From contig JAOLZO010000007.1 of the NCBI GenBank assembly GCA_028343845.1, positions 12,501 to 76,500 of the forward strand: 64,000 nucleotides of DNA, written 5' to 3'. This document shows positions 1 to 64,000 of the stretch, one piece after another; the first letter of the stretch is position 1; each line of letters starts with the position of its first letter. The notes beneath the pieces were generated by a model that was not told where the DNA came from, ran no database searches, and saw nothing but the letters and a program-made list of their open reading frames with translations. A program made the position numbers and the translations under genes. Origin of the DNA: Verrucomicrobiota bacterium (GTDB lineage Bacteria > Verrucomicrobiota > Verrucomicrobiia > Opitutales > Seribacteraceae).

Positions 1-775
1 GGATGAAATCATATTTGAAAGGCTTGCCGATTCCCCCCCCCCTACTATTCTTCTGGACAATGATCTTTTGCGAACCGTTAAAATATCCGACCGGCGTTGC
101 CGCATCATCAAAGGGATCACCGCTTTTTGAATAGTTTGCCAACGCTCCGGTCAAAAATGAATTTCCCCAACTGTAATCTTGGGTGGAGGTTGATGCCGTT
201 CCTCTAGCGGCCCTTTCCCACTCAACCTCGGTGGGCAACCGGTACCCACTTCCGCCCCAATTGACATTAGTGCTATTTAAGTCTATCTGCCCCGAACGGT
301 ACACTATGGTTTGGTTGGCATCCTCATAGTATACCGGAATTCTTCCCTCCAACTCGGATCTGGCATTGCACCACTTTACCGCGTCATACCAATTAACCAT
401 GTTCATGGGGAAAATCTTACTTGAGGCACCTTGATACCACCCGGGACCTTGTTTGGCCAATCTCCATATGACCCCTCTGTGATCTTCGGAAAACTGATAA
501 CCATTGGCCTCGGCCCAAGAAGCTACCTTTTCCCAATGCCAAATATGCACTTCATATACATCAATAAAATATTCACCCGTTGAAGCAAAATGAGCAGGTT
601 TCTCATCATCAAGGATCGAGTCGTCCCCCATAAGGACGGAACCGCTCGTAATGAAAACCATATCTATGCTGTCAGCAAAAGAAAGGCTAAGTGTCCACGG
701 CAAGAGGAGAAGACCCCTGAGGAAGGGCAGAATCGAAGGGAAGGGTGTCCGAAAGACTGGAAAACTTGAGGGCAT
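1..775 (-). CDS. Formylglycine-generating-enzyme (SUMF1)-family protein, C-terminus cut off by window edge
   Basis: The minus strand reads open from ATG at 775 to the window edge (258 residues seen). Residues 1 to about 35 look like a signal peptide ending near SLSFA. The part after it fits the FGE/SUMF1 fold: an early MVFITSGSVLMGD segment, a YFIDVYEVHIWHWEKV segment, NMVNWYDAVKWCNARSE, and GSGYRLPTEVEWERAARG, a hallmark of the family. Family members either oxidise a sulfatase cysteine to formylglycine or are non-catalytic lectin-like or carrier proteins. The catalytic C-terminal cysteines lie outside the window, so activity cannot be judged. A run of ten C (33-42) sits inside the frame and encodes glycines. 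Confidence 0.85.
   Translation of the reverse strand, partial: MPSSFPVFRTPFPSILPFLRGLLLLPWTLSLSFADSIDMVFITSGSVLMGDDSILDDEKPAHFASTGEYFIDVYEVHIWHWEKVASWAEANGYQFSEDHRGVIWRLAKQGPGWYQGASSKIFPMNMVNWYDAVKWCNARSELEGRIPVYYEDANQTIVYRSGQIDLNSTNVNWGGSGYRLPTEVEWERAARGTASTSTQDYSWGNSFLTGALANYSKSGDPFDDAATPVGYFNGSQKIIVQKNSRGGGIGKPFKYDFI
33..42. repeat. C10 homopolymer inside the FGE-family coding region
   Basis: Ten consecutive C on the plus strand are read as Gly codons in the minus-strand FGE-family gene. At this length the reading frame is intact on both sides. A one-base slip would shift the frame. Confidence 0.8.
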
Positions 776-807
776 ACTGTAAACGAATTTACAGTATCAC
801 ACGAAAA

Positions 808-1053
808 TTAACTCTTGCGCGAGAATTTACTTTGAAATTTTTCGACCCTGCCAGCTGTGTCGACAAATCGTTTTTCACCAGTATAGGCAGGATGGGAATC
901 CATCGTGACATCCCTGACGATCACATGATGATCGACCCCATCGATGTTCTCAGTCTTTTTTGAATGAGCTGTCGATTTTGAAACAAACTTTCTCCCACTC
1001 GATACGTCAACGAAGCAAACGGGGTTAGAAACCGGATGTATGTCTTTCTTCAC
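808..1053 (-). CDS. rpmE2: 50S ribosomal protein L31, type B (zinc-independent form)
   Basis: The 81-residue product starts MKKDIHP and has a late [17 protein letters not shown] segment, the signature of type B L31 (compare [20 protein letters not shown] in the family). It has a single cysteine and lacks the CxxC zinc site of type A L31. Start is GTG at 1053 with an AGGGA-like Shine-Dalgarno about 8 bases upstream. It is divergent from a cysteine-free S18 gene at 1307. In several bacteria such C-minus ribosomal paralogues are induced by zinc shortage under Zur control, releasing zinc from the C-plus forms; whether that applies here is inference. Confidence 0.93.
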   Translation of the reverse strand: [81 protein letters not shown]

Positions 1054-1095
1054 AAGATTATCCCTGTCTGGCTTTGAAACGAGGGTTGGTTTTGT

Positions 1096-1108
1096 TTATA
1101 ACATATAA
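1096..1108. promoter_or_regulatory. Dyad TTATA-aca-TATAA upstream of rpmE2; candidate operator or -10 region
   Basis: A perfect 5 bp inverted repeat with a 3 bp spacer lies about 43 bases upstream of the rpmE2 start in the divergent L31/S18 region. It resembles the AT-rich dyads of Fur/Zur-type operators, but it could equally be part of a promoter -10 element. No regulator gene is nearby. Confidence 0.3.
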
Positions 1109-1180
1109 CCTTCCGCGCCTGCGCACCACTTTGCAATCTGGGTGCCTGTTCTTTAAAGTTTTGATGGAGGATACAACTTT

Positions 1181-1197
1181 CATAAAGGGTCTTTATG
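1181..1197. promoter_or_regulatory. Dyad CATAAAG-ggt-CTTTATG between rpmE2 and rpsR
   Basis: This is a perfect 7 bp inverted repeat with a 3 bp spacer, 109 bases upstream of the rpsR start and about 128 from rpmE2. Its symmetry and place in a divergent intergenic region suggest an operator. No T-run follows, so it is not an obvious terminator. The binding protein is unknown; Zur is only a guess from the gene pair. Confidence 0.35.
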
Positions 1198-1306
1198 TCC
1201 AATTCTTAAACTCTCGTCAATGAATAATTCCTGAACCATCAAACAAACTGGCAGCTCCTTTCTAATTGGCGTTGCAAATCGTTAAAAAACATTTTAATAG
1301 AACACT

Positions 1307-1504
1307 ATGTCACAAGATGAAAACCAACCTGCAAAAAGCAGAAACCCTGAAAACTACACTTTTTTGGATAAGGAAGCCCTCTCCAAGTATACGACTGACA
1401 CCGGCAAAATCATACCAATAAAGTATACTGGATTGACTCCTATGCAGCAAAGAAAAGTCTCCAAGCTAATCAAGACAGCCAGACACATGCAATTGGTCGA
1501 CTAG
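1307..1504 (+). CDS. rpsR: 30S ribosomal protein S18, cysteine-free form
   Basis: The 65-residue protein carries the S18 core: a YTFLDKEALSKYTTDTGKI segment, then YTGLTPMQQRKVSKLIKTAR, matching the family's TGLxxxxQRxVxxAIKxAR. It has no cysteines, so it is a C-minus S18. Most bacteria encode S18 between S6 and L9. Here it stands alone, divergent from the zinc-free L31, which suggests either a relocated single copy or a second, zinc-independent paralogue. Start is ATG at 1307 with no strong Shine-Dalgarno. Confidence 0.9.
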   Translation: MSQDENQPAKSRNPENYTFLDKEALSKYTTDTGKIIPIKYTGLTPMQQRKVSKLIKTARHMQLVD

Positions 1505-1539
1505 GTGCTTGCATCTTTCGCTTAACAAGATCAGCTTCC

Positions 1540-2517
1540 TTGCGAGAAGCAAGTATCACAGATTGCCTCGCCGACCTGCTGGGTGGAGGCATAGTCGCTC
1601 TGCCAACTGAAACGGTTTATGGTTTGGCGTGTCTCGCCCTCGATGACAATGCCGTGCAGAAGGTTTTCGATCTGAAAGGCAGACCGTCTACAAATCCTTT
1701 AATCGTCCATGTTCTGAACATTGAGCAAGCAGAGAATATCGCCGAGCTCAATTCGATCGCAAAACTACTGTGCCAAGAATTCTGGCCCGGCCCTCTAACT
1801 CTCATCCTGCCCAAGAAGGCAGTGATACCCGAAAAAGTGACGGCAGGTCTCAATACGGTAGCGATCCGATCACCGTCCAACCCTCTTTTCAGAAAAATCC
1901 TCGAGAAGGCCGATCAGCCTCTGGCCGCCCCTAGTGCCAACCGCTTCTCCAAAGTCAGCGCTACAACCCCTCGGGAAGTCATGGACTCGTTCGGTGAAGA
2001 TTGTCCCCCCATCCTGGATGGAGGGAAAAGCAACATTGGGTTAGAATCCACCGTCCTTGACCTGACTGGCGATACGCCTGAAATCCTTAGGCTCGGTCCA
2101 ATATCGAAAAGAGAACTTGAAAAGTTTCTTGAGATTGAAATCCTCAATTATTCCAAAACGAAGCATGCCAACACCGCACAAAAATCTCCCGGTCTTTCCT
2201 CCAAGCACTACTCACCTGAAACCCCGATTTGTCTGTACAAGGATGTCTCCGCAATCCTGCAAGTCGAGCATTGGACTGCAGACGACTTGATTATTTTTCC
2301 AAGCGAGAATTTGATCCCCAGTTCAAAACTGGAACCAGCTACGGCAATCGCTTTTTCTGTGACTGGCGAGGCAAAGGAGATTGCCCACAATCTCTACGCC
2401 ACTCTCAACAAGGCGGACCGCTTTGAAAAGAAACTCATGCATATGGCATTACTGGAAGATGGTGGAGACGTGGCCGGAGCTGTAAACGACAGACTGACGC
2501 GAGCTTCGAGCTCGTAG
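1540..2517 (+). CDS. tsaC: L-threonylcarbamoyladenylate synthase (Sua5-type)
   Basis: This enzyme makes threonylcarbamoyl-AMP from Thr, bicarbonate and ATP, the first step of t6A formation at tRNA position 37. The YrdC domain covers about residues 1-200 with PTETVYGL (22-29) and KGRPSTNPLIVHV (46-58), then APSANRFSKVSATT. A linker with SPGLSSKHYSPETP leads to the smaller Sua5 C-terminal domain, so this is the long Sua5 form (325 residues), not the short TsaC. Start is TTG at 1540; no ATG or GTG lies in frame between the end of rpsR and this point. It follows rpsR by 35 bases and may be cotranscribed. Confidence 0.92.
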   Translation: MREASITDCLADLLGGGIVALPTETVYGLACLALDDNAVQKVFDLKGRPSTNPLIVHVLNIEQAENIAELNSIAKLLCQEFWPGPLTLILPKKAVIPEKVTAGLNTVAIRSPSNPLFRKILEKADQPLAAPSANRFSKVSATTPREVMDSFGEDCPPILDGGKSNIGLESTVLDLTGDTPEILRLGPISKRELEKFLEIEILNYSKTKHANTAQKSPGLSSKHYSPETPICLYKDVSAILQVEHWTADDLIIFPSENLIPSSKLEPATAIAFSVTGEAKEIAHNLYATLNKADRFEKKLMHMALLEDGGDVAGAVNDRLTRASSS

Positions 2518-2602
2518 GGCAAGTTATAAATGGCGGATTGAAAATTTCTTCTTGTTATCAATCTGCAATGATGAAATGTTAGAGTATCGTACTTATTTTA
2601 TC

Positions 2603-4390
2603 ATGAAATTAACTTGTGCAAGCACCATCATTCTTTTGAGTTTCCTCCCTTTTTTATTGTATTCTCAATCGGAATCGCAGTTGAGAGATCCCGAATACCT
2701 CATAGGAGAATACAACCAGTTAGTGGCAAAACATAATGCACTGATTGAAAAGACCAGGGTATTGATCACCCAAGCAAAAAGCGCACCAAGCTCTGACCTT
2801 GGTGCCGAGGAGGAACTCAGGCAATCCCTTAATGAGGCTTTGGCCAAGGCAGCGACCCTTGAAAATCAACTCTCCAAGATAAAGCAGGCCGGTCTGCGAA
2901 CCGATACCAGCAATCAATACTTGGATGACACAAACTCAAGATTGAGAAGGCAACTTCAGGAGCTCAAGGCAGACGAGCAAGAACTTGTTCAACGCAACAA
3001 GGAACTGACTGCCCAAAACAGAAGGCTTTCCAACACTCAGAAATCTTTTGATGCCCAAGAGAAAAGCGCTTACTCCAAAATTCGTAATTTGGAGCTTGGA
3101 AAATCCACCGTTGAGAGAAGATCAAACAACATCTTGGCCGAAAATAAAACCCTGTCCGCAGAGAATAAGAAACTCGAAGCCTTGCGGGAAAAACTTGAAA
3201 GGGAAAATGCCACCCTCAAGCAAAAGATCGCGGGTTTGGGAGTTGATATGGATTCGAGTTCGGCACGCCTGACGGATACTGAAGCTCTCCTCAAAAGCAA
3301 GAGTTCGCAGGTAAAGACTCTGGAGACTAACGAGGTCAAGCTTAAGGAGGACGTCAACGGGCTAAAGAACGAGGTTGCTCGTCTAGCTGGCGTAGAAGAT
3401 TTGCTCAAGGATAGGGTTGCGAATCTAATCGATGAGGGTGAGCTCTCCAAAGATCGCCACCGGGAGGTTGAAATTGAGAACGAAGCAATGCTTGCCGAGA
3501 TAGAATCCCTTAGGGAACTGGCCAACGAGCTAAAGTTCGAATCAGCCAGAAAAGGCGAAGGGATTGCCAACCTGCAGTCTTTGAATGGCGATTTGAAGAC
3601 CGATCTCGACGAGCTAATCGCGAGGAACAACGAGCTCAAATTTTCAGAATCCTCAATGAAAGGAGAGTTGTCCTTGCTTCGTTCGGAACTGACATCCCTA
3701 GGACTTGAGGAATCCAGAATCTCAGATCAATTGCTTGGGCTCCGCGACGCCAACGAGATGTTGCTGTCCAAAACCAAGAATTTGGAGTCCGAAAACATTG
3801 GCATGGAGGAAGCGATCGACTTAATGCGAGTCGAATTGCAGAACATGAACACCAATGAACAAGGACTCGTGAGCAAAGTTCGAGACATAGACCTTCAGAA
3901 TCAGTCGTTATTGGAGGAATCCAGTGCATTGAAGGAAGAGAGTGGATTCTACAAGGACAAATCACGTCAGCTCGAGATTCAGCTCACCCAAGCCATTGGA
4001 AACGAAAGAATTCTTAATGAGAACATGAGTCTACTGGAAGGGCGTAATGCCCAGCTACAAAATGAAGTTGCAAGCCTCAAGAACAATGCAACCAACGCGT
4101 ACGAACAACTTACACGCGAGGCACAACAGCTCCAATTGGAGCTTAGTGAAATCGCGGGAAGAGAACAGTCCCTGCAAAACACTTTAAATAACCTGCAAAC
4201 GGAAAACGGCCGACTCAGGAGCGAGTTGGCAAATGGTCAAAGCAGGGAAGGCGAATACAATCGTCAAATTGCGATTCTCAATGCGGACAACAGTAACTTG
4301 ATGCAACAAATCGAGGCAACCCAACGGATGCGATTACGATTGCGTAACGACATCATTGGGGTGATTGACCAAAACGACGACGGAAACTAA
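2603..4390 (+). CDS. Secreted or periplasmic long coiled-coil protein, function unknown
   Basis: I place the start at ATG 2603 because the first residues (MKLTCASTIILLSFLPFLLYSQS) form a good signal peptide. The frame is open from 2552, but the extra residues would bury the signal. The remaining roughly 570 residues are almost all heptad-like Leu/Glu/Lys/Asn sequence with recurring motifs such as LEAENxxL and ENxxL, a long continuous coiled coil. No enzymatic domain is visible. It stands between tsaC and the convergent accA. It may be a structural or scaffold protein of the periplasm or outer membrane; no function can be assigned from sequence. Confidence 0.8.
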   Translation: MKLTCASTIILLSFLPFLLYSQSESQLRDPEYLIGEYNQLVAKHNALIEKTRVLITQAKSAPSSDLGAEEELRQSLNEALAKAATLENQLSKIKQAGLRTDTSNQYLDDTNSRLRRQLQELKADEQELVQRNKELTAQNRRLSNTQKSFDAQEKSAYSKIRNLELGKSTVERRSNNILAENKTLSAENKKLEALREKLERENATLKQKIAGLGVDMDSSSARLTDTEALLKSKSSQVKTLETNEVKLKEDVNGLKNEVARLAGVEDLLKDRVANLIDEGELSKDRHREVEIENEAMLAEIESLRELANELKFESARKGEGIANLQSLNGDLKTDLDELIARNNELKFSESSMKGELSLLRSELTSLGLEESRISDQLLGLRDANEMLLSKTKNLESENIGMEEAIDLMRVELQNMNTNEQGLVSKVRDIDLQNQSLLEESSALKEESGFYKDKSRQLEIQLTQAIGNERILNENMSLLEGRNAQLQNEVASLKNNATNAYEQLTREAQQLQLELSEIAGREQSLQNTLNNLQTENGRLRSELANGQSREGEYNRQIAILNADNSNLMQQIEATQRMRLRLRNDIIGVIDQNDDGN

Positions 4391-4414
4391 CGGAACCGGT
4401 TTAGGGAATCGGAA

Positions 4415-5380
4415 CTAGGAGCTGAGAAACCGACCCATCGCACGGAATTTTTCGTAGCGGTTACGGGTAAGTTCCTCTCCCTTCCTTTTCGAAAGCAGCG
4501 AAAGCTCCTTGGCAAGTACGTCCTTTATCGTCAACGCCATCTCGTCCCAACTCCTGTGGGCACCTCCAATGGGCTCCGTAAGAACCTCATCCACTATTCC
4601 CAATTCAAGCAACTCCCCTGCATCCAGCTTCAATGCCTCGGCCGCATCGGAAGCAAACGCTCTATCCTTCCAGAGAATAGCAGCGCATCCTTCCGGAGAA
4701 ATCACCGAATAGTAGGCATTTTCAAGAATCAAAACCTTATCGGCCACAGCAACTCCCAGCGCGCCACCGGAGCCTCCCTCTCCTATCACCATTGCGATAA
4801 TCGGAACCTCAAAAGTAGCCATTTCACGTAAGTTAACGGCAATAGCCTCAGCCACGTGCCTTTCCTCCGCTCCAATGCCTGGGAAAGCACCAGGCGTATC
4901 GATTATGGAGATGATGGGAAGATCGAAACGATCAGCCATTTTCATTAACCGAAGAGCCTTGCGATAACCCTCTGGGTTAGGGCAACCGAAATTGCGCTTT
5001 AGGTTCTCCTCCGTATTCCGCCCCTTTTGCTGACCAAGGACCATTACTTTCCGGCCATCTAATTCTGCTGGCCCTCCAATGAGAGCGGCATCGTCCCGAA
5101 AGAGACGATCACCATGAAGCTCCTCAAATTCATCAAAAACCCTTTCGATGTAATCCAACGCATAGGGGCGATTGGGATGGCGTGAAAGTTGAACTTTTTG
5201 CCAAGGAGTCAAGTCAGAGTAAACGTCCCGCTTGGTCAGTTCGATCTTCTTCTCGATACCCTTGATTTCCTTAGTGAAATCCAGATCGGTTTCCTTCGAA
5301 GATTGCAGAAGATCTTCGAGTTGCTTTTCCAAATCAAGCAAGGGTTTCTCGAACTCGAGGCTATGCTTTTTATTTTGCAT
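4415..5380 (-). CDS. accA: Acetyl-CoA carboxylase carboxyltransferase subunit alpha
   Basis: AccA pairs with AccD to move carboxyl from carboxybiotin to acetyl-CoA, giving malonyl-CoA for fatty acid synthesis in the cytosol. The 321 residues match the family's usual length. After an N-terminal helical part comes LTPWQKVQLSRHPNRPYALDYIERVF, then FxELHGDRLFRDDAALIGG, the crotonase-type core with GQQKGRNTEENLKRNFG and PEGYRKALRLMKMADRF, and the glycine-rich GEGGSGGALGVAVAD. A small TPR gene lies 43 bases upstream on the same strand and may be cotranscribed. Confidence 0.97.
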   Translation of the reverse strand: MQNKKHSLEFEKPLLDLEKQLEDLLQSSKETDLDFTKEIKGIEKKIELTKRDVYSDLTPWQKVQLSRHPNRPYALDYIERVFDEFEELHGDRLFRDDAALIGGPAELDGRKVMVLGQQKGRNTEENLKRNFGCPNPEGYRKALRLMKMADRFDLPIISIIDTPGAFPGIGAEERHVAEAIAVNLREMATFEVPIIAMVIGEGGSGGALGVAVADKVLILENAYYSVISPEGCAAILWKDRAFASDAAEALKLDAGELLELGIVDEVLTEPIGGAHRSWDEMALTIKDVLAKELSLLSKRKGEELTRNRYEKFRAMGRFLSS

Positions 5381-5423
5381 CTTGTTTTATTCGGTAAGAA
5401 AGGCTTGAGACATGAGGAGTTTC

Positions 5424-5765
5424 TTAATCGGTTGAGTCGTCTTCGGCAAGTTCTTCCTTCCATCCGAGAATCCGAGCTTGAGCGGTTGCTTCTTCCGCCC
5501 CTTCCTTATCTCCCTTGCGAACCAGTATCCTTGCCAAGCTAACGACCAAAGACAAATCGTCCGGATCAATTGCAAGAGCCTTCCGACAACTGGCTTCCGC
5601 CTCTGCGAGCTTGCCTGCTGAAAGATAAACCTCTGCCAGCGCCCTTAATGCATCAATGCAAAAAGAATTCTCCTCCAAGGTTTCGAGCAACAATGCTTCC
5701 GCCTTTTGGTCCTCTCCCAATGAATAGGCCAAAATAGCGTCCCCCACTCTTTTATCTGTTTCCAT
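5424..5765 (-). CDS. Small tetratricopeptide-repeat protein
   Basis: The 113-residue protein consists of about two and a half to three TPR units: GEDQKAEALLLETLEEN, then CIDALRALAEVYLSAGKLAEAEASCRKALAIDPDDL, then SLVVSLARILVRKGDKEGAEEATAQA. It has no signal peptide or membrane segment, so it is probably a cytosolic scaffold. It lies upstream of accA on the same strand. No specific function can be assigned. Confidence 0.75.
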   Translation of the reverse strand: METDKRVGDAILAYSLGEDQKAEALLLETLEENSFCIDALRALAEVYLSAGKLAEAEASCRKALAIDPDDLSLVVSLARILVRKGDKEGAEEATAQARILGWKEELAEDDSTD

Positions 5766-5913
5766 GAGACCTATATTCTCATAACCAATCGGTCTTTGTA
5801 CAACTTGAAATCTCGCATGACATATTTCAAAGGAATTTGCTAAGTTCTTGTAATACTCTTTTCAAGGATGCATCATCACCTCACCACTGCCTCGAATCTA
5901 TTTTTCCAGACCC

Positions 5914-6630
5914 ATGCTTTCAAACGACGCCAAATTCAAAAAACTTCTCTTGCTCCACAGCCGGGACCGGAGGAGCAAAACCCTTAATAACGAGCTTACC
6001 AACTCCCCAAAGGTTCTAGCAAAGCTTGAAGAGAAAATTCAGATCGAAAAAGAATCCATGGCAATGGCTACAAATGAGCTACGAGCCTTGGAATCTCTAA
6101 ATAATTCTTTAGAGAATGAGATCATTTCAATAAGCGAAAAAATTGCTCAACATAGAAACAAGCAGCTCGAAGTAAAGAAAAACGAAGAGTATCAAGCTTT
6201 GGAAACTGAAATTGCCGCTCAACTCGCCAAACAGTCCGAAAAAGAAGACGAGCAAATCGAAGTTCTTTTGAAAATCGACGATGCCCGCGAAACGGCGACC
6301 ATTGCAGAAGAAAAAGTTTCCGTACGAGTGCAGAACCTTGAAAAACAACGTCTTGAATTGCTTGCTCGAGAAGAGGAACTCAAAAAAGACATCGAAATCA
6401 TATCTGGTGAAATCACCCTTTCCCGTGAAGAAGTCGAAACTCCGATGCTGGAGATTTACGATAGAACAAAGAAGGTTTTGTCAAAACCTCCCTACATTGC
6501 TCCGATCGAAGATCAAAAATGCTCCGGGTGTAATTTGCGGGTGTCAAACGATGTCGTTTCTTCAGTTCTCATTGAACAAAAAATCACGCAATGCGACCAA
6601 TGCGGACGAATTGTCTACATCGAAAGATAA
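5914..6630 (+). CDS. C4-type zinc-ribbon coiled-coil protein (CT398-like family)
   Basis: The 238-residue protein has a long helical hairpin-like coiled coil (about residues 25-165) followed by a C-terminal zinc ribbon with two CxxC pairs at Cys203/206 and Cys227/230. This architecture is that of the widespread C4-type zinc-ribbon family exemplified by chlamydial CT398 and actinobacterial homologues, suggested to act as adaptors or nucleic-acid-associated proteins. The role is not settled. It lies directly upstream of the RNase P RNA gene. Start is ATG at 5914. Confidence 0.82.
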   Translation: MLSNDAKFKKLLLLHSRDRRSKTLNNELTNSPKVLAKLEEKIQIEKESMAMATNELRALESLNNSLENEIISISEKIAQHRNKQLEVKKNEEYQALETEIAAQLAKQSEKEDEQIEVLLKIDDARETATIAEEKVSVRVQNLEKQRLELLAREEELKKDIEIISGEITLSREEVETPMLEIYDRTKKVLSKPPYIAPIEDQKCSGCNLRVSNDVVSSVLIEQKITQCDQCGRIVYIER

Positions 6631-6702
6631 CCTGACCGCATCGTTTGCAAACCTTTCGAATCGATAATGTTCATCAGGCAAAGGTCAGAACTCACGATCA
6701 AT

Positions 6703-7084
6703 TTCCGAGAAGCGGTCATTCGCTGTTCGAGCTTCTGCTCGGGTAGAGGAAAGTCCGGACATCTCAGGGCAGGATTCCCTGTGAAAGCGGGGGGGGCTTG
6801 CGTCAAGGCAAGTTCACGGCAAGTGCAACAGAAAACATACCGCCTTCGTTTGAAGGTAAGGTTGAAATGGTGGGGTAAGAGCCCACCGCCGCCAAGGCGA
6901 CTTGACGGGCAGTGTAAACCCAATCCGATGCAAGGCGAAATAGGAAACCAGGTTGCCCGCCTTATGGTTTCGGGTACGTCGCATCCTCCATTGGAGGAAT
7001 CAATGCTTGCATTGATAGATAAATGAATGGCATCCGAATCGAATTTCGTTCGGATAACAGAATCTGGCTTATAGCTTCTCGGAA
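6703..7084 (+). ncRNA. rnpB: RNase P RNA, bacterial class A
   Basis: The conserved blocks of bacterial RNase P RNA are present in order: GAGGAAAGTCCGGAC near 6745, ACAGAAAACATACCGCC near 6829, GGTAAGAGCCCACCG near 6873, and AGATAAATGAATGGCATCC near 7017. The ends close as helix P1: 6703-6713 pairs perfectly over 11 bp with 7074-7084. The RNA is the catalytic subunit that removes 5' leaders from pre-tRNAs. A run of eight G (6789-6796) lies in a variable part. Exact ends are inferred from P1. Confidence 0.95.
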
Positions 7085-7150
7085 TTCACTTTAAGACGAT
7101 TGCTTTTGAAATTGACGATCGATCGAATGCACTCATAATACTCCCTGCTT

Positions 7151-7417
7151 ATGGCTAACACAAAATCTGCTCTTAAGAATATTCGCAAAAACAAGGCTCG
7201 TTACTTGCAAAACCGCACGGTGTCGAGTCGACTTAAGACTTTGGAGAAGAAGTTCCTCGCAGCTATTGATGACAAAGACGCAAAGCTGTCGAAGGAGCTC
7301 GGTGCTTCCCTTATCTCGGCCCTTGAAAAAGCAAAGAAAAGCAACTTGGTTCATGCCAACAAGGTATCCCGCAAGAAGTCCAGGTGCGCCGAATTGCTTT
7401 CTAAACTCGCTGCTTAA
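7151..7417 (+). CDS. rpsT: 30S ribosomal protein S20
   Basis: The 88-residue, Lys/Arg-rich protein begins MANTKSALKNIRKNKARYLQNR, the classic S20 N-terminus, and ends with the HANKVSRKKSRCAELLSKL part that binds the 16S 5' domain. Start is ATG at 7151. It follows rnpB by 66 bases and converges on the dUTPase gene. A weak stem (GCCC/GGGC near 7421-7435) lies in the convergent gap but lacks a clear T-run. Confidence 0.96.
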   Translation: MANTKSALKNIRKNKARYLQNRTVSSRLKTLEKKFLAAIDDKDAKLSKELGASLISALEKAKKSNLVHANKVSRKKSRCAELLSKLAA

Positions 7418-7447
7418 AGATTGCCCGAACCTTGGGCGAGCATTGAC

Positions 7448-7819
7448 TTAGATGTGACGAGAGTCGTCCTCGTCCTTTTTTGAGTAACCGGATTCCTGTC
7501 TATCATGGTTTACTTGATTCTTTTTCAAGTAAGCTTCGTGTACGTCTTCCGCGCTCATCCCCATGACTTGGGCCAAAGAGATCAGGAAATGAAACAAGTC
7601 AACGATTTCCACTCTCGCATTTTGTTTGTCAAAATCTTGGTATTTCGCCCACCACTTCCACGGAACGGAATCAGTAAGCTCGGCAAGTTCCTGCTGCATT
7701 GCTCGAACATAGTTTAAAATCCAATTCGCGCGCTCATCATCATTCATTTTTTCCATGTCTACGCCAATCCGTAGATTTAACTGTTCTTGCAGATCGAAAA
7801 TGTTTTCAAGTTTGTCCAT
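7448..7819 (-). CDS. Dimeric (all-alpha) dUTP diphosphatase
   Basis: The 123-residue protein fits the dimeric dUTPase/MazG-type all-alpha NTP pyrophosphatase family. It carries an ExxE metal site in QQELAELTDS, a WKWWAKY segment, the second acidic site in ARVEIVDLFHFLISLA, and the C-terminal KKNQVNHDRQESGY, typical of dimeric dUTPases. It would hydrolyse dUTP (and possibly dUDP) to dUMP, keeping uracil out of DNA. It is monocistronic and convergent with rpsT. Start is ATG at 7819. Confidence 0.85.
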   Translation of the reverse strand: MDKLENIFDLQEQLNLRIGVDMEKMNDDERANWILNYVRAMQQELAELTDSVPWKWWAKYQDFDKQNARVEIVDLFHFLISLAQVMGMSAEDVHEAYLKKNQVNHDRQESGYSKKDEDDSRHI

Positions 7820-7944
7820 CCATCCGATAAGAACGAAGTGTCGACATTAGGCAAGTGGTTTTAAATCCTGGATATTTCTTCTTTACCCTTGTGTGCAATC
7901 CCTATCGATTGTAGTGAGAAGATCAAACCTGCGGAGAAAAGGAG

Positions 7945-7968
7945 TTGCCGGGAAATCCGTCCCGGCAA
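7945..7968. repeat. Perfect 9 bp inverted repeat (hairpin) upstream of the dUTPase gene
   Basis: TTGCCGGGA and TCCCGGCAA are separated by six bases in the 255 bp gap between the divergent dUTPase gene (start 7819) and the basic-protein gene (start 8075). On the minus strand it is followed by a pyrimidine-rich stretch, so it could act as a terminator for antisense transcription or as a leader structure of the dUTPase mRNA. Confidence 0.5.
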
Positions 7969-8019
7969 AGAAGAAAACGACGAGGTTGCATTCTGCCTTA
8001 CTCATAAAAATCCGTAGAC

Positions 8020-8036
8020 AGCGGAATCACTCCGCT
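8020..8036. repeat. Short 6 bp inverted repeat upstream of the basic-protein gene
   Basis: AGCGGA and TCCGCT flank five bases, 38 bases upstream of the ATG at 8075. It could be a small leader hairpin or an operator half-site pair. The signal is weak. Confidence 0.25.
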
Positions 8037-8074
8037 TATGCCGTGAAACAAATAATCCATTAATAGCCGAATTC

Positions 8075-8656
8075 ATGAAATCAAAAATTCGATCGCGTTG
8101 GTACCGGGCTAATGAAAACCCGTTGGAATCGAACGCCTCAGCCAGTAGCAACCAATCTCCTTTTGGGGAAATAAGCCCCATAAAGGGGGAAACCTTAACC
8201 GATGATCTAAGCAATGCATCCCCTCCTCCTGCGAGAGAGAGACCCCAACGACCCCGCGGAGAAAACCGCGAGCGAGGAGAAAACAGGCATTCTCGGGATG
8301 GAGAAAGAAGACAATCCGAAGGAAAACGCAGGGGGAATGACAGACCTAGAAGACGGAAAGGGAGAAACGAAGGAAAGGACGCTAGTGGCGACCGGCAGGA
8401 CAGAAGTGGCGACCGGCAGGACAGAAGTGGCGACCGGCAGGACAGAAGCGGCGACGGACAGGACAGGGGTACAGTTAGGAATGAGGGAAATCAGAATAAA
8501 AAGAGAAGATCCCGATCGAGAAACAGAAAAAACAAAGGCGAAAGAAACACTGAAGGGAATTCCCGTAATAGTCGTTCTGACGAGAAGCCAAAACGCAAAG
8601 AAACGACAAGAACGAAAGGCGTCGGAGGATTCCTATCCAAGCTTTTCGGCAAGTAA
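8075..8656 (+). CDS. Highly basic, Arg/Asp-rich low-complexity protein with tandem SGDRQDR repeats
   Basis: The 193-residue protein is dominated by Arg, Asp, Glu, Gly, Asn and Ser. It contains four near-identical heptads (SGDRQDR, DNA at 8384-8467), then a KKRRSRSRNRKNK tract and a short hydrophobic C-terminal motif GVGGFLSKLFGK. It resembles the intrinsically disordered RNA-binding tails of some RNA helicases and RNase E-type proteins, but no helicase domain is present. No known family is recognised. It precedes murA by 41 bases on the same strand. A second open frame at 8214-8675 reads the same repeats but lacks the coherent C-terminus. Confidence 0.65.
   Translation: MKSKIRSRWYRANENPLESNASASSNQSPFGEISPIKGETLTDDLSNASPPPARERPQRPRGENRERGENRHSRDGERRQSEGKRRGNDRPRRRKGRNEGKDASGDRQDRSGDRQDRSGDRQDRSGDGQDRGTVRNEGNQNKKRRSRSRNRKNKGERNTEGNSRNSRSDEKPKRKETTRTKGVGGFLSKLFGK
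8384..8467 (+). repeat. Four tandem copies of a 21 bp unit within the basic-protein gene
   Basis: Three identical 21 bp copies (8384-8404, 8405-8425, 8426-8446) are followed by a degenerate fourth (8447-8467). Because 21 is a multiple of three, copy-number changes keep the frame and add or remove one SGDRQDR heptad. Confidence 0.9.
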
Positions 8657-8697
8657 ACCCCTTCTCGGTTCCTGACACGAAATGATCCACGTCAGCA

Positions 8698-10002
8698 GTG
8701 GAAGTATTTAAGATTCGGGGGGGTAAAACCCTAAGTGGATCGGTAAAGGCAAGTGGCTCGAAAAATGCCGCGTTGCCTCTTTTTGCCGCTACCTTGCTCT
8801 CAAGCGAAGAAAGCATTTTGGAAAATGTTCCAGACTTAAGCGACGTACGCTTCATGGCAGAAATTTTGAGGGAACTTGGCTCGGAGGTTGAGAAACTCGA
8901 TCGAACCACTTGGAAAATCAATCCGACCAACATCGTTCATGCGGCGCCTTACGAGCTGGTACGGAAAATGCGCGCATCCGTTTGCCTCCTAGGGCCATTG
9001 GTCGGCCGGTTAAGACGGGCAGAAATCCCCATGCCTGGTGGGTGCGTTATCGGAAACAGACCGATCGATCTTCATATTCGGGCAATGGAGAGGCTTGGAG
9101 CTAAGGTCGAACTCAAGGGGGGCGTAGTCCATATTGACGACAAAGATTTACGCGGAAACTCAATATTTATGGGGGGGCGACACGGAAGCACCGTCACAGG
9201 GACCGCTAACGCAATCATGGCTGCGGTCCTAGCTCCTGGAAAGACGACCATTGACAGCGCCGCTTGCGAACCCGAATTATCGGATTTGTGTGCCATGCTA
9301 GTAAGTATGGGTGCTGACATTAGCGGAATTGGATCGCATATGATCGAAATTGAGGGAGTCGAGAGCTTGCAAGGTTGCCGTCATCGCGTGATCCCTGACC
9401 GAATAGAAACGGCCACCTATGTTTTGGCGGCGGCTATCACGAAAGGGAAAGTCACAATTCGAGACGGCAGAACCGACCACCTTGGAGCGTTCCTCAACGT
9501 AATGTCCGAATGCGGAGTCATGGTTGAATCCGACGGGTCGGAAAACTTATCTGTTGAAGTCAGCGAGTTTGGATTGAAATCCTTTGAGGCAATCACCCTT
9601 CCCTACCCCGGTTTCCCAACTGACCTGCAAGCTCAAACATGCGCGTTAGCCTGTCAAGCAGATGGGTTGAGCATTTTGACAGAAAGGGTTTACCCCAGCC
9701 GGTTCATGCATGTCCCGGAACTATTGAGAATGGGAGCGGAAATATCATTGGAAGGAGCAAGCTCCATAATTCGCGGGGGCAGACCTTTGACAGGAGCCCC
9801 GGTCATGGCATCCGATTTGCGAGCCAGCGCCGCATTAATCCTTGCGGGACTCGCTGCAGAAGGCGACACTTGGGTTCAGAGAATCTACCACTTGGATCGA
9901 GGCTATGACGCATTTGAAAAAAAATTACAGGGACTGGGTGCTGACGTGGAAAGATTGCCCGAGTCAGAAATACCCAAAGCCTTTCTCTCCCAACCCGGTT
10001 AA
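8698..10002 (+). CDS. murA: UDP-N-acetylglucosamine 1-carboxyvinyltransferase
   Basis: MurA adds enolpyruvate from PEP to UDP-GlcNAc, the first committed step of peptidoglycan synthesis in the cytosol. The 434 residues show GGKTLSGSVKASGSKNAALP at the N-terminus, RASVCLLGPL, and the active-site loop PMPGGCVIGNRPIDLH with Cys116, the fosfomycin-sensitive cysteine (Cys115 in E. coli). The length is usual. Start is GTG at 8698; the nearest ATG upstream is out of frame. ruvB follows after 15 bases, so the two are probably cotranscribed. Confidence 0.97.
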   Translation: MEVFKIRGGKTLSGSVKASGSKNAALPLFAATLLSSEESILENVPDLSDVRFMAEILRELGSEVEKLDRTTWKINPTNIVHAAPYELVRKMRASVCLLGPLVGRLRRAEIPMPGGCVIGNRPIDLHIRAMERLGAKVELKGGVVHIDDKDLRGNSIFMGGRHGSTVTGTANAIMAAVLAPGKTTIDSAACEPELSDLCAMLVSMGADISGIGSHMIEIEGVESLQGCRHRVIPDRIETATYVLAAAITKGKVTIRDGRTDHLGAFLNVMSECGVMVESDGSENLSVEVSEFGLKSFEAITLPYPGFPTDLQAQTCALACQADGLSILTERVYPSRFMHVPELLRMGAEISLEGASSIIRGGRPLTGAPVMASDLRASAALILAGLAAEGDTWVQRIYHLDRGYDAFEKKLQGLGADVERLPESEIPKAFLSQPG

Positions 10003-10017
10003 CCGACATCTCGGTTT

Positions 10018-11049
10018 ATGAATCAGGAACCCGCTCAAGACCCAGATAGCCTACAGCCTTCTTCGGATGTCGACGCTGCTTTGCGTCCACCCACTTTCGA
10101 AGACTTTACCGGACAAACAAAGACGATTGAAAGGTTGCGGGTTATGGTTGGCGCGGCCCGAAAGAGGGAAGAGTCCCTGAAGCACGTATTGCTTTGCGGC
10201 CCCCCGGGTTTAGGTAAAACTACGCTAGCCCACATCATCGGTCGTGAACTGAACAGAGATGTCCGTGTGACGTCTGGCCCCGTCATCGACAAACCGGGAG
10301 ACCTTGCAGGATTGCTTACAAACCTTCAGGAAGGAGACCTTCTCTTTATCGACGAAATTCATCGCATCCCCAAAACAGTCGAGGAATACCTATATTCCGC
10401 AATGGAAGATTATCGGATCGACATCATGATCGACCAAGGTCCGAACGCTCGGAGCGTAAGACTTGATATCCCCCGGTTTACCTTGGTAGGAGCAACAACC
10501 AGAGTTGGCTTGCTTACGTCCCCTATGCGAAGCCGCTTCACCCTCCAGACTCGACTTGATTACTACGATCGGAAAGACTTAACGAAAATAGTTCTAAGAA
10601 GTTGCAAGCTACTGGACTGTCCGATTGATCAGGCGGGAGCAGAGGAGCTAGCAGGCAGAGCGAGGGGCACGCCACGGATCGCCAACAACTTGATTCATTT
10701 CACCAGAGATTATGCCGAGGAAAAACGTAATGGAAAGATTACCCGGGAGGTCGCCTGCTCCGCCTTGGAGTTGCTGGCAATTGATGCTCACGGGCTCGAC
10801 GAGATGGACAAGAGAATTCTCCTCACCATGGCCAAGAACTACAAAGGAGGGCCAGTGGGATTGGGAACGATTGCGGTTGGAGTGGGAGAAGAAGAGCACA
10901 CCTTGGAAGAAGTGCACGAGCCTTTTCTGATCCAAGAAGGTTACTTGAAAAGAACCCCACAAGGAAGAATCCTGACTCCCAAAGGCTGGGAGGTCTCCGG
11001 CTTCAGCCCGGGACAACCATCGGATTCGGATCAATTGGAGCTCATGTAG
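10018..11049 (+). CDS. ruvB: Holliday junction branch-migration helicase RuvB
   Basis: RuvB is the AAA+ hexameric motor that, with RuvA, drives branch migration of Holliday junctions. The 343 residues contain Walker A GPPGLGKTT (61-69), Walker B LFIDEIHR (109-116), a GATTR sensor 1 and a PMRSRF arginine-finger segment. The C-terminal winged helix (GGPVGLGTIAVGVGEEEHTLEEVHEPFLIQEGYLKRTPQGR) is intact. It lies 15 bases after murA. Its last 19 bases overlap the convergent NUDIX gene. Confidence 0.98.
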   Translation: MNQEPAQDPDSLQPSSDVDAALRPPTFEDFTGQTKTIERLRVMVGAARKREESLKHVLLCGPPGLGKTTLAHIIGRELNRDVRVTSGPVIDKPGDLAGLLTNLQEGDLLFIDEIHRIPKTVEEYLYSAMEDYRIDIMIDQGPNARSVRLDIPRFTLVGATTRVGLLTSPMRSRFTLQTRLDYYDRKDLTKIVLRSCKLLDCPIDQAGAEELAGRARGTPRIANNLIHFTRDYAEEKRNGKITREVACSALELLAIDAHGLDEMDKRILLTMAKNYKGGPVGLGTIAVGVGEEEHTLEEVHEPFLIQEGYLKRTPQGRILTPKGWEVSGFSPGQPSDSDQLELM

Positions 11050-11564
11050 TGAGCCATAGCCTTCTTCACAAAAGGAAAAATATGCCGAAGCGATTGGCTG
11101 TAGGAGTCGGCATCATCCAACAGCTCGGACTCGATTTCATCCGATCGAAGTTCCTTCATTCCACAGATTTCATCACGATCCGGGTATATTTCCCCTGTTG
11201 AGCGACAGAGGTAAACACGAACAAATTCATTCCCCGTCTCCACGCAGGCACTGCAACGAAATACTTCTCGCAACCCGCCCGGGGAAAGATCAAGCCCAAG
11301 TTCTTCCTTACACTCGCGCACTGCTGACTGTAGATATTCCTCCCCGCTGTCAACATGGCCCGAACAACTGGTCGTCCACAACAAGGGCTCAACGTCCTTT
11401 TGAGATGATCTCTTTTGCAACAGCCAACGATCGGGCCTCGACTGGATGAAAACATGAACCGCCCGATGCAAAAGCTTTCGCTGATGAACCTGGACTCGGG
11501 AAGCTTGTCCGATTATACGATCGGCTTCGTCAACCACGTCGAAAGTTTCGATTTCTCCGCACAC
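11031..11564 (-). CDS. NUDIX hydrolase, IDI-like subgroup
   Basis: The 177-residue protein has a complete Nudix box (GX5EX7REUXEEXGU) at residues 69-91 (GHVDSGEEYLQSAVRECKEE onward). The N-terminal part (FDVVDEADRIIGQASR, HRAVHVFIQSRPDRWLLQKRS) is like the YfcD/IPP-isomerase-type NUDIX group, which includes Idi and uncharacterised hydrolases. The Idi active-site region reads TTSCSGH, so isopentenyl-diphosphate isomerase activity is possible, but the substrate is not certain. Start is ATG at 11564. Its 3' end overlaps ruvB. Confidence 0.85.
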   Translation of the reverse strand: MCGEIETFDVVDEADRIIGQASRVQVHQRKLLHRAVHVFIQSRPDRWLLQKRSSQKDVEPLLWTTSCSGHVDSGEEYLQSAVRECKEELGLDLSPGGLREVFRCSACVETGNEFVRVYLCRSTGEIYPDRDEICGMKELRSDEIESELLDDADSYSQSLRHIFPFVKKAMAHYMSSN

Positions 11565-11624
11565 GTTAATAGATTTTTTCAGTTTAGGGTTGGCTAACCC
11601 CTAGGCATATTTTTTAACTCTTGG

Positions 11625-12422
11625 ATGGTGGAGATTTACTTTAAAATTTTGGGATCCAGCAGTTCGGGCAATGCAGCCGTCCTGCGAACCGGTGAAAGTA
11701 CGATATTGATAGACGCAGGACTCTCCTGCAAGAAGCTTCATTTCCTGCTCAAGCAAGAAGGAATTGAGATCGAGGAACTCGATGCAGTTTTCCTCACGCA
11801 CGAGCATAATGATCATTCGGCGGGAATCAGGGGACTTTCAAAATACGGTCATCTCCCCATCTATGCCAATCAAGACACAGTTCAGGCAATCCAGGCCAAG
11901 CTTCCCAGGAGACCAAACTGGAAAATTTTCGAAACCGGATCGCCGTTTTCATTCCGTTCGTTCAAAATTCATCCCTTCAGCGTTCCACACGACGCGTACG
12001 ATCCCGTTGGCTTTTATTTCGAGTGGGGAAAGGAAGACCTATTTGATCCCCCTTCCAGCTTGGCCTGGGTCACCGATCTTGGGTATGTACCGGCCCTCGT
12101 TAAAGAAAGAATACGGCAGGCGAAAATCCTAGTCGTCGAAGCGAACCACTGCTCGAAGATGCTCGAAGACGACAACAAGCGCCCTTGGAGCCTGAAGCAA
12201 CGTATCCGAGGCCGGCACGGACACTTGTCCAACCAATCGACTTTCGAGCTACTCGAATCGATTGAGAACAACTGTTGGGAAAAGATTTTCCTCATGCACC
12301 TGAGCAAGGACTGTAACGATGTGAACGTAGTAAGGGACCGTTTCAGTTCTTTGACCGGCCAAGGCGAGCGATTCTCAACTTATGTCGTTGACCCATCGAC
12401 TGCCGAAACGATTGGCGTATGA
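11625..12422 (+). CDS. MBL-fold metallohydrolase (WalJ/YycJ-like)
   Basis: The 265-residue metallo-beta-lactamase-fold protein begins FKILGSSSSGNAAVL, typical of the YycJ/WalJ group. The metal-binding HxHxDH is at residues 59-64 (HEHNDH). Further ligands are in PHDAYDPVGF and VEANH, with a late LMHLSKDCND. Related proteins are predicted phosphodiesterases or exonucleases linked to cell-wall or DNA processes in Firmicutes. The function here is not proven. It overlaps pyk by four bases (ATGA), so translation is likely coupled. Confidence 0.88.
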   Translation: MVEIYFKILGSSSSGNAAVLRTGESTILIDAGLSCKKLHFLLKQEGIEIEELDAVFLTHEHNDHSAGIRGLSKYGHLPIYANQDTVQAIQAKLPRRPNWKIFETGSPFSFRSFKIHPFSVPHDAYDPVGFYFEWGKEDLFDPPSSLAWVTDLGYVPALVKERIRQAKILVVEANHCSKMLEDDNKRPWSLKQRIRGRHGHLSNQSTFELLESIENNCWEKIFLMHLSKDCNDVNVVRDRFSSLTGQGERFSTYVVDPSTAETIGV

Positions 12423-13846
12423 AAAGCCTGCACCGTCAGACAAAGGTCATTGCCACGGTAGGCCCCGCATCGGAAAGCGAGGATGTTCTAAAAGCTCTCA
12501 TTCTAGAGGGCGTTGACGTGTTCAGGTTTAACATGGCTCATGCCGACCACGAATGGGTAAGAGAAATTTCCTCAAGAATCCGATCGGTCGGAGTCGATCT
12601 GAACCGGGAACCTGCCATTATGATGGACATCAAGGGACCTGAAATACGAACGGGATTCCTAAGCAAACCCATCAGCCTCGCCGAGGGGCAACTGATCGAA
12701 TTGAGCCACCGCTTCAACTCGGTATCCGTAGATGAAAATGAATTGGTTCAGGTACAAGTAAGCTACGAGAAGCTTCAGGAGCATCTCGAGATAGGAGGGA
12801 AGGTACTTTTAGACAATGGACTGATTCCACTCGAGGCAGTTGAAAAAACTTCCGGTTCGGTCATTTGCAAAGCCCTCCAAGATGCGACCCTCGGAAGCAG
12901 ACGCCACGTAAATCTCCCCGGAGCCGAAACAGACCTTCCTTCCATCACTCAAAAAGACAGAGCTGATTCGCTTGTCGGAATCGAATGCAAGCATGACTAT
13001 TTCGCTCTCTCCTTTACCCGTGACGCCGATGCGATCGATCTCTTGAAAAACTTTCTTCATGAAAACAATTCGGATGCCCAAGTCATCGCAAAGATCGAAG
13101 ATCAGCAAGGGGTCGGCAACCTCGATGAAATCATCCAGGCATCTGACGCCTTGATGGTCGCAAGAGGAGATCTCGGGATCGAATGCGCCTTCGAGGAATT
13201 GCCGATCATCCAAAGACATGCAGTCGGTGCCTGCCAATCCCGAGGCAAACCCGTTATCATCGCGACCCACTTGCTTGAGTCCATGATCGAATCACCCGTA
13301 CCGACGAGAGCGGAAATCAGCGATGTCGCCAATGCCGTTAACGAAGGGGCGGATTGCCTTATGCTTAGCGGAGAAACGACCACGGGGAAGCAACCCGTCG
13401 AATGCGTTTCTCTGCTCAATCGAATTTCCGCACGAATCGAATCTGAAATTCAACCAGGCCTAACCGAGGAACTGGAACTCTTCAGAGCAAAAGCGAAAAT
13501 GCTCCGTTCCGCCGCAATGCTTGCCATGCGGATGAAAAATGCAGCTGTTCTGGTTTTCACAAGAAGCGGGGACTTGGCGGCTAAACTCGGTGCGCTGCGC
13601 CCAAACGGAGCTCCTCTGTTTGCATTTACGGACATCGATGGCCTACACCGCAGACTGAGGCTCATCTGGGGCATAGAACCCTTCCTAATGCCTTTTTCCG
13701 GTGACCCCGAAATAACCATTCAAAACGCCATTAGAAAATTAGAGGATGAAGGTTGGGTTCACCCGGGCGACCAATTGGTAACGGTTACCAACGTTTTAGC
13801 TGGCGGACGAGTGGTGGAAAGCATTCAGCTCAGGGAAGTCGAGTGA
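12419..13846 (+). CDS. pyk: Pyruvate kinase
   Basis: Pyruvate kinase converts PEP and ADP to pyruvate and ATP at the end of glycolysis. The 475 residues include KVIATVGPAS at the start, MMDIKGPEIRTG, KIEDQQGVGNLDEI, and the signature ARGDLGIECAFEELPIIQ with the Mg-binding acidic residue, followed by PVIIATHLLESMI and PTRAEISDVANAV. The C-terminal allosteric domain is present. Start ATG at 12419 overlaps the stop of the MBL-fold gene. Confidence 0.97.
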   Translation: MKSLHRQTKVIATVGPASESEDVLKALILEGVDVFRFNMAHADHEWVREISSRIRSVGVDLNREPAIMMDIKGPEIRTGFLSKPISLAEGQLIELSHRFNSVSVDENELVQVQVSYEKLQEHLEIGGKVLLDNGLIPLEAVEKTSGSVICKALQDATLGSRRHVNLPGAETDLPSITQKDRADSLVGIECKHDYFALSFTRDADAIDLLKNFLHENNSDAQVIAKIEDQQGVGNLDEIIQASDALMVARGDLGIECAFEELPIIQRHAVGACQSRGKPVIIATHLLESMIESPVPTRAEISDVANAVNEGADCLMLSGETTTGKQPVECVSLLNRISARIESEIQPGLTEELELFRAKAKMLRSAAMLAMRMKNAAVLVFTRSGDLAAKLGALRPNGAPLFAFTDIDGLHRRLRLIWGIEPFLMPFSGDPEITIQNAIRKLEDEGWVHPGDQLVTVTNVLAGGRVVESIQLREVE

Positions 13847-13872
13847 CCGCTCGGCTAACTTTCTTACATCGA

Positions 13873-15030
13873 TTAACGGCGTTGACGAATAAGGTAAATT
13901 GAAAGGACCGTCACCAAGATATAGGGAATCCCTGCAGCCACCCATTCCGTAACAATTCCTTTTTCACCCAACGCATCGCAAAAGGTCTTCACGACATAGA
14001 AGAGGAGCATGCCCAAGAGCGAAGCCCCCGCAATCCGACCGACTGGATTGGTTTTCCCCCGCAAGCCCAAAGCCAAGCCACAAAGAACCGCGATGAGGCA
14101 ACTTGGTCCGCTCCAAAGGAGTTGAGCCCTTCTCAATTTGTAAGGAAATAGTTTCGCGGAATCTTGGCCCGGATATTCTCTGAGAAGATTTTCCAGTTCG
14201 GCATAAGTCAGAGTATTGGGCTTTTTTCGAAGGGCTGCATGAGGAAAAGGATCATCTTTTGAGAGAGGCAAGAAAAGCGTGGAAAAGCTTTTGCTGATCC
14301 GGGGGCTCGCTCTTTCTTGAGTATTGGATTCAAACCCAGCTGGATTTTTCTCCCAATCTATTCCCATGCCGTTCGGCTGAGGGACCGGGATTCCCTGCTC
14401 CGAAGGGAATCCGAGAAACCGCCCCTCCTTAAACGACCATCCTTTTCCGGTCCAAATTGCGGATTTGGAACGTATGCGATAGGCATCCGAACCATTTTGA
14501 TCATAAGAATAAAGCTGGACTCCTCTTCCCTGCCCAAGCGCTTCATCAAATTCTCCAAAATACCAAATCCGGCTTTGGTCAATTTTCATCCCAAAAGAGG
14601 ACAGGTGAGATCCCTCGAGTGGTTGATTCATCCCGGAGGTGAAATGATTGCGGTAATCCCTCGCAAACCAACAAGCAAAGGATACGAATATCCCCAAAAG
14701 GAGAAGGGGTCTGCTTATGGCAAAGACCGAAATCCCCGATGCCCGCATGGCTAGCAACTCGTGGTTCTTTGAAATCATGCCGAGTACTGAAACCGTGGCG
14801 ACAAAGCATGAAATGGGCAAAACCCAAGGCATATATCCGAGAAACCAGCCCAAAGCCTCCGTCCTTCCCGATGGATTCAAGAACTTTGAGAAGAATTCGA
14901 AATCTTCGGAAAACGCCTGCAGGAAAAGGATCGCAAAAAGAAATGCCATGCTTAACGCAAACCACTTCATCCATTCAAGCGCGAGATAACGATCAACCAG
15001 TTTCATCCATTTCCATTTCGAGAATACCAT
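13873..15030 (-). CDS. LptF/LptG-family permease (YjgP/YjgQ)
   Basis: The 385-residue inner-membrane protein has the LptF/G layout: two or three N-terminal membrane segments (about residues 20-120), a periplasmic jellyroll-type middle with GRGVQLYSYDQNGSDAYRIRSKSAIW, and three C-terminal membrane segments. With LptB and LptC such proteins extract lipopolysaccharide from the inner membrane. SKNHELLAMRASGISVFAISRPLL matches the conserved cytoplasmic coupling region. Whether it is LptF or LptG cannot be decided. It is divergent from the alanine symporter gene. Confidence 0.87.
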   Translation of the reverse strand: MVFSKWKWMKLVDRYLALEWMKWFALSMAFLFAILFLQAFSEDFEFFSKFLNPSGRTEALGWFLGYMPWVLPISCFVATVSVLGMISKNHELLAMRASGISVFAISRPLLLLGIFVSFACWFARDYRNHFTSGMNQPLEGSHLSSFGMKIDQSRIWYFGEFDEALGQGRGVQLYSYDQNGSDAYRIRSKSAIWTGKGWSFKEGRFLGFPSEQGIPVPQPNGMGIDWEKNPAGFESNTQERASPRISKSFSTLFLPLSKDDPFPHAALRKKPNTLTYAELENLLREYPGQDSAKLFPYKLRRAQLLWSGPSCLIAVLCGLALGLRGKTNPVGRIAGASLLGMLLFYVVKTFCDALGEKGIVTEWVAAGIPYILVTVLSIYLIRQRR

Positions 15031-15101
15031 TCCTTCATGATCTTAACCCTTGCCCTCGTCAAAACGATTTCTCAATCTTGCATGGAATCCTTAAAATTCC
15101 G

Positions 15102-16652
15102 ATGCCATACTTCTGCAAGAAACTAAAAACCCTATTAATCGGGATTGTATTTTTCTTTTCCGCATCATCCTGCTTCGGGGAAGAAGAGGGCAAGGGCTCA
15201 AACTGGCAGGAACGCATAGATCTGTTTTTTGCGGAATATGTCGTTGGTCCCTTTGAACAATTATTGTTTTGGAACATTCCCGGAACAGACATGCCTCTGA
15301 TTGTTCTCTGGCTTCTTTTCGGAGCAGTTTTTTTCACTTTTCGAATGCGCTTTGTAAACATCAGGCTATTCAAGCATGCCATAGACCTCGTTCGAGGGAA
15401 GTACGACAAAAAGGATCAAAAAGGAGAGGTCTCTCATTTTCAGGCCTTAACCACCGCGCTTTCTGCGACGGTCGGACTTGGTAACATTGCGGGCGTAGCC
15501 ATCGCAATTGGAACAGGTGGTCCAGGCGCGACCTTTTGGATGATCCTAGTCGGTTTTCTCGGTATGTCCTCAAAGTTTACGGAATGCCTTCTAGGACAGA
15601 AGTACAGGAAAATACGTCCAGACGGAAAAATAATGGGTGGAGCGATGTACTATCTTTCCGACGGCCTTAATGACCTTAACTACAAGCACCTTGGCGGTTT
15701 GCTCGCCGGCTTGTTTTGCGTACTGTGTATTGGAGCTTCCTTTGGTGGAGGGAATGCATTTCAAGTTGTTCAATCGCTCGACTTGATCCAATCAGTCTTT
15801 CCCTTCTTGGCACCCTACCCGTGGGCGTACGGCTTGATCATGACGATTTTAGTAGGCCTCGTCATCTTGGGCGGAATCAAGGGAATCGCAAGAGTTGCGT
15901 CCCGAATTGTGCCAATCATGTGTGCCGTTTACTTACTCGCCTGTTTGGTAATTCTTGGTATGCATATTGATGCGATTCCAAATGCCATTGCCTTAATCTT
16001 CAAGAGCGCATTTAGTTTAGAAGCCGGTTTCGGGGGCTTTTTGGGAATATTGATTATCGGAGTGAAACGAGCGGTTTTCTCCAACGAAGCAGGCATTGGA
16101 TCGGCTGCCATCGCACATTCAGCGGCCAAAGTTTCCCATCCTGCCGAAGAGGGAATTGTAGCCTTACTCGAACCATTCATCGATACGATCGTCGTCTGTA
16201 CAATGACGGCACTGGTCATAATCATCACAGGGGTTTACGAGCCATCATCCTTCGGCTCCGATCCAAATCAGCAGGAAGCTCTCCAAGGATATATTGACGG
16301 GAACAAAGGGGGAGCACTGACCTCCGCCGCCATGGCAAGCGTCATTCCGTGGTTCTCATATGTGCTTTCTGCAGCAGTATTTCTCTTTGCCTTCTCGACC
16401 ATGATTTCGTGGTCTTACTACGGGGAGCGTTGCTGGGTCTGGTTGTTTCGTAGCGATAATTCGTCAATAGTTTACAAGTTGATCTTTCTTCTTTTCACTT
16501 TTCTTGGGTCCATAATCACTGCAACAAAAGTTCTTGAGTTCAGCGACCTGATGATCCTTGGAATGGCCTTCCCAAACATTCTGGGCATGCTCTTTCTCAG
16601 CCGTATTGTCAGTAAAGACTTAAAGGATTACGAACAAAAGCTCTCAGATTAA
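15102..16652 (+). CDS. Sodium:alanine symporter (AGCS) family protein
   Basis: The frame is open from 14739, but the upstream part overlaps the LptF/G gene. The natural start is ATG 15102, giving 516 residues with a signal-like hydrophobic N-terminus. The family pattern is clear: ALTTALSATVGLGNIAGVAIAIGTGGPGATFWM, GMSSKFTECLLGQKYRK, GGAMYYLSDGL and KRAVFSNEAGIGSAAIAHSAAK. About ten membrane segments are predictable. It would import alanine or glycine with Na+, fitting a marine lifestyle. Confidence 0.93.
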   Translation: MPYFCKKLKTLLIGIVFFFSASSCFGEEEGKGSNWQERIDLFFAEYVVGPFEQLLFWNIPGTDMPLIVLWLLFGAVFFTFRMRFVNIRLFKHAIDLVRGKYDKKDQKGEVSHFQALTTALSATVGLGNIAGVAIAIGTGGPGATFWMILVGFLGMSSKFTECLLGQKYRKIRPDGKIMGGAMYYLSDGLNDLNYKHLGGLLAGLFCVLCIGASFGGGNAFQVVQSLDLIQSVFPFLAPYPWAYGLIMTILVGLVILGGIKGIARVASRIVPIMCAVYLLACLVILGMHIDAIPNAIALIFKSAFSLEAGFGGFLGILIIGVKRAVFSNEAGIGSAAIAHSAAKVSHPAEEGIVALLEPFIDTIVVCTMTALVIIITGVYEPSSFGSDPNQQEALQGYIDGNKGGALTSAAMASVIPWFSYVLSAAVFLFAFSTMISWSYYGERCWVWLFRSDNSSIVYKLIFLLFTFLGSIITATKVLEFSDLMILGMAFPNILGMLFLSRIVSKDLKDYEQKLSD

Positions 16653-16696
16653 AAAACATTCCGAACAAAAACTTTCAAAAACATTCAAGAAATAAT

Positions 16697-16723
16697 TTGA
16701 CATTCGGCAGGACTAGGTAATCT
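16697..16723 (+). promoter_or_regulatory. Candidate sigma-70 promoter upstream of the PAPQA-tailed gene
   Basis: A perfect -35 hexamer TTGACA (16697-16702) is followed after 15 bases by TAATCT (16718-16723), about 66 bases before the ATG at 16789. The spacing is shorter than the optimal 17, so support is moderate to weak. Confidence 0.35.
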
Positions 16724-16751
16724 TTTAGTGTAAACCACCCATTTTCCCCTT

Positions 16752-16760
16752 CCCCCCCCC
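16752..16760. repeat. C9 homopolymer in the 5' untranslated region
   Basis: Nine consecutive C lie between the candidate promoter and the start of the 16789 gene. Slippage here would alter leader length but not the protein. Confidence 0.7.
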
Positions 16761-16788
16761 TTACCCACAGCAATAAGCGATAATTTAG

Positions 16789-17346
16789 ATGGACGAAGAT
16801 ACAGTACATTTGTCAGATTCCGATGAAGCGAAAGCAGCCGTATCACGGTTGCTCAAAGCCATCGAAGGCTGGGCAACCAAAGAAAGTCAAAAGAATGAAA
16901 TCGAGTTGACGGCATTCGCCGCGGCTTTGGCATCAGGAATCATATCCTTTCACGATTTCACCTCAAAGGACTGTCGAAACAGCAGAAACCTTATCGGTGC
17001 AATTGCGAGAGTGAAGCAGCATCTCGACAAAGAGCACAAAAAGTTCGACTCTGAAATCGACAAGATGCACATCAAATTTGCTCAAGAAATGGAAGAATTG
17101 GATCTTAAGATCATCCGTGATCGTAAGGAATTCAAGCATTACTTGATCTCCCTCATTTATGCTGAAGAATACAACAAGTTGAAAACTTCAGTCACCAATA
17201 TTTACGAAACCTTGGATGCAAAGGCAAACTATGGGGATGTTGGCAGTAGCGGTCCTGCAGACACTTCGCCCTCGCCCGTCAAGGCGCAAGCACCCGCTCC
17301 CCAAGCACCCGCTCCCCAAGCACCCGCTCCCCAAGCTCCTGCCTGA
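16789..17346 (+). CDS. Hypothetical helical protein with a PAPQA-repeat tail
   Basis: No family is recognised. The 185-residue protein has no signal peptide. Residues 1-65 look globular and helical, residues about 75-130 are a charged coiled coil (ARVKQHLDKEHKKFDSEIDK onward), and the tail is Pro/Ala/Gln-rich with three 15 bp repeats. It may be a cytosolic oligomeric protein with a flexible tail. It stands alone between the symporter and the convergent AEC transporter. Start is ATG at 16789. Confidence 0.65.
   Translation: MDEDTVHLSDSDEAKAAVSRLLKAIEGWATKESQKNEIELTAFAAALASGIISFHDFTSKDCRNSRNLIGAIARVKQHLDKEHKKFDSEIDKMHIKFAQEMEELDLKIIRDRKEFKHYLISLIYAEEYNKLKTSVTNIYETLDAKANYGDVGSSGPADTSPSPVKAQAPAPQAPAPQAPAPQAPA
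17287..17346 (+). repeat. 15 bp tandem repeat coding PAPQA units
   Basis: Three exact 15 bp copies (17287-17301, 17302-17316, 17317-17331) and a partial fourth encode the Ala/Pro/Gln tail at the very C-terminus of the 16789 gene. Copy changes stay in frame. Confidence 0.88.
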
Positions 17347-17406
17347 AACTGATCAAAAAGTAACCGGGCAAGGCTCGAGCTTAGATAAATTCGAGAGACT
17401 CTTGAT

Positions 17407-18354
17407 TTAGCCTTCGATTAGCTTAAGCCCGAGCAACAGCCACAAAGGCAATGTGATCAGGCAACCGGCGATTGAGGTGATGATCGATCTCATGGCCGTC
17501 GCGCGATCACCCTTATAAAGCCTGACTACAACAAGGGCAAAAATACCTGCAGGCATAGCCGACTGGACCACAAGAACCTTCCTCATCCAGTCCATGCCTT
17601 CAGGGATAGGACCTGCCCATGCATAAAGAATCATAAGCGCGGGAACGACGAGTAATCGGACAAAGATCGCTGAAAGCTCGATCTTGAATCCCTCGGAAAA
17701 CTTAAACCCTCGCATCAGATCGGATATGCTACCACCTATGAGCAAAAGTCCAACGGGGATTGAGCAGGCACCAAGCATCTCAATCACTTCCCATATGAAG
17801 GAAGGGATGATGGCACTGCCACCGAAGGAGCGGACGAGCAATGCCAATATGATCGAAATCGCCGGCGGATTGAACAGACCGGAAAGCTTGAATTGGGAAG
17901 AAGCCAAAAAGAAAATGCCAACCGTCCAAATGGCAATTTCCACACCTAGGTTAAATACGATGAATTTAGACAAAATAGGCTCTCCAAACAAAGAAATGGC
18001 TACTGGAAAGGCAAAATATCCATAATTGAAAATCCCTGCGGAAAAGATAAATGCTGGTGCGCAAAGAGTATCCATCCGGGTCAGCCTGGCAACCAACCAA
18101 GCGATGAGAAACCCTAGGGAAATGCACAGAAAACCTGAGCCTACGACAAAGGCCAAGTTGTCTGGCGGCATTAGCTCCTCGCTTCCGACTATATGATAAA
18201 AGAAAAAGCAGGGATAAAGAACCCGAACGGTCAATACGCTAACCGATGCGTCTGCCTCCGCCTTAAACCAGCCTGCTCTTCTCACCGCAGCGCCCAAGAG
18301 TAACAGAAGCACCGGTGGCGCCACGTAAGTCAAAATATCTATTAAATTCCCCAT
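17407..18354 (-). CDS. AEC-family (auxin efflux carrier-like) transporter
   Basis: The 315-residue integral membrane protein has about ten hydrophobic segments in the two-bundle pattern of the AEC family: an N-terminal VAPPVLLLLLGAAVRRAGWF, a central AFIFSAGIFNYGYFAFPVAISLFG, and AMPAGIFALVVVRLYKGD near the end. Bacterial relatives export or import dicarboxylates such as malate or malonate. The substrate is not known here. It is monocistronic, with tRNA-Arg behind its start. Confidence 0.88.
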   Translation of the reverse strand: MGNLIDILTYVAPPVLLLLLGAAVRRAGWFKAEADASVSVLTVRVLYPCFFFYHIVGSEELMPPDNLAFVVGSGFLCISLGFLIAWLVARLTRMDTLCAPAFIFSAGIFNYGYFAFPVAISLFGEPILSKFIVFNLGVEIAIWTVGIFFLASSQFKLSGLFNPPAISIILALLVRSFGGSAIIPSFIWEVIEMLGACSIPVGLLLIGGSISDLMRGFKFSEGFKIELSAIFVRLLVVPALMILYAWAGPIPEGMDWMRKVLVVQSAMPAGIFALVVVRLYKGDRATAMRSIITSIAGCLITLPLWLLLGLKLIEG

Positions 18355-18465
18355 CCCTTCAATGGGAAATCAATAGAGCAGCCAACGAATTCAAGCAAGC
18401 GCCATCAATTGATGACGGATCGACTATACAAAGAAAAACAACAAATCCCTCACCCTGTTCTCGAA

Positions 18466-18540
18466 TGGCGCCCCCACGAGGAATCGAACCTCGATCTACG
18501 GTTTAGGAAACCACTGTTTTATCCGTTAAACTATGGGGGC
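18466..18540 (-). tRNA. tRNA-Arg (anticodon CCT), CCA encoded
   Basis: The minus strand folds into a full cloverleaf. The 7 bp acceptor stem is GCCCCCA/TGGGGGC, the D stem GTTT/AAAC, the anticodon stem GTGGT/ACCGT (two wobble pairs), and the T stem CGAGG/CCTCG with loop TTCGATT. The anticodon loop TTCCTAA has CCT at positions 34-36, which reads AGG (Arg). The discriminator G is followed by an encoded CCA (18466-18468). Confidence 0.95.
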
Positions 18541-18575
18541 TAAAGCAATTTGAGAATTACTCAAAAGCAAGGCAT

Positions 18576-21500
18576 TTACAAGCCATGCAAGACATGCGTA
18601 TTCCCAATCCAATTAGAGTTCATATCATCTATTTGGGATGCGTCGAGCAGGTTCTGTTGGAACCTAGTCCTTAAAACGTTTGGATCCAAATTATTGATGG
18701 TCGTCCAATCCGGGGTCGCATGAGTGGAATCCGCAATGTTCGGATCGGTTTGGAAAACGACTTCCCAATAGTCACTCATGCCATCCCCATCCGTATCCTT
18801 GCGCAAAGAGGTCAAGTAACCCGTACTGTTCCCGTCGTTGTAGTAACTCTCCATTTCTCCGGAGGGAGCGCCTTCAAGTCCGTTGATAGGCGTCGCGTAA
18901 AATGCATAATCATCATACTGGGAGCTTTCGTAAATGTATACGTTTCTGACACTAATGCTCGATAAATTCCCCCAACCATCCATGACCCGATACTCGATCG
19001 TCAGGAGCGAGACATCCAAATTGACTAGGTTCGAGGCGTTCAATTCCTTACCGGAGTCCCCGAAGGCGAAACCATTCGAAGGATCCGCACTATCGGTAAC
19101 GGGCGTCTTCACGGAGGAAGTGAAACCAAAGGTATTGGCGGCCAGCGAGTCCTGCAAATCTTTAACCGTCAGTGAATTAAATGTACTATAAACATGCACT
19201 TTCAGGGGCGTGGACGCACCTTGATAGGAACAGGTTTCCATCTCCGCGCGAGCGGAAACCTTCAAAAACTCGTACCCCTCACCGATCCCGTCTCCGTCCC
19301 AATCGGGGTAACCGGAGTCGATTGACCAGTTGGCATTCTGATCTTCAGCGTAAACCCCTGGATCAACAAAATTGTAATTTGCCTTTAGCATACGATGCTC
19401 ACCACCACCACCGAATCCTGTCGAATTATATTCATTGCCCGTGAAAGCGTCTGTATGGGTTGCCGGTACCGGAGCATTTCCACTCGTATTGGTAGCAAAT
19501 CGCAAAAAGTCATGAACCACCGATTTCCCCATCATGGTAAGAACGGGTGCAATGGTGTCACCAATCTTCAGTTCTCTGGTTACGGGAGCGCTGGTATTGC
19601 CGGAAGAATCCGAGGCCGTTATGGTGACCACATAACCCGGATCGGTATTTTTCGCAGGAAAAACGATCCCGGCAGCAGCACCAAGAGATGGGGCATCATA
19701 GCCAGTACCGCCTGGAGGGCTGTTCATTCCGCCTGGTTTGGTTATCGTGACGTTCCAAGTCAAATTACTGTCAAAATTATTTGCATCCTGAGCGGTCATG
19801 TCGGAAACGAGGTAATCCTTGACGCTTTGCTCCAAGCGAACGTCGGGGTTGCTTATGCTCGTTGCGTCGATGACCACGGTTTGCGTAGGAGGCAATGCCA
19901 CGACGGGAGGCAAGGTGTCCCGAACCATAACGTACCTCAAACCGGGAGTGGCCGCGTTTCCAGCCGAATCACTGACTTCATATTTAATGGTATAAGTTTG
20001 ATTAAGAGATGCAAGGTTCGTGATAACCAAACCGGATACGAGGTTACCGATTTCGGTTAGCGATTTCGCGGCATTCGTAACGGGATCGACCCTCAGCACG
20101 GGCGTTCCGCCGACCCCCCAAGTGCTTGAATCCACAAAGCCGGAGAAGATCGTGCGATCGATCTTGTCGGTTACCAAACCCTCTTCAATCGCATCATATG
20201 CTTTTGTGACCAAAGGTTGGCTCGTGCCCTTTGAGCCGTATTGCCAGGGGTAAACATCCGTGGTAACGTCAGTATAAAGGACACCGGCTTCGGCCATGAC
20301 GAAAGTATTGACTCCATCAGTAGCGGGAGTGAGTTCAAGAACGGGGGCTTCTTCGTCAAGAAAACGGATGACCCGGGCATTGGATATTTGGGACGTTTCA
20401 CCACTGGTCTGAGTCGCAGTGTAACTTACGTAGAATTTGTAAGGGTTACCATTGTTATCAAAGGTTTTGCTGATCGAAGACTGCACGGTGACCTGAGTGG
20501 TTGAGTCGTTAATGACGTAAACCCCGGGGTCCTGAACCGTAAGGCCTTGGAGATCTGCCTTGAATGCGCTATGCCAGATGTAGGAAATTCCCTTGGCATC
20601 CTTTACCTCGAGAGTCGTCTGCCCCGTTCCGGTATGGTCAAACTGGTTAAGCTGCGAGTACTTGAAGTACAAGTCGCCGGTACTGGCAAAGTCATTTACG
20701 TAAGGGGTCGACCTATTGAAGGTGGAAAGCGAATAATCATACCCCGAGAGTTGGCTCAAGGCACTTGCAATACCGGAAGGAAGTGGCGAGCTAGAGCTAA
20801 TGATTGCCCTTGCGGGATTCTGATGGGAGTTCATGCCAATCGAAGGATTGGCCAATAATTGATGGGTAATGGCAACCATATCCGGAGGAAGCGTATCCTG
20901 AATAACCAAGTTTCTCTCCTTCGTCCCGGTATTTCCATTCGAATCGGTTGATTCGTAAAGGACTGTAAAATTTCCTGTCTCCCAAAACCCGTCGCTCTCC
21001 AGGGTTTGAAAGATATCTCCACCTCCGGGATCCGACAAAACCTGACCGTTGGCAATCGATTTGATTGATTTGGCAATTACGGGGCTTGAATCATAGTTGT
21101 CACTCACCACAGCTCCGGGGTCAACAAAAGGGAGCCCCGCCTGAATGTTCAAAAAGTTAATTCCTCCTGCATCGTTTAAAGTGATGACCGGAGGGGTCGT
21201 ATCGACAATTCTAACTTCTCGGTCAAAGGAAGCCGGATTGCCAAACTGATCGACGACCGAGTAACGAATTATCAACCTCTTGGCCGAGTCTTCCTGGCCA
21301 CTTGCATCAACATATTTTCCACTCTGTTTGTTAAAGTTCACCACGCTTGAATCAATGACCGAGACAACGGGCGTAGCGGAACCAGCGTAAGCAACTGCGC
21401 CTACCTTGTCGTTGAGGTTGATTGGAGCAACCCCGCTGCCCATGTCCTTGTAGGCAGTAACCCCCGGATCGACAAAGGGTGTGTTCACCTCATGATAAAG

Positions 21501-23585
21501 CGGGTTATCCCCATGCATGACCATGGTTGGGGTATTGAAGGGGGAATTAAGCAAAACAATTTGCCGGAATACTTCCGATTGGTTGCCAGCCTTGTCTTTA
21601 AGTGAATACTTGAATCTGAAGGTAGCGTTTACGCTGGATTGAGACTTCGCGGTATTGATCACCTCGGCGAAGGAAGTGGTCACCGCGTCGTAAGCTTGAG
21701 AAGCTTCGTCAACAAGAACTTCAATCGTAACCTCGAACCTCCCGTCTTCCCATTCAATCACCCCGTCAAGGTTATCGGATGCAAAGGCTCCGGGGTCTTT
21801 GAAAACATTGCTGGAATTCAAGTCGACGTATATCGGATTTGATCCGTATAGAGTAATCTCGGGCGGATCGTTATCAAAGACCTGAACCCATCGGGTTTTT
21901 GATTGAACGACATTGCCGGACGGATCCGAAATCCCCTGATAAGTAATTTCATAAAGGTCCGCAACTTCCATATTTACGGTGCCAAAGGCACTTTCCTGAA
22001 GGCCACTGGAATACCCCATGTGCGAAAGGATCTCCTGTTCGTCATAATAGTTATCTATGACTTTTATGCCGGGATCCACGAAAACTCCTCCGGAGGCCCC
22101 TGCCACAAGATAAGGAGCTCCCTGAGTCTCTCCTTCACTGAAGATAATCACTGGTGGCAGATTATCGACAATTCGAACGGTCGGGGTAAGGGTGGTCGAA
22201 ACCGGTTGACCATTCGGATAGGATAATTTTCGGATGTGCAAATCATCAACGTAGAGGGTGAGCTGGGTTTCCTGACCGAGCAAAGAGTAATTAACTGCAC
22301 TTGCGTTGTATACCTGAACAAGTCCGCTCAAATCCTCTCCACCATGTGCCTGAGAAGAATAGGAAGGATACTTATTGGACAAAGTGGGCAAGATTTGAAA
22401 AGCTCCGTGATCAGGAACCGGGTAATTGAAGTTTTTGCTCTGAACGAGATACTCGATAACTTTTCCGTCTTGCGAAACCTTGTCCGCACCCGGATGGATA
22501 GTCAATTTCGGCGGATTCAAAAAAAGACCGTCAACTGGTTCGGGAATATCCATGCCGCTAACGGAAGCGGGCGGCGCAAGTGTTTCAACTCCGGGAGAAG
22601 GATCGGATGCAGAAACGGCATACTGCATGGACTCGAAATCAAACTCTTCGGATAGTACCTCCAGTTTTTCTATGTCGAAAAAGATCTCGCTTGCAACTTT
22701 GTGAGCGACTTCCCATTCACCTCGCGACCCAGTGGACAAGGCTACGAATCGATTGGTTGACAATTCATCGGCCTCTTCCTCTGCATCCAGATCAACGTTC
22801 GGAAAAAGCTGTTCAACCGTCGGAGGTATTGCTCCATCGACCAAGACAGGATTATAAATGGAATTCAGATCCAGAATTTCACCGATTTGAATGGCTCTGG
22901 GAAAGCCCAACCTGGATGACGCCCCATGAACCGACTGACCAGAAACCAAAGACTGTTCCCTGCCGTCAAGTCCGGTAAAGCTTATATCTCCGGAGATCAA
23001 GTTTACCCCTCCCGTGATATCACCAGTAATCGGATTGCGCACCGCCAAAAGCTGGAACATGGTGCCGCGTATGCCAGCCGTTCCCAACGGACTGCTCAAA
23101 ATCATATTCGAACCCTTTTTTAACTTTGGCACCTTGACCACAAGCTCACCAAAATCCAAGTGGGCAAGGAGTTGAGACTGGCTAGGTTCCTCCTCAAGTT
23201 TCGATGGGACCGGAATCCCAGAGGGAGAGAATGCCTTCTGGGAATATTCCCTTAGATAAAACCTGGTTCCCGGCTTAACCGTGATCAGAGTCCCGTTGGA
23301 GAAAAGCAGGCCTATCGATCCATCCTTTCCCGTAACCAAAATAGATTTCTCATCGATTTTCCGGCCAATTGTCGTCGAATCAAGCTCAACCTTGAACTCA
23401 TCTTCAAGAGACAGGGAAGAGACTTGTCCTTCAAGGGAAACCACCAATATGGTGGCTCCGACTTCAGCCCTCAGCCAATTGGAGAAGATGGCACAGCCAA
23501 CCAATAACGTAAAAATTATACGCGAAACATGAGCAATGCCCAAAATGGGCAAGGAGCTCTCAGGCAATTGATTGCATCTGTCCAA
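18576..23585 (-). CDS. Giant secreted FecR-domain protein with repeated DUF5011-type Ig-like domains
   Basis: The 1669-residue protein has a hydrophobic signal-type segment (about residues 20-45). A FecR domain follows (about 45-220; GKDGSIGLLFSNGTLITVKP, then SPLGTAGIRGTMFQL). After a spacer come about eight to ten bacterial Ig-like modules of the DUF5011/HYR-like type, marked by recurring VDPGxxxxDN, ITLxG and NVVxSxxR-type strands. Two DxDGDGxxx calcium-loop motifs occur, one at about residue 1597. It is probably a cell-surface or extracellular structural or adhesion protein. No LPxTG, PEP-CTERM or T9SS tail is evident at the C-terminus. It is monocistronic and downstream of gcvH. Confidence 0.85.
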   Translation of the reverse strand: MDRCNQLPESSLPILGIAHVSRIIFTLLVGCAIFSNWLRAEVGATILVVSLEGQVSSLSLEDEFKVELDSTTIGRKIDEKSILVTGKDGSIGLLFSNGTLITVKPGTRFYLREYSQKAFSPSGIPVPSKLEEEPSQSQLLAHLDFGELVVKVPKLKKGSNMILSSPLGTAGIRGTMFQLLAVRNPITGDITGGVNLISGDISFTGLDGREQSLVSGQSVHGASSRLGFPRAIQIGEILDLNSIYNPVLVDGAIPPTVEQLFPNVDLDAEEEADELSTNRFVALSTGSRGEWEVAHKVASEIFFDIEKLEVLSEEFDFESMQYAVSASDPSPGVETLAPPASVSGMDIPEPVDGLFLNPPKLTIHPGADKVSQDGKVIEYLVQSKNFNYPVPDHGAFQILPTLSNKYPSYSSQAHGGEDLSGLVQVYNASAVNYSLLGQETQLTLYVDDLHIRKLSYPNGQPVSTTLTPTVRIVDNLPPVIIFSEGETQGAPYLVAGASGGVFVDPGIKVIDNYYDEQEILSHMGYSSGLQESAFGTVNMEVADLYEITYQGISDPSGNVVQSKTRWVQVFDNDPPEITLYGSNPIYVDLNSSNVFKDPGAFASDNLDGVIEWEDGRFEVTIEVLVDEASQAYDAVTTSFAEVINTAKSQSSVNATFRFKYSLKDKAGNQSEVFRQIVLLNSPFNTPTMVMHGDNPLYHEVNTPFVDPGVTAYKDMGSGVAPINLNDKVGAVAYAGSATPVVSVIDSSVVNFNKQSGKYVDASGQEDSAKRLIIRYSVVDQFGNPASFDREVRIVDTTPPVITLNDAGGINFLNIQAGLPFVDPGAVVSDNYDSSPVIAKSIKSIANGQVLSDPGGGDIFQTLESDGFWETGNFTVLYESTDSNGNTGTKERNLVIQDTLPPDMVAITHQLLANPSIGMNSHQNPARAIISSSSPLPSGIASALSQLSGYDYSLSTFNRSTPYVNDFASTGDLYFKYSQLNQFDHTGTGQTTLEVKDAKGISYIWHSAFKADLQGLTVQDPGVYVINDSTTQVTVQSSISKTFDNNGNPYKFYVSYTATQTSGETSQISNARVIRFLDEEAPVLELTPATDGVNTFVMAEAGVLYTDVTTDVYPWQYGSKGTSQPLVTKAYDAIEEGLVTDKIDRTIFSGFVDSSTWGVGGTPVLRVDPVTNAAKSLTEIGNLVSGLVITNLASLNQTYTIKYEVSDSAGNAATPGLRYVMVRDTLPPVVALPPTQTVVIDATSISNPDVRLEQSVKDYLVSDMTAQDANNFDSNLTWNVTITKPGGMNSPPGGTGYDAPSLGAAAGIVFPAKNTDPGYVVTITASDSSGNTSAPVTRELKIGDTIAPVLTMMGKSVVHDFLRFATNTSGNAPVPATHTDAFTGNEYNSTGFGGGGEHRMLKANYNFVDPGVYAEDQNANWSIDSGYPDWDGDGIGEGYEFLKVSARAEMETCSYQGASTPLKVHVYSTFNSLTVKDLQDSLAANTFGFTSSVKTPVTDSADPSNGFAFGDSGKELNASNLVNLDVSLLTIEYRVMDGWGNLSSISVRNVYIYESSQYDDYAFYATPINGLEGAPSGEMESYYNDGNSTGYLTSLRKDTDGDGMSDYWEVVFQTDPNIADSTHATPDWTTINNLDPNVLRTRFQQNLLDASQIDDMNSNWIGNTHVLHGL

Positions 23586-23646
23586 GGCACTAACATCCTA
23601 CCCCTCCAAGCCTCTTGTTCGCAAGCGATTTTTAAGAAAGAAATAA

Positions 23647-24030
23647 TCAAGAAATTTCGGCAGCGTAGGCTGATGCGTCCAAGAGGTCATGCTCCGATGC
23701 ATTGTCATCGGGTTTGATCTTGATCATCCAACCCGACAAGTAGGGATCCTCGTTAACTTTCTCGGGGAAATCGTCCAAATCCTGATTTATCGCAACGACT
23801 TCACCAGTAACGGGCATCAAAAGATCGGAAGCGGCCTTGACTGACTCTATGACACCAAAAATCGAATTAGCCTCAAAAGATTGTCCGATCGAAGGTAACT
23901 CCACGAAGGTGACGTCCCCCAAGCTCTCTTGGGCATGGTGAGTAATCCCGACTACAAAAATACCATCTTCTTCTTTTCTGATCCATTCGTGGTCTCGGGT
24001 GTAAAGCAAGTCATTAGGTGTTTCACTCAT
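23647..24030 (-). CDS. gcvH: Glycine cleavage system H protein
   Basis: GcvH carries the lipoyl arm that shuttles the aminomethyl group between the P, T and L proteins. The 127-residue sequence has the family's YTRDHEWIRKE, GITHHAQESLGDVTFVELP and the lipoylation site GVIESVKAASDL (Lys65), then a PVTGEVVAIN turn and NEDPYLSGWMIKI. The other gcv genes are not in the window. It lies 47 bases after glgC on the same strand; no glycine-riboswitch-sized leader fits between them. Confidence 0.96.
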   Translation of the reverse strand: MSETPNDLLYTRDHEWIRKEEDGIFVVGITHHAQESLGDVTFVELPSIGQSFEANSIFGVIESVKAASDLLMPVTGEVVAINQDLDDFPEKVNEDPYLSGWMIKIKPDDNASEHDLLDASAYAAEIS

Positions 24031-24077
24031 TCTGCTCGCATATATTCAACCATGGATTGCCACAAGTAAAAAAGGAC

Positions 24078-25364
24078 TCAAGAACTCCCGATGTTCGTTC
24101 CAGACGGAACGACCGCATTCTTAACTACGACAAGGATTCCATCCCGGACGTAAATGCCCAAATTATCGTCGGACCAACCTTCCTCAACCCCATTGGGGGA
24201 CAAATTGACGTCCGTTCCGATTTTAGCATTTTTATCGATAATAGAATTCTCGATGATCGAACGGTCCCCTACCCCAATATTCTCATCTCCCGAATCCGGG
24301 CTCTCGACTCTTTGATTGCCACTAATATCGAAGTAATCGGCACCCATCATCACGACGTTTTGCAATTTGCAACCGTTACCCACGACCGATCGTACCCCAA
24401 GCATGCATCTTTCGAAAGAAGATCGACCGACCATGCAACCGCTCGCAATCGTGGTCCGATTAAGTTGACACTGGTTAAGCTTGGCGGTGGGCAGGATATC
24501 GGGATAGTTGTATATCGGATAGTCCTCGTCATAGAAATCGAATGACGGAACTTCATCAGTCAATTGAAGATTTGCCTCAAAAAAGGCTCTTACAGTTCCG
24601 ATGTCTTCCCAATATCCATCAAAAACATGCGAACGGATGTCCTTTTCTCCCACGAGGGACGGAATGATTTCCTTGCCAAAATCGGTAAACTCTCCCTCAA
24701 GAGCACCCAGCATCGCATCGGCATTAAAAACATAAATCCCCATGGAAGCCAAGCAGCGGTCACCCGTATCATCATTCGACTTCAATTCGGGTGGAACTAA
24801 TCTGGCAACAACTTCCGGATCGGTCGGTTTCTCAACGAAATCAACGATTTTCGCTTCCTCGCCCATTCTCAATAAGCCCAGTCCAAATGCCTCGTTCACG
24901 GGAACCGGTTTGGCCGCAACCGTCACGTCGGCACCACGAGCCAAATGCTCGTCGACCATTTTTGAAAAATCCATTCGATAAAGTTGGTCTCCAGAAAGAA
25001 TGACAAAGATATCTTCCGAGGAAGCATTAAAGTGGATCAGGTTTCTTCTTACCGCATCAGCAGTCCCTTGGTACCAATCGTCACCATGTTCCGTTTGCTC
25101 GGCCGAAAGAATCTCAACAAAACCTTTTCCAAATCGGTCGAATCGATAAGCGTCTTGAACATGCCTGTGCAAAGACGCCGTATTGAACTGACTGAGCAAA
25201 TAAATGCGATTGTACCCGGAGTTGATACAATTGCTTATCGGGATATCCACCAACCGATATTTGCCAGCGAGGGGAACCGCAGGCTTGCAACGCAACTTTG
25301 TCAATGGATACAAACGAGTTCCACGCCCTCCTCCCATAATTACACAATGTACGGTTCTCTTCAT
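24078..25364 (-). CDS. glgC: Glucose-1-phosphate adenylyltransferase
   Basis: GlgC makes ADP-glucose, the donor for glycogen synthesis, and is the allosterically regulated step. The 428 residues show GGGRGTRLYPLT (11-22), KPAVPLAGKYRLVDIPISNCINSG, YQGTADAVRRN and SGDQLYRMD, then VEKPTDPEVV and the GYWEDIGTV segment. The C-terminal left-handed beta-helix (about 300-428) is present. Start is ATG at 25364. It is divergent from trpE. Confidence 0.96.
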   Translation of the reverse strand: MKRTVHCVIMGGGRGTRLYPLTKLRCKPAVPLAGKYRLVDIPISNCINSGYNRIYLLSQFNTASLHRHVQDAYRFDRFGKGFVEILSAEQTEHGDDWYQGTADAVRRNLIHFNASSEDIFVILSGDQLYRMDFSKMVDEHLARGADVTVAAKPVPVNEAFGLGLLRMGEEAKIVDFVEKPTDPEVVARLVPPELKSNDDTGDRCLASMGIYVFNADAMLGALEGEFTDFGKEIIPSLVGEKDIRSHVFDGYWEDIGTVRAFFEANLQLTDEVPSFDFYDEDYPIYNYPDILPTAKLNQCQLNRTTIASGCMVGRSSFERCMLGVRSVVGNGCKLQNVVMMGADYFDISGNQRVESPDSGDENIGVGDRSIIENSIIDKNAKIGTDVNLSPNGVEEGWSDDNLGIYVRDGILVVVKNAVVPSGTNIGSS

Positions 25365-25536
25365 TTCATTCGATTATTCTTGCTCGTGGCGATTATTTGT
25401 TAGTTTTACCTAGATCATGTGGAAATTGAAAGCTCGACCCGTGCAAACACAAAACGTAAAACAGTCCTCCTTTATCCGTTTTTTCTTTGGATAATGGCAA
25501 CTAGTTTACGCTGACTTCAAACAAATTATTCCCCAC

Positions 25537-27024
25537 ATGCAATTCAAGCCATCCCTCGATGAATTTCTCGAAATATCGTCCGATTACGACGTGATTTCAG
25601 TACGCGCCGAATTCACTGCGGACGCCGAGACGCCTTTGGCTGCCTATGTCAAATTATCTGAAAGAAAGCCCGCTTTTCTCTTCGAATCGGTCGTGGGAGG
25701 TGAGCAGGTGAGCAGGTTTTCATTTGTCGGGGTTTCGCCTCGCAAAACCATTTCCTGCGGTCAGTCGACAACCGAAATCATTGAAAGAGATCAACCGCCC
25801 CGCAGCATCCCTACTCCGTCCGATCCTCTTGAACTCATTGAAGATGAGATCCAAGGAATACGGTACTCCGGAGCCGCGACAGACACGCGCTTTTCCGGAG
25901 GCGCGGTCGGATATATTTCATACGAGTACGCAAATCGAGTGGAACCAACCGTTCAAGTACCCAAGGAGGACCAGTTGGGACTCCCCTTGCTCTTTTTCAT
26001 GATAGCCGACTTGGTATTGATTTTCGATCATGCCTGCCAAACGCTTACCATCTGCGCGAACGCTTACGTCGACAATCGCCCTGAAGACGCCTACAAAGAT
26101 GCATGTGCCCGAATCAAAGAAACGATCGAACTACTGGACAAACCTTCCTCGCTCACACCTGCATCTCTAGACGCGCTCCCCGAAATCAGCGTACCGGAAG
26201 GGAACGTAAGTAAAAAAGACTTTGAGGCAATGGTTGAAAAGACGAAGGAGTACGTTCGTTCGGGCGACGTCATCCAATCGGTTCTTTCACAGCGATTCTC
26301 AGTGCCGTTCTCCCACCCCCCCTTAAACCTATACAGAGCCATCAGGGCAATCAATCCTTCCCCGTATATGTTTCTCATGGAAGGAAACGGGTTTTCCATT
26401 GTCGGAGCATCACCCGAGGTTCATGTTCGCTTAACCGAAGACGACGTATTGATCAGACCAATTGCAGGCACCCGACCACGTGGCAAGAACGAAGAGGAAG
26501 ATCAGTTGCTCGAAGATGATTTGCTGGCGGACGAAAAGGAAAAGGCCGAACATCTCATGCTTGTTGACTTGGCTCGCAACGATATCGGCCGGGTATGCAA
26601 AACAGGATCCGTTCGCGCGGCAGAATACATGAACGTCGAAAGGTACTCTCACGTCATGCACATTGTCTCTCAAGTGGTTGGTAAGCTCAGATCGGAGTGC
26701 AATGCCTTTGACCTCATGAGGGCCACCTTTCCTGCAGGCACGGTTAGCGGAGCCCCTAAAGTCAGAGCGATGCAAATCATTTCGGAATTCGAAAAGATTC
26801 AGAGAAACGCTTATGCCGGAGCTCTTGGATATTTTGGTTATGAAGGAAACCATGATTCATGTATCGCCATTCGCACGGCGATGATTGTCAACGACACTCT
26901 CCACCTTCAGGCTGGGGCTGGCATTGTAGCCGACTCGGTCCCGGAAAATGAATATGAGGAAACGATTAACAAAGCTAGAGGAATGCTCAATGCAATGGCT
27001 TTGGCTGAACGAATCAGTGATTGA
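25537..27024 (+). CDS. trpE: Anthranilate synthase component I
   Basis: TrpE converts chorismate plus ammonia (from TrpG) to anthranilate, the first step of tryptophan synthesis. The 495 residues have an N-terminal SxYxxLxxxxPAFLFES-type tryptophan-binding region (ERKPAFLFESVVGGEQVSRFSFVG). The catalytic C-terminal part has FIxIxGTRPRG-type IRPIAGTRPRGKNEEED, DLARNDIGRV, and FPAGTVSGAPKVRAM, with a GALGYFGY ending. trpG is not adjacent, so the operon is split. The 172 bp upstream gap holds a short TTATCC/GGATAA dyad (25472-25494) of unknown role. Confidence 0.95.
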   Translation: MQFKPSLDEFLEISSDYDVISVRAEFTADAETPLAAYVKLSERKPAFLFESVVGGEQVSRFSFVGVSPRKTISCGQSTTEIIERDQPPRSIPTPSDPLELIEDEIQGIRYSGAATDTRFSGGAVGYISYEYANRVEPTVQVPKEDQLGLPLLFFMIADLVLIFDHACQTLTICANAYVDNRPEDAYKDACARIKETIELLDKPSSLTPASLDALPEISVPEGNVSKKDFEAMVEKTKEYVRSGDVIQSVLSQRFSVPFSHPPLNLYRAIRAINPSPYMFLMEGNGFSIVGASPEVHVRLTEDDVLIRPIAGTRPRGKNEEEDQLLEDDLLADEKEKAEHLMLVDLARNDIGRVCKTGSVRAAEYMNVERYSHVMHIVSQVVGKLRSECNAFDLMRATFPAGTVSGAPKVRAMQIISEFEKIQRNAYAGALGYFGYEGNHDSCIAIRTAMIVNDTLHLQAGAGIVADSVPENEYEETINKARGMLNAMALAERISD

Positions 27025-27140
27025 GTGCGTCAAACAAAGTAGAAAATGTTACGTGTCATCCGATTACCCAGCGCGAATCACTTGAGCCACCCAAGAATAA
27101 CTTGATAACCTATTTAAAATCCCTGTAGTAAGCTTAATTG

Positions 27141-28052
27141 ATGCAAAACGACGAACAAGAGTCTCTAGACATCTACCTTCGGCAAATTTCTACGGTTCCT
27201 CTCATCACCGTTAAGGAGGAAATCGAACTTGCAGACCGGATAAAAAAAGGGGATGAGAAAGCCCGTGAGCACATGATCACGGCAAATCTTCGATTAGTGG
27301 TGAAAATTGCCAAGGAATACTCAAACATCGGGTTATCCCTGCTGGACCTAATAAACGAAGGAAATATAGGGCTCATGAAAGCCGTCGAACGATTTGATCC
27401 GACCAAAGGCGGCAAGCTCAGCACCTATGCCGCATGGTGGATCAAGCAATCGATCAAGAGAGCGCTGGCCAACCAAAGCAAAACGATCCGTTTACCCGTG
27501 CACATGGTTGACCGGGTGACGCAAATCCGAAGAACTTCCGTTCAACTGGCGGAAAAGCTTGGACGAGACCCGACCGATGAAGAATTGGCTTCCGAGATGA
27601 ACCTGCCGGTTGCCAGAATCACCCTGCTTAAGTCAGTTAGTCGAAAACCGGCATCTCTGGATTCACCCCTCGGAGAAAACGAAGGCTCGACCTTGGGCGA
27701 AATGGTTGCAGACGAGAAGTCAGGCAATCCGTACGAACATCTTCAATCAAAAAGTCTGATTGGCGACGTAAATCGCGTACTCGCTCAACTCGAACCGCGA
27801 GAAGCAGACATCATACGTCTAAGGTTTGGACTTGAAGGCCTTGAGCCTCTTACCCTCGAGGAAGTTGGGGATAAAATCGGGGTAACGAGGGAACGGGTTC
27901 GACAACTTCAGGAGCACGCCTTGCGGCAATTGCGAAAGAACATGGCAACCATGGAAAAGCAAAGGTCGGTAGAGGAAATTAAAGAAGAGGAGAGAATCGC
28001 CGAGCGGAACAAGATTCTCAAAGATATTCTCGAGCAGGCGAACCTAGCCTAG
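27141..28052 (+). CDS. Sigma-70 family RNA polymerase sigma factor (RpoD/RpoS-type, short)
   Basis: I start at ATG 27141 (303 residues). Regions 1.2 to 4.2 are all present: DIYLRQISTVPLITVKEEIELADRIKKGD, then region 2 with LRLVVKIAKEYSNIGLSLLDLINEGNIGLMKAVERFDP and STYAAWWIKQSIKRAL, region 3, and region 4.2 LTLEEVGDKIGVTRERVRQLQEHALRQLR. It lacks region 1.1 and the non-conserved insert of a full housekeeping RpoD, so it is either a compact primary sigma factor or a group 2 (RpoS-like) factor. Confidence 0.9.
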   Translation: MQNDEQESLDIYLRQISTVPLITVKEEIELADRIKKGDEKAREHMITANLRLVVKIAKEYSNIGLSLLDLINEGNIGLMKAVERFDPTKGGKLSTYAAWWIKQSIKRALANQSKTIRLPVHMVDRVTQIRRTSVQLAEKLGRDPTDEELASEMNLPVARITLLKSVSRKPASLDSPLGENEGSTLGEMVADEKSGNPYEHLQSKSLIGDVNRVLAQLEPREADIIRLRFGLEGLEPLTLEEVGDKIGVTRERVRQLQEHALRQLRKNMATMEKQRSVEEIKEEERIAERNKILKDILEQANLA

Positions 28053-28081
28053 CTCTGCATTCGCCCTCCTTAGTTCTCTTC

Positions 28082-29755
<1,674 letters not shown>

Positions 29756-29794
29756 AATGAGATAATTTTATATATAAGCCAACTTCGCCTGAGC

Positions 29795-29941
29795 AAAATC
29801 GCACTTTCAATACGAACTGCAAGCAAGGCTGGGTTAGAGGTTAAAATGAACGAGTTATAAAGAACGAAAAATTAATACAAAGTTACAAAAAATACTCAAA
29901 AGGCCTCTCGCGCAAGATGAAAAAGACAAAAGTGCGATTTT
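29795..29941. repeat. 13 bp inverted repeat pair bracketing the rpsA upstream region
   Basis: AAAATCGCACTTT (29795-29807) and its perfect reverse complement (29929-29941) lie in the 207 bp gap between the rpsA start and the hisG stop, 121 bases apart. The left copy is 39 bases upstream of the rpsA ATG. They could pair as a long-range stem in an rpsA leader or be two inverted sites for one protein. Confidence 0.6.
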
Positions 29942-29962
29942 CGGAACGAGCCAAGCTAACGC

Positions 29963-30838
29963 TTAGGGAACTATCTTATTTAACGGGAATTCAACAATTC
30001 CTTCAGCCCCCATCCTCTTGAGGGCAGGAATCAGTTCACGAGAAACGTCTCTCTCAATCACCGTTTCCAAGGCAATCCACGCTTCATCACTCAAAGAAGA
30101 AACGGTTGGCTTGCGAAGAGCAGGCACTTCCTTCAGGACGGCTTCCAACTTGGATTTTTCCAAGTTCAGCTTGAGCCCGACCTTGGTATCTGCCTGCAAA
30201 GCAGCATTGAGCATGAGAGCCATGTTTTCAATCTTGGCTCTCTTTTCCTCATCCTCCCAACTCTTTTTATTGGCAATAAGAACGGTGTTCGTCTCCATCA
30301 AAACATCGACTATTCTTAAATTATTGGCCCGTAATGAGCTTCCTGTTTCGGTAAGATCAACGATCGCATCCACTAATTCGGGAACCTTGACCTCCGTTGC
30401 CCCCCAAGAAAATTCGACTTCTGCATCCACTCCGTGCTTTTGCAGATAAGATTGAGTCACTTTCACCAACTCGGTGGCAATCGTCTTGCCCTGCAAATCG
30501 GAAACTTCACGAATTTCAGAATTTTCGGGTACGGCCAAAACCCACTTGGAGATCCGGTTGGACGAACGGCTGTAAATCAAGTCAGCTACAATCTCCACCG
30601 AAGATTCGTTCTCGCTCACCCAGTCTCTGCCTGTAAGTCCGCAATCAAAAAAACCATCTTCAACATAACGGCTCATCTCTTGCGCCCGCACAAAACGGCC
30701 ATCCACTTGAGGGTCGTCCCAACATGGCTTGTATGAACGGGACCCTTTTGATATGCGAAACCCAGCTTTCCCGAACAACTTGATCGTAGGTTCTTCCAAG
30801 CTACCCTTGGGCAGTCCAAAATTTAGTAATGCACTCAT
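29963..30838 (-). CDS. hisG: ATP phosphoribosyltransferase, long (HisG-L) form
   Basis: HisG joins ATP and PRPP in the first step of histidine synthesis. The 291-residue length and the C-terminal ACT-like regulatory domain (about 215-290) mark the long, self-sufficient form that needs no HisZ. The catalytic part shows NFGLPKGSLEEPTIKLF, CGLTGRDWV, and DLTETGSSLRANNLRI, the PRPP-binding loop region. Start is ATG at 30838. It is downstream of the exonuclease gene on the same strand. Confidence 0.95.
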   Translation of the reverse strand: MSALLNFGLPKGSLEEPTIKLFGKAGFRISKGSRSYKPCWDDPQVDGRFVRAQEMSRYVEDGFFDCGLTGRDWVSENESSVEIVADLIYSRSSNRISKWVLAVPENSEIREVSDLQGKTIATELVKVTQSYLQKHGVDAEVEFSWGATEVKVPELVDAIVDLTETGSSLRANNLRIVDVLMETNTVLIANKKSWEDEEKRAKIENMALMLNAALQADTKVGLKLNLEKSKLEAVLKEVPALRKPTVSSLSDEAWIALETVIERDVSRELIPALKRMGAEGIVEFPLNKIVP

Positions 30839-30900
30839 GATAAAAGCCTCCTAAAAAATTCTTTTTGACCGCTCAAAGCAAGTAAATTGAAGAAGGGCGG

Positions 30901-31767
30901 TTAGGCATACCTAACTTGAGCCTGCTCCCAAGACTTGCTCATTTCCAGTTCCAGAAGAATTTCTTTCAAGTCATTCAAATCGACTTGCGGGCAAGAGGTC
31001 ATATCAAATTCAATGTCGGATTCCAATCGAATGAGGTCCCTGTTTCTCATCAAATCGGATCTTTTTTCGTAAACCAAACTACAAAAACGCTTAGGAGTAA
31101 GCCTACCTGCATTTTCGATCAAGTTCTCCAAATTGCCATGCTCCCCCATCCACTTTTGAGCGGTCTTGGGACCAACTCCCATAAGCCCTGGTATGTTGTC
31201 GGACTGATCTCCGATAATAGACAAATAATCAAGAATCCCAGAAGGCGGAACTCCGAATTTATCAGCAACCGCTGCCTCGTCCAGCAACCGCCAACCCAAC
31301 TTCGGGTTAGCCGTAGGAGGGGGAAGGAGTTGCTTGGTCTTGGGGCTGACAAGTTGTGACAAGTCTTTGTCCGAGCTGACAATTAGCAATTCGTCACTCC
31401 CATCTGCTCTTTTAGTCACTGCAGAGGCAATAAGATCATCCGCTTCCAAGCCCTCTTTTTCGGCCCATCCGAAACCAAGTGCAGTAGTCAATCGCTTTAC
31501 CCACTCCAATTGCTCGGAAAACCCCTCGGGAGGAAGTCCCCTATTGGCCTTGTAACTAGGTAAGATCTGCTCTCTTCGCCTTGATCCTCCTTTGTCAAAA
31601 AAGACCCAAATTTCATTTGGAGACCAATCATCCTCAAGTCTCCAAAACGAGCGAAGCCATCCATGAACCATATTCGTAGGGAAACCGTCGGACCGGCTTA
31701 GGTCGCGAATCCCGTAAAAGGCTCGAAAAGCAAGGTTGTGTCCGTCGCATAATAGGGTTTTTGCCAT
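30901..31767 (-). CDS. Stand-alone 5'-3' exonuclease (DNA polymerase I N-domain type)
   Basis: The 288 residues correspond to the FEN-like 5'-3' exonuclease domain alone: LLCDGHNLAFRAFYGI, WVFFDKGGSRRREQILPSYKANR, LEADDLIASAV, SSDKDLSQLV, and a helix-hairpin-helix region in DYLSIIGDQSDNIPGLMGVGPKTAQKWM. The acidic metal ligands are present. No polymerase domain follows. It would remove RNA primers or flaps, as do ExoIX/Xni and the exonucleases that complement Pol I. A full polA may exist elsewhere in the genome. Confidence 0.9.
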   Translation of the reverse strand: MAKTLLCDGHNLAFRAFYGIRDLSRSDGFPTNMVHGWLRSFWRLEDDWSPNEIWVFFDKGGSRRREQILPSYKANRGLPPEGFSEQLEWVKRLTTALGFGWAEKEGLEADDLIASAVTKRADGSDELLIVSSDKDLSQLVSPKTKQLLPPPTANPKLGWRLLDEAAVADKFGVPPSGILDYLSIIGDQSDNIPGLMGVGPKTAQKWMGEHGNLENLIENAGRLTPKRFCSLVYEKRSDLMRNRDLIRLESDIEFDMTSCPQVDLNDLKEILLELEMSKSWEQAQVRYA

Positions 31768-31853
31768 CTTTTGATAAAGACAGTCTCATCAGGTTTGGGG
31801 CAAGCGCAAACCTCCCAAGTGAAATCTTACTTAAAGGAATGGATGCTGATTTC

Positions 31854-33158
31854 TTATTCGTAAGAAACCAGCGATCCTTCCACAAACTCCGGGCTTGCCT
31901 CGATCATGCGAACTCGTGCCATTCGATTCTCCAATCCTTTGGGTTCTTGCCGTATGTTTACCCTGACGTAATGCTGGGTATACCCTCCATAAAACCCGTC
32001 TTTCGGGTTTTCCAAGAGCACTTCAAAATCTTGGCCAAGTTGTGCTTGGTGAAATTTCATTTTCTTCGCAGCCGATAAACGGCGCAGATGAGCGCTCCTT
32101 CTGCGCTTTTCCTCCACAGGAACCTGTTCCTTCATCTTCGCGGCTGCAGTTCCGTCTCGAACGGAAAAGGTAAAGGTATGGCAATAAGAAAAGGGCAATT
32201 GGAGGAAGTTTGCACAAGTTTCTTCGAAATCGGCCTCCGACTCACCTGGAAAGCCAACCATCAAGTCCGTACCAAGGCAAATGTTGGGGACGGCATGGGA
32301 GATCCGATCAAAAAAAGCAATCATCTCATTCATACCGTATTTCCTTCTCATTCGCATAAGCGTACGATCACAGCATGCCTGCATAGGGACATGAAGGTAA
32401 GGCATGAGAGGGGATCCGACGTCAGCCATCATTCCGAACAACTCTTCGGGAATCGTAGTTGGCTCGATGCTGCTTATACGCAATCTGTCGACTCCAGGCA
32501 GTTCGGCAAGACCCTTGACCAAATCAAGGAAACCCTTCGCTCGCGAATGATAGGTGCCAAGATTGACACCGGTGAGAACAAATTCACGAACCCCCTTTCG
32601 AACCATACCTCTCGCCTCTTCGAATAAATCATTCCAGTCACGAGACCGGGCCCTTCCTCGAGCAAAGGGAATTATGCAAAAAGAACACATGAAGTCACAT
32701 CCGTCCTGAATTTTCAAATTCGCTCTTTGTTCGAAATCAGTATCTCCGACAAATCCTATGCTAAAATCTTCTCGGCTTATTCGTTCCCTAACCACTACCG
32801 GAGTTTCGGGTTTTTCTTCCGTCAGATAATCAAGGAAATTGAGCTTGTCCTGATTTCCGATAACGAAATCAACCCCGTCTATCATCGCCACTCGATTAGC
32901 TGCCATTTGGGAATAACAGCCAACAACGACCGTAATTGCCTTGGGGTTGCGGCGTATGAACCGGCGGATTACGTTTCTGGACTTTGCATCGGCTTCACGG
33001 GTAACCGTACATGAATTGATGACTCCGATGTCAGCTTCATCTCCAAATGAAACGATCTGATAACCAGCCTCCTTGAGTTTCCCTTCCAATGCCAATGCCT
33101 CGTACTGGTTAAGGCGGCAACCAAGAGCCCGAACCGAAGCTTTTTTCACTTTATTCAT
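31854..33158 (-). CDS. mtaB: tRNA N6-threonylcarbamoyladenosine (t6A37) methylthiotransferase MtaB
   Basis: MtaB is a radical-SAM enzyme that makes ms2t6A at position 37 of ANN-decoding tRNAs. Cys14, Cys50 and Cys81 bind the auxiliary Fe-S cluster in the N-terminal UPF0004 domain. The radical-SAM CxxxCxxC is Cys154/158/161 in DGCDFMCSFCIIPFARGR, and the TRAM-like C-terminal domain is present. It acts on the product of the t6A pathway begun by tsaC earlier in the window. The 434-residue length is normal. Confidence 0.94.
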   Translation of the reverse strand: MNKVKKASVRALGCRLNQYEALALEGKLKEAGYQIVSFGDEADIGVINSCTVTREADAKSRNVIRRFIRRNPKAITVVVGCYSQMAANRVAMIDGVDFVIGNQDKLNFLDYLTEEKPETPVVVRERISREDFSIGFVGDTDFEQRANLKIQDGCDFMCSFCIIPFARGRARSRDWNDLFEEARGMVRKGVREFVLTGVNLGTYHSRAKGFLDLVKGLAELPGVDRLRISSIEPTTIPEELFGMMADVGSPLMPYLHVPMQACCDRTLMRMRRKYGMNEMIAFFDRISHAVPNICLGTDLMVGFPGESEADFEETCANFLQLPFSYCHTFTFSVRDGTAAAKMKEQVPVEEKRRRSAHLRRLSAAKKMKFHQAQLGQDFEVLLENPKDGFYGGYTQHYVRVNIRQEPKGLENRMARVRMIEASPEFVEGSLVSYE

Positions 33159-33182
33159 TAAGCCAGGTTCAAAGAGCTAGGT

Positions 33183-33956
33183 TCAAAGATTACCGACCTT
33201 CGGTAGCGAATGTCCATTTTTTGCCAAAACTCCAATCAATCGGAACGCTTTAAGGTAGCGAGGAACAAAGACCGAGGGATTGGAGCAACAACGAAGAAAC
33301 CACCCCATGTAAATTCGGTCCACCCAATTTGGAATCTTGACCTGCTCGCCCGAAAGAAAAGCCAAAGCCGCTCCCGTACATAAGATCGTTACCGGAAAGG
33401 AAACCTGGTTACGGAGAAAAAAACCGAGCCTTTCCTGCACACCTCCACCCAATTGAATAAAAACGGTTCTTGGTTTACGTTCGATAATTTTTGCAAGGAG
33501 CTCCCTATCTTCGAGCGGACCGACTCTCGAATATCGAGGAGCAATGTAAAAGTCATCATCTTGAAAGGACAAACCCAATTCGTCCTTCAACCATTTTCTG
33601 TTCGCGACCTCTTGCTCTCGATCCGGCATGATCCAAAAGGAACTGTGAGCCGAAGGGGCATCCTTCCCGAGGAGATAGGCCTTGAGGAACGCCAACCCTG
33701 AAATTCTCTTAATGGGTTCTCTGGAAAAAAACCTGGACCACAAACACATCAATCCGCTATCCGGCAAAACCAGATCGGCTTGAGTAACGGCATTCGAATA
33801 GACTGTGCAATCGGTAAGATCCCCTGCCAGACCAGGACCGGAAGGAGCCAAGCACAATCCCCCTTGCTTCGCCTTGGTTACGGCATCTCCAAGTGAACCA
33901 CGGAAAAAATCGATGCCCAGGAGACGAAATTTTTCTGCGACCATACCTCCATCCAA
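33183..33956 (-). CDS. WecG/TagA/CpsF-family glycosyltransferase
   Basis: The 257-residue protein matches the GT26 WecG/TagA family: NAVTQADLVLPDSGLMCLW near residue 70, a PDREQEV segment, and IQLGGGVQERLGFFLRNQ, with a final MGWFLRCCSNPSVFVPRYL. Members add ManNAc or ManNAcA to lipid-linked sugars during teichoic-acid or polysaccharide synthesis. Here it follows the sugar-1-phosphate transferase by 7 bases, so together they probably build the first two sugars of the lipid-linked glycan. It lacks membrane segments. Confidence 0.9.
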   Translation of the reverse strand: MDGGMVAEKFRLLGIDFFRGSLGDAVTKAKQGGLCLAPSGPGLAGDLTDCTVYSNAVTQADLVLPDSGLMCLWSRFFSREPIKRISGLAFLKAYLLGKDAPSAHSSFWIMPDREQEVANRKWLKDELGLSFQDDDFYIAPRYSRVGPLEDRELLAKIIERKPRTVFIQLGGGVQERLGFFLRNQVSFPVTILCTGAALAFLSGEQVKIPNWVDRIYMGWFLRCCSNPSVFVPRYLKAFRLIGVLAKNGHSLPKVGNL

Positions 33957-33963
33957 ACAAGGA

Positions 33964-35388
33964 TCAACAAGCGCTCTTTGGAGGGAACATCACTTGGCCA
34001 ATCGTGCGCACAACTATTTCCACATCCAACCAAATGGACCAATTGCCTACGTAGTTGAAATCCAGTTCGATTCTTTTGCGCACCAATGACGGATCCGTAA
34101 ACTCACCCCGCAATCCCCTGCACTGAGCTGGACCTGTAACACCCGGCTTAACGAACTGACGTATGCGATAAGCCTTGTAATCGCGCTGGAAGAGATAGTC
34201 ATGTTCTGCCAAATAAGGTCTGGGCCCCACCAAGCTCATATCCCCTTTGAGCACATTTATAAACTGAGGTATTTCATCGATACTGAACCTTCGCATAATG
34301 CGACCTAATGAGAAAACCCGCGAGTCATGAGGACGAGCCTGCTCAGCTTCGTCCCGCTTTCCGCTTTCATCATGAATCATGGATCGAAATTTCCAAATCA
34401 CAAATCTCTTCCCTGCCAGTCCTACCCGTTCTTGCCTGAAGAAGAGAGGTCCGGGAGACTGGATGATCTGAAATACCTTAACCATCAACATGCAAACCGG
34501 AAGAGCAAATGCCAGGGCAGGCAAACTTATCATCAAGTCAAAAGCCCTCTTGACCATCCGATTGAAAGGGCTTTCCAATGGCTCGTTTTGCAAGGAGAAA
34601 AACTGCCTTCCCGACTCTTCGACAAAAACCAGGCGGGAATCGAAAAAGCCGGACAAGGAATTATAAATTAGAACGCGGCAACCATGTTTGCTTGCCAAAT
34701 CCGTAACCACGGGAATCCATTTTTCCATATTCCGATCAGGAAGGATTATCAGCTGATGGATTTTATAAGCGCTCAAATATTCCCCTAGTTTTGAGTAGGT
34801 GCCGAGCCATGGTAGCTTGACTGAACTCGGAACCTCCTCCGTTGTCGAAAAAGCACCCTGAAAGCTGAATCCCTGCTCTGAATGCCTGACAATCCAATTT
34901 GTCAATCCGTCCAAGGAAGAAGCCTCCCCTAAAATCACACTCTTTTTATCAATAGAACCAAAGCCCATCAGTCTCTTGAACAGCCCCGGAATGGCAAAGT
35001 TTGATCCGATCAATAAAGGCCAGCAGGTTGACAGGTAAAAAACAAGAAATAGCCGACTCGTCTCATTGTCCTTGGTTGCAAAGTAGGAACCAAAAACGAA
35101 GAAAGCAATTAACGAGGTTTGAAAATTCGCTTTCATCACGGACTCCCGAATTCTTCGCCAACCACTCTTGATAAAAAAGGAACCGTAATTTTGAAGCGTG
35201 CCGAAAGTAGCGACAATCAATCCAGCAACTGCAACCAAAGCGTAATTCCAAGGCAAGTTGATGAGGGGGAAATCCCATCTTTCCCAAAGGTAAACGCATC
35301 CCCAAAACCAAAAGAAAACAAAAACGAGCAGGCACAACCTATGCATAAGTGCATATCCTCGATCTCGGTGGTTCGGCATGGTGGGCAT
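33964..35388 (-). CDS. Polyprenyl-phosphate sugar-1-phosphate transferase (PGT, WbaP/WcaJ-like)
   Basis: The 474-residue inner-membrane enzyme has four N-terminal membrane segments, a CoA-binding-like middle domain, and a C-terminal bacterial sugar-transferase domain starting at MVKRAFDLMISLPALAFALPVCMLMVKVFQ. The conserved FFRQERVGLAGKRFVIWKFRSM, then RFSIDEIPQFINVLKGDMSLVGPRPYL and VKPGVTGPAQCRG are present. It would load a sugar-1-phosphate on undecaprenyl phosphate and so start polysaccharide assembly. It is divergent from the GbsR-type regulator. Confidence 0.93.
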   Translation of the reverse strand: MPTMPNHRDRGYALMHRLCLLVFVFFWFWGCVYLWERWDFPLINLPWNYALVAVAGLIVATFGTLQNYGSFFIKSGWRRIRESVMKANFQTSLIAFFVFGSYFATKDNETSRLFLVFYLSTCWPLLIGSNFAIPGLFKRLMGFGSIDKKSVILGEASSLDGLTNWIVRHSEQGFSFQGAFSTTEEVPSSVKLPWLGTYSKLGEYLSAYKIHQLIILPDRNMEKWIPVVTDLASKHGCRVLIYNSLSGFFDSRLVFVEESGRQFFSLQNEPLESPFNRMVKRAFDLMISLPALAFALPVCMLMVKVFQIIQSPGPLFFRQERVGLAGKRFVIWKFRSMIHDESGKRDEAEQARPHDSRVFSLGRIMRRFSIDEIPQFINVLKGDMSLVGPRPYLAEHDYLFQRDYKAYRIRQFVKPGVTGPAQCRGLRGEFTDPSLVRKRIELDFNYVGNWSIWLDVEIVVRTIGQVMFPPKSAC

Positions 35389-35542
35389 GGTGCTAAGGAT
35401 TTAAGCCTCTCTAATATGCCCTATGTGATCGAAGGGCGCAAGAATCTATTTAAAAAATCCAGTCCGATGGTTTCGTTTCACGAGATCGGGCGGTTCAGTT
35501 CAGTTCTTGCTAATTTCATTTTTTTTTGAAATAAATGAAGTC

Positions 35543-36058
35543 ATGACATCGGCATCAAACCTCAATGCTGAATCAAGCCCTGCCTTGGGACAGCGAAACC
35601 TTGAACTGGAATCCATCGATTTCTTCGTACGCTTAATGAGCATGTTAGGGATGCCCCGGTCCGTGGGCGAAATATATGGATTACTCTATTTTTCCATGGA
35701 TTCCCTACCCATGGACCAAATAGCATCAAGACTTGGCATCAGCATCGGTTCGGCAAGCCAAGGTCTACGTACGCTCCGATCTCTCAAAGCCGTGCGCACC
35801 GCTTACGTCGCCGGCGACCGGAGAGACCACTACTTTGCGGAAACAGAATTCAGAAGATTGTTCTCGAACTTCATCAAAGACGAGATCATGCCTCATCTGG
35901 AAAGTGCAAAAGATCGGATTTCCAAGATGGAAGAATCTCTACCTGAGGAGTCGTCCGAAGACAGTGCATTCTACAAGGTTCGTATAGAAAAACTAAGGCG
36001 ATTGACCAAAGCGAGCGGCCGATTATTGCCCGCCCTTGCCGGTTTGCTTAAATTATGA
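35543..36058 (+). CDS. GbsR/MarR-type winged-helix transcriptional regulator
   Basis: I start at ATG 35543 (171 residues). The frame is open from 35507, but the extra residues add nothing conserved. The winged helix-turn-helix is in SVGEIYGLLYFSMDSLPMDQIASRLGISIGSASQGLRTLRSLKAV, with the wing in DRRDHYFAETEF, the GbsR-like arrangement. The gene overlaps the NusG-like gene by four bases (ATGA) and heads the polysaccharide operon, divergent from the sugar-phosphate transferase. It probably controls transcription of the locus; the ligand is unknown. Confidence 0.85.
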   Translation: MTSASNLNAESSPALGQRNLELESIDFFVRLMSMLGMPRSVGEIYGLLYFSMDSLPMDQIASRLGISIGSASQGLRTLRSLKAVRTAYVAGDRRDHYFAETEFRRLFSNFIKDEIMPHLESAKDRISKMEESLPEESSEDSAFYKVRIEKLRRLTKASGRLLPALAGLLKL

Positions 36059-36600
36059 ATTCCGGCACAGAAGAGCTCAAGGATTGGTCCAAGGGGTGGT
36101 ACTGCATACGCTCCAAGCCAAGAATGGAGATGGTCGCGGCCTCAACATTGCAAACCCTTGACGATGTCGAAGTCTTTCTGCCTAGAACCATTCGTCCATC
36201 CAAGGCAAAATCTTTTTCCGCTAAAGCCCTTTTTCCCGGTTATTTATTTGCCCGATTCGATCCGGTTAATCACGTCCGAAACATCCACTATGCTCGAGGA
36301 GTGGCTTATGTCGTTCGCCGAAATGAGATTCCAGTTCACATCCCTCCTCAAGTAATGATCGAGCTTCGCTTGATCTCTCCGGACGGGATCCTTGAAATCC
36401 CAGACCTCCCCCACAAGGTCGGAGACAAGGTCAAGGTAATTTCCGGACTCTTTTGTGGCGATGAAGGCACAGTAACCCAACTAGTTCCAGCTCGGGAACG
36501 GGTCAAAATACTTTTTGAAATCCTCGGTCGACCCACAGAAGTCGAAATCGACGAGGACATTGTTGATTTTCCCAGTACTCATCCTATGAGCGCTGGATAA
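36055..36600 (+). CDS. NusG paralogue (RfaH/UpxY-type processive antiterminator)
   Basis: The 181-residue protein has a NusG N-terminal domain (GWYCIRSKPRMEMVAASTLQ, then VFLPRTIRPSK and KALFPGYLFARFD) and a C-terminal KOW domain (KVGDKVKVISGLFCGDEGTVTQL). Housekeeping NusG is normally beside ribosomal protein genes, whereas specialised paralogues sit at the head of polysaccharide operons and stop premature termination there. This gene overlaps the GbsR-type gene and is followed by an ops-like element, so the RfaH/UpxY role is well supported by context. Confidence 0.9.
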   Translation: MNSGTEELKDWSKGWYCIRSKPRMEMVAASTLQTLDDVEVFLPRTIRPSKAKSFSAKALFPGYLFARFDPVNHVRNIHYARGVAYVVRRNEIPVHIPPQVMIELRLISPDGILEIPDLPHKVGDKVKVISGLFCGDEGTVTQLVPARERVKILFEILGRPTEVEIDEDIVDFPSTHPMSAG

Positions 36601-36631
36601 GTTTGCGAACAAAACCCCAAATCTTGACTTA

Positions 36632-36658
36632 TTGGCTTTGCTTCAAGCAAACGGCCAA
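36632..36658 (+). promoter_or_regulatory. Strong hairpin in the leader of the polysaccharide operon
   Basis: TTGGCTTTGCT (36632-36642) pairs with AGCAAA (36646-36651) and GCCAA (36654-36658) around a TCA loop: 11 base pairs with one 2-base bulge. It lies between the NusG-like gene and gmd and ends two bases before the ops-like core. It could be a pause or termination hairpin that the NusG paralogue overrides. Confidence 0.6.
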
Positions 36659-36659
36659 G

Positions 36660-36672
36660 GGCGGTAGCTTGC
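36660..36672 (+). promoter_or_regulatory. ops/JUMPstart-like element for the NusG paralogue
   Basis: The core GGCGGTAG (36660-36667) is identical to the core of the E. coli ops element bound by RfaH. The wider CCAAGGGCGGTAGCTTG (36655-36671) closely resembles the end of the JUMPstart sequence (from memory CCAGGGGCGGTAGCGTG). It sits 59 bases after the NusG-like stop codon and about 26 bases before gmd, where an ops element is expected. GTAG/CTAC can also form a small stem here. Confidence 0.65.
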
Positions 36673-36685
36673 CTACGCATCAACT

Positions 36686-37669
36686 ATGCCTAAAGCACTT
36701 ATAACTGGCATCTCGGGCCAGGACGGTTCCTATCTTGCCGAAAGTCTTCTGGAAGACGGCTTTGAAGTGCATGGAATCGTCAGACGGACTTCTCTGGAAA
36801 TGCAGGAGACGAAACTCTCGCGGATTGCAAATGTCCTGGATCAATTGACCCTGCACCCGTGCTCGCTCGAAAGCCAAACAGGATTATTTGAAATCGTCAG
36901 AACGATCAAGCCCGACTACCTTTACCACTTGGGCGCTCAATCTTTCGTTTCCTACGGATTTGAAGGCGAATACGCTACTTTGGACACAAACCTGGGGTCT
37001 ACGCACGCCCTGCTCTCCGCCGTCCTTAAATTCGCACCGCACTGCCGGTTTTACTTCGCTTCATCAAGTGAAACTTTCGGAAACGCCGAATCGTCGCCCC
37101 AAAACGAATCCACCCCCTTTAATCCGCGCACCGTTTATGGAGTATCAAAATTGGCGGGTTTCCATTTGAGCAAGGCATTTAGGGAAAACAAGGAAATCCA
37201 TTCATGCGCCGGAATCCTTTACAACCATGAGTCTCCGCGCAGGGGGAAAGAATATGTAACCCAAAAGATTATTAGCCAGGCCGTTGCCATTCATCGTGGG
37301 CAGGCCAAGGAGATAAGATTGGGCAATTTGGAAGCACGAAGAGATTGGGGCCACGCCAAAGACTATGTCTCGGCCATGCGGAAAATCACTGAATCAGAAA
37401 TTCCTGATGATTTTGTCGTCGCCTCTGGTCATGCACATTTGGTTCGGGATTTTTGCGAGAAGGCATTCTCGTTGCTCGATCTTAATTTTGATGAATTCTT
37501 CAAGGCAGACCCTCGTTTTTTTCGTTCGTCCGAAAAAACTCCACTCTGTGGGGACGCATCCAAGATCAAAAGGTTACTCGATTGGTCGCCGACTCATGAC
37601 CTAGACTCCATTATCGAAGAAATGCTGGATTGTGAGATGGCCCGAACTTCAAATGAATTAAGCCGATGA
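36686..37669 (+). CDS. gmd: GDP-mannose 4,6-dehydratase-family protein
   Basis: The 327-residue short-chain dehydrogenase/reductase has the Gmd-specific start ALITGISGQDGSYLAESL, GIVRRTS, HLGAQSFVSYGFE, SSSETFG and YGVSKLAG (Tyr/Lys of the catalytic motif), then ILYNHESPRRGKEYVTQKI and LGNLEARRDWGHAKDYV. It would convert GDP-D-mannose to GDP-4-keto-6-deoxymannose, the precursor of GDP-fucose, rhamnose or perosamine. It is somewhat shorter than typical Gmd (about 345-370). It overlaps the next gene by four bases. Confidence 0.9.
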   Translation: MPKALITGISGQDGSYLAESLLEDGFEVHGIVRRTSLEMQETKLSRIANVLDQLTLHPCSLESQTGLFEIVRTIKPDYLYHLGAQSFVSYGFEGEYATLDTNLGSTHALLSAVLKFAPHCRFYFASSSETFGNAESSPQNESTPFNPRTVYGVSKLAGFHLSKAFRENKEIHSCAGILYNHESPRRGKEYVTQKIISQAVAIHRGQAKEIRLGNLEARRDWGHAKDYVSAMRKITESEIPDDFVVASGHAHLVRDFCEKAFSLLDLNFDEFFKADPRFFRSSEKTPLCGDASKIKRLLDWSPTHDLDSIIEEMLDCEMARTSNELSR

Positions 37670-39453
37670 GTCGCATCAAACTTAATTACGTAGCATCGCT
37701 CTTTTTCCTTATCGTATTCGGCATAGGCTTCTTCACTGCCCATTCATTCATGCCAAAGCTCCGCCAATGGAAATCGAATAAAATGTTTTTGCAATCGAAG
37801 GTTTATCTGGACGAATCCATTGAAGGAACAAGCGACCTCATGCAAGATGGCATTCGGAAAGCTCGTCTTGCCCACTTGCTCGATCCGAAGAGCAAGGAAA
37901 CTTTTGAAAATTACAATCTGTTGCTTTTTCGAGCGGAACCTGCCGAAGCATTAAGGAATTGGTCCATCCGGCTTGAGAATCAAAACGTCTTGGTCGAGGA
38001 AAGAATCCTTCTTTTGGAAAGGTGCATGGATACGCTTAGGAATGATGATCTAGCCCCTTCGGAACGCAAGAAGGCCGGAAAGCTTGCATTCGTGCAAGTG
38101 AACCATCTCGTGAACATAGATCATTGGACTGACAGCCCTGAAAATGCTCTCATCGTATGCGAATTGCTGGCGGAAACGGGAAACCAAGCCCAAGCTCTGA
38201 GCCAAACGAACCTACTTCTGGAAAAATTCCCCGGACACCCTCAGGCAATCTTTCTTATCACACGCTTGTCCGTCCACCTCAACGACCGCTCAAAAATTGG
38301 ACAGATAGCAACCTCACTAGCATCACTTTCCGCACAGAGAAACGAAGTCGGCATTGACGCAATCCGTCATATGACCCTGCTACACTTGATCTACCCACTT
38401 GCGCCAAAAAGCTTAAGCAAATGCATTGACCTTCTTAATACAAACCAATTTGCAAAACCAATAGATTTCCTGCGAATCAACGCTCTCCGCCTTGCGGCAT
38501 CGAGCAACGAAGGAGAAAAGAGCTCTATTATAGAAACATGTTCGGAGCTTTTTGACTTGGAAAATACTGAAGACCTCAGGACTTTCGCGAATTGGCTAGC
38601 TAGGCTCAAGGAATTCAAAGCACTATTGAAATTCTTGCCAGCATCCAAAGCATCGGTTGACGAAACCCTATTCAAAACCAGAATGAATGCCCTCGCCCAC
38701 TTAACCGATATTGAAAGTATTCATCGCGAGGCAAAGAACGCTCCCATAATCCCAAGTCAGTGGCGAATCGTAGTCGAAGCTCGAGCCTTCGCCCTTACAG
38801 GGAATTTCAAAGAAGCCACCGACATTTTGGACCGCTTACTTCCCGTCCTTGGAGACGATTACAGGAAGGTTCGTACAGTTTGCGAGTATCTTGAGCAGTC
38901 AAATGACATTTCCAGTTTGGTACATATTCTCGAGAAGCTTATTGATAAACCGATCCATCAAAGATATGCACTACGGAAACTCATGCAGCATCGAGCGGCA
39001 TCAGCATCCCTGCAAGAACTTCTGACTTGGATGTCAAAGCTTTCTACAATGGAAGATAATGATCCTTCTTTTTCGGAAACCTACCTGTATTTTGAGCTAT
39101 TGAATCCGCTTATGCCCTCCCCTTCCATAGAGCTTTCTCGATTAATTGAGGAGGCGAAAGCCAATCGCCTCAAGCAAGATTCCTCTCAAGCACGCATCAC
39201 CTTGGCACTCTCCCACTTGAGAAACGAAGCCCCGGATCAAGCCCTCGTAGCCCTAGGGGAACCAGAAGACTGGAGAATATGGCAAGGCTCTCGTTCCGCT
39301 TGGGCCTTTATCTGCGCTCAAGTCCTGAGACTCAATCACGACTCGGAAAAAGCTTTCGTCATTATGGAAAAAATAGATTTTAAAAAAATGGACAGGGCGG
39401 AGCACGACAGCCTCCGGACAATCTTTCCTGATCAATTTCCATCATCCAAGTGA
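37666..39453 (+). CDS. Membrane-anchored TPR-like protein of the exosortase/EPS operon
   Basis: The 595-residue protein has one N-terminal membrane segment (VASLFFLIVFGIGFFTAHSF) followed by all-helical sequence with degenerate TPR-type pairs (for example ALIVCELLAETGNQAQALSQTNLLLEKFPGHPQAI and ARAFALTGNFKEATDILDRLLPVLGDDY). No catalytic motif is seen. Its overlap with both gmd and the exosortase gene (ATGA, then GTGA) implies coupled translation. TPR proteins are common partners in exosortase-linked EPS assembly (PrsT/PEP-CTERM-system TPR type). A scaffolding role in the periplasm is inferred. Confidence 0.75.
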   Translation: MSRIKLNYVASLFFLIVFGIGFFTAHSFMPKLRQWKSNKMFLQSKVYLDESIEGTSDLMQDGIRKARLAHLLDPKSKETFENYNLLLFRAEPAEALRNWSIRLENQNVLVEERILLLERCMDTLRNDDLAPSERKKAGKLAFVQVNHLVNIDHWTDSPENALIVCELLAETGNQAQALSQTNLLLEKFPGHPQAIFLITRLSVHLNDRSKIGQIATSLASLSAQRNEVGIDAIRHMTLLHLIYPLAPKSLSKCIDLLNTNQFAKPIDFLRINALRLAASSNEGEKSSIIETCSELFDLENTEDLRTFANWLARLKEFKALLKFLPASKASVDETLFKTRMNALAHLTDIESIHREAKNAPIIPSQWRIVVEARAFALTGNFKEATDILDRLLPVLGDDYRKVRTVCEYLEQSNDISSLVHILEKLIDKPIHQRYALRKLMQHRAASASLQELLTWMSKLSTMEDNDPSFSETYLYFELLNPLMPSPSIELSRLIEEAKANRLKQDSSQARITLALSHLRNEAPDQALVALGEPEDWRIWQGSRSAWAFICAQVLRLNHDSEKAFVIMEKIDFKKMDRAEHDSLRTIFPDQFPSSK

Positions 39454-41141
39454 GTTCCACGACTGAGAAAGATTCAAGCGAAGAAACGAAAGTCCTCGCA
39501 AAAACTGTACTCGGCGCAATTTCACTTTTTGCACCATGGCTACTTTTGATATTCCAGCTCTCGATCACTTGGGATACCAACGAGCAATACTCCCATGGCT
39601 ATTTCGTGCCCGTGCTATGTTTGTTTTTGCTGCTCAAGGCAAATATCCCTGAGGTTTCGGATGTTGAGAGCCCTTCACCAAAACCCCTAGTCGGAAAGGT
39701 CTTCTTTCTTTTCGGCATTCCACTGATGCTGATCTTTGTTGCTCTCTGGTTCGTTAGGGGGGCAAATTCCGACTGGCGCTTGCTTAACCTTGTCTTATTT
39801 GCAGTCGTCGTAGTTTACACTCTCACTCAATGGTACGACCGAGGGGGGTGGAACCGGATCAAACCGATGCTCTTCCCTCTGTTTTTCTTTGTGGTCGCAA
39901 TTCCCTGGCCTCTAGCCACTGACCTCAAGCTCACCCAGTGGTTCCAGGAACGCATCTCCTCACTAATCGTCGACATTCTTCTTTTGCTCGAACACGAAGC
40001 TCGCTTGGAAGGTACGGTCATAGATGTCGGTGTCTTCGGTCAGATCGGAGTGGATCAGGCGTGTAGCGGAATTCACGGGCTTCAAGCCTCCTTGGTCGTA
40101 ACTCTTTTTCTCGGAGCTTACTACAAGTTCCATCTGATTAATCGGGTGATTTACGTACTTGCAGGGACAATGATTGCCCTTCTGCTCAACCTATTCCGGG
40201 CATTCGCGCTATCGTTCATAAAAGTAAAAGGAAAAGGAGAATGGCTCGATCAACCAATCCTTTCACTCGGTAGCTGGGAAGCTCCCAACGTTCATGATTC
40301 GGCAGGATTCATCGAAACTGCAATTATTCTCCTGATGATCATCTTCCTCGGGAAAATGGCAAAAGGAAAGGGGTTCAGGCGCACCCTGAGCCATGAACCC
40401 ACTTTATGGACGAATTTGAAGTCAAGTCCACCCATTTGGCTAAGCATAACCAGCATCCTCATTTTTGCAGGATCGGTTATAGGGAGCGAATGGCATTACC
40501 GCAGTACGGAAAAGGCAATGGAGAGCCTCCCTCACCTGTCCTTGAGCTTGGATGATCCGGAAATCCTTACTGAAGAACAGCTTATTTCTCGTCAAGTGGC
40601 CGCTCAGTTGCACTTCGACAGCGCCCAATCCATTCAATGGCAAGAACGCTTCAGGCTACGCCCCGGACCCTATGGTATTGGCATGAAAATCGATCCCAAC
40701 GGTGAATACTGGCAAGCTTTTGAATGTAACTGGAAAAGTGGCGGAGCATGCACGGCAATTCTTTCTACCCACTCGCCCGAATCTTGCCTGCCTCTAACTG
40801 GATTAGTTCAAATATCGCCGGCACGAAACACACCACCGACTACGATCCCGATCAGGATTGGAGACCATGAGGTACTTTTTGAGATCTATGAATTCGTAAG
40901 GGATAATCGCAAGCTCTTCGTGTTTCGTTGTTTTTGGCCAAGCAAGATGCTCGCTGGTACCAAGAATGTATTTCCATCCGGTGGCTATAATTTCAAGGGT
41001 CGTATCAATGCCACCCTCGAGGGTAAAAGGAACGTAGGCGGAACTATGTTGGCAATCGCCTTGGCCAATGTTGAATCCCACTCGGATGCGATAGAAAAAA
41101 TGCGTTTGCTAGCTGAAAGCAAATCAATCTCGCTGGAATAA
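39450..41141 (+). CDS. Exosortase fused to a C-terminal EpsI-like domain
   Basis: The 563-residue protein has an eight-membrane-segment exosortase domain (about 20-305). Its catalytic triad is visible: Cys205 in DQACSGIHG, Arg250 in LLNLFRAF and His282 in NVHDSAGF. EQYSHGYFVPVLCLFLL is the usual N-terminal signature. After another membrane segment (about 328-345), residues 346-563 form an EpsI/DUF3485-like periplasmic domain with HSPESCLP (His441, Cys446). Exosortases cut and sort proteins with PEP-CTERM-type tails. The target is not visible in the window. Start is GTG at 39450, overlapping the TPR gene. Confidence 0.88.
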   Translation: MSSTTEKDSSEETKVLAKTVLGAISLFAPWLLLIFQLSITWDTNEQYSHGYFVPVLCLFLLLKANIPEVSDVESPSPKPLVGKVFFLFGIPLMLIFVALWFVRGANSDWRLLNLVLFAVVVVYTLTQWYDRGGWNRIKPMLFPLFFFVVAIPWPLATDLKLTQWFQERISSLIVDILLLLEHEARLEGTVIDVGVFGQIGVDQACSGIHGLQASLVVTLFLGAYYKFHLINRVIYVLAGTMIALLLNLFRAFALSFIKVKGKGEWLDQPILSLGSWEAPNVHDSAGFIETAIILLMIIFLGKMAKGKGFRRTLSHEPTLWTNLKSSPPIWLSITSILIFAGSVIGSEWHYRSTEKAMESLPHLSLSLDDPEILTEEQLISRQVAAQLHFDSAQSIQWQERFRLRPGPYGIGMKIDPNGEYWQAFECNWKSGGACTAILSTHSPESCLPLTGLVQISPARNTPPTTIPIRIGDHEVLFEIYEFVRDNRKLFVFRCFWPSKMLAGTKNVFPSGGYNFKGRINATLEGKRNVGGTMLAIALANVESHSDAIEKMRLLAESKSISLE

Positions 41142-41144
41142 AAT

Positions 41145-41999
41145 TTGATTGCAAACACGCGAAGAATCATAATCAGAGCCAGCAGGAAATGGTGGGAATT
41201 AGAAGTCGGCGACCTATTGAATTACAAAGATCTTCTATTCCTGTTAGTGCGAAAAGATTTCGTCACTAGCTATAAGCAAACTGTACTCGGTCCGATTTGG
41301 GTGATACTGCAGGCACTTATGGGCAGTGCGGTCTTTACCATAATTTTCGGCAAGATAGCTGGGATTGAAACTAACGGACACCCAGCTTTTTTGTTTTATC
41401 TGGTAGGTAATCTGGCGTGGAATTATTTCGCCAGCGTTTTTGGGACCGGATGCAATTCACTGCAATCAAACTTGCCTCTTTTTTCAAAAGTATATTTTCC
41501 ACGCTTAATTCCACCAATCGCAGACGCCGTCTCGAAGCTAATAAATTTTCTAATACAATTTCTTGTCTACATTCTTGCCTTGGCAATCTATCACTCGAAC
41601 TCTCCTGCTCTTGATTCAGGCATTCTAATTGAAGCCTTCTTACTACCTCTCCTAGTTTTGCAAATTGCAGTTCTCGCTCTAGGTCTGGGTTTCATTGTTT
41701 CTGCGGTCTCGGTGAAGTATCGCGACTTATCAAGATTCGCAGGTCTGGCGACACAATTCCTTATGTACGCGACGCCCGTGATATACCCGATTTCCGAGAT
41801 TCCGAAAGCCTACCAATTTTGGATGGCGTGGAATCCACTCACCTTTATCGTCGAATCATTTAGATACTTACTGTTGGGAAGCGCATCGGGATGCACAATT
41901 GAGTATGCGTTACCATCGATTGGCATGACAGTAATGATACTTTTGATAGGTGTAATTCTATACAACAATTGTCAAAGAACCTATGTCGATTACGCATGA
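41145..41999 (+). CDS. ABC-2 type polysaccharide export permease (Wzm-like)
   Basis: The 284-residue inner-membrane protein has six hydrophobic segments and the O-antigen-export permease pattern: LLNYKDLLFLLVRKDFVTSYKQTVLGPIWVILQ at the N-terminus, NLPLFSKVYFPRLIPP, VKYRDL in the fourth loop, and TPVIYPISEIP, then WNPLTFIVESFR. It partners the adjacent ATPase to flip or export undecaprenyl-linked glycan. Start is TTG at 41145. The ATPase starts on the base after its stop codon. Confidence 0.94.
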   Translation: MIANTRRIIIRASRKWWELEVGDLLNYKDLLFLLVRKDFVTSYKQTVLGPIWVILQALMGSAVFTIIFGKIAGIETNGHPAFLFYLVGNLAWNYFASVFGTGCNSLQSNLPLFSKVYFPRLIPPIADAVSKLINFLIQFLVYILALAIYHSNSPALDSGILIEAFLLPLLVLQIAVLALGLGFIVSAVSVKYRDLSRFAGLATQFLMYATPVIYPISEIPKAYQFWMAWNPLTFIVESFRYLLLGSASGCTIEYALPSIGMTVMILLIGVILYNNCQRTYVDYA

Positions 42000-43253
42000 T
42001 TGATTAATATTTTGGATAAAACCATTATAGAGGTAAAGAATTTAACAAAACGGTACAGTTTGGGGAGTATTGGATTTGTCACTTTTGCTAATGATGTGAG
42101 AAAGCTTTTGAACAAGTGGGGAATTAGGCTAGGTATACCCAATAAGTCAGAAGAATTCCTTGCTTTGGATAAAATAAGTTTCTCGGTAAAAAAGGGTGAG
42201 GTAATAGGAATCATAGGAGCAAACGGTGCAGGGAAATCGACTTTGCTTAAAATACTTAGTAGAATTACCGAACCAAGTTCGGGACAAGCGTCAATAACGG
42301 GTCGTGTTGCTTCTTTGTTAGAAGTGGGGACAGGATTCCATGAAGATATGACTGGCAGAGAGAATATATATCTAAACGGTAGTTTATATGGGTTAACGAG
42401 AAAAGAAATAGAAAGAAAACTCCCCTCGATTATCGAATTCTCTCAGATTGAAAAGTTTATTGATACACCAGTAAAGCGATATTCGAGTGGGATGTATGTT
42501 AGATTAGCCTTTGCTGTTGCGGCACATCTGGAACCGGAAATTCTGATAGTGGATGAGGTGCTAGCGGTCGGTGATGCAGAGTTTCAGAAGAAATGCATAG
42601 GAAAAATGAAGAAAGTTTCAGATTCTGGAAGAACAGTTCTTTTCGTAAGTCATCAATTGAACATGATACGAAACCTTTGCACTAGATGTATCATGTTGGA
42701 AAATGGGAAAATAAAACATGACGGAGAAGTTGAAGAAACATTAAGGAAATATTTGTCTGGTAGCTCAGATAAAAAGGGAATTGCCATCAGTGAAAGAACT
42801 GACAGGAGAGGAAAAAACAACTATATAGTACAAGATATTACTTTTTTAGGCATTGAGAAAAATGATCGCACTATTCTATGCGGATCGGATATTGAAATAA
42901 CAGTTAAAGTAGTTTCTAAAATTCCTTTTGAAACGAATATTCAATGTGCAATTGCAATTTTTGATAACAATGGAAATATATTGACAGATTTAAGCAATTT
43001 TTTCACGAACGATTCGTTAATACCGGGAAAACAGAACTGCTTTGAAATAAAGTGCAGACTTAGCGAAGTTAATCTTAACGCAGGTACTTACAGATATAAC
43101 TGCTGGCTCTCTACTGATATAGAATTAGAGGACCATGTATTGAATGCCGGTACTTTCATAATTAACGAGGGAAATTTCTTTTTTACCGGTAAAAGCCTTC
43201 CCCTTAACAAAGGAAGTGTACTTTTAAACCAGAAATGGATTATTTCGACTTGA
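42000..43253 (+). CDS. ABC transporter ATP-binding protein, Wzt-type with C-terminal carbohydrate-binding domain
   Basis: The 417-residue protein has Walker A GANGAGKST (73-81), signature YSSGMYVRLAFA (161-172) and Walker B ILIVDEVLAVGD (181-192). The LLEVGTGFHEDMTGRENIYLNG segment is typical of polysaccharide exporters. Residues about 285-417 form a beta-rich Wzt C-terminal domain that in relatives recognises the modified glycan end before export. Start is TTG at 42000. Base composition turns markedly AT-rich here compared with the genes before it. Confidence 0.94.
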   Translation: MINILDKTIIEVKNLTKRYSLGSIGFVTFANDVRKLLNKWGIRLGIPNKSEEFLALDKISFSVKKGEVIGIIGANGAGKSTLLKILSRITEPSSGQASITGRVASLLEVGTGFHEDMTGRENIYLNGSLYGLTRKEIERKLPSIIEFSQIEKFIDTPVKRYSSGMYVRLAFAVAAHLEPEILIVDEVLAVGDAEFQKKCIGKMKKVSDSGRTVLFVSHQLNMIRNLCTRCIMLENGKIKHDGEVEETLRKYLSGSSDKKGIAISERTDRRGKNNYIVQDITFLGIEKNDRTILCGSDIEITVKVVSKIPFETNIQCAIAIFDNNGNILTDLSNFFTNDSLIPGKQNCFEIKCRLSEVNLNAGTYRYNCWLSTDIELEDHVLNAGTFIINEGNFFFTGKSLPLNKGSVLLNQKWIIST

Positions 43254-43262
43254 ATTTTGCAA

Positions 43263-44987
43263 ATGTTTGAAAAAAGTAGTTTTATAAATTTGCATAAGCC
43301 AATTTGCATTGCTAACTATGCGTTATTATTGATAATAATAACACTCTTTTGGATTTATAAAAGACACGGTTTCGATTTAACTGACGAAGCTTTTTACGCG
43401 ATCAGTTCGACACAACCAGAAAATATTATTTCTAATTTGAGCTCATTTGGCTATTTAACCAATTATGTCCTACGAATATTTGATTGCGATTTTCATACAA
43501 CTAGGATATTCGGTTTGTTCCTGATTTTAGGATCCTGGTCATTGGTATGCCTAAAAGTTATCAGTGATACCAAAGAGAATATCTCAAACAGAGAATTAAC
43601 CGTACTGTTTCCGTGCTTACTTATTCCGGTACTAACATTTTACTGGGATGGCATATATTCAGTAAATTACAACCTGTATGCCGTATCCGGACTCAATTTA
43701 ATTCTTTATGGTCTCACCAGTGATGTAGACACTCGATCTAATCTGAAAGAAATACTCATAGGTTCATTCGGTGTCTTCATTTGCTTCATGAGCAAATTCA
43801 CCGTAATCCCCTGCCTGTTTATATTATGCATCATATTTGCATTGCTAAATAAATCGAAGAAAGAATTAACCTATATTTCAAGTATAATTGCAGTATCTTC
43901 CATATTCTTCATTCTTCATTTCTCACTATCTTCAGACAATTTACCAGACTTTTTGTCTAGACATAATCATGCGTTTGATAATCTGCATTTACTAAAGTCA
44001 GAACACCTTATATTTTTTAACGGTTTTTCGATCTTTGATATATTTATCCACATAGTTAGTTTCGCTTCTCCTGCTTACTCTTGCATTTGCTTAGTAATTA
44101 TAATTAATTTTATAATTGTTCATAAGTTTAGACACCTCAACACTCTCAACATAACAATTTCATTACTTTTGAGTCTATCTCTACTTGTCGTATACAAATC
44201 ACATTCTCCTGACAGATGGTCATTAAATTATCAATTATTGTTTTATTCAATCTATGCCGCTGCATTCGTAGTTGTATACAACTCAAAAATTGACAATACC
44301 AAATTCAACAAAAAGCTAAAGTACATTTTGGCAGCTCCGGTACTAATATCCTTTGGTTCAAGCGACTCAATTACGTATCTCGGATCAAAATGTATTTTTT
44401 ATCTTATTTTTGCTCTGGGATTGTACTTTCTATCAAAAAATAGATACACGACCATACCATCCTCAGTTTTTTTTATTTTTACCACAACACTTACCATCGT
44501 CATGATCTTTTTTGGATTTAAGCATCCTTACAGAATTCATGGTCGCATAAACCAACAGAACACCGAGATAACCACGATCGACGACAATCATCAATTTCTT
44601 GTAAATGAAGATCTAGGAGCATTCCTCTCGAGAATAAAAGCCTCTGCCACAAATCATGGCTGGAAGAAAAACACTCCGCTTATAAACCTGACAAATAAAC
44701 CGGGCATCACCTTTGTCCTCTCGGGCCAAGTGTTGACCGTACCTTGGTTTTTAGGGTCCTATGAAGGGAGTGACGATTGGGCGGTCTCAATGATTAATCG
44801 ATACAAGGATTCTCATAACATTAATAAGTCATGGATTATTACGAATGATGATCCGCTCAACAATCTAACTACAAACATTTTAACAAGAATAGATTTAGAT
44901 ATCTCCAGAGACTATCAAAAAATTGAAATACTGAATACCCAAGGACACTACAAAGGCTATAAATTTTGGAAACCCATAAATCACTAA
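43263..44987 (+). CDS. Multi-pass membrane protein, GT-C-like glycosyltransferase candidate
   Basis: The 574-residue protein (ATG 43263) has about eleven or twelve hydrophobic segments and a soluble C-terminal domain (about 440-575). An early HGFDLTDEAFYAISS places acidic residues in the first external loop, as in GT39/GT83-type (GT-C) enzymes that use polyprenyl-phosphate sugars. Overall similarity is too loose to be sure; it could also be a Wzy-like polymerase or O-acyltransferase. The gene is very AT-rich. It follows the exporter genes by 9 bases. Confidence 0.6.
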   Translation: MFEKSSFINLHKPICIANYALLLIIITLFWIYKRHGFDLTDEAFYAISSTQPENIISNLSSFGYLTNYVLRIFDCDFHTTRIFGLFLILGSWSLVCLKVISDTKENISNRELTVLFPCLLIPVLTFYWDGIYSVNYNLYAVSGLNLILYGLTSDVDTRSNLKEILIGSFGVFICFMSKFTVIPCLFILCIIFALLNKSKKELTYISSIIAVSSIFFILHFSLSSDNLPDFLSRHNHAFDNLHLLKSEHLIFFNGFSIFDIFIHIVSFASPAYSCICLVIIINFIIVHKFRHLNTLNITISLLLSLSLLVVYKSHSPDRWSLNYQLLFYSIYAAAFVVVYNSKIDNTKFNKKLKYILAAPVLISFGSSDSITYLGSKCIFYLIFALGLYFLSKNRYTTIPSSVFFIFTTTLTIVMIFFGFKHPYRIHGRINQQNTEITTIDDNHQFLVNEDLGAFLSRIKASATNHGWKKNTPLINLTNKPGITFVLSGQVLTVPWFLGSYEGSDDWAVSMINRYKDSHNINKSWIITNDDPLNNLTTNILTRIDLDISRDYQKIEILNTQGHYKGYKFWKPINH

Positions 44988-44998
44988 TTTAATAAATC

Positions 44999-45733
44999 AT
45001 GCATATGAAAAACTTCAGCTTACTCTTGTTTTTACTTTCTCTTTTCTTTCTACATGGGTGCACTACCAAACCGCAGGAATCAGATTCTGACAAAAATCGT
45101 AGTATAACGTATTGGGGAGAATTAGATAACTTCGGTATCGGTTTCCTAGATAATCCAAACTACATTGAATTAAAGGAAGATCTATCGATTAATGATCTCA
45201 CAGATGGTTCTTATGTTCTTCTCACCCGACACACCACACGGGATCCTGCAGAAGGCCCTGATCTTTGGGCATTAGATCGCAATGGCACTCCAGGTGTCGG
45301 TGCTTCTCTAAATAAACAAGGTATCAAGGAGGCGGAAACAATTCACCGTGTTTTAAAAACATTAAATATCCCAATCGGTGAAGTATACTCCAGCCCTACC
45401 CATCGAACTACTCAACTCGCTAGAATCGGCTTTGGATCATCCGATTTCACAGAAAAGATTGAATTGATCTACCAACCAATGATGCGAATAGAGGAAAAAG
45501 CTCTTTTTGACGTGGAATTAATCAGGTTACTTTCAGCTCCGATTAAAGGGAATGGGAATAGGGTTCTAACCGCACACAATAACACCTTGGAACGACTGGG
45601 CATTCAAGGAGTACCGACCGTGAGGCTCCAGCAGGGCGACACCGCCGTATTCAAACCCTTGGGGCACTATTCATTCAAGTATCTCGGAACTATTGAGATC
45701 GGAGAATGGCAAGCTCTAAGTGCTGAAAGATAG
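44999..45733 (+). CDS. Lipoprotein with histidine-phosphatase fold
   Basis: The 244-residue protein has a lipoprotein signal with lipobox LHGC (Cys21). It shows histidine-phosphatase motifs: LLTRHTTRD (Arg77, His78), YSSPTHRTTQLA (Arg136) and TAHNNTLERL (second His193). The catalytic pair is therefore retained, though the usual RHG is RHT. It would be a periplasmic, membrane-anchored phosphatase. In a polysaccharide locus it may trim a phosphorylated glycan or lipid carrier; that is inference. An alternative start is ATG 45005. Confidence 0.8.
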   Translation: MHMKNFSLLLFLLSLFFLHGCTTKPQESDSDKNRSITYWGELDNFGIGFLDNPNYIELKEDLSINDLTDGSYVLLTRHTTRDPAEGPDLWALDRNGTPGVGASLNKQGIKEAETIHRVLKTLNIPIGEVYSSPTHRTTQLARIGFGSSDFTEKIELIYQPMMRIEEKALFDVELIRLLSAPIKGNGNRVLTAHNNTLERLGIQGVPTVRLQQGDTAVFKPLGHYSFKYLGTIEIGEWQALSAER

Positions 45734-45768
45734 GGTCCGTCCCTTGTTATATTTCCAATCTCTAGCTA

Positions 45769-46704
45769 ATGAATAAAAAGAAACCCACAATCTCGATTGT
45801 CTCAACTCTCTACAAATCGAGTGGAACTGTAACTGAGTTCATTAACTCCATATGTAATCATGCCAGTACAATTACAAATAATTTCGAAATCGTTTTAGTT
45901 GATGACGGATCACCGGATGATTCCCTAGAAATTGCGAGAAAAGCCAAAGCCCCTACCAGAATAATCCAACTTACCAAAAATTTCGGGCATCATCATGCAA
46001 TGATGGCTGCGATTGAAAACGCTCGCGGGGATTATGTTTTCCTAATCGATTCTGATTTGGAGGAAGATCCTTCACTCATCTTGGATTTTTGGACGAAATT
46101 CGAGCAAAATTCCGATGCGGATGTAATTTACGGGATTCAAGAAAACAGAAAAGGCAGCCTTGTTGAAAAACTATCTGGTAAGATGTTCTACTCAATTTTT
46201 AATGCCTTAAGCGAGATACAGATTCCACCAGATCTGCTCACTGTCAGACTCATGTCTCGAAGATATGTCGAAACGCTAAAACAATATACAGAAAACTCCG
46301 TTTTCATTGGTGGTCTTTGGCAGATAGCGGGATACAAACAACTGCCTCTTCGCGTTCGCAAGAAATCATCGTCAAGGACAACTTACACACTTACAAGAAA
46401 ACTCGAGCTCGTATTAAATTCGATAACCTCATTCTCAAGCAAACCCCTGCTTCTTCTTTTCAAGCTAAGCCTCTTCATCAATGTTATCACACTTTTGTAC
46501 ATTGGTAGAAACCTGTATTATTGGTTTGAGTATGATGAAACTATTAGCGGATATTCCTCCATAATTATTTCCATCTGGATGTTTGGCGGTCTTCTTTTGA
46601 GTGCCACTAGCATAATCGGTCTTTACCTGTCCAAAATTTTCACGGAGGTAAAGAATCGACCTAGATATTCTATCAAGGAAATCATCGACCGATCCCCTCT
46701 CTAA
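45769..46704 (+). CDS. GT2 polyprenyl-phosphate glycosyltransferase (GtrB/DPM1-like)
   Basis: The 311-residue protein has a GT-A domain with SIVSTLYKSSGTVTEF, VDDGSPDDS (DDGS 45-48), KNFGHHHAMMAAIENARGDY and DSDLEEDP (94-101). Two C-terminal membrane segments follow (about 225-250 and 262-285), typical of GtrB/ArnC/DPM1 enzymes. It would make a polyprenyl-phosphate-linked sugar used by a GT-C enzyme such as its upstream neighbour at 43263. The pair together suggests glycan modification on the periplasmic face. Confidence 0.92.
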   Translation: MNKKKPTISIVSTLYKSSGTVTEFINSICNHASTITNNFEIVLVDDGSPDDSLEIARKAKAPTRIIQLTKNFGHHHAMMAAIENARGDYVFLIDSDLEEDPSLILDFWTKFEQNSDADVIYGIQENRKGSLVEKLSGKMFYSIFNALSEIQIPPDLLTVRLMSRRYVETLKQYTENSVFIGGLWQIAGYKQLPLRVRKKSSSRTTYTLTRKLELVLNSITSFSSKPLLLLFKLSLFINVITLLYIGRNLYYWFEYDETISGYSSIIISIWMFGGLLLSATSIIGLYLSKIFTEVKNRPRYSIKEIIDRSPL

Positions 46705-46775
46705 ACTTTCCTTTATCAAATTGAATCAACAATTGCCCATTAAGCTAATTGATTTCGAGCGAAAAGCACCTGATC

Positions 46776-47912
46776 ATGCTGAAATGCTCTAATTGCGTAA
46801 AAAAAGACACGCTTCAGCTCAATCAGACAAGTGATCGGGCGGTTATGTCGGATGGAAGCTTCGCCAATGATTTCGGCGCGACACAATCCCTCTGCAGATC
46901 TTGTGGCTGCATTTTCATCACTTACCAACCATCCAACCGACTGGAAAAATACTTTTCTGAAGAGTATGATGTTTCGGACGAAATCCAAAATTGCCAAGTA
47001 GTTGTTTCCGGAAACAGACAAGGCAAGCACTCTCTTATTCACAATTCGCTACTGGACTCATGCGCGGGTCTTCCTTCGCATGGGCGTTTTTTGGAAATAG
47101 CTTGTGGCAATGGCACTCTTTCAGAAAAGTTTGCTGAAGCCCACCCAAATTGGGAGTGCCTTGCCATCGATCCCTCCAATCAAAGCGCCCGGAATAGATA
47201 TGAAAAAGTTCATTTCATTCATGATTTCTTTGATCCCGCATTGTTTCAGGGTGAAAGTTTCGACGTAATTGTGGCACATGGAATCTTGAACCGAACCGCG
47301 CCAATGGAAATGCTTAGGGGAATTGCATCCATAGCGAATCAGAATGCCCTGATCAGCATCGAAATCGTTACTCTGGAAAATTCTATTTTTGCACCATACA
47401 TTTGGGATCATTGCTACACTTTTTTAGAGGAGGTCTTTGTCGGCTACTTGAATTCTTGCGGCATGACAGTCGATCATCGGGTGGACTGTGGTCCTACCAT
47501 CCAATTCATATGCAGATTCGACAAAGAAATGGCTATTGGAAATAATGCCGGTTTCCCTGAAACGGTCGACTCATCTCTTTCCTTGTACCAAGATCACATT
47601 GCAAAGTGGGAATTAATCAAAAATAATTTCCTGTTGGCTCTCGCTCGAAACGAAGGTAAAAAAATAGCTCTTTTCGGAGCTGGTCTTTACAATGCAGTTC
47701 TAATCAACATTCTAAAAGAGCCCAAGTTTGATTTTGTCATAGACGAGGTTAGAGCCGGTCGATTTTTCGAAGGAATAGAAATCATTAGTTTGGACGATGC
47801 AGTAAGGAGCGAAGAGGCCATGGTCGTCTTCCTTTGCTCCAGACCATCTAACCTTGATTATATCAACGAAAAGCTAGAGAATAAGGGATTCTTAGTCGAA
47901 TCCTTGTTGTAA
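46776..47912 (+). CDS. Class I SAM methyltransferase with N-terminal zinc ribbon
   Basis: The 378-residue protein (ATG 46776; an in-frame TTG lies at 46749) has two CxxC pairs in its first 45 residues (CSNC, CRSC). The SAM-binding motif is FLEIACGNGTLSEKF, with a DP acidic loop in CLAIDPSNQ. The C-terminal part (KIALFGAGLYNAVLINIL and a following VIDE) looks like the C-terminal nucleotide-binding-like domain of sugar C-methyltransferases of the TylC3/NovU type. It may methylate an NDP-sugar. It begins the modification cassette that runs to 52519. Confidence 0.8.
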   Translation: MLKCSNCVKKDTLQLNQTSDRAVMSDGSFANDFGATQSLCRSCGCIFITYQPSNRLEKYFSEEYDVSDEIQNCQVVVSGNRQGKHSLIHNSLLDSCAGLPSHGRFLEIACGNGTLSEKFAEAHPNWECLAIDPSNQSARNRYEKVHFIHDFFDPALFQGESFDVIVAHGILNRTAPMEMLRGIASIANQNALISIEIVTLENSIFAPYIWDHCYTFLEEVFVGYLNSCGMTVDHRVDCGPTIQFICRFDKEMAIGNNAGFPETVDSSLSLYQDHIAKWELIKNNFLLALARNEGKKIALFGAGLYNAVLINILKEPKFDFVIDEVRAGRFFEGIEIISLDDAVRSEEAMVVFLCSRPSNLDYINEKLENKGFLVESLL

Positions 47913-47936
47913 ATCACTATTTAAACCATCGGATTA

Positions 47937-48689
47937 ATGAGTAATATTTTTGAAGTTTCCAATTGGAATGAAATACCGCTTCCCGAAATCTATGATTCCC
48001 TCAAAACGGAGACTTATGCGGCCATCAGAGGCATAATAGATCCGGAGGAGCTAGCAAGTTGTGTTACTACAATCAAGCAAAGGTTTTCACAGAATGAAGA
48101 CAATCCTCCGACAGGCGAATCGCCAAGCGACATCATGACGAACTTCCAAAAGCTCGCTACAGGGGGGGAAAGTAAGCGCTATAACAATTTTCCTCGTTTC
48201 TTTCGCACTCTTTACAACCCCATTTGGGCTGATGACATCTATGGCATGAGAAGCATCTTCAAGAAAGTTTCACGAGTAAGGAATTTGATATATGGCTTGC
48301 CTGAAGATTTTGCGATCGAAGAAGTGGCTTCTAACGGGTACTGGACGGCATCAAGAATCCACCAATATCCTTCCGGTGGCGGCTTTTTCCAAGGACATAG
48401 AGACACAACGCTACTGGATGTAGCGAAGGAAAAAGGCACTGGTTTTTTTCAAGTCATACTGGTCATGAGCAAAAAGGGACAAGATTTTGAACAAGGGGGT
48501 GCTTTCGTTGATAAAAACGAAGATGAGAGATTATACCTGGAGGACCTCCTGTCACCGGGTGACATTGCCATCTATAACGGCGAAACCGTTCATGGGGTAG
48601 AAGACATCGACCCACACAGAAAACTCTCACTTGATACGCTCAACGGAAGATTGGCAGGTTTTGTTTCCTTATACAAAAAAATGGATTAA
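47937..48689 (+). CDS. Putative Fe(II)/2-oxoglutarate-dependent oxygenase
   Basis: The 250-residue protein shows a jellyroll-oxygenase pattern: HxD in FFQGHRDTT (His154, Asp156), then GGAFVDKN, LLSPGDIAIYNGETVHGVEDI (distal His219), and Arg228 in DPHRKL, a likely 2-oxoglutarate anchor. No close named family is recognised. The stop codon of this gene shares a base with the ATG of the ligase-carrier fusion, so the two products are probably made together and may act on the same carrier-bound intermediate. Confidence 0.72.
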   Translation: MSNIFEVSNWNEIPLPEIYDSLKTETYAAIRGIIDPEELASCVTTIKQRFSQNEDNPPTGESPSDIMTNFQKLATGGESKRYNNFPRFFRTLYNPIWADDIYGMRSIFKKVSRVRNLIYGLPEDFAIEEVASNGYWTASRIHQYPSGGGFFQGHRDTTLLDVAKEKGTGFFQVILVMSKKGQDFEQGGAFVDKNEDERLYLEDLLSPGDIAIYNGETVHGVEDIDPHRKLSLDTLNGRLAGFVSLYKKMD

Positions 48690-50185
48690 TGCTTAGGTTT
48701 TTATACCCCAAACCATTCGAAAACAAACTTCAGTCGTCCTATTTCAAGGAAACGCTCGAAAGAAGTTTTTTATTTCGTGAGCTCATAGTTTCAACCGATA
48801 AAGTAAGCTATAAACTTGCTCGGCAAGGGGATTCCGAAAAGGCTCTGACAATAATCACAAAGACCTTTGCAGTGGCTGAAAAAATGACTGTAAACAAGGT
48901 TTTTGAAAAAAAGGCTGATGCGGTTTTCAATGACGACATTTTCGACAAACTGATCGGAAATGGGGAAGTTAACGAAATCGGTGACGGCATTTTTGTATTT
49001 CAGGGACAATTCCTCAAGCTCATGCGGTTTTTTGATGGCATATTCACGAAATTTGCCGATGAGTTGAATGGGGTCGAACAGTACTACCCTACTCGCTGGC
49101 CAATTGAACTCTTTAAGAAAATCAACTACTTTGAGGAATTCCCTCAAAATATTCTTCTCGTTTCCGGAGCAAAAAAGGAAAGGGAGGCTCTTGAGTCGCT
49201 CATTGATAAATACGGTAAAAGCAATGATTTCAAAGAAATTGAGCTAGGCGACTTTCTCGAACCAGCAACAACAGCCTTAGGCACTTCAACATGCGATCCA
49301 TGCTACTACATACACAAAAACGGAAAGCTTGGCAAAAACGAGACATACTACGCCTTGAGCAAATGTTTCCGGAATGAAAAATCCACAACCAACCAACTGG
49401 ACAGGTTGACTGAATTTTCAATGCGCGAAGTGATAGCCGCCGGCGAAGAGGAATATGTCAAATCCCAAAGAGAAATTTTTCTAAAATTTATTGAATCTTT
49501 TGCCTCTTTTACTGGACTTGCATGTAGCCTCGAAAAGGCAAGCGATCCTTTTTTTACGAATGAAATCCCCGAAAAAGGTGCACTGCAAAACCACATAGAA
49601 AGCAAATTCGAGCTTTTGGTTCCTCTTGGCAACGGACGATCCGATCTAGCAGTCGGTTCGGTTAATTGGCATAGTGATTTCTTCGGCCGATCTTTCGAAA
49701 TCCGAGACAATTCCAATTATTATATGTCAAGTTGCTGCCTGGCCTTTGGTTTGGAAAGATTGGTTTTTGCCTTCCTTACTCAATATGGAATGACCAGATC
49801 CGAGTGGCCTGCCGAGGTGCAAAAAGACTTTGCCGATTTCGAAACTAATGGGTCAGGATCAAAAACTTCACTGCTAGAGATTCGGACGCCAAATCAAAAG
49901 GTCTCTCCCTCAGCCAATGAGATAAATGGAAAGGATGAGGATCTCAATACTTCGGAACATCGCGAATTGCTGAGAAGACTACTCGTTGAATCATTGAATT
50001 TGGAACCGACTGAGGAAAAATGGTTGAGCTCTCGCAATACTTTCAATTGGGACTCACTGAATCACATGAAGGTGATTACCTGCATAGAGGAACGCTTTGA
50101 AGTAGTTATTCCGAAGAAAAATCATTCCACGCTTATGGATGAGAAATCAATTCTTACCTTTTTAGAAAGTGAATCCAGCGAATGA
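48689..50185 (+). CDS. Amino acid:carrier-protein ligase (SerRS-like) fused to an acyl carrier protein domain
   Basis: The 498-residue protein has a class II aminoacyl-tRNA-synthetase core (about 125-385): motif 2 FRNE (227-230) and motif 3 GLER (354-357). It lacks the coiled-coil tRNA-binding arm of SerRS. Cys202, Glu247 and Cys350 lie where zinc ligands sit in bacterial amino acid:carrier-protein ligases; the spacings 45 and 103 equal those I recall for the Bradyrhizobium enzyme. Residues about 420-498 form a carrier domain with a DSL motif (FNWDSLNHM, Ser456 as phosphopantetheine site). It probably adenylates a small amino acid and loads it on its own carrier arm. Confidence 0.82.
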   Translation: MLRFLYPKPFENKLQSSYFKETLERSFLFRELIVSTDKVSYKLARQGDSEKALTIITKTFAVAEKMTVNKVFEKKADAVFNDDIFDKLIGNGEVNEIGDGIFVFQGQFLKLMRFFDGIFTKFADELNGVEQYYPTRWPIELFKKINYFEEFPQNILLVSGAKKEREALESLIDKYGKSNDFKEIELGDFLEPATTALGTSTCDPCYYIHKNGKLGKNETYYALSKCFRNEKSTTNQLDRLTEFSMREVIAAGEEEYVKSQREIFLKFIESFASFTGLACSLEKASDPFFTNEIPEKGALQNHIESKFELLVPLGNGRSDLAVGSVNWHSDFFGRSFEIRDNSNYYMSSCCLAFGLERLVFAFLTQYGMTRSEWPAEVQKDFADFETNGSGSKTSLLEIRTPNQKVSPSANEINGKDEDLNTSEHRELLRRLLVESLNLEPTEEKWLSSRNTFNWDSLNHMKVITCIEERFEVVIPKKNHSTLMDEKSILTFLESESSE

Positions 50186-50835
50186 ATGTCTTGATATACG
50201 GAGCTGGCGTCCTAGGTGCCCAGGCTTACCATTTGCTCCATGAAATGCCTGAATTCAATATCTCTGGTTTTATTGACGACACAAAGGAAATCGGAGAATC
50301 AATATTTCCCGATCAGAAAGTTACTGAAAACAGGGAAACATTAGAGAAAAAAATATCGAAGGAGCCCAACTTCACAAAGGATTATGGTCTTGCTTTGGCT
50401 ATTGGCCCGGACAATTTAGCAGCTAGATGGAAGGTATTTCGATGGGGGTTCGAAAAAGGATTTGATTTCCCTAACTTGATTCACCCTAGGGCATCCGTAG
50501 ATGCTTCCGCCTCAGTAGGCAAAGGTAACATAATACTCGCAAATGCAACCATCGACCATGAGGTATCAATAGGGGATGCAAATTATTTGGATATCGGTTG
50601 CCTGATTAGTCACAACAGCGTTATTGGTAATAATAATTTTCTCACCACAGGTTGCGCAACCGCAGGAAACGTTAAATTCGGCAACCATAATTTCGTAGGG
50701 ATGCATTCGACTTTCACAGACTATGTTGAAGTTGGTGACGAAAATTATTTTTCGGCTAAAAACCTAGTTAACCGAAACATTCCGGATAGAAGAAAAATCC
50801 TCACTTTCCTAGACCAAAAGAGTCTCCCCATTTGA
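50182..50835 (+). CDS. NeuD/PglD-family sugar acyltransferase
   Basis: The 217-residue protein has the N-terminal Rossmann-like part (VLIYGAGVLGAQAYHLL, GFIDDTKE) and a left-handed beta-helix of hexapeptide repeats (about 110-195), including ASVGKGNIILANATIDHEVSIGDANYLDIGC. The usual catalytic His is in NATIDHEVSIG. Family members N-acylate UDP- or dTDP-amino sugars. Its four-base overlap with the ligase-carrier fusion suggests that the acyl donor might be the carrier-bound amino acid; acetyl-CoA is the conventional donor. Confidence 0.87.
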   Translation: MNVLIYGAGVLGAQAYHLLHEMPEFNISGFIDDTKEIGESIFPDQKVTENRETLEKKISKEPNFTKDYGLALAIGPDNLAARWKVFRWGFEKGFDFPNLIHPRASVDASASVGKGNIILANATIDHEVSIGDANYLDIGCLISHNSVIGNNNFLTTGCATAGNVKFGNHNFVGMHSTFTDYVEVGDENYFSAKNLVNRNIPDRRKILTFLDQKSLPI

Positions 50836-51827
50836 GCCGAGAATTATTCAGTCGTCTTTTGCAATGCAATCACTGCAATTCGGACAATTTGAATTTAGAC
50901 AAAGCTAACTTCAAGAACTCGCTAAAACCAGAAGGTAAGGTAACTTGCAACGAATGCGAATCAGTTATGCCTTTTGTAAATGGTGTTCTGATAGCAGGAA
51001 AGAGAAACTGGACTCAAAACCAAAAGCGTAACGCTTATGTATATAGTGATTTTTGGGAAAGAAGCGATGAGGCGATAAAATATCAGAGAGTGACTCATGA
51101 AGATGAGTTAATCGAATTATGGCGCAAAAGTTTCGGGGAAGGGGTTTTATTGGACGCTGGGTGTGGTTCGGGACGACATTTGAGTCATTGGACTCAAACC
51201 GATGTGAAGGCAGATTCGTTCGTTATGGTTGATATTTCTGACAGCATCTTTCAGTGCAGAAGATATTACGAAAAAATCAACTGCGCAAAACCCGTGATTT
51301 TCATCCAAAGTTCAGTAAACGAGATGCCAATCAAGAAGCAATCGATTTCAAGCACATGGTCAAGCGGTGTCGTTGGGTTACTCGAGGATCAACAGCATGC
51401 TATTCAAGAATTATGCCGTGTTAGTCAAAGGGACATTATTTTAGGAGTGCTGACTGAAAAAACGATTGCCGGGAAAATATACATCGCTGCAAATCTAGTG
51501 AAACCCTTTTTGAACAAAGTCAAAAATATGAAATTATTGTTTATGCTTTCGGGATTAATGGCCAGAGGAGCGATTTTGATGCTTAAGTTATTGAACTTCG
51601 TTAACTTGCCGCTCTCCTTCATAAGAAAAGAGCATTTGAATAATATTTTAAACGACCCAAATGCTATCGTCCGACTACAACACTCGCTCTATGACCCAAT
51701 CATAATCCCAAGGATAATTAAACATCCAGATTCAAAATATGTCGAATGGGGTGAAAAATATGACTTCAAACTAAAAGCACACCAAACAGAAATAATTTGT
51801 GACTATTTCCATTTCAATAAAAGATGA
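50832..51827 (+). CDS. Class I SAM methyltransferase with N-terminal zinc ribbon
   Basis: The 331-residue protein begins with a Trm112-like zinc ribbon (CNHC at residue 12, CNEC near 39), then a SAM motif LLDAGCGSGRHLSHW and the acidic MVDISDSIF. The C-terminal third contains hydrophobic stretches but no clear membrane span. Its target is unknown, probably a sugar or the acyl group of the cassette. Start is TTG at 50832; TTGA overlaps the stop of the acyltransferase gene, and its own end overlaps the WbqC gene by four bases. Confidence 0.82.
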   Translation: MSRELFSRLLQCNHCNSDNLNLDKANFKNSLKPEGKVTCNECESVMPFVNGVLIAGKRNWTQNQKRNAYVYSDFWERSDEAIKYQRVTHEDELIELWRKSFGEGVLLDAGCGSGRHLSHWTQTDVKADSFVMVDISDSIFQCRRYYEKINCAKPVIFIQSSVNEMPIKKQSISSTWSSGVVGLLEDQQHAIQELCRVSQRDIILGVLTEKTIAGKIYIAANLVKPFLNKVKNMKLLFMLSGLMARGAILMLKLLNFVNLPLSFIRKEHLNNILNDPNAIVRLQHSLYDPIIIPRIIKHPDSKYVEWGEKYDFKLKAHQTEIICDYFHFNKR

Positions 51828-52519
51828 GTAAAAAAGTAGCGATAGTTCAGTCAAATTACATTCCATGGAAAGGTTATTTTGATATCATCGCACATGTGGA
51901 CGAATTCATCATTTTTGACGAAGTCCAGTTTACAAAAAGAGATTGGCGAAACCGCAATAAAGTCAAGACTCCGCAAGACCTGCTCTGGCTCACAGTCCCC
52001 GTATTGACAAAAAGCAATTTCCTTCAGAAAATCAGTGAAACAAAAATCAATGGTGATCTCTGGAAAAAGAAGCATTGGAATGCGTTGAGAGTCAACTACC
52101 AGAAGGCAAGGTTCTTCAATGAGATTTCCGAATTGCTTGCAGACTTTTACCAAGCTAGGGAATTTGAATTTCTTAGCGATGCAAACAGATACCTGATCGA
52201 TTTGATTTGTGGTTTCCTTGACATTCGTACGAAAATTTCTTCTTCGGCCGAACTGAACCTACCTGAAGATAAAAACGAACGGCTAATCTCCATGTGCAAA
52301 CAGGTAAAGGCGGATGTCTACCTTAGTGGAAGGAGTGCTCAGGGGTACATAGACCTTAATGAATTTTCAAATGCCGGAATTTCCATCGAGTGGTTCGATT
52401 ATAACGGCTATCCAGAATACGACCAACTCTGGGGGGAATTCGTTCATGAGGTTTCGATTCTTGATTTATTATTCAACTGTGGGAAAAGCTCGAACACCTT
52501 CATGAAATTCTCCAAATAA
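51824..52519 (+). CDS. WbqC-family protein
   Basis: The 231-residue protein matches the WbqC-like family: VAIVQSNYIPWKGYFDII at the start, FIIFDEVQFTKRDWRNRNKV, and a late DVYLSGRSAQGYID then WFDYNGYPEYDQLW. WbqC proteins occur in O-antigen and other glycan clusters. Their biochemistry is poorly known, and transfer of an amino acid to an amino sugar has been a plausible suggestion. Here it sits with an amino acid:carrier ligase, which supports such a role. No membrane segment is present. Confidence 0.88.
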   Translation: MSKKVAIVQSNYIPWKGYFDIIAHVDEFIIFDEVQFTKRDWRNRNKVKTPQDLLWLTVPVLTKSNFLQKISETKINGDLWKKKHWNALRVNYQKARFFNEISELLADFYQAREFEFLSDANRYLIDLICGFLDIRTKISSSAELNLPEDKNERLISMCKQVKADVYLSGRSAQGYIDLNEFSNAGISIEWFDYNGYPEYDQLWGEFVHEVSILDLLFNCGKSSNTFMKFSK

Positions 52520-52526
52520 CTGCTTC

Positions 52527-52823
52527 ATGCCATCCCCAAAAATAATTCTTGGAATTTCGGCTTTCTACCATGACAGTGCGGCCTTCCTGCTGATTGATAG
52601 TGAGATTGTTGCCGCATCCCAAGAGGGAAGATTCAGCAGAATTAAACACGGCAATTCTGATACTGAGAAAAACCAAATTCAAAAGAATGACAAAGAGGAA
52701 GAATTCCAAGTCAAACAGGGTGCAAACAAAAGTTTGCTTATTGAGTCTAACATGTTATCCGAGGACAATAAGAAGTTGTGGATCATGCCTATTATGCTCT
52801 GCCTGATACTTTTCGGCGCTTAA
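52527..52823 (+). pseudogene. Remnant of a NodU/CmcH-type carbamoyltransferase (5' end) joined to a degraded DUF5989 gene
   Basis: The first 40 or so residues (KIILGISAFYHDSAAFLLID, then SEIVAASQEGRFSRIKHGN) are a clear carbamoyltransferase N-terminus of the NodU/CmcH family. Intact members have roughly 580 residues. After residue 42 the sequence becomes unrelated Lys/Gln/Asn-rich sequence, then runs into the start of a DUF5989-type small membrane protein (MLSEDNKKLWIMPIMLCLIL). About 1.6 kb of the gene has been lost. The reading frame is still open by chance, but no functional transferase can result. Confidence 0.8.
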
Positions 52824-52875
52824 GATCATTCTGAGTTCTACGCCTGCGATGCCCTTAATCTACGCATTCTTTTAA
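52752..52875 (+). pseudogene. Frameshifted DUF5989-type small membrane protein
   Basis: ATG 52752 begins MLSEDNKKLWIMPIMLCLIL and reads to a stop at 52821. One frame over, from 52816, it continues ALKIILSSTPAMPLIYAFF to a stop at 52873-52875. Joined, this is the usual 45 to 55-residue protein that follows carbamoyltransferases (KKxWLLPI, then LSxGSAxAPFIYTLF-like). A single-base change near 52815 therefore broke it. It lies directly before the SGNH hydrolase gene, the normal third member of such clusters. Confidence 0.7.
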
Positions 52876-52882
52876 TTTTGCC

Positions 52883-53821
52883 ATGCTCAAGAAGCTCTCG
52901 CTGATTGCCACTTCCGTAATAGCAACCCTTCTGCTTTCCGAGATTGCCGCCAGGTTCATCATCGAGCCAAGATCCTCGGGTTTCGGGACGGGAATCCTAT
53001 CGAAGCAATGGTTTGAGGAAGAAGTGATCTATAATGATCAGGGATACAGGGATTCTGACTTTAACCTCAAGATGCGTGAAAACGCGGTTATCATGGTTGG
53101 GGACAGCTTTACCGAAGGACACGGAGTAAAACATAATGTAAATTTCTTTGCCATTGCAAAAGCCCGATTCCACCACAAGGAATTTTACAATATCGGAAAG
53201 AATGGTGAAAATACCTTTGGGCAAATCAAAAGGTTTTCAGACCTTCTGAATGAGTTCTCCGTAGAACCAACTGATGTCGTCTTTCAATACTTCTTTAACG
53301 ACATAGAATATTTAGAACCTGTCGTCTTTAAACAAACCCATTGGTTGCAATCCCCTGAGTTTGTATCTCTTTCTAACCATTCCGTCCTTTTTGACTACTT
53401 GTATCACCCTTACTTATATGGCACCTTCTCCAATGAATACTCCGATAATCTATTTGCGTCCTTTGAAAATGAAAGTCTTTTCGCAAAACACTTGGAAGAT
53501 ATCCTGAAGATTTATCAATTGGCCAAGAGTTCGGGTGCAACTTTCCATTTCCTTGCATTTCCTAATATTAGCAATGAAAAATGCCTGAGAGATTCTCGTA
53601 ATTCATATATTATGCAATTAGAGGAGTTCTACATGAAGCATTGGTCCAAAGGAGATAGCTGGATAAAAGTATCTGATATGATCTTGAATATGGATTCAGA
53701 CCTAAGAAGAGCCAATAAAGTAGATGCTCACCCTTCGCCCGAAGTTCACTTGGAGATTGGACGAATTTTGGTAGACGCCATTAAGGGCAATGAAAATCAA
53801 TATATTCATTTTTATGATTAA
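52883..53821 (+). CDS. SGNH/GDSL-type hydrolase, membrane anchored
   Basis: The 312-residue protein has an N-terminal hydrophobic segment (residues 5-26). It carries the block I motif MVGDSFTEGHGV with Ser75 as nucleophile, FFNDIEY as the GxND-like block III, and DAHPSPEVH (Asp281, His283) as block V. It would act as an O-acetylesterase or acyltransferase on the surface glycan. Genes of this type often follow the carbamoyltransferase and DUF5989 genes, and here it is intact while those two are degraded. Confidence 0.82.
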   Translation: MLKKLSLIATSVIATLLLSEIAARFIIEPRSSGFGTGILSKQWFEEEVIYNDQGYRDSDFNLKMRENAVIMVGDSFTEGHGVKHNVNFFAIAKARFHHKEFYNIGKNGENTFGQIKRFSDLLNEFSVEPTDVVFQYFFNDIEYLEPVVFKQTHWLQSPEFVSLSNHSVLFDYLYHPYLYGTFSNEYSDNLFASFENESLFAKHLEDILKIYQLAKSSGATFHFLAFPNISNEKCLRDSRNSYIMQLEEFYMKHWSKGDSWIKVSDMILNMDSDLRRANKVDAHPSPEVHLEIGRILVDAIKGNENQYIHFYD

Positions 53822-53838
53822 TCCGGACCGATAATGAC

Positions 53839-54966
53839 TTGAAAACAATTCCTTTCAACAAGCCCTACCTGACCGGACATGAATTCGAGCACATTAGGGA
53901 TGCACACAAACAGGGCCAATTAGCTGGGGATGGTTCATTCACGAAGCTTTGCCACGCTTGGCTAGAAGAAAACACAGGATGTCGAAAAGCGTTGCTAACG
54001 CACTCATGCACCGCCGCGCTCGAGATGTCAGCCATGCTCATCGATATAAATCCTGGAGATGAGATCATCATGCCGTCGTACACTTTCGTATCAACAGCTA
54101 ATGCATTTGCTTTGCGTGGCGCGATACCGGTTTTTGCAGATATTCGTCCAGATACGCTCAATATCGACGAGAACCTGATAGAAAGTCTAATTACCCCTCG
54201 AACAAAAGCGATTGTACCCGTTCATTACGCAGGGGTTTCCTGTGAAATGGATGAAATTCTGGAGATAGCCAAAAAAAATGGTCTTTTTGTTATCGAAGAT
54301 AGTGCTCAAGGAATTTGCTCCTCATTCAAAGGGACCGCGTTAGGGACAATGGGACAGATTGGTTGCCTGAGTTTCCATGAAACAAAAAATATCCACTCAG
54401 GTGAAGGGGGTGCTATTCTAATAAATGATTCAAGTTTAATCGAAAGAGCCGAAATCATAAGGGAAAAGGGAACGGATCGATCTCGTTTTTTTAGGGGTCA
54501 AGTTGATAAATATACTTGGATTGACTTGGGTTCATCTTATTTACCTGGAGAGCTAATAGCTGCCTTTTTATATGCTCAATTAGAAGAATCTTACGAAATA
54601 ACAGAGAGACGCCTAAAAAGTTGGGGGAAATATCATAAAGCTTTCAAAGAACTTGAGAGATGCGGAAAACTGATGAGACCAGTGGTTCCAAGTTACGCAA
54701 ATTCGAATGGTCATATTTACTATATCATTTTAGATGAAACAATTAACCGTGATGCACTAATCGAAAAGTTAAAATTAAAAGGGATCGATACCGTTTTTCA
54801 CTATCAACCTCTGCACCTCTCTCCAACAGGAAAAAAACTCGGACAAACAAAGGGAAATCTTCCTGTAACCGAAGATATTTCTCGCCGAATTTTGAGATTA
54901 CCTCTTTGGATAGGAATGGATGAGCAGCAAAGAGTGATGGAAGGAATCGCAGAAGTGATCATGTGA
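53839..54966 (+). CDS. DegT/DnrJ/EryC1/StrS sugar aminotransferase, RffA/WecE-like
   Basis: The 375-residue PLP enzyme shows PFNKPYLTGHEFEHIRDA, THSCTAALEMSAMLIDINPGDEIIMPSYTFVSTANAFALRGA, Asp154 in VIEDSAQG, and the PLP lysine Lys183 in FHETKNIHSGEGG. These match RffA/WecE, which makes dTDP-4-amino-4,6-dideoxygalactose (Fuc4N) from the 4-keto sugar. An amino sugar is just the acceptor the amino acid-loading cassette upstream would need. Start is TTG at 53839. Confidence 0.92.
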   Translation: MKTIPFNKPYLTGHEFEHIRDAHKQGQLAGDGSFTKLCHAWLEENTGCRKALLTHSCTAALEMSAMLIDINPGDEIIMPSYTFVSTANAFALRGAIPVFADIRPDTLNIDENLIESLITPRTKAIVPVHYAGVSCEMDEILEIAKKNGLFVIEDSAQGICSSFKGTALGTMGQIGCLSFHETKNIHSGEGGAILINDSSLIERAEIIREKGTDRSRFFRGQVDKYTWIDLGSSYLPGELIAAFLYAQLEESYEITERRLKSWGKYHKAFKELERCGKLMRPVVPSYANSNGHIYYIILDETINRDALIEKLKLKGIDTVFHYQPLHLSPTGKKLGQTKGNLPVTEDISRRILRLPLWIGMDEQQRVMEGIAEVIM

Positions 54967-54995
54967 ATACTCATAATGCGCCTTAAATATATCCA

Positions 54996-56231
54996 TTGAA
55001 AATACTCCTGCCAAGTCTCATTAATGATGGGCTTTTTGACTTTCCAGCAAATGCAGGTTGGAAAGAAATATACCAGAAGTATGAAGATGAAGGGGTTGAT
55101 CGAAATCCTATCGTTCATCATTTGGAAGATCACGGAATTTCGCATGTCCAATTTTGGATTAACCACGAACAAGGGCAGAAATCTTGGGCGGATGAACATA
55201 ATGTTAAATATGGTGAGAAATCTTGGTATCTAGATATTTTAGAAGCCCAGATTCTACATGAAAACCCGGATGTCATTTACAATACGACCTTAACCGTCAT
55301 CCCTTACGATTTCATCAGAAAGATAAAGGGGTTACTCAAAAAGCAATGTCTTTGGGTCTGTTTCTACGGAGTAAAAAGAACGGGTGAATATCGTAAGTTC
55401 AGGGAGTACGACCTCTACTTGACCGGTTTTAGAGAATTAGAAAGCGAACTCCGGGCCGAAAATCAAAAAACCATTTTTTTCCCTCACTACTTTGACGACC
55501 GGTATTGCGACAAAAACATGAATGTGAAGAAAGAGATTACGTTCTCATTTCTTGGTTCATTAGCCTATAGATATGATGACCATACCTTCAACGCGCGACG
55601 GAGATTGGTTGAAAGACTGATGGATGAGATGGGGCTACGAGTCTTCTCCCACTTGACCAAAGAACTGAATTGCCCGCGAGAATCATTACGACAAAGATGG
55701 AATGCCCTGCGATGGGAGCTATATCACTTGTTCAATGCCCTTCCCCGCCCTGCCAACTTTCTGTCAAAAGCCCCTATTCTCAATAAAGTAAAGGATTGGG
55801 AAGTTCGCCCCACGCCCGATTTTTTGTTCAACGCCAGGCTAACCAAAAGGGTACAACCACCTAAGTACGGCGAAGATCTCTATAATACTTTGGCTAGTTC
55901 CAAACTAACTTTAAACGTCCATGGTCAAGTTGATGCAAATTTCGGATTAGCTAGATTCGCCGCAGGAAATATTCGGCTCTTCGAGGCAACGGGTGCAGGG
56001 ACTTGCTTGTTGACCGACAACCTCCCTCATATCGAGGATTTCTTCGAGCCTGACAAGGAAATCGTGACCTACGAAAGCCCTAAAGAAGCAAAGGAAAAAG
56101 CCCTTTTTCTGATCAATAACCCAAGCGAATGCTTGGAAATTCAAAAGTGCGGACAAGATCGTGCGTGGAAAGACCACTCATCCTCCACAAGAGCGATGCA
56201 ATTCTCACAAATCTTAAAAGAACATGCCTAA
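54996..56231 (+). CDS. Glycosyltransferase of the CgeB-like (GT1/GT4-type, Glyco_trans_1_2) group
   Basis: The 411-residue protein starts MKILLPSLINDGLF and ends with a Rossmann-type donor domain: SKLTLNVHGQVDANFGLARFAAGNIRLFEATGAGTCLLTDN, then PHIEDFFEPDKEIVTYESPKEAKEKA. This is the pattern of CgeB-like glycosyltransferases. Donor and acceptor are unknown. No membrane segment is seen. Start is TTG at 54996. The 3' end overlaps the next gene by eight bases. Confidence 0.78.
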   Translation: MKILLPSLINDGLFDFPANAGWKEIYQKYEDEGVDRNPIVHHLEDHGISHVQFWINHEQGQKSWADEHNVKYGEKSWYLDILEAQILHENPDVIYNTTLTVIPYDFIRKIKGLLKKQCLWVCFYGVKRTGEYRKFREYDLYLTGFRELESELRAENQKTIFFPHYFDDRYCDKNMNVKKEITFSFLGSLAYRYDDHTFNARRRLVERLMDEMGLRVFSHLTKELNCPRESLRQRWNALRWELYHLFNALPRPANFLSKAPILNKVKDWEVRPTPDFLFNARLTKRVQPPKYGEDLYNTLASSKLTLNVHGQVDANFGLARFAAGNIRLFEATGAGTCLLTDNLPHIEDFFEPDKEIVTYESPKEAKEKALFLINNPSECLEIQKCGQDRAWKDHSSSTRAMQFSQILKEHA

Positions 56232-57285
56232 GAACAAGAAGGTTCTAATCACCGGATGCGCTGGCTTCATAGGAAGCCATCTAAGCGAAGCTTGCTTAAG
56301 AGAAGGGCATCAGGTTTACGGATTGGATAACCTCTCACGAAAAGGGACTGAGCTAAATCTTCATTATCTTGAATCGCTGCAATCCTCGTCCTTTCACTTC
56401 CAGAAACTCGATTTGCTAAAGGAGGACGAATTGTATCAATTCTTCATCGATAAAGGACCCTTCGAATGGATCGCTCACGAAGCAGGTCAAGTCGCGGTCA
56501 CAACGAGTTTGGAAGACCCTCTTTCTGATTTTAAATCCAACGCCCAGGGAACTCTTCACCTTTTGGAAGCCATCCGAAATCATTCCCCCAAGTCCAGACT
56601 TATCTATGCATCGACCAACAAGGTATACGGGGAACTGAGAAACCTTGAGGTAGTCGAGGAAGAAAACCGGTACTCTTTCTCGGGTTCGTCTCGGGGAGTA
56701 GGCGAAGACATGCCCTTGGACTTTCATTCGCCCTATGGATGTTCAAAGGGTACGGCAGACCAGTATGTTTGCGATTACGCTCGCTCTTTTGGCATAGAAG
56801 CCACGGCATTCCGGCAATCGTGCATTTATGGCACTCGGCAATTCGGCCTTGAGGACCAAGGGTGGGTTGCGTGGTTTCTCATCGCCACTGCCCTTCGCAA
56901 GAACATTACTGTTTTCGGCAACGGCAAGCAAGTGCGTGATCTGCTTTGGATTGAAGACTTGTGCTCCATTTACCTCAAGTGCTGGCAATGCGAGGAATTC
57001 CCCAAAGGCCAAGCATTCAACGTTGGCGGGGGGAAGGAGAATACCCTTTCTCTTCTCGAGCTTTTTGGATTACTTGAGAAAATGAATATTCCGGAGGTCG
57101 AACGTGCCTTTGGCTCTTGGCGCAAGGGCGATCAAAAGATTTTCTATTCAGACAACTCAAAGGCTGAGGATAAGCTTGCATGGAAACCAGCTACCTCGCC
57201 GGAGGAAGGGATTCGCAAACTATGGAACTGGATCAACGACAACCTGTCCTCGATAGAGAAAGCGCTTAAGGAAAACCCTCATTAA
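56224..57285 (+). CDS. NAD-dependent sugar epimerase/dehydratase, CDP-paratose 2-epimerase-like
   Basis: The 353-residue extended SDR has VLITGCAGFIGSHLSEA, LDNLSRKG, a HEAGQVAVTTSLEDPLSDFKSNAQGTLHLLEA segment and STNKVYG as in CDP-paratose/tyvelose 2-epimerases, then the YGCSK catalytic motif. RDLLWIEDL and FNVGGG complete the family pattern. The Q-V-A-V-T-T-S element is typical of RfbE-like proteins. The exact nucleotide sugar is not predictable. Its stop overlaps the ATT start of the following glycosyltransferase. Confidence 0.85.
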   Translation: MPKNKKVLITGCAGFIGSHLSEACLREGHQVYGLDNLSRKGTELNLHYLESLQSSSFHFQKLDLLKEDELYQFFIDKGPFEWIAHEAGQVAVTTSLEDPLSDFKSNAQGTLHLLEAIRNHSPKSRLIYASTNKVYGELRNLEVVEEENRYSFSGSSRGVGEDMPLDFHSPYGCSKGTADQYVCDYARSFGIEATAFRQSCIYGTRQFGLEDQGWVAWFLIATALRKNITVFGNGKQVRDLLWIEDLCSIYLKCWQCEEFPKGQAFNVGGGKENTLSLLELFGLLEKMNIPEVERAFGSWRKGDQKIFYSDNSKAEDKLAWKPATSPEEGIRKLWNWINDNLSSIEKALKENPH

Positions 57286-58486
57286 TATTTGTTTCGCAAC
57301 CCCCTGCTATCAACTGGATAACCTTCCCACCGGCGGTCTGCCGATCCATTACCAAAAGCTCGCCCGCAGCCTCTCGGATCGGGGACATCAGGTCACCGTA
57401 CTTTACGCGGACCGCTTTGGCTCTCATGCCGAGCCATTTAAGAGCGCTCAATTGAATTTCATCCCCCTAAAGTTTCCGTTCCCCAAGATATTGCACGCTC
57501 CCGTCCTTTCCCGAGCGCTCAGAATCTTGGGCTTATCCGAAAAAGTCCGCTTCAAACAGGATAGCAAAGTCATTTCCCGCTCACTGCGGAGGCTTCAAGC
57601 AAACCAACCGTTTGACGTTATCGAGAGCCCGAACAATGGAGCATGCTTCGACCAGTACAATTTCCGCAGGTCAAGAAGTTGTATTCGAATTGCGACCACG
57701 GATAAGGAACACTCTGAAATCAACGGGACTACCCCCACTCCCTATCTTGATAATCTTTTCAAAGCGGAGGGAAGAACATTTGGCAAATGCCCGAATCTCG
57801 TCACCCACACCTTTGCGCATAGAGATAACATTTGCACCGAATACAACTTGCCGGCTGAAAAGTTCACGATCATTCCTTTGTCCGTGAGAATCCCTTCTGA
57901 GGACGAACTCTCACATGAAAGGAATCATACCCGGCCAAAGGTTCTTTTCGTGGGTCGCTTCGAAGAGAGAAAAGGCATCGATATAGTCTTAAGCTTGATA
58001 CCTCGGATTTTGGCACAGGAACCCGATGTGGAATTTCGCCTTGTAGGGTCAGACCCCAAGAAATATTACGAGAAAAAGTTTGTTTCCCAACATCCTGAAA
58101 TCTCGAATCAAGTATTCTTCGTCGGAGAAAAACGGGGACAAGAATTGGAGCAGGAATACAAGAATTGCACACTTTTCATCGCTCCCTCAAGATATGAATC
58201 CTTTGGGTTGATCTATGCAGAGGCTATGAGTTTTGGGAAACCGGCGATTGGCACTCGAATCGGGGGAATTCCCGAGGTCATTGAAGATCAAATCAGCGGG
58301 TTGCTCTGCAACAACGAAAGCACTGAGGAGTTCTCCGAGGCCGTGCTCCGGTTGCTGCGAGATGAGAACTCAAGGATCAAGATGGGGGCAGCGGCACGCA
58401 AAAGAGCAATGAAATGCTTCGATTTCGATAATCTTGTTATCGAAACTGAAAAATATTACACCAAAATCTCCGGACGGAGCCGTTAA
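57281..58486 (+). CDS. GT4 glycosyltransferase with apparent ATT start codon
   Basis: The first ATG, GTG or TTG in frame is 57452, but the 57 codons before it plainly encode a GT4 N-terminus: ICFATPCYQLDNLPTGGLPIH, then YQKLARSLSDRGHQVTVLYADR. The frame is open back to a stop at 57254. I therefore start at ATT 57281, which overlaps the epimerase stop (ATTAA), giving 401 residues. The C-terminal part has LFVGRFEERKGIDIVL, FVGEKRG, and the donor motif SRYESFGLIYAEAMSFGKPAIGTRIGGIPEVI. It probably adds one sugar of the repeat unit. Confidence 0.82.
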   Translation: MNICFATPCYQLDNLPTGGLPIHYQKLARSLSDRGHQVTVLYADRFGSHAEPFKSAQLNFIPLKFPFPKILHAPVLSRALRILGLSEKVRFKQDSKVISRSLRRLQANQPFDVIESPNNGACFDQYNFRRSRSCIRIATTDKEHSEINGTTPTPYLDNLFKAEGRTFGKCPNLVTHTFAHRDNICTEYNLPAEKFTIIPLSVRIPSEDELSHERNHTRPKVLFVGRFEERKGIDIVLSLIPRILAQEPDVEFRLVGSDPKKYYEKKFVSQHPEISNQVFFVGEKRGQELEQEYKNCTLFIAPSRYESFGLIYAEAMSFGKPAIGTRIGGIPEVIEDQISGLLCNNESTEEFSEAVLRLLRDENSRIKMGAAARKRAMKCFDFDNLVIETEKYYTKISGRSR

Positions 58487-58488
58487 AT

Positions 58489-59667
58489 TTGAAGATTTGC
58501 CTAATCATTGACCTACCCGGAATTGGCGGAGCCTCCATTGCTGCAAACAGAACTCTGGATGCAGTGGAACAGATTGCCGAACCAAGCATGATCGCATCCG
58601 ATTTCGATCAGTCGGCAAAAACTCCCTCCTTTTGCCTGCAACCTGGCAAAAAGTTTAAGACCTTCGAGCTTTTCGCAAGCAGAATGCTTCCTGTCAGCTT
58701 ATACCTCAAGCTTAGGGATCTGGAACTGAAGAGACAATTAAGCAAAATTCTAAATCGGATTAAGCCTGACATAGTTAATTTTCACAACATTCATAGCGCA
58801 GGTTGGCCAATTGATCTTGTCGCAAACGCATTGAAGTATGCTCCCGTCGTTTGGACTCTCCACGATTGCTGGAGCTTTCTTGGCACTTATTACCCAACTC
58901 ACGCCCCGTTGCCTGACGAAAGGACACTTGGAAAACTAAAGGCAACCTGGGCTTCCTTAAGAAAAGGTAAAAGTCCCCATTCACTTTCGGCACTAACACC
59001 CTCCGCATGGATGCAGAACCAAGCATCATCATCTTTTTGGGAAGGAAACCTCGTCAAGACTATCCACAATCCGATTCCCGAATCTTTCTTCAAAGACCGA
59101 GATCGCAAGGCTTGTAAAAAGGCGCTGGGATTGAGTCAGGAAAAACCAGTGATTCTTTGTGTTGCAGGTAATTTGGATGAGGAAAGAAAGGGAGGTACAA
59201 CCCTCAAAAAGATCCTTTCCTCAAGCCTACCTGATCTTGCTCAGTTCGTTCTAATCGGAAATGGCAAAGGTTATGAAAACTCGGACCGTACAAGAATCAA
59301 CTGTTTGGGATTCGTCCGGGACGAAACGACCATGCAGATCGCATACCATGCCGCCGACCTGCTTTTACACCCTGCCCCGATTGACAACTTGCCCAATACA
59401 GTCTCGGAATCCATGAGTTGCGGGACACCCGTTGTGGCATTCGACACTGGTGGTTTGCCCGAAATGGTCATTCCTGAAAAGAGCGGGTGGCTCGTTCAGG
59501 AAATAAACAGCGAATCCATTGTCCGAGAATTAGGTTCCATCATCAAATCCAGAGCCTATGAAAATTTGCCGGAAAGTACCCGTCAAACCGCGTTCGAGCT
59601 TTTCCATCACAAAGAAATCGCCCAAAGCTACAAAAATCATTTTCAACTGGTAAAAAACCAAGGATGA
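58489..59667 (+). CDS. GT4 glycosyltransferase
   Basis: The 392-residue protein begins MKICLIIDLPGIGGASIAANRTL, has DIVNFHNIHSAGWPIDL and VVWTLHDCWSFLGTYYP in the acceptor domain, and the donor motif in HPAPIDNLPNTVSESMSCGTPVVAFDTGGLPEMV. This is the layout of WcaK/WbaZ-like GT4 enzymes (mannosyl- or galactosyltransferases), but the sugar is unknown. Start is TTG at 58489, 2 bases after the previous stop. It overlaps the next gene by four bases. Confidence 0.92.
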   Translation: MKICLIIDLPGIGGASIAANRTLDAVEQIAEPSMIASDFDQSAKTPSFCLQPGKKFKTFELFASRMLPVSLYLKLRDLELKRQLSKILNRIKPDIVNFHNIHSAGWPIDLVANALKYAPVVWTLHDCWSFLGTYYPTHAPLPDERTLGKLKATWASLRKGKSPHSLSALTPSAWMQNQASSSFWEGNLVKTIHNPIPESFFKDRDRKACKKALGLSQEKPVILCVAGNLDEERKGGTTLKKILSSSLPDLAQFVLIGNGKGYENSDRTRINCLGFVRDETTMQIAYHAADLLLHPAPIDNLPNTVSESMSCGTPVVAFDTGGLPEMVIPEKSGWLVQEINSESIVRELGSIIKSRAYENLPESTRQTAFELFHHKEIAQSYKNHFQLVKNQG

Positions 59668-60371
59668 TCGAATTGGAAAAGAATCTAGGGCTTGCCAATT
59701 CTGATTGGCTCATGAGTACCCGTGAAAAACTTGGTCTGATCGGGTTGCTAGAGTTGTTAAAGCCAAAAACCGTCCTCGAATTCGGCTACCACCGCGGAGG
59801 CGCCACCAAATGGTTATCAAAATATTCCGAATCATTAATCACAGTTGATGTAAATGAATTCGTCGGACAAGCGGAAGATGATTTTCCTAATGTAAAATCA
59901 TGGAACTGCCCTACGCAAGAAGCGGTAAAGCGAATCAAGGACGAATCGCTTCAGTTCGATCTCGCGATCGTTGATGCCGATCATTCACGAAAAGCAGTTG
60001 CTTCAGATGTTCGCGGTCTCCTGGATCATGCCAATCTCATCCTGATGCATGACAGTTGCAATCCGAATTGCCGCAAGGGGATGAAAGATGCCCTAAAGAA
60101 CCAAACTTCCCATGGATACTATTTAGATTTCATTACTTCCGTATCCAAGCACGATGGTCTTTGGGGTGGACTCGGTTTGGCTTACCGATCTGAGAATCCC
60201 GGCCTGGTCAATGAGTTTGAAGGTGAAGTATCGCCCTATCCCATGCTCGCCTTGCAAAATGCGATGAGGCTCAACCACAAGATAAAATCACTCCTTTCAC
60301 GCCTGAACGATAGAATCCAAATCTTCAAAAACAAAGGAAAAGTAATTGGTGGAAAAATACGTGGTCGCTGA
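59664..60371 (+). CDS. Class I SAM methyltransferase (Methyltransf_24-type)
   Basis: The 235-residue protein has TVLEFGYHRGGATKWLSKY as the SAM-binding loop, a VDVNEFVG acidic motif, FDLAIVDADHSRKAVASDV and LILMHDSCNP, which together fit the Methyltransf_24 or cephalosporin-hydroxylase-like group. It probably O-methylates a sugar of the glycan. A C-terminal basic tail (KIKSLLSRLNDRIQIFKNKG) is present. ATGA overlap with the upstream GT4 gene. Confidence 0.78.
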   Translation: MIELEKNLGLANSDWLMSTREKLGLIGLLELLKPKTVLEFGYHRGGATKWLSKYSESLITVDVNEFVGQAEDDFPNVKSWNCPTQEAVKRIKDESLQFDLAIVDADHSRKAVASDVRGLLDHANLILMHDSCNPNCRKGMKDALKNQTSHGYYLDFITSVSKHDGLWGGLGLAYRSENPGLVNEFEGEVSPYPMLALQNAMRLNHKIKSLLSRLNDRIQIFKNKGKVIGGKIRGR

Positions 60372-60452
60372 AGAGTCTAAATGGGGCAAATCCCGCCCAA
60401 TCAAATTGTTAGAAACCTATGCATGCGGCATGGAAGCCGATATGATTAAGCT

Positions 60453-61502
60453 ATGAAAATTCTCGTGACAGGATCATCCGGACTAATCGGGTCGGAGGTG
60501 TGCTGCTACTTTGGCCAACGAGGGCATCAAATACACGGTATAGACAATAACCAAAGGGCTATATTTTTTGGTCCGCAAGGAGACACTAAATGGCGACTTT
60601 CGGAACTGACCAAGTCACTGCCCTCCTTCACTCATCACGAGACTGATATTCGGGATCGCGAAAAGGTACTCGATCTAGTCAAAGGTCTCAAAATAGACGC
60701 CATCGTGCATACCGCCGCGCAACCATCTCATGACAAGGCCGCGTCGATTCCATTCGAAGATTTCGACACGAATGCAGTCGGAACTTTAAACCTGTTGGAA
60801 GCAGCGAGACGGTTTTGCCCCGAAGCTCCTTTTGTCCACATGTCAACCAACAAGGTCTATGGAGATGGGCCAAATCGGATCGAACTCTTGGAAAAGGCAA
60901 CAAGATGGGAGTTTGCCGACCCGGAATATAAGGATGGAATATCCGAGTTATTCTCGATCGATCAGTGCAAGCATTCGCTTTTTGGCGCATCGAAAGTTGC
61001 AGCCGACATTATGGTCCAGGAATATGGAAGATATTTTGAAATGCCTACCGTTTGCCTTCGTGGAGGATGCCTGACCGGGCCATCTCACTCTGGAGTGGAA
61101 CTGCATGGTTTCCTGAGTTACTTGGTGAAATGTAATTTAGAGGGAGGGACTTACAATATATTCGGGTACAAGGGAAAACAAGTTCGCGACAATATACATT
61201 CGGAAGATGTTGCGAGCTTCATAGATTTGTTCATCCAAGCGCCTCGTTCCGGAGAAGTATATAACATAGGCGGAGGCAAGCAGAATTCATGTTCAATTCT
61301 CGAAGCCTTTGAAATTTGCGAAAAACATTCAGGCAAAACACAAAATTACACATACTCGGATGCCAATCGCATAGGTGATCACATTTGTTATTACAGTGAC
61401 CTCAACAAACTTTATCAACACTATCCTAAATTCGAGATAAAACATTCTCTAAACAGCACAATCGAACAAATTGTGGAGACGGGGAAGGAGAGAAATAGTT
61501 AA
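60453..61502 (+). CDS. NAD-dependent sugar epimerase, CDP-tyvelose/paratose epimerase-like
   Basis: The 349-residue extended SDR has [68 protein letters not shown], and [16 protein letters not shown] (here FGASK replaces YxxxK). The ending has [18 protein letters not shown] and [12 protein letters not shown]. It belongs with RfbE-like 2-epimerases, as does the gene at 56224, though the two are only distantly similar. The Tyr of YxxxK appears to be Phe in the segment I read, which should affect catalysis if the alignment is right. Confidence 0.85.
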
Positions 61503-61528
61503 ATAGACTCAAGTGTCTTAAGGGAGAA

Positions 61529-62674
61529 TTGAACACGACAAAAGAAATTCTACTTGTAACTGAAACTCCACCGGGGACGCCCAATGGTTTCGGCGTCACG
61601 CTTGATACTCTATTCAAGGATTTAGATCCTGACGTTATCTTTACAGATGCGGAATTCAGGGATCATGGTGATCAAAAGGGATACCAACTTGCTCAGATCC
61701 CCTTCCATCGCTCCAAAAAATATTTATTAAGTCTATTAATCGGCAAGACACCAGAATGGAGAGGCATATTTTCGAGGTTGTGGGTCAGCAAACACATAAA
61801 AAAGAAATATGATTTCATATATTCATTTGTTTATTCCTCATCATGCCTGAAATACGGCAATTGGTTGGCAAAGAGGTTTAATTCCGAACATATCGTACAC
61901 ATAGCTGACCATTCTCCGGAGTTTTTTGAAGACAAAGAATGCATCAGCATAATAAAAAGTGCTAAAAAAAGAATCACCATTGGAAACAATATGAGGGATT
62001 CATATCAGGATTTCTATAAACTCGATGACTTTCAGGTATTACATAATGGAGTAGACAGTAATGAAATTCCTGTTGATTTTGATAGCAGAGGTGAATTCGG
62101 TGCGGAAAACCCATTCAAGTTACTTTTTTTAGGTAGCTTATTTGAAAACCTGCACACTGAATGTATCGAAGACGTCTGTGAGGCTGTTCAACAATTATCA
62201 TCAAACGGTCACCACATAAAATTTGATATATATGGTCAAATAGTTCCCGACAATATGCTAAATCATTATATCGACAATCAGTCGGTTCGATATAATGGGT
62301 GCATCCCGTCAAGCGAACGGTTCAGTTTGATGGAAAAGTACGACTGTTTAATCGTTCCCTCTTCTTTTAACAGGGAAAAGTCACATTCATACAGTTATTC
62401 TATTCCCACTAAACTGCCCGAGGTTCTCTCTAGCGGTCTGCCTGTTCTAATTTACGGCCCAAAAATTATGGAAGCGCATAGGTTTTGCACGCGCCTTGAT
62501 GCTGGTGACAAAATATCAGAAAGGTCCATTGATGCTCTTCGGGAGTATTTCGTCAGAACGATGGAAAACTATAACGAAATCAGAAGAAACTCGGGGAAAT
62601 TGGCAATAAAGATCAAGGAAGATTTCTCAGGCAACTCCGTACGTACGAAACTAGTTCATATTCTAGGCCAATAA
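61529..62674 (+). CDS. GT4-type glycosyltransferase
   Basis: The 381-residue protein has an N-terminal acceptor domain (ILLVTETPPGTPNGFGVTLDTLF) and a GT4-like C-terminal half: VLHNGVDSNEIPVDF, LLFLGSLFENLHTECIEDV, FDIYGQIV, and LIVPSSFNREKSHSYSYSIPTKLPEVLSSGLPVLIYG. The usual ExGxxxxE motif is degenerate (PTKLPEVLSSGLP), as in some GT4 branches. Donor and acceptor are unknown. Start is TTG at 61529. Confidence 0.78.
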   Translation: MNTTKEILLVTETPPGTPNGFGVTLDTLFKDLDPDVIFTDAEFRDHGDQKGYQLAQIPFHRSKKYLLSLLIGKTPEWRGIFSRLWVSKHIKKKYDFIYSFVYSSSCLKYGNWLAKRFNSEHIVHIADHSPEFFEDKECISIIKSAKKRITIGNNMRDSYQDFYKLDDFQVLHNGVDSNEIPVDFDSRGEFGAENPFKLLFLGSLFENLHTECIEDVCEAVQQLSSNGHHIKFDIYGQIVPDNMLNHYIDNQSVRYNGCIPSSERFSLMEKYDCLIVPSSFNREKSHSYSYSIPTKLPEVLSSGLPVLIYGPKIMEAHRFCTRLDAGDKISERSIDALREYFVRTMENYNEIRRNSGKLAIKIKEDFSGNSVRTKLVHILGQ

Positions 62675-62676
62675 CC

Positions 62677-63459
62677 TTGATAACAAAATACTTAACAAAA
62701 GTTCCATTCTTCAGAAGAAGGATAGCTCACGACATCAAGTTCAACCACTTTTCATCGTTAGGTATAAGCATTCCTGTTAAAAATGGTTTTTGGGCCCCAA
62801 TACCTCAATATGATGCGTACGATTCTTTTTCCGAGATTTTCATACAAGATGAATACAAGGACATTATTCCGGATATTACATTCAATAGAATCATAGATAT
62901 GGGAGCCAACTATGGTTATTTCACGATTTGGTTACAATCCTTACAGCCCAAACAAAATCTAAATGCACTATTGATCGAACCCTCGAGGAATTGCATCCAG
63001 GCTTTGACCGAACTGGCGAGAGATTCCGGTTATTCCAACTGTCTACAGGTTGAAAACGGGTGCATTGGCAACCCCGCAGAATCAAACATGGACTTTTACG
63101 AAAGGCCATTCATGGCCTCTTCCATTTTCCGGAATTCCTCTGAAGAATCCACTTACAAAGTAAAAATACTTGATGAAAATGAAATTCTACGCAAATCACC
63201 ACCACCTTATGATTTGATCAAGTGTGATATTGAAGGAAGCGAGTGGGAACTTCTTTGCCACTATCCCAAAGTTATTTCACAATGCCAGTATTTATTAATT
63301 GAATGGCATAGTTGGCATAGCGGAGGTAGAGGAATTTCGCAAATTGAAGATAAACTCAAAAACCTTAATTTCGAAATATCAAATAGATCAGCTGAACAAT
63401 TAGCGACTGGACGTGAAGGTAAGGTGGGGATGATTTTGGCAAAAAACCTACTTTATTAA
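62677..63459 (+). CDS. FkbM-family methyltransferase
   Basis: The 260-residue protein has the FkbM pattern: RIIDMGANYGYFTIWLQSL (SAM loop), LLIEPSRNCIQAL, and YDLIKCDIEGSEWELL (conserved DIEGxE). FkbM enzymes O-methylate small molecules and sugars in antibiotic and polysaccharide clusters. Start is TTG at 62677, 2 bases after the preceding stop. Confidence 0.9.
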   Translation: MITKYLTKVPFFRRRIAHDIKFNHFSSLGISIPVKNGFWAPIPQYDAYDSFSEIFIQDEYKDIIPDITFNRIIDMGANYGYFTIWLQSLQPKQNLNALLIEPSRNCIQALTELARDSGYSNCLQVENGCIGNPAESNMDFYERPFMASSIFRNSSEESTYKVKILDENEILRKSPPPYDLIKCDIEGSEWELLCHYPKVISQCQYLLIEWHSWHSGGRGISQIEDKLKNLNFEISNRSAEQLATGREGKVGMILAKNLLY

Positions 63460-63463
63460 AATT

Positions 63464-64000
63464 TTGAAAACAATTGGTGAAGTGCCAGGAGACAAGCAAG
63501 AATTACAGCCTTTGCTCTATCCGTTTCATCAAAATTACCCTAAAAAGATTCTATCAAAATATAGATGGTGGAGAAATCAAAGAGTAAGCAAAAAACTTCC
63601 TTTGCTAAACAGAACTCGTGGATGGCTAACCGTAATTAATCGTCTCGGCGCCCGAGGTGACACCTTGATAACTGCAAATGTCATCAAATGTATAAAAGAC
63701 ATTTATCATAACCTTAAGATTAATTGCATAACCCCCTTTTCCGAACTCATACAATACGATCCGTCCATAGACTCGATTAACAAACCGGAAACCTTTTACT
63801 CCTTCGATTCCAGTTACTTTGAATTGATCGTTCGAAACGAACAAAATGAAAATATTGTTTGTCACAACTTAAAACGCCTTGGAATTGAGAAATACACTTA
63901 TAAATCGTCTTTCCATCTTATAGAATCGGAGATTAAATGGGCAAAAGAACAGGTGTTCGATTTTCCAAAACCACTCATTGCCATTTCCACCAAAAGTAAA
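63464..64000 (+). CDS. GT9 (ADP-heptose:LPS heptosyltransferase-like) glycosyltransferase, 3' end cut off
   Basis: The frame is open from TTG 63464 to the window edge (179 codons). After a basic N-terminus comes WLTVINRLGARGDTLITANVIKCIKDIYHNLKINCIT, which fits the GT9 start (IxxRxGxxGDxLLxxPxIxxLKxxYPxxxIxxxT). It is followed by spaced short strands and PKPLIAIST as in the second domain. The diagnostic C-terminal motif lies outside the window. It would add a sugar to LPS core or glycan. Confidence 0.65.
   Translation, partial: MKTIGEVPGDKQELQPLLYPFHQNYPKKILSKYRWWRNQRVSKKLPLLNRTRGWLTVINRLGARGDTLITANVIKCIKDIYHNLKINCITPFSELIQYDPSIDSINKPETFYSFDSSYFELIVRNEQNENIVCHNLKRLGIEKYTYKSSFHLIESEIKWAKEQVFDFPKPLIAISTKSK

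Follow-up and report, generated by a model that had tools for sequence, protein, structure and literature searches.

The window, i.e. the whole stretch of 64,000 nucleotides of a marine bacterium analysed here, carries a polysaccharide locus in which one gene encodes both an amino acid:[carrier protein] ligase and an acyl-carrier domain (Table 1). The surroundings include an RfaH-like antiterminator, an exosortase, Wzm/Wzt-type export, glycosyltransferases and epimerases, and with the WecE-type gene downstream the setting among glycan genes described in the original prediction was confirmed. Consecutive genes from the oxygenase through the WbqC family overlap by 1-4 bases (47937 to 52519), with four-base overlaps joining the ligase, N-acyltransferase and methyltransferase genes. 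A congeneric sister species (Opitutia MAG, contig JABGWU010000281.1; L006/L040) shows the same gene order between the ligase and WbqC. Since the WbqC-family protein is only 54% identical between the two species, against 85% for the ligase, 83% for the PglD-like protein and 78% for the methyltransferase, the conserved block consists of the ligase-carrier, the N-acyltransferase and the methyltransferase, and WbqC belongs to it less clearly. Three other genes of the locus deserve mention. An exosortase-family gene (39450-41141) lies near the head of the locus. Just before the oxygenase, a methyltransferase (46749-47912) whose C-terminal part has a sub-threshold match to a C-methyltransferase domain may modify the same product as the oxygenase. 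Finally, a short ORF (52527-52823) begins like a NodU-type carbamoyltransferase and ends early, being probably the remnant of a longer gene.

Table 1. The fused gene, its parts and its neighbours (positions are those of the window)
Feature	Position	Strand	Remarks
Probable 2OG-Fe(II) oxygenase	47937..48689	+	HxD 154-156, distal His 219/227, Arg 228/238; 1-base overlap with ligase start
Fused gene as a whole (498 aa): amino acid:[carrier protein] ligase with acyl-carrier domain	48689..50185	+	ATG start, intact ORF
N-terminal extension, residues 1-59	48689..48865	+	no profile match; length and layout like long-form relatives, sequence similarity not significant
Class II synthetase-type ligase core, residues 60-380	48866..49828	+	NF005479 67-380, TIGR00415 60-381, Bll0957 99-378
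Cys202, candidate zinc ligand	49292..49294	+	aligned with first Zn Cys of Bll0957
Motif 2, FRNE 227-230	49367..49378	+	R228, E230 invariant
Glu247, candidate zinc ligand	49427..49429	+	invariant
Cys350, candidate zinc ligand	49736..49738	+	invariant
Motif 3, GLER 354-357	49748..49759	+	alignment of 12 ligases
Linker, residues 381-420	49829..49948	+	dN/dS 0.62 vs 0.06 in ligase part
Acyl-carrier domain, residues 421-498	49949..50182	+	profiles, shuffles, model, fold search
Ser456 of DSL (D455 S456 L457), predicted 4'-phosphopantetheine site	50054..50056	+	Ser conserved in aligned ACPs; start of helix II
PglD/NeuD/perosamine-type N-acyltransferase, left-handed beta-helix, candidate aminoacyltransferase	50182..50835	+	catalytic His144; 4-base overlap with ligase end
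SAM methyltransferase, part of conserved block	50832..51827	+	78% identical in L006
WbqC-family protein	51824..52519	+	adjoins block; only 54% identical in L006
WecE-type dTDP-4-amino-4,6-dideoxygalactose (Fuc4N) transaminase, candidate acceptor-amine source	53839..54966	+	PRK11706 587 bits, cut-off 375

The PglD-like protein combines PglD_N with hexapeptide repeats (TIGR03570, 128 bits vs 161), and its best PDB matches are perosamine N-acetyltransferase, then LpxD and PglD. Together with VioB, these proteins are amino-sugar N-acyltransferases with a left-handed beta-helix, and their catalytic His is kept here: it is His144, whose counterpart in the 4eaa variant of perosamine N-acetyltransferase is replaced by Asn. 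The N-terminal part of a WecE-like gene was also seen by eye downstream in the sister species. The oxygenase has no Pfam, NCBIfam or PDB match, so its assignment rests on the HxD...H motif recognised by eye, and no match to it was found in the sister species genome, which is 82% complete.

The ligase part belongs, to judge by profile and structure-database matches, to the SerRS-derived amino acid:[carrier protein] ligases. The NCBIfam profile NF005479 (amino acid--[acyl-carrier-protein] ligase) matches residues 67-380 with an E-value of 6e-43, and Bll0957 of Bradyrhizobium (PDB 3mey/4h2s) matches residues 99-378 at 5e-28. Methanogen-type SerRS are matched more weakly (3w3s, 3e-12; 2cim, 6e-6), thus the fused protein is closer to a carrier ligase than to a tRNA-charging synthetase, the kinship against which the prediction was to be checked. 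Indeed, the SerRS model TIGR00415 scores 81 bits against a cut-off of 490, and its tRNA-binding N-terminal region (positions 1-169) is unmatched, the model aligning from position 170 on. As for the active site, 12 diverse ligases, when aligned, show no variation at C202, E247, C350, R228, E230, G354 and R357, and almost none at E356. In the PDB alignment, C202, E247 and C350 coincide with the Cys-Glu-Cys of Bll0957, whose zinc ligands we take to be Cys131, Glu176 and Cys279. The predicted class II core with motifs FRNE and GLER and without the SerRS tRNA-binding arm, as well as the three candidate zinc ligands, are thus all borne out. The same core, Cys-Glu-Cys zinc site and motifs 2 and 3, likewise without a tRNA-binding domain, characterize the Bll0957/NF005479-type ligases, but these act on a separate ACP, whereas here the carrier is on the ligase chain. 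The fused protein also stays below the NF005479 equivalog cut-off (147 of 357 bits) and, in the tree, forms with the sister species a deep branch of its own, separate from the rhizobial types and from those of other Verrucomicrobiota. The superfamily assignment holds, but with its fused carrier the protein is not of the known two-protein form.

In contrast, the unusual N-terminal domain of roughly 120 residues that had been proposed does not stand. The stretch preceding the conserved core is about 60-98 residues long (profiles start at 60-67 and the Bll0957 match at 99), and seven long-form relatives carry N-terminal extensions of similar length. In a profile comparison with these relatives, the extension reached rank 2-4 among about 2000 shuffles (E 0.1-0.3), short of significance.

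The C-terminal 78 residues are poorly recognised by Pfam, with a sub-threshold score for PP-binding_2 (17 bits vs 32, E 0.006) and no report of PF00550. More sensitive comparisons nevertheless point to an acyl carrier. Against a profile of nearby ACPs, the domain outranks all 5000 of its own shuffles, and a six-domain profile made of it and five homologues retrieves E. coli ACP at an E-value of 4e-11. The most similar sequences found belong to ACPs of polysaccharide or sugar loci (L007, L008, L009), with which it has NWDSLNHM in common. The AlphaFold2 model of the domain (pLDDT 79, pTM 0.68) has an ACP-like helix layout, and when the PDB was searched by fold (Foldseek, VIA-align 2), the top-ranking hits were acyl carrier proteins throughout, with a Z-score of about 10. 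The structure prediction originally called for therefore gives a four-helix ACP fold with the serine at the start of helix II, in agreement with the predicted carrier domain and its DSL site at Ser456. A full-length AlphaFold2 model, computed from a 3-row alignment, had a pLDDT of 36 and was set aside. The phosphopantetheinyl transferase family PF01648 was not found in the organism's own genome, probably because this genome is incomplete (64%).

That ligase and carrier are on one chain is supported by the sister species, whose fused frame is likewise continuous and shows 85% identity over residues 150-498, the contig breaking off within the ligase gene. Between the two species, dN/dS is 0.06 for the part of the ligase covered and 0.22 for the carrier, but 0.62 for the linker. 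Judging from these rates, the ligase and the carrier are both under purifying selection, and the linker that joins them is loosely constrained. Conversely, no fusion is seen in 20 further distinct ligases, drawn from plasmids, phage records and genomes, each of which stops where its ligase domain stops. In several cases (L022, L035, L036 and L043) an ACP gene directly adjoins the unfused ligase, which makes the fusion look like such a pair joined into one gene. Database searches extended this picture. The plasmid collection gave 87 records with a match and the phage collection one, none of them covering 80% of the fused query. Viral contigs gave no match with the fused query and one unfused ligase when the ligase alignment was used as the query. 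Peptide patterns run on genome contigs returned only the sister species for the ligase and no further fusion. Nor was a further fusion present in sampled collections of 373 genomes of the order, 388 of the phylum, 237 of the Omnitrophota phylum and 369 of a gammaproteobacterial class. Collectively, these data show that the enzyme type is known but that its fused form is genuine and rare, the sister species being the only second case in the collections sampled. Since the ligase was present in only two of the genus genomes searched, the locus is accessory.

These features suggest a self-loading ligase-carrier from which the PglD-like N-acyltransferase then moves an aminoacyl group to a 4-amino sugar, a reading to which, taken as a whole, we give slightly better than an even chance. 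In the SerRS-derived core, ATP, Zn2+ and a small free amino acid would be bound, the last being probably Gly, Ala or Ser, and aminoacyl-AMP would be formed without tRNA. The aminoacyl group would then pass to the phosphopantetheine thiol on Ser456, either of the same chain or of the partner chain of a dimer, and the PglD/perosamine-type enzyme encoded by the next gene would take it from the carrier. A plausible acceptor is the amine at position 4 of a nucleotide-linked 4-amino-4,6-dideoxy sugar, e.g. dTDP-Fuc4N from the WecE-type enzyme. Trimming of the aminoacyl group or of the sugar may fall to the oxygenase and the methyltransferase, and the aminoacylated sugar would finally enter an ABC-exported surface polysaccharide. 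LpxD, which takes fatty acyl-ACP, and LpxA are acyl-ACP-dependent, so ACP donors fit the fold of the PglD-like protein. More tentatively, and with somewhat less than an even chance in our view, the locus could encode a one-chain, tRNA-free aminoacylation machine acting on sugar nucleotides, in which the ligase loads its own carrier domain and the PglD-type enzyme uses the aminoacyl-carrier instead of acetyl-CoA to modify a 4-amino sugar destined for a surface polysaccharide. If true, an aminoacyl-carrier donor would be new for an enzyme of the PglD/LpxD type, and the one-chain reading would give synthetase-derived amino acid:carrier ligases their first physiological function. We know of no established route by which alanyl or glycyl groups reach the amino sugars of bacterial polysaccharides. 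Such groups occur on amino-6-deoxy sugars (Qui4N/Qui3N) in marine O-antigens (PMC3210612). The small gene block bears both on this question and on the role of such ligases, is amenable to in vitro reconstitution and, the carrier being fixed to the ligase, no search for the cognate carrier is needed.

The donor of the PglD-like protein is the point at which another explanation competes best. PglD-family enzymes with known donors use acetyl-CoA, and the protein may thus be an ordinary acetyltransferase, the aminoacyl acceptor being something else. The fusion would then work as described, with the carrier feeding the WbqC-family protein or a transferase of the locus that escaped recognition, or with the aminoacyl group oxidised and methylated first. 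Relatives of the PglD, VioB and perosamine types are indeed named acetyltransferases, two further PglD-like genes are present in the same genome, and the WbqC-family gene lies within the same overlapping string in both species. However, the low conservation of WbqC looks as if this gene were outside the block, while it is the PglD-like gene that is coupled directly to that of the ligase. We consider this explanation unlikely, though still one to be reckoned with. Participation in a small-molecule or lipid pathway of NRPS-like character, with a chance presence in the polysaccharide locus, seems quite improbable. Relatives from Streptomyces (L014/L015) and Rhizobium (L016) do reside in operons of the NRPS/PKS or acyl-CoA-dehydrogenase type, but among the genes around the fused one none was recognised as encoding a condensation, thioesterase or ketosynthase function, and the neighbours in both species are sugar enzymes. 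The weak Pfam score of the carrier and the restriction of the fusion to one genus could hint at a frame joined by assembly error or at a functionless carrier; yet the continuous frame with its linker recurs in two independent MAGs, the carrier has kept DSL and a low dN/dS, and its ACP fold is confident, making such an artefact or degenerate fusion very improbable. Finally, a tRNA-charging seryl-tRNA synthetase of unusual form is hardly credible despite the residual likeness to methanogen-type SerRS, the unmatched tRNA-binding region being too short here, Bll0957 being closer and a carrier domain being attached.

DltA and AlmE, the activators of two known carrier systems, are ANL-type adenylating enzymes and not synthetase-derived; a Pfam match to the AMP-binding family (ANL adenylation domain) is absent from the fused protein. 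DltA/DltC and AlmE/AlmF/AlmG load a small amino acid on a carrier for transfer to an envelope polymer or lipid A (PMC12930378). The task is analogous to that proposed for the self-loading ligase-carrier, but the carriers are separate. For the synthetase-derived ligases themselves, a 2022 paper still described the biological role as unknown (PMC9437257), though a note in proof of 2010 had predicted from gene neighbourhoods that they transfer an amino acid to a surface sugar (PMC2922099). The Agrobacterium Atu2574 neighbourhood considered there also combines a synthetase-derived ligase, an ACP and an amino-sugar transferase, but the transferase candidate is another one (Atu2574 family) and the ACP is separate. 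No test of this surface-sugar prediction was found in our literature search. Thus the handing of an amino acid to a glycan, which the original prediction drew from the fusion and its setting, had been anticipated, whereas a ligase-carrier fusion was not described in the literature searched (Mocibob 2010 and 2013 lay outside its scope). As far as searched, the fusion and its pairing with a PglD-type N-acyltransferase and WecE are new.

Among the unfused ligases, the Omnitrophota pair (L036) has the same ligase-then-carrier order with glycan genes around, but as two separate genes, and its ligase is 29% identical to the fused one; the pair adjoins a Wzx-type flippase and WbuX (N-acetyl sugar amidotransferase). 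A viral contig (L043, IMGVR_UViG_3300037189_013583) carries a ligase at 2306-3702 followed by its own ACP gene, possibly a phage-borne aminoacylation pair, together with ORFs that by eye resemble a DNA polymerase and a clamp. Another ligase and ACP pair (L022, MT835751.1, 7740-9235) comes from a gut record labelled 'Bacteriophage sp.' which also has ABC transporter and transposase-like ORFs and is of bacterial appearance. In other Verrucomicrobiota (L010-L013, L042), a short ligase of 242-267 aa is accompanied by one or two ACPs and by NAD-dependent epimerase-like and ferritin/heme-oxygenase-like genes, a recurrent ligase pathway of another kind.
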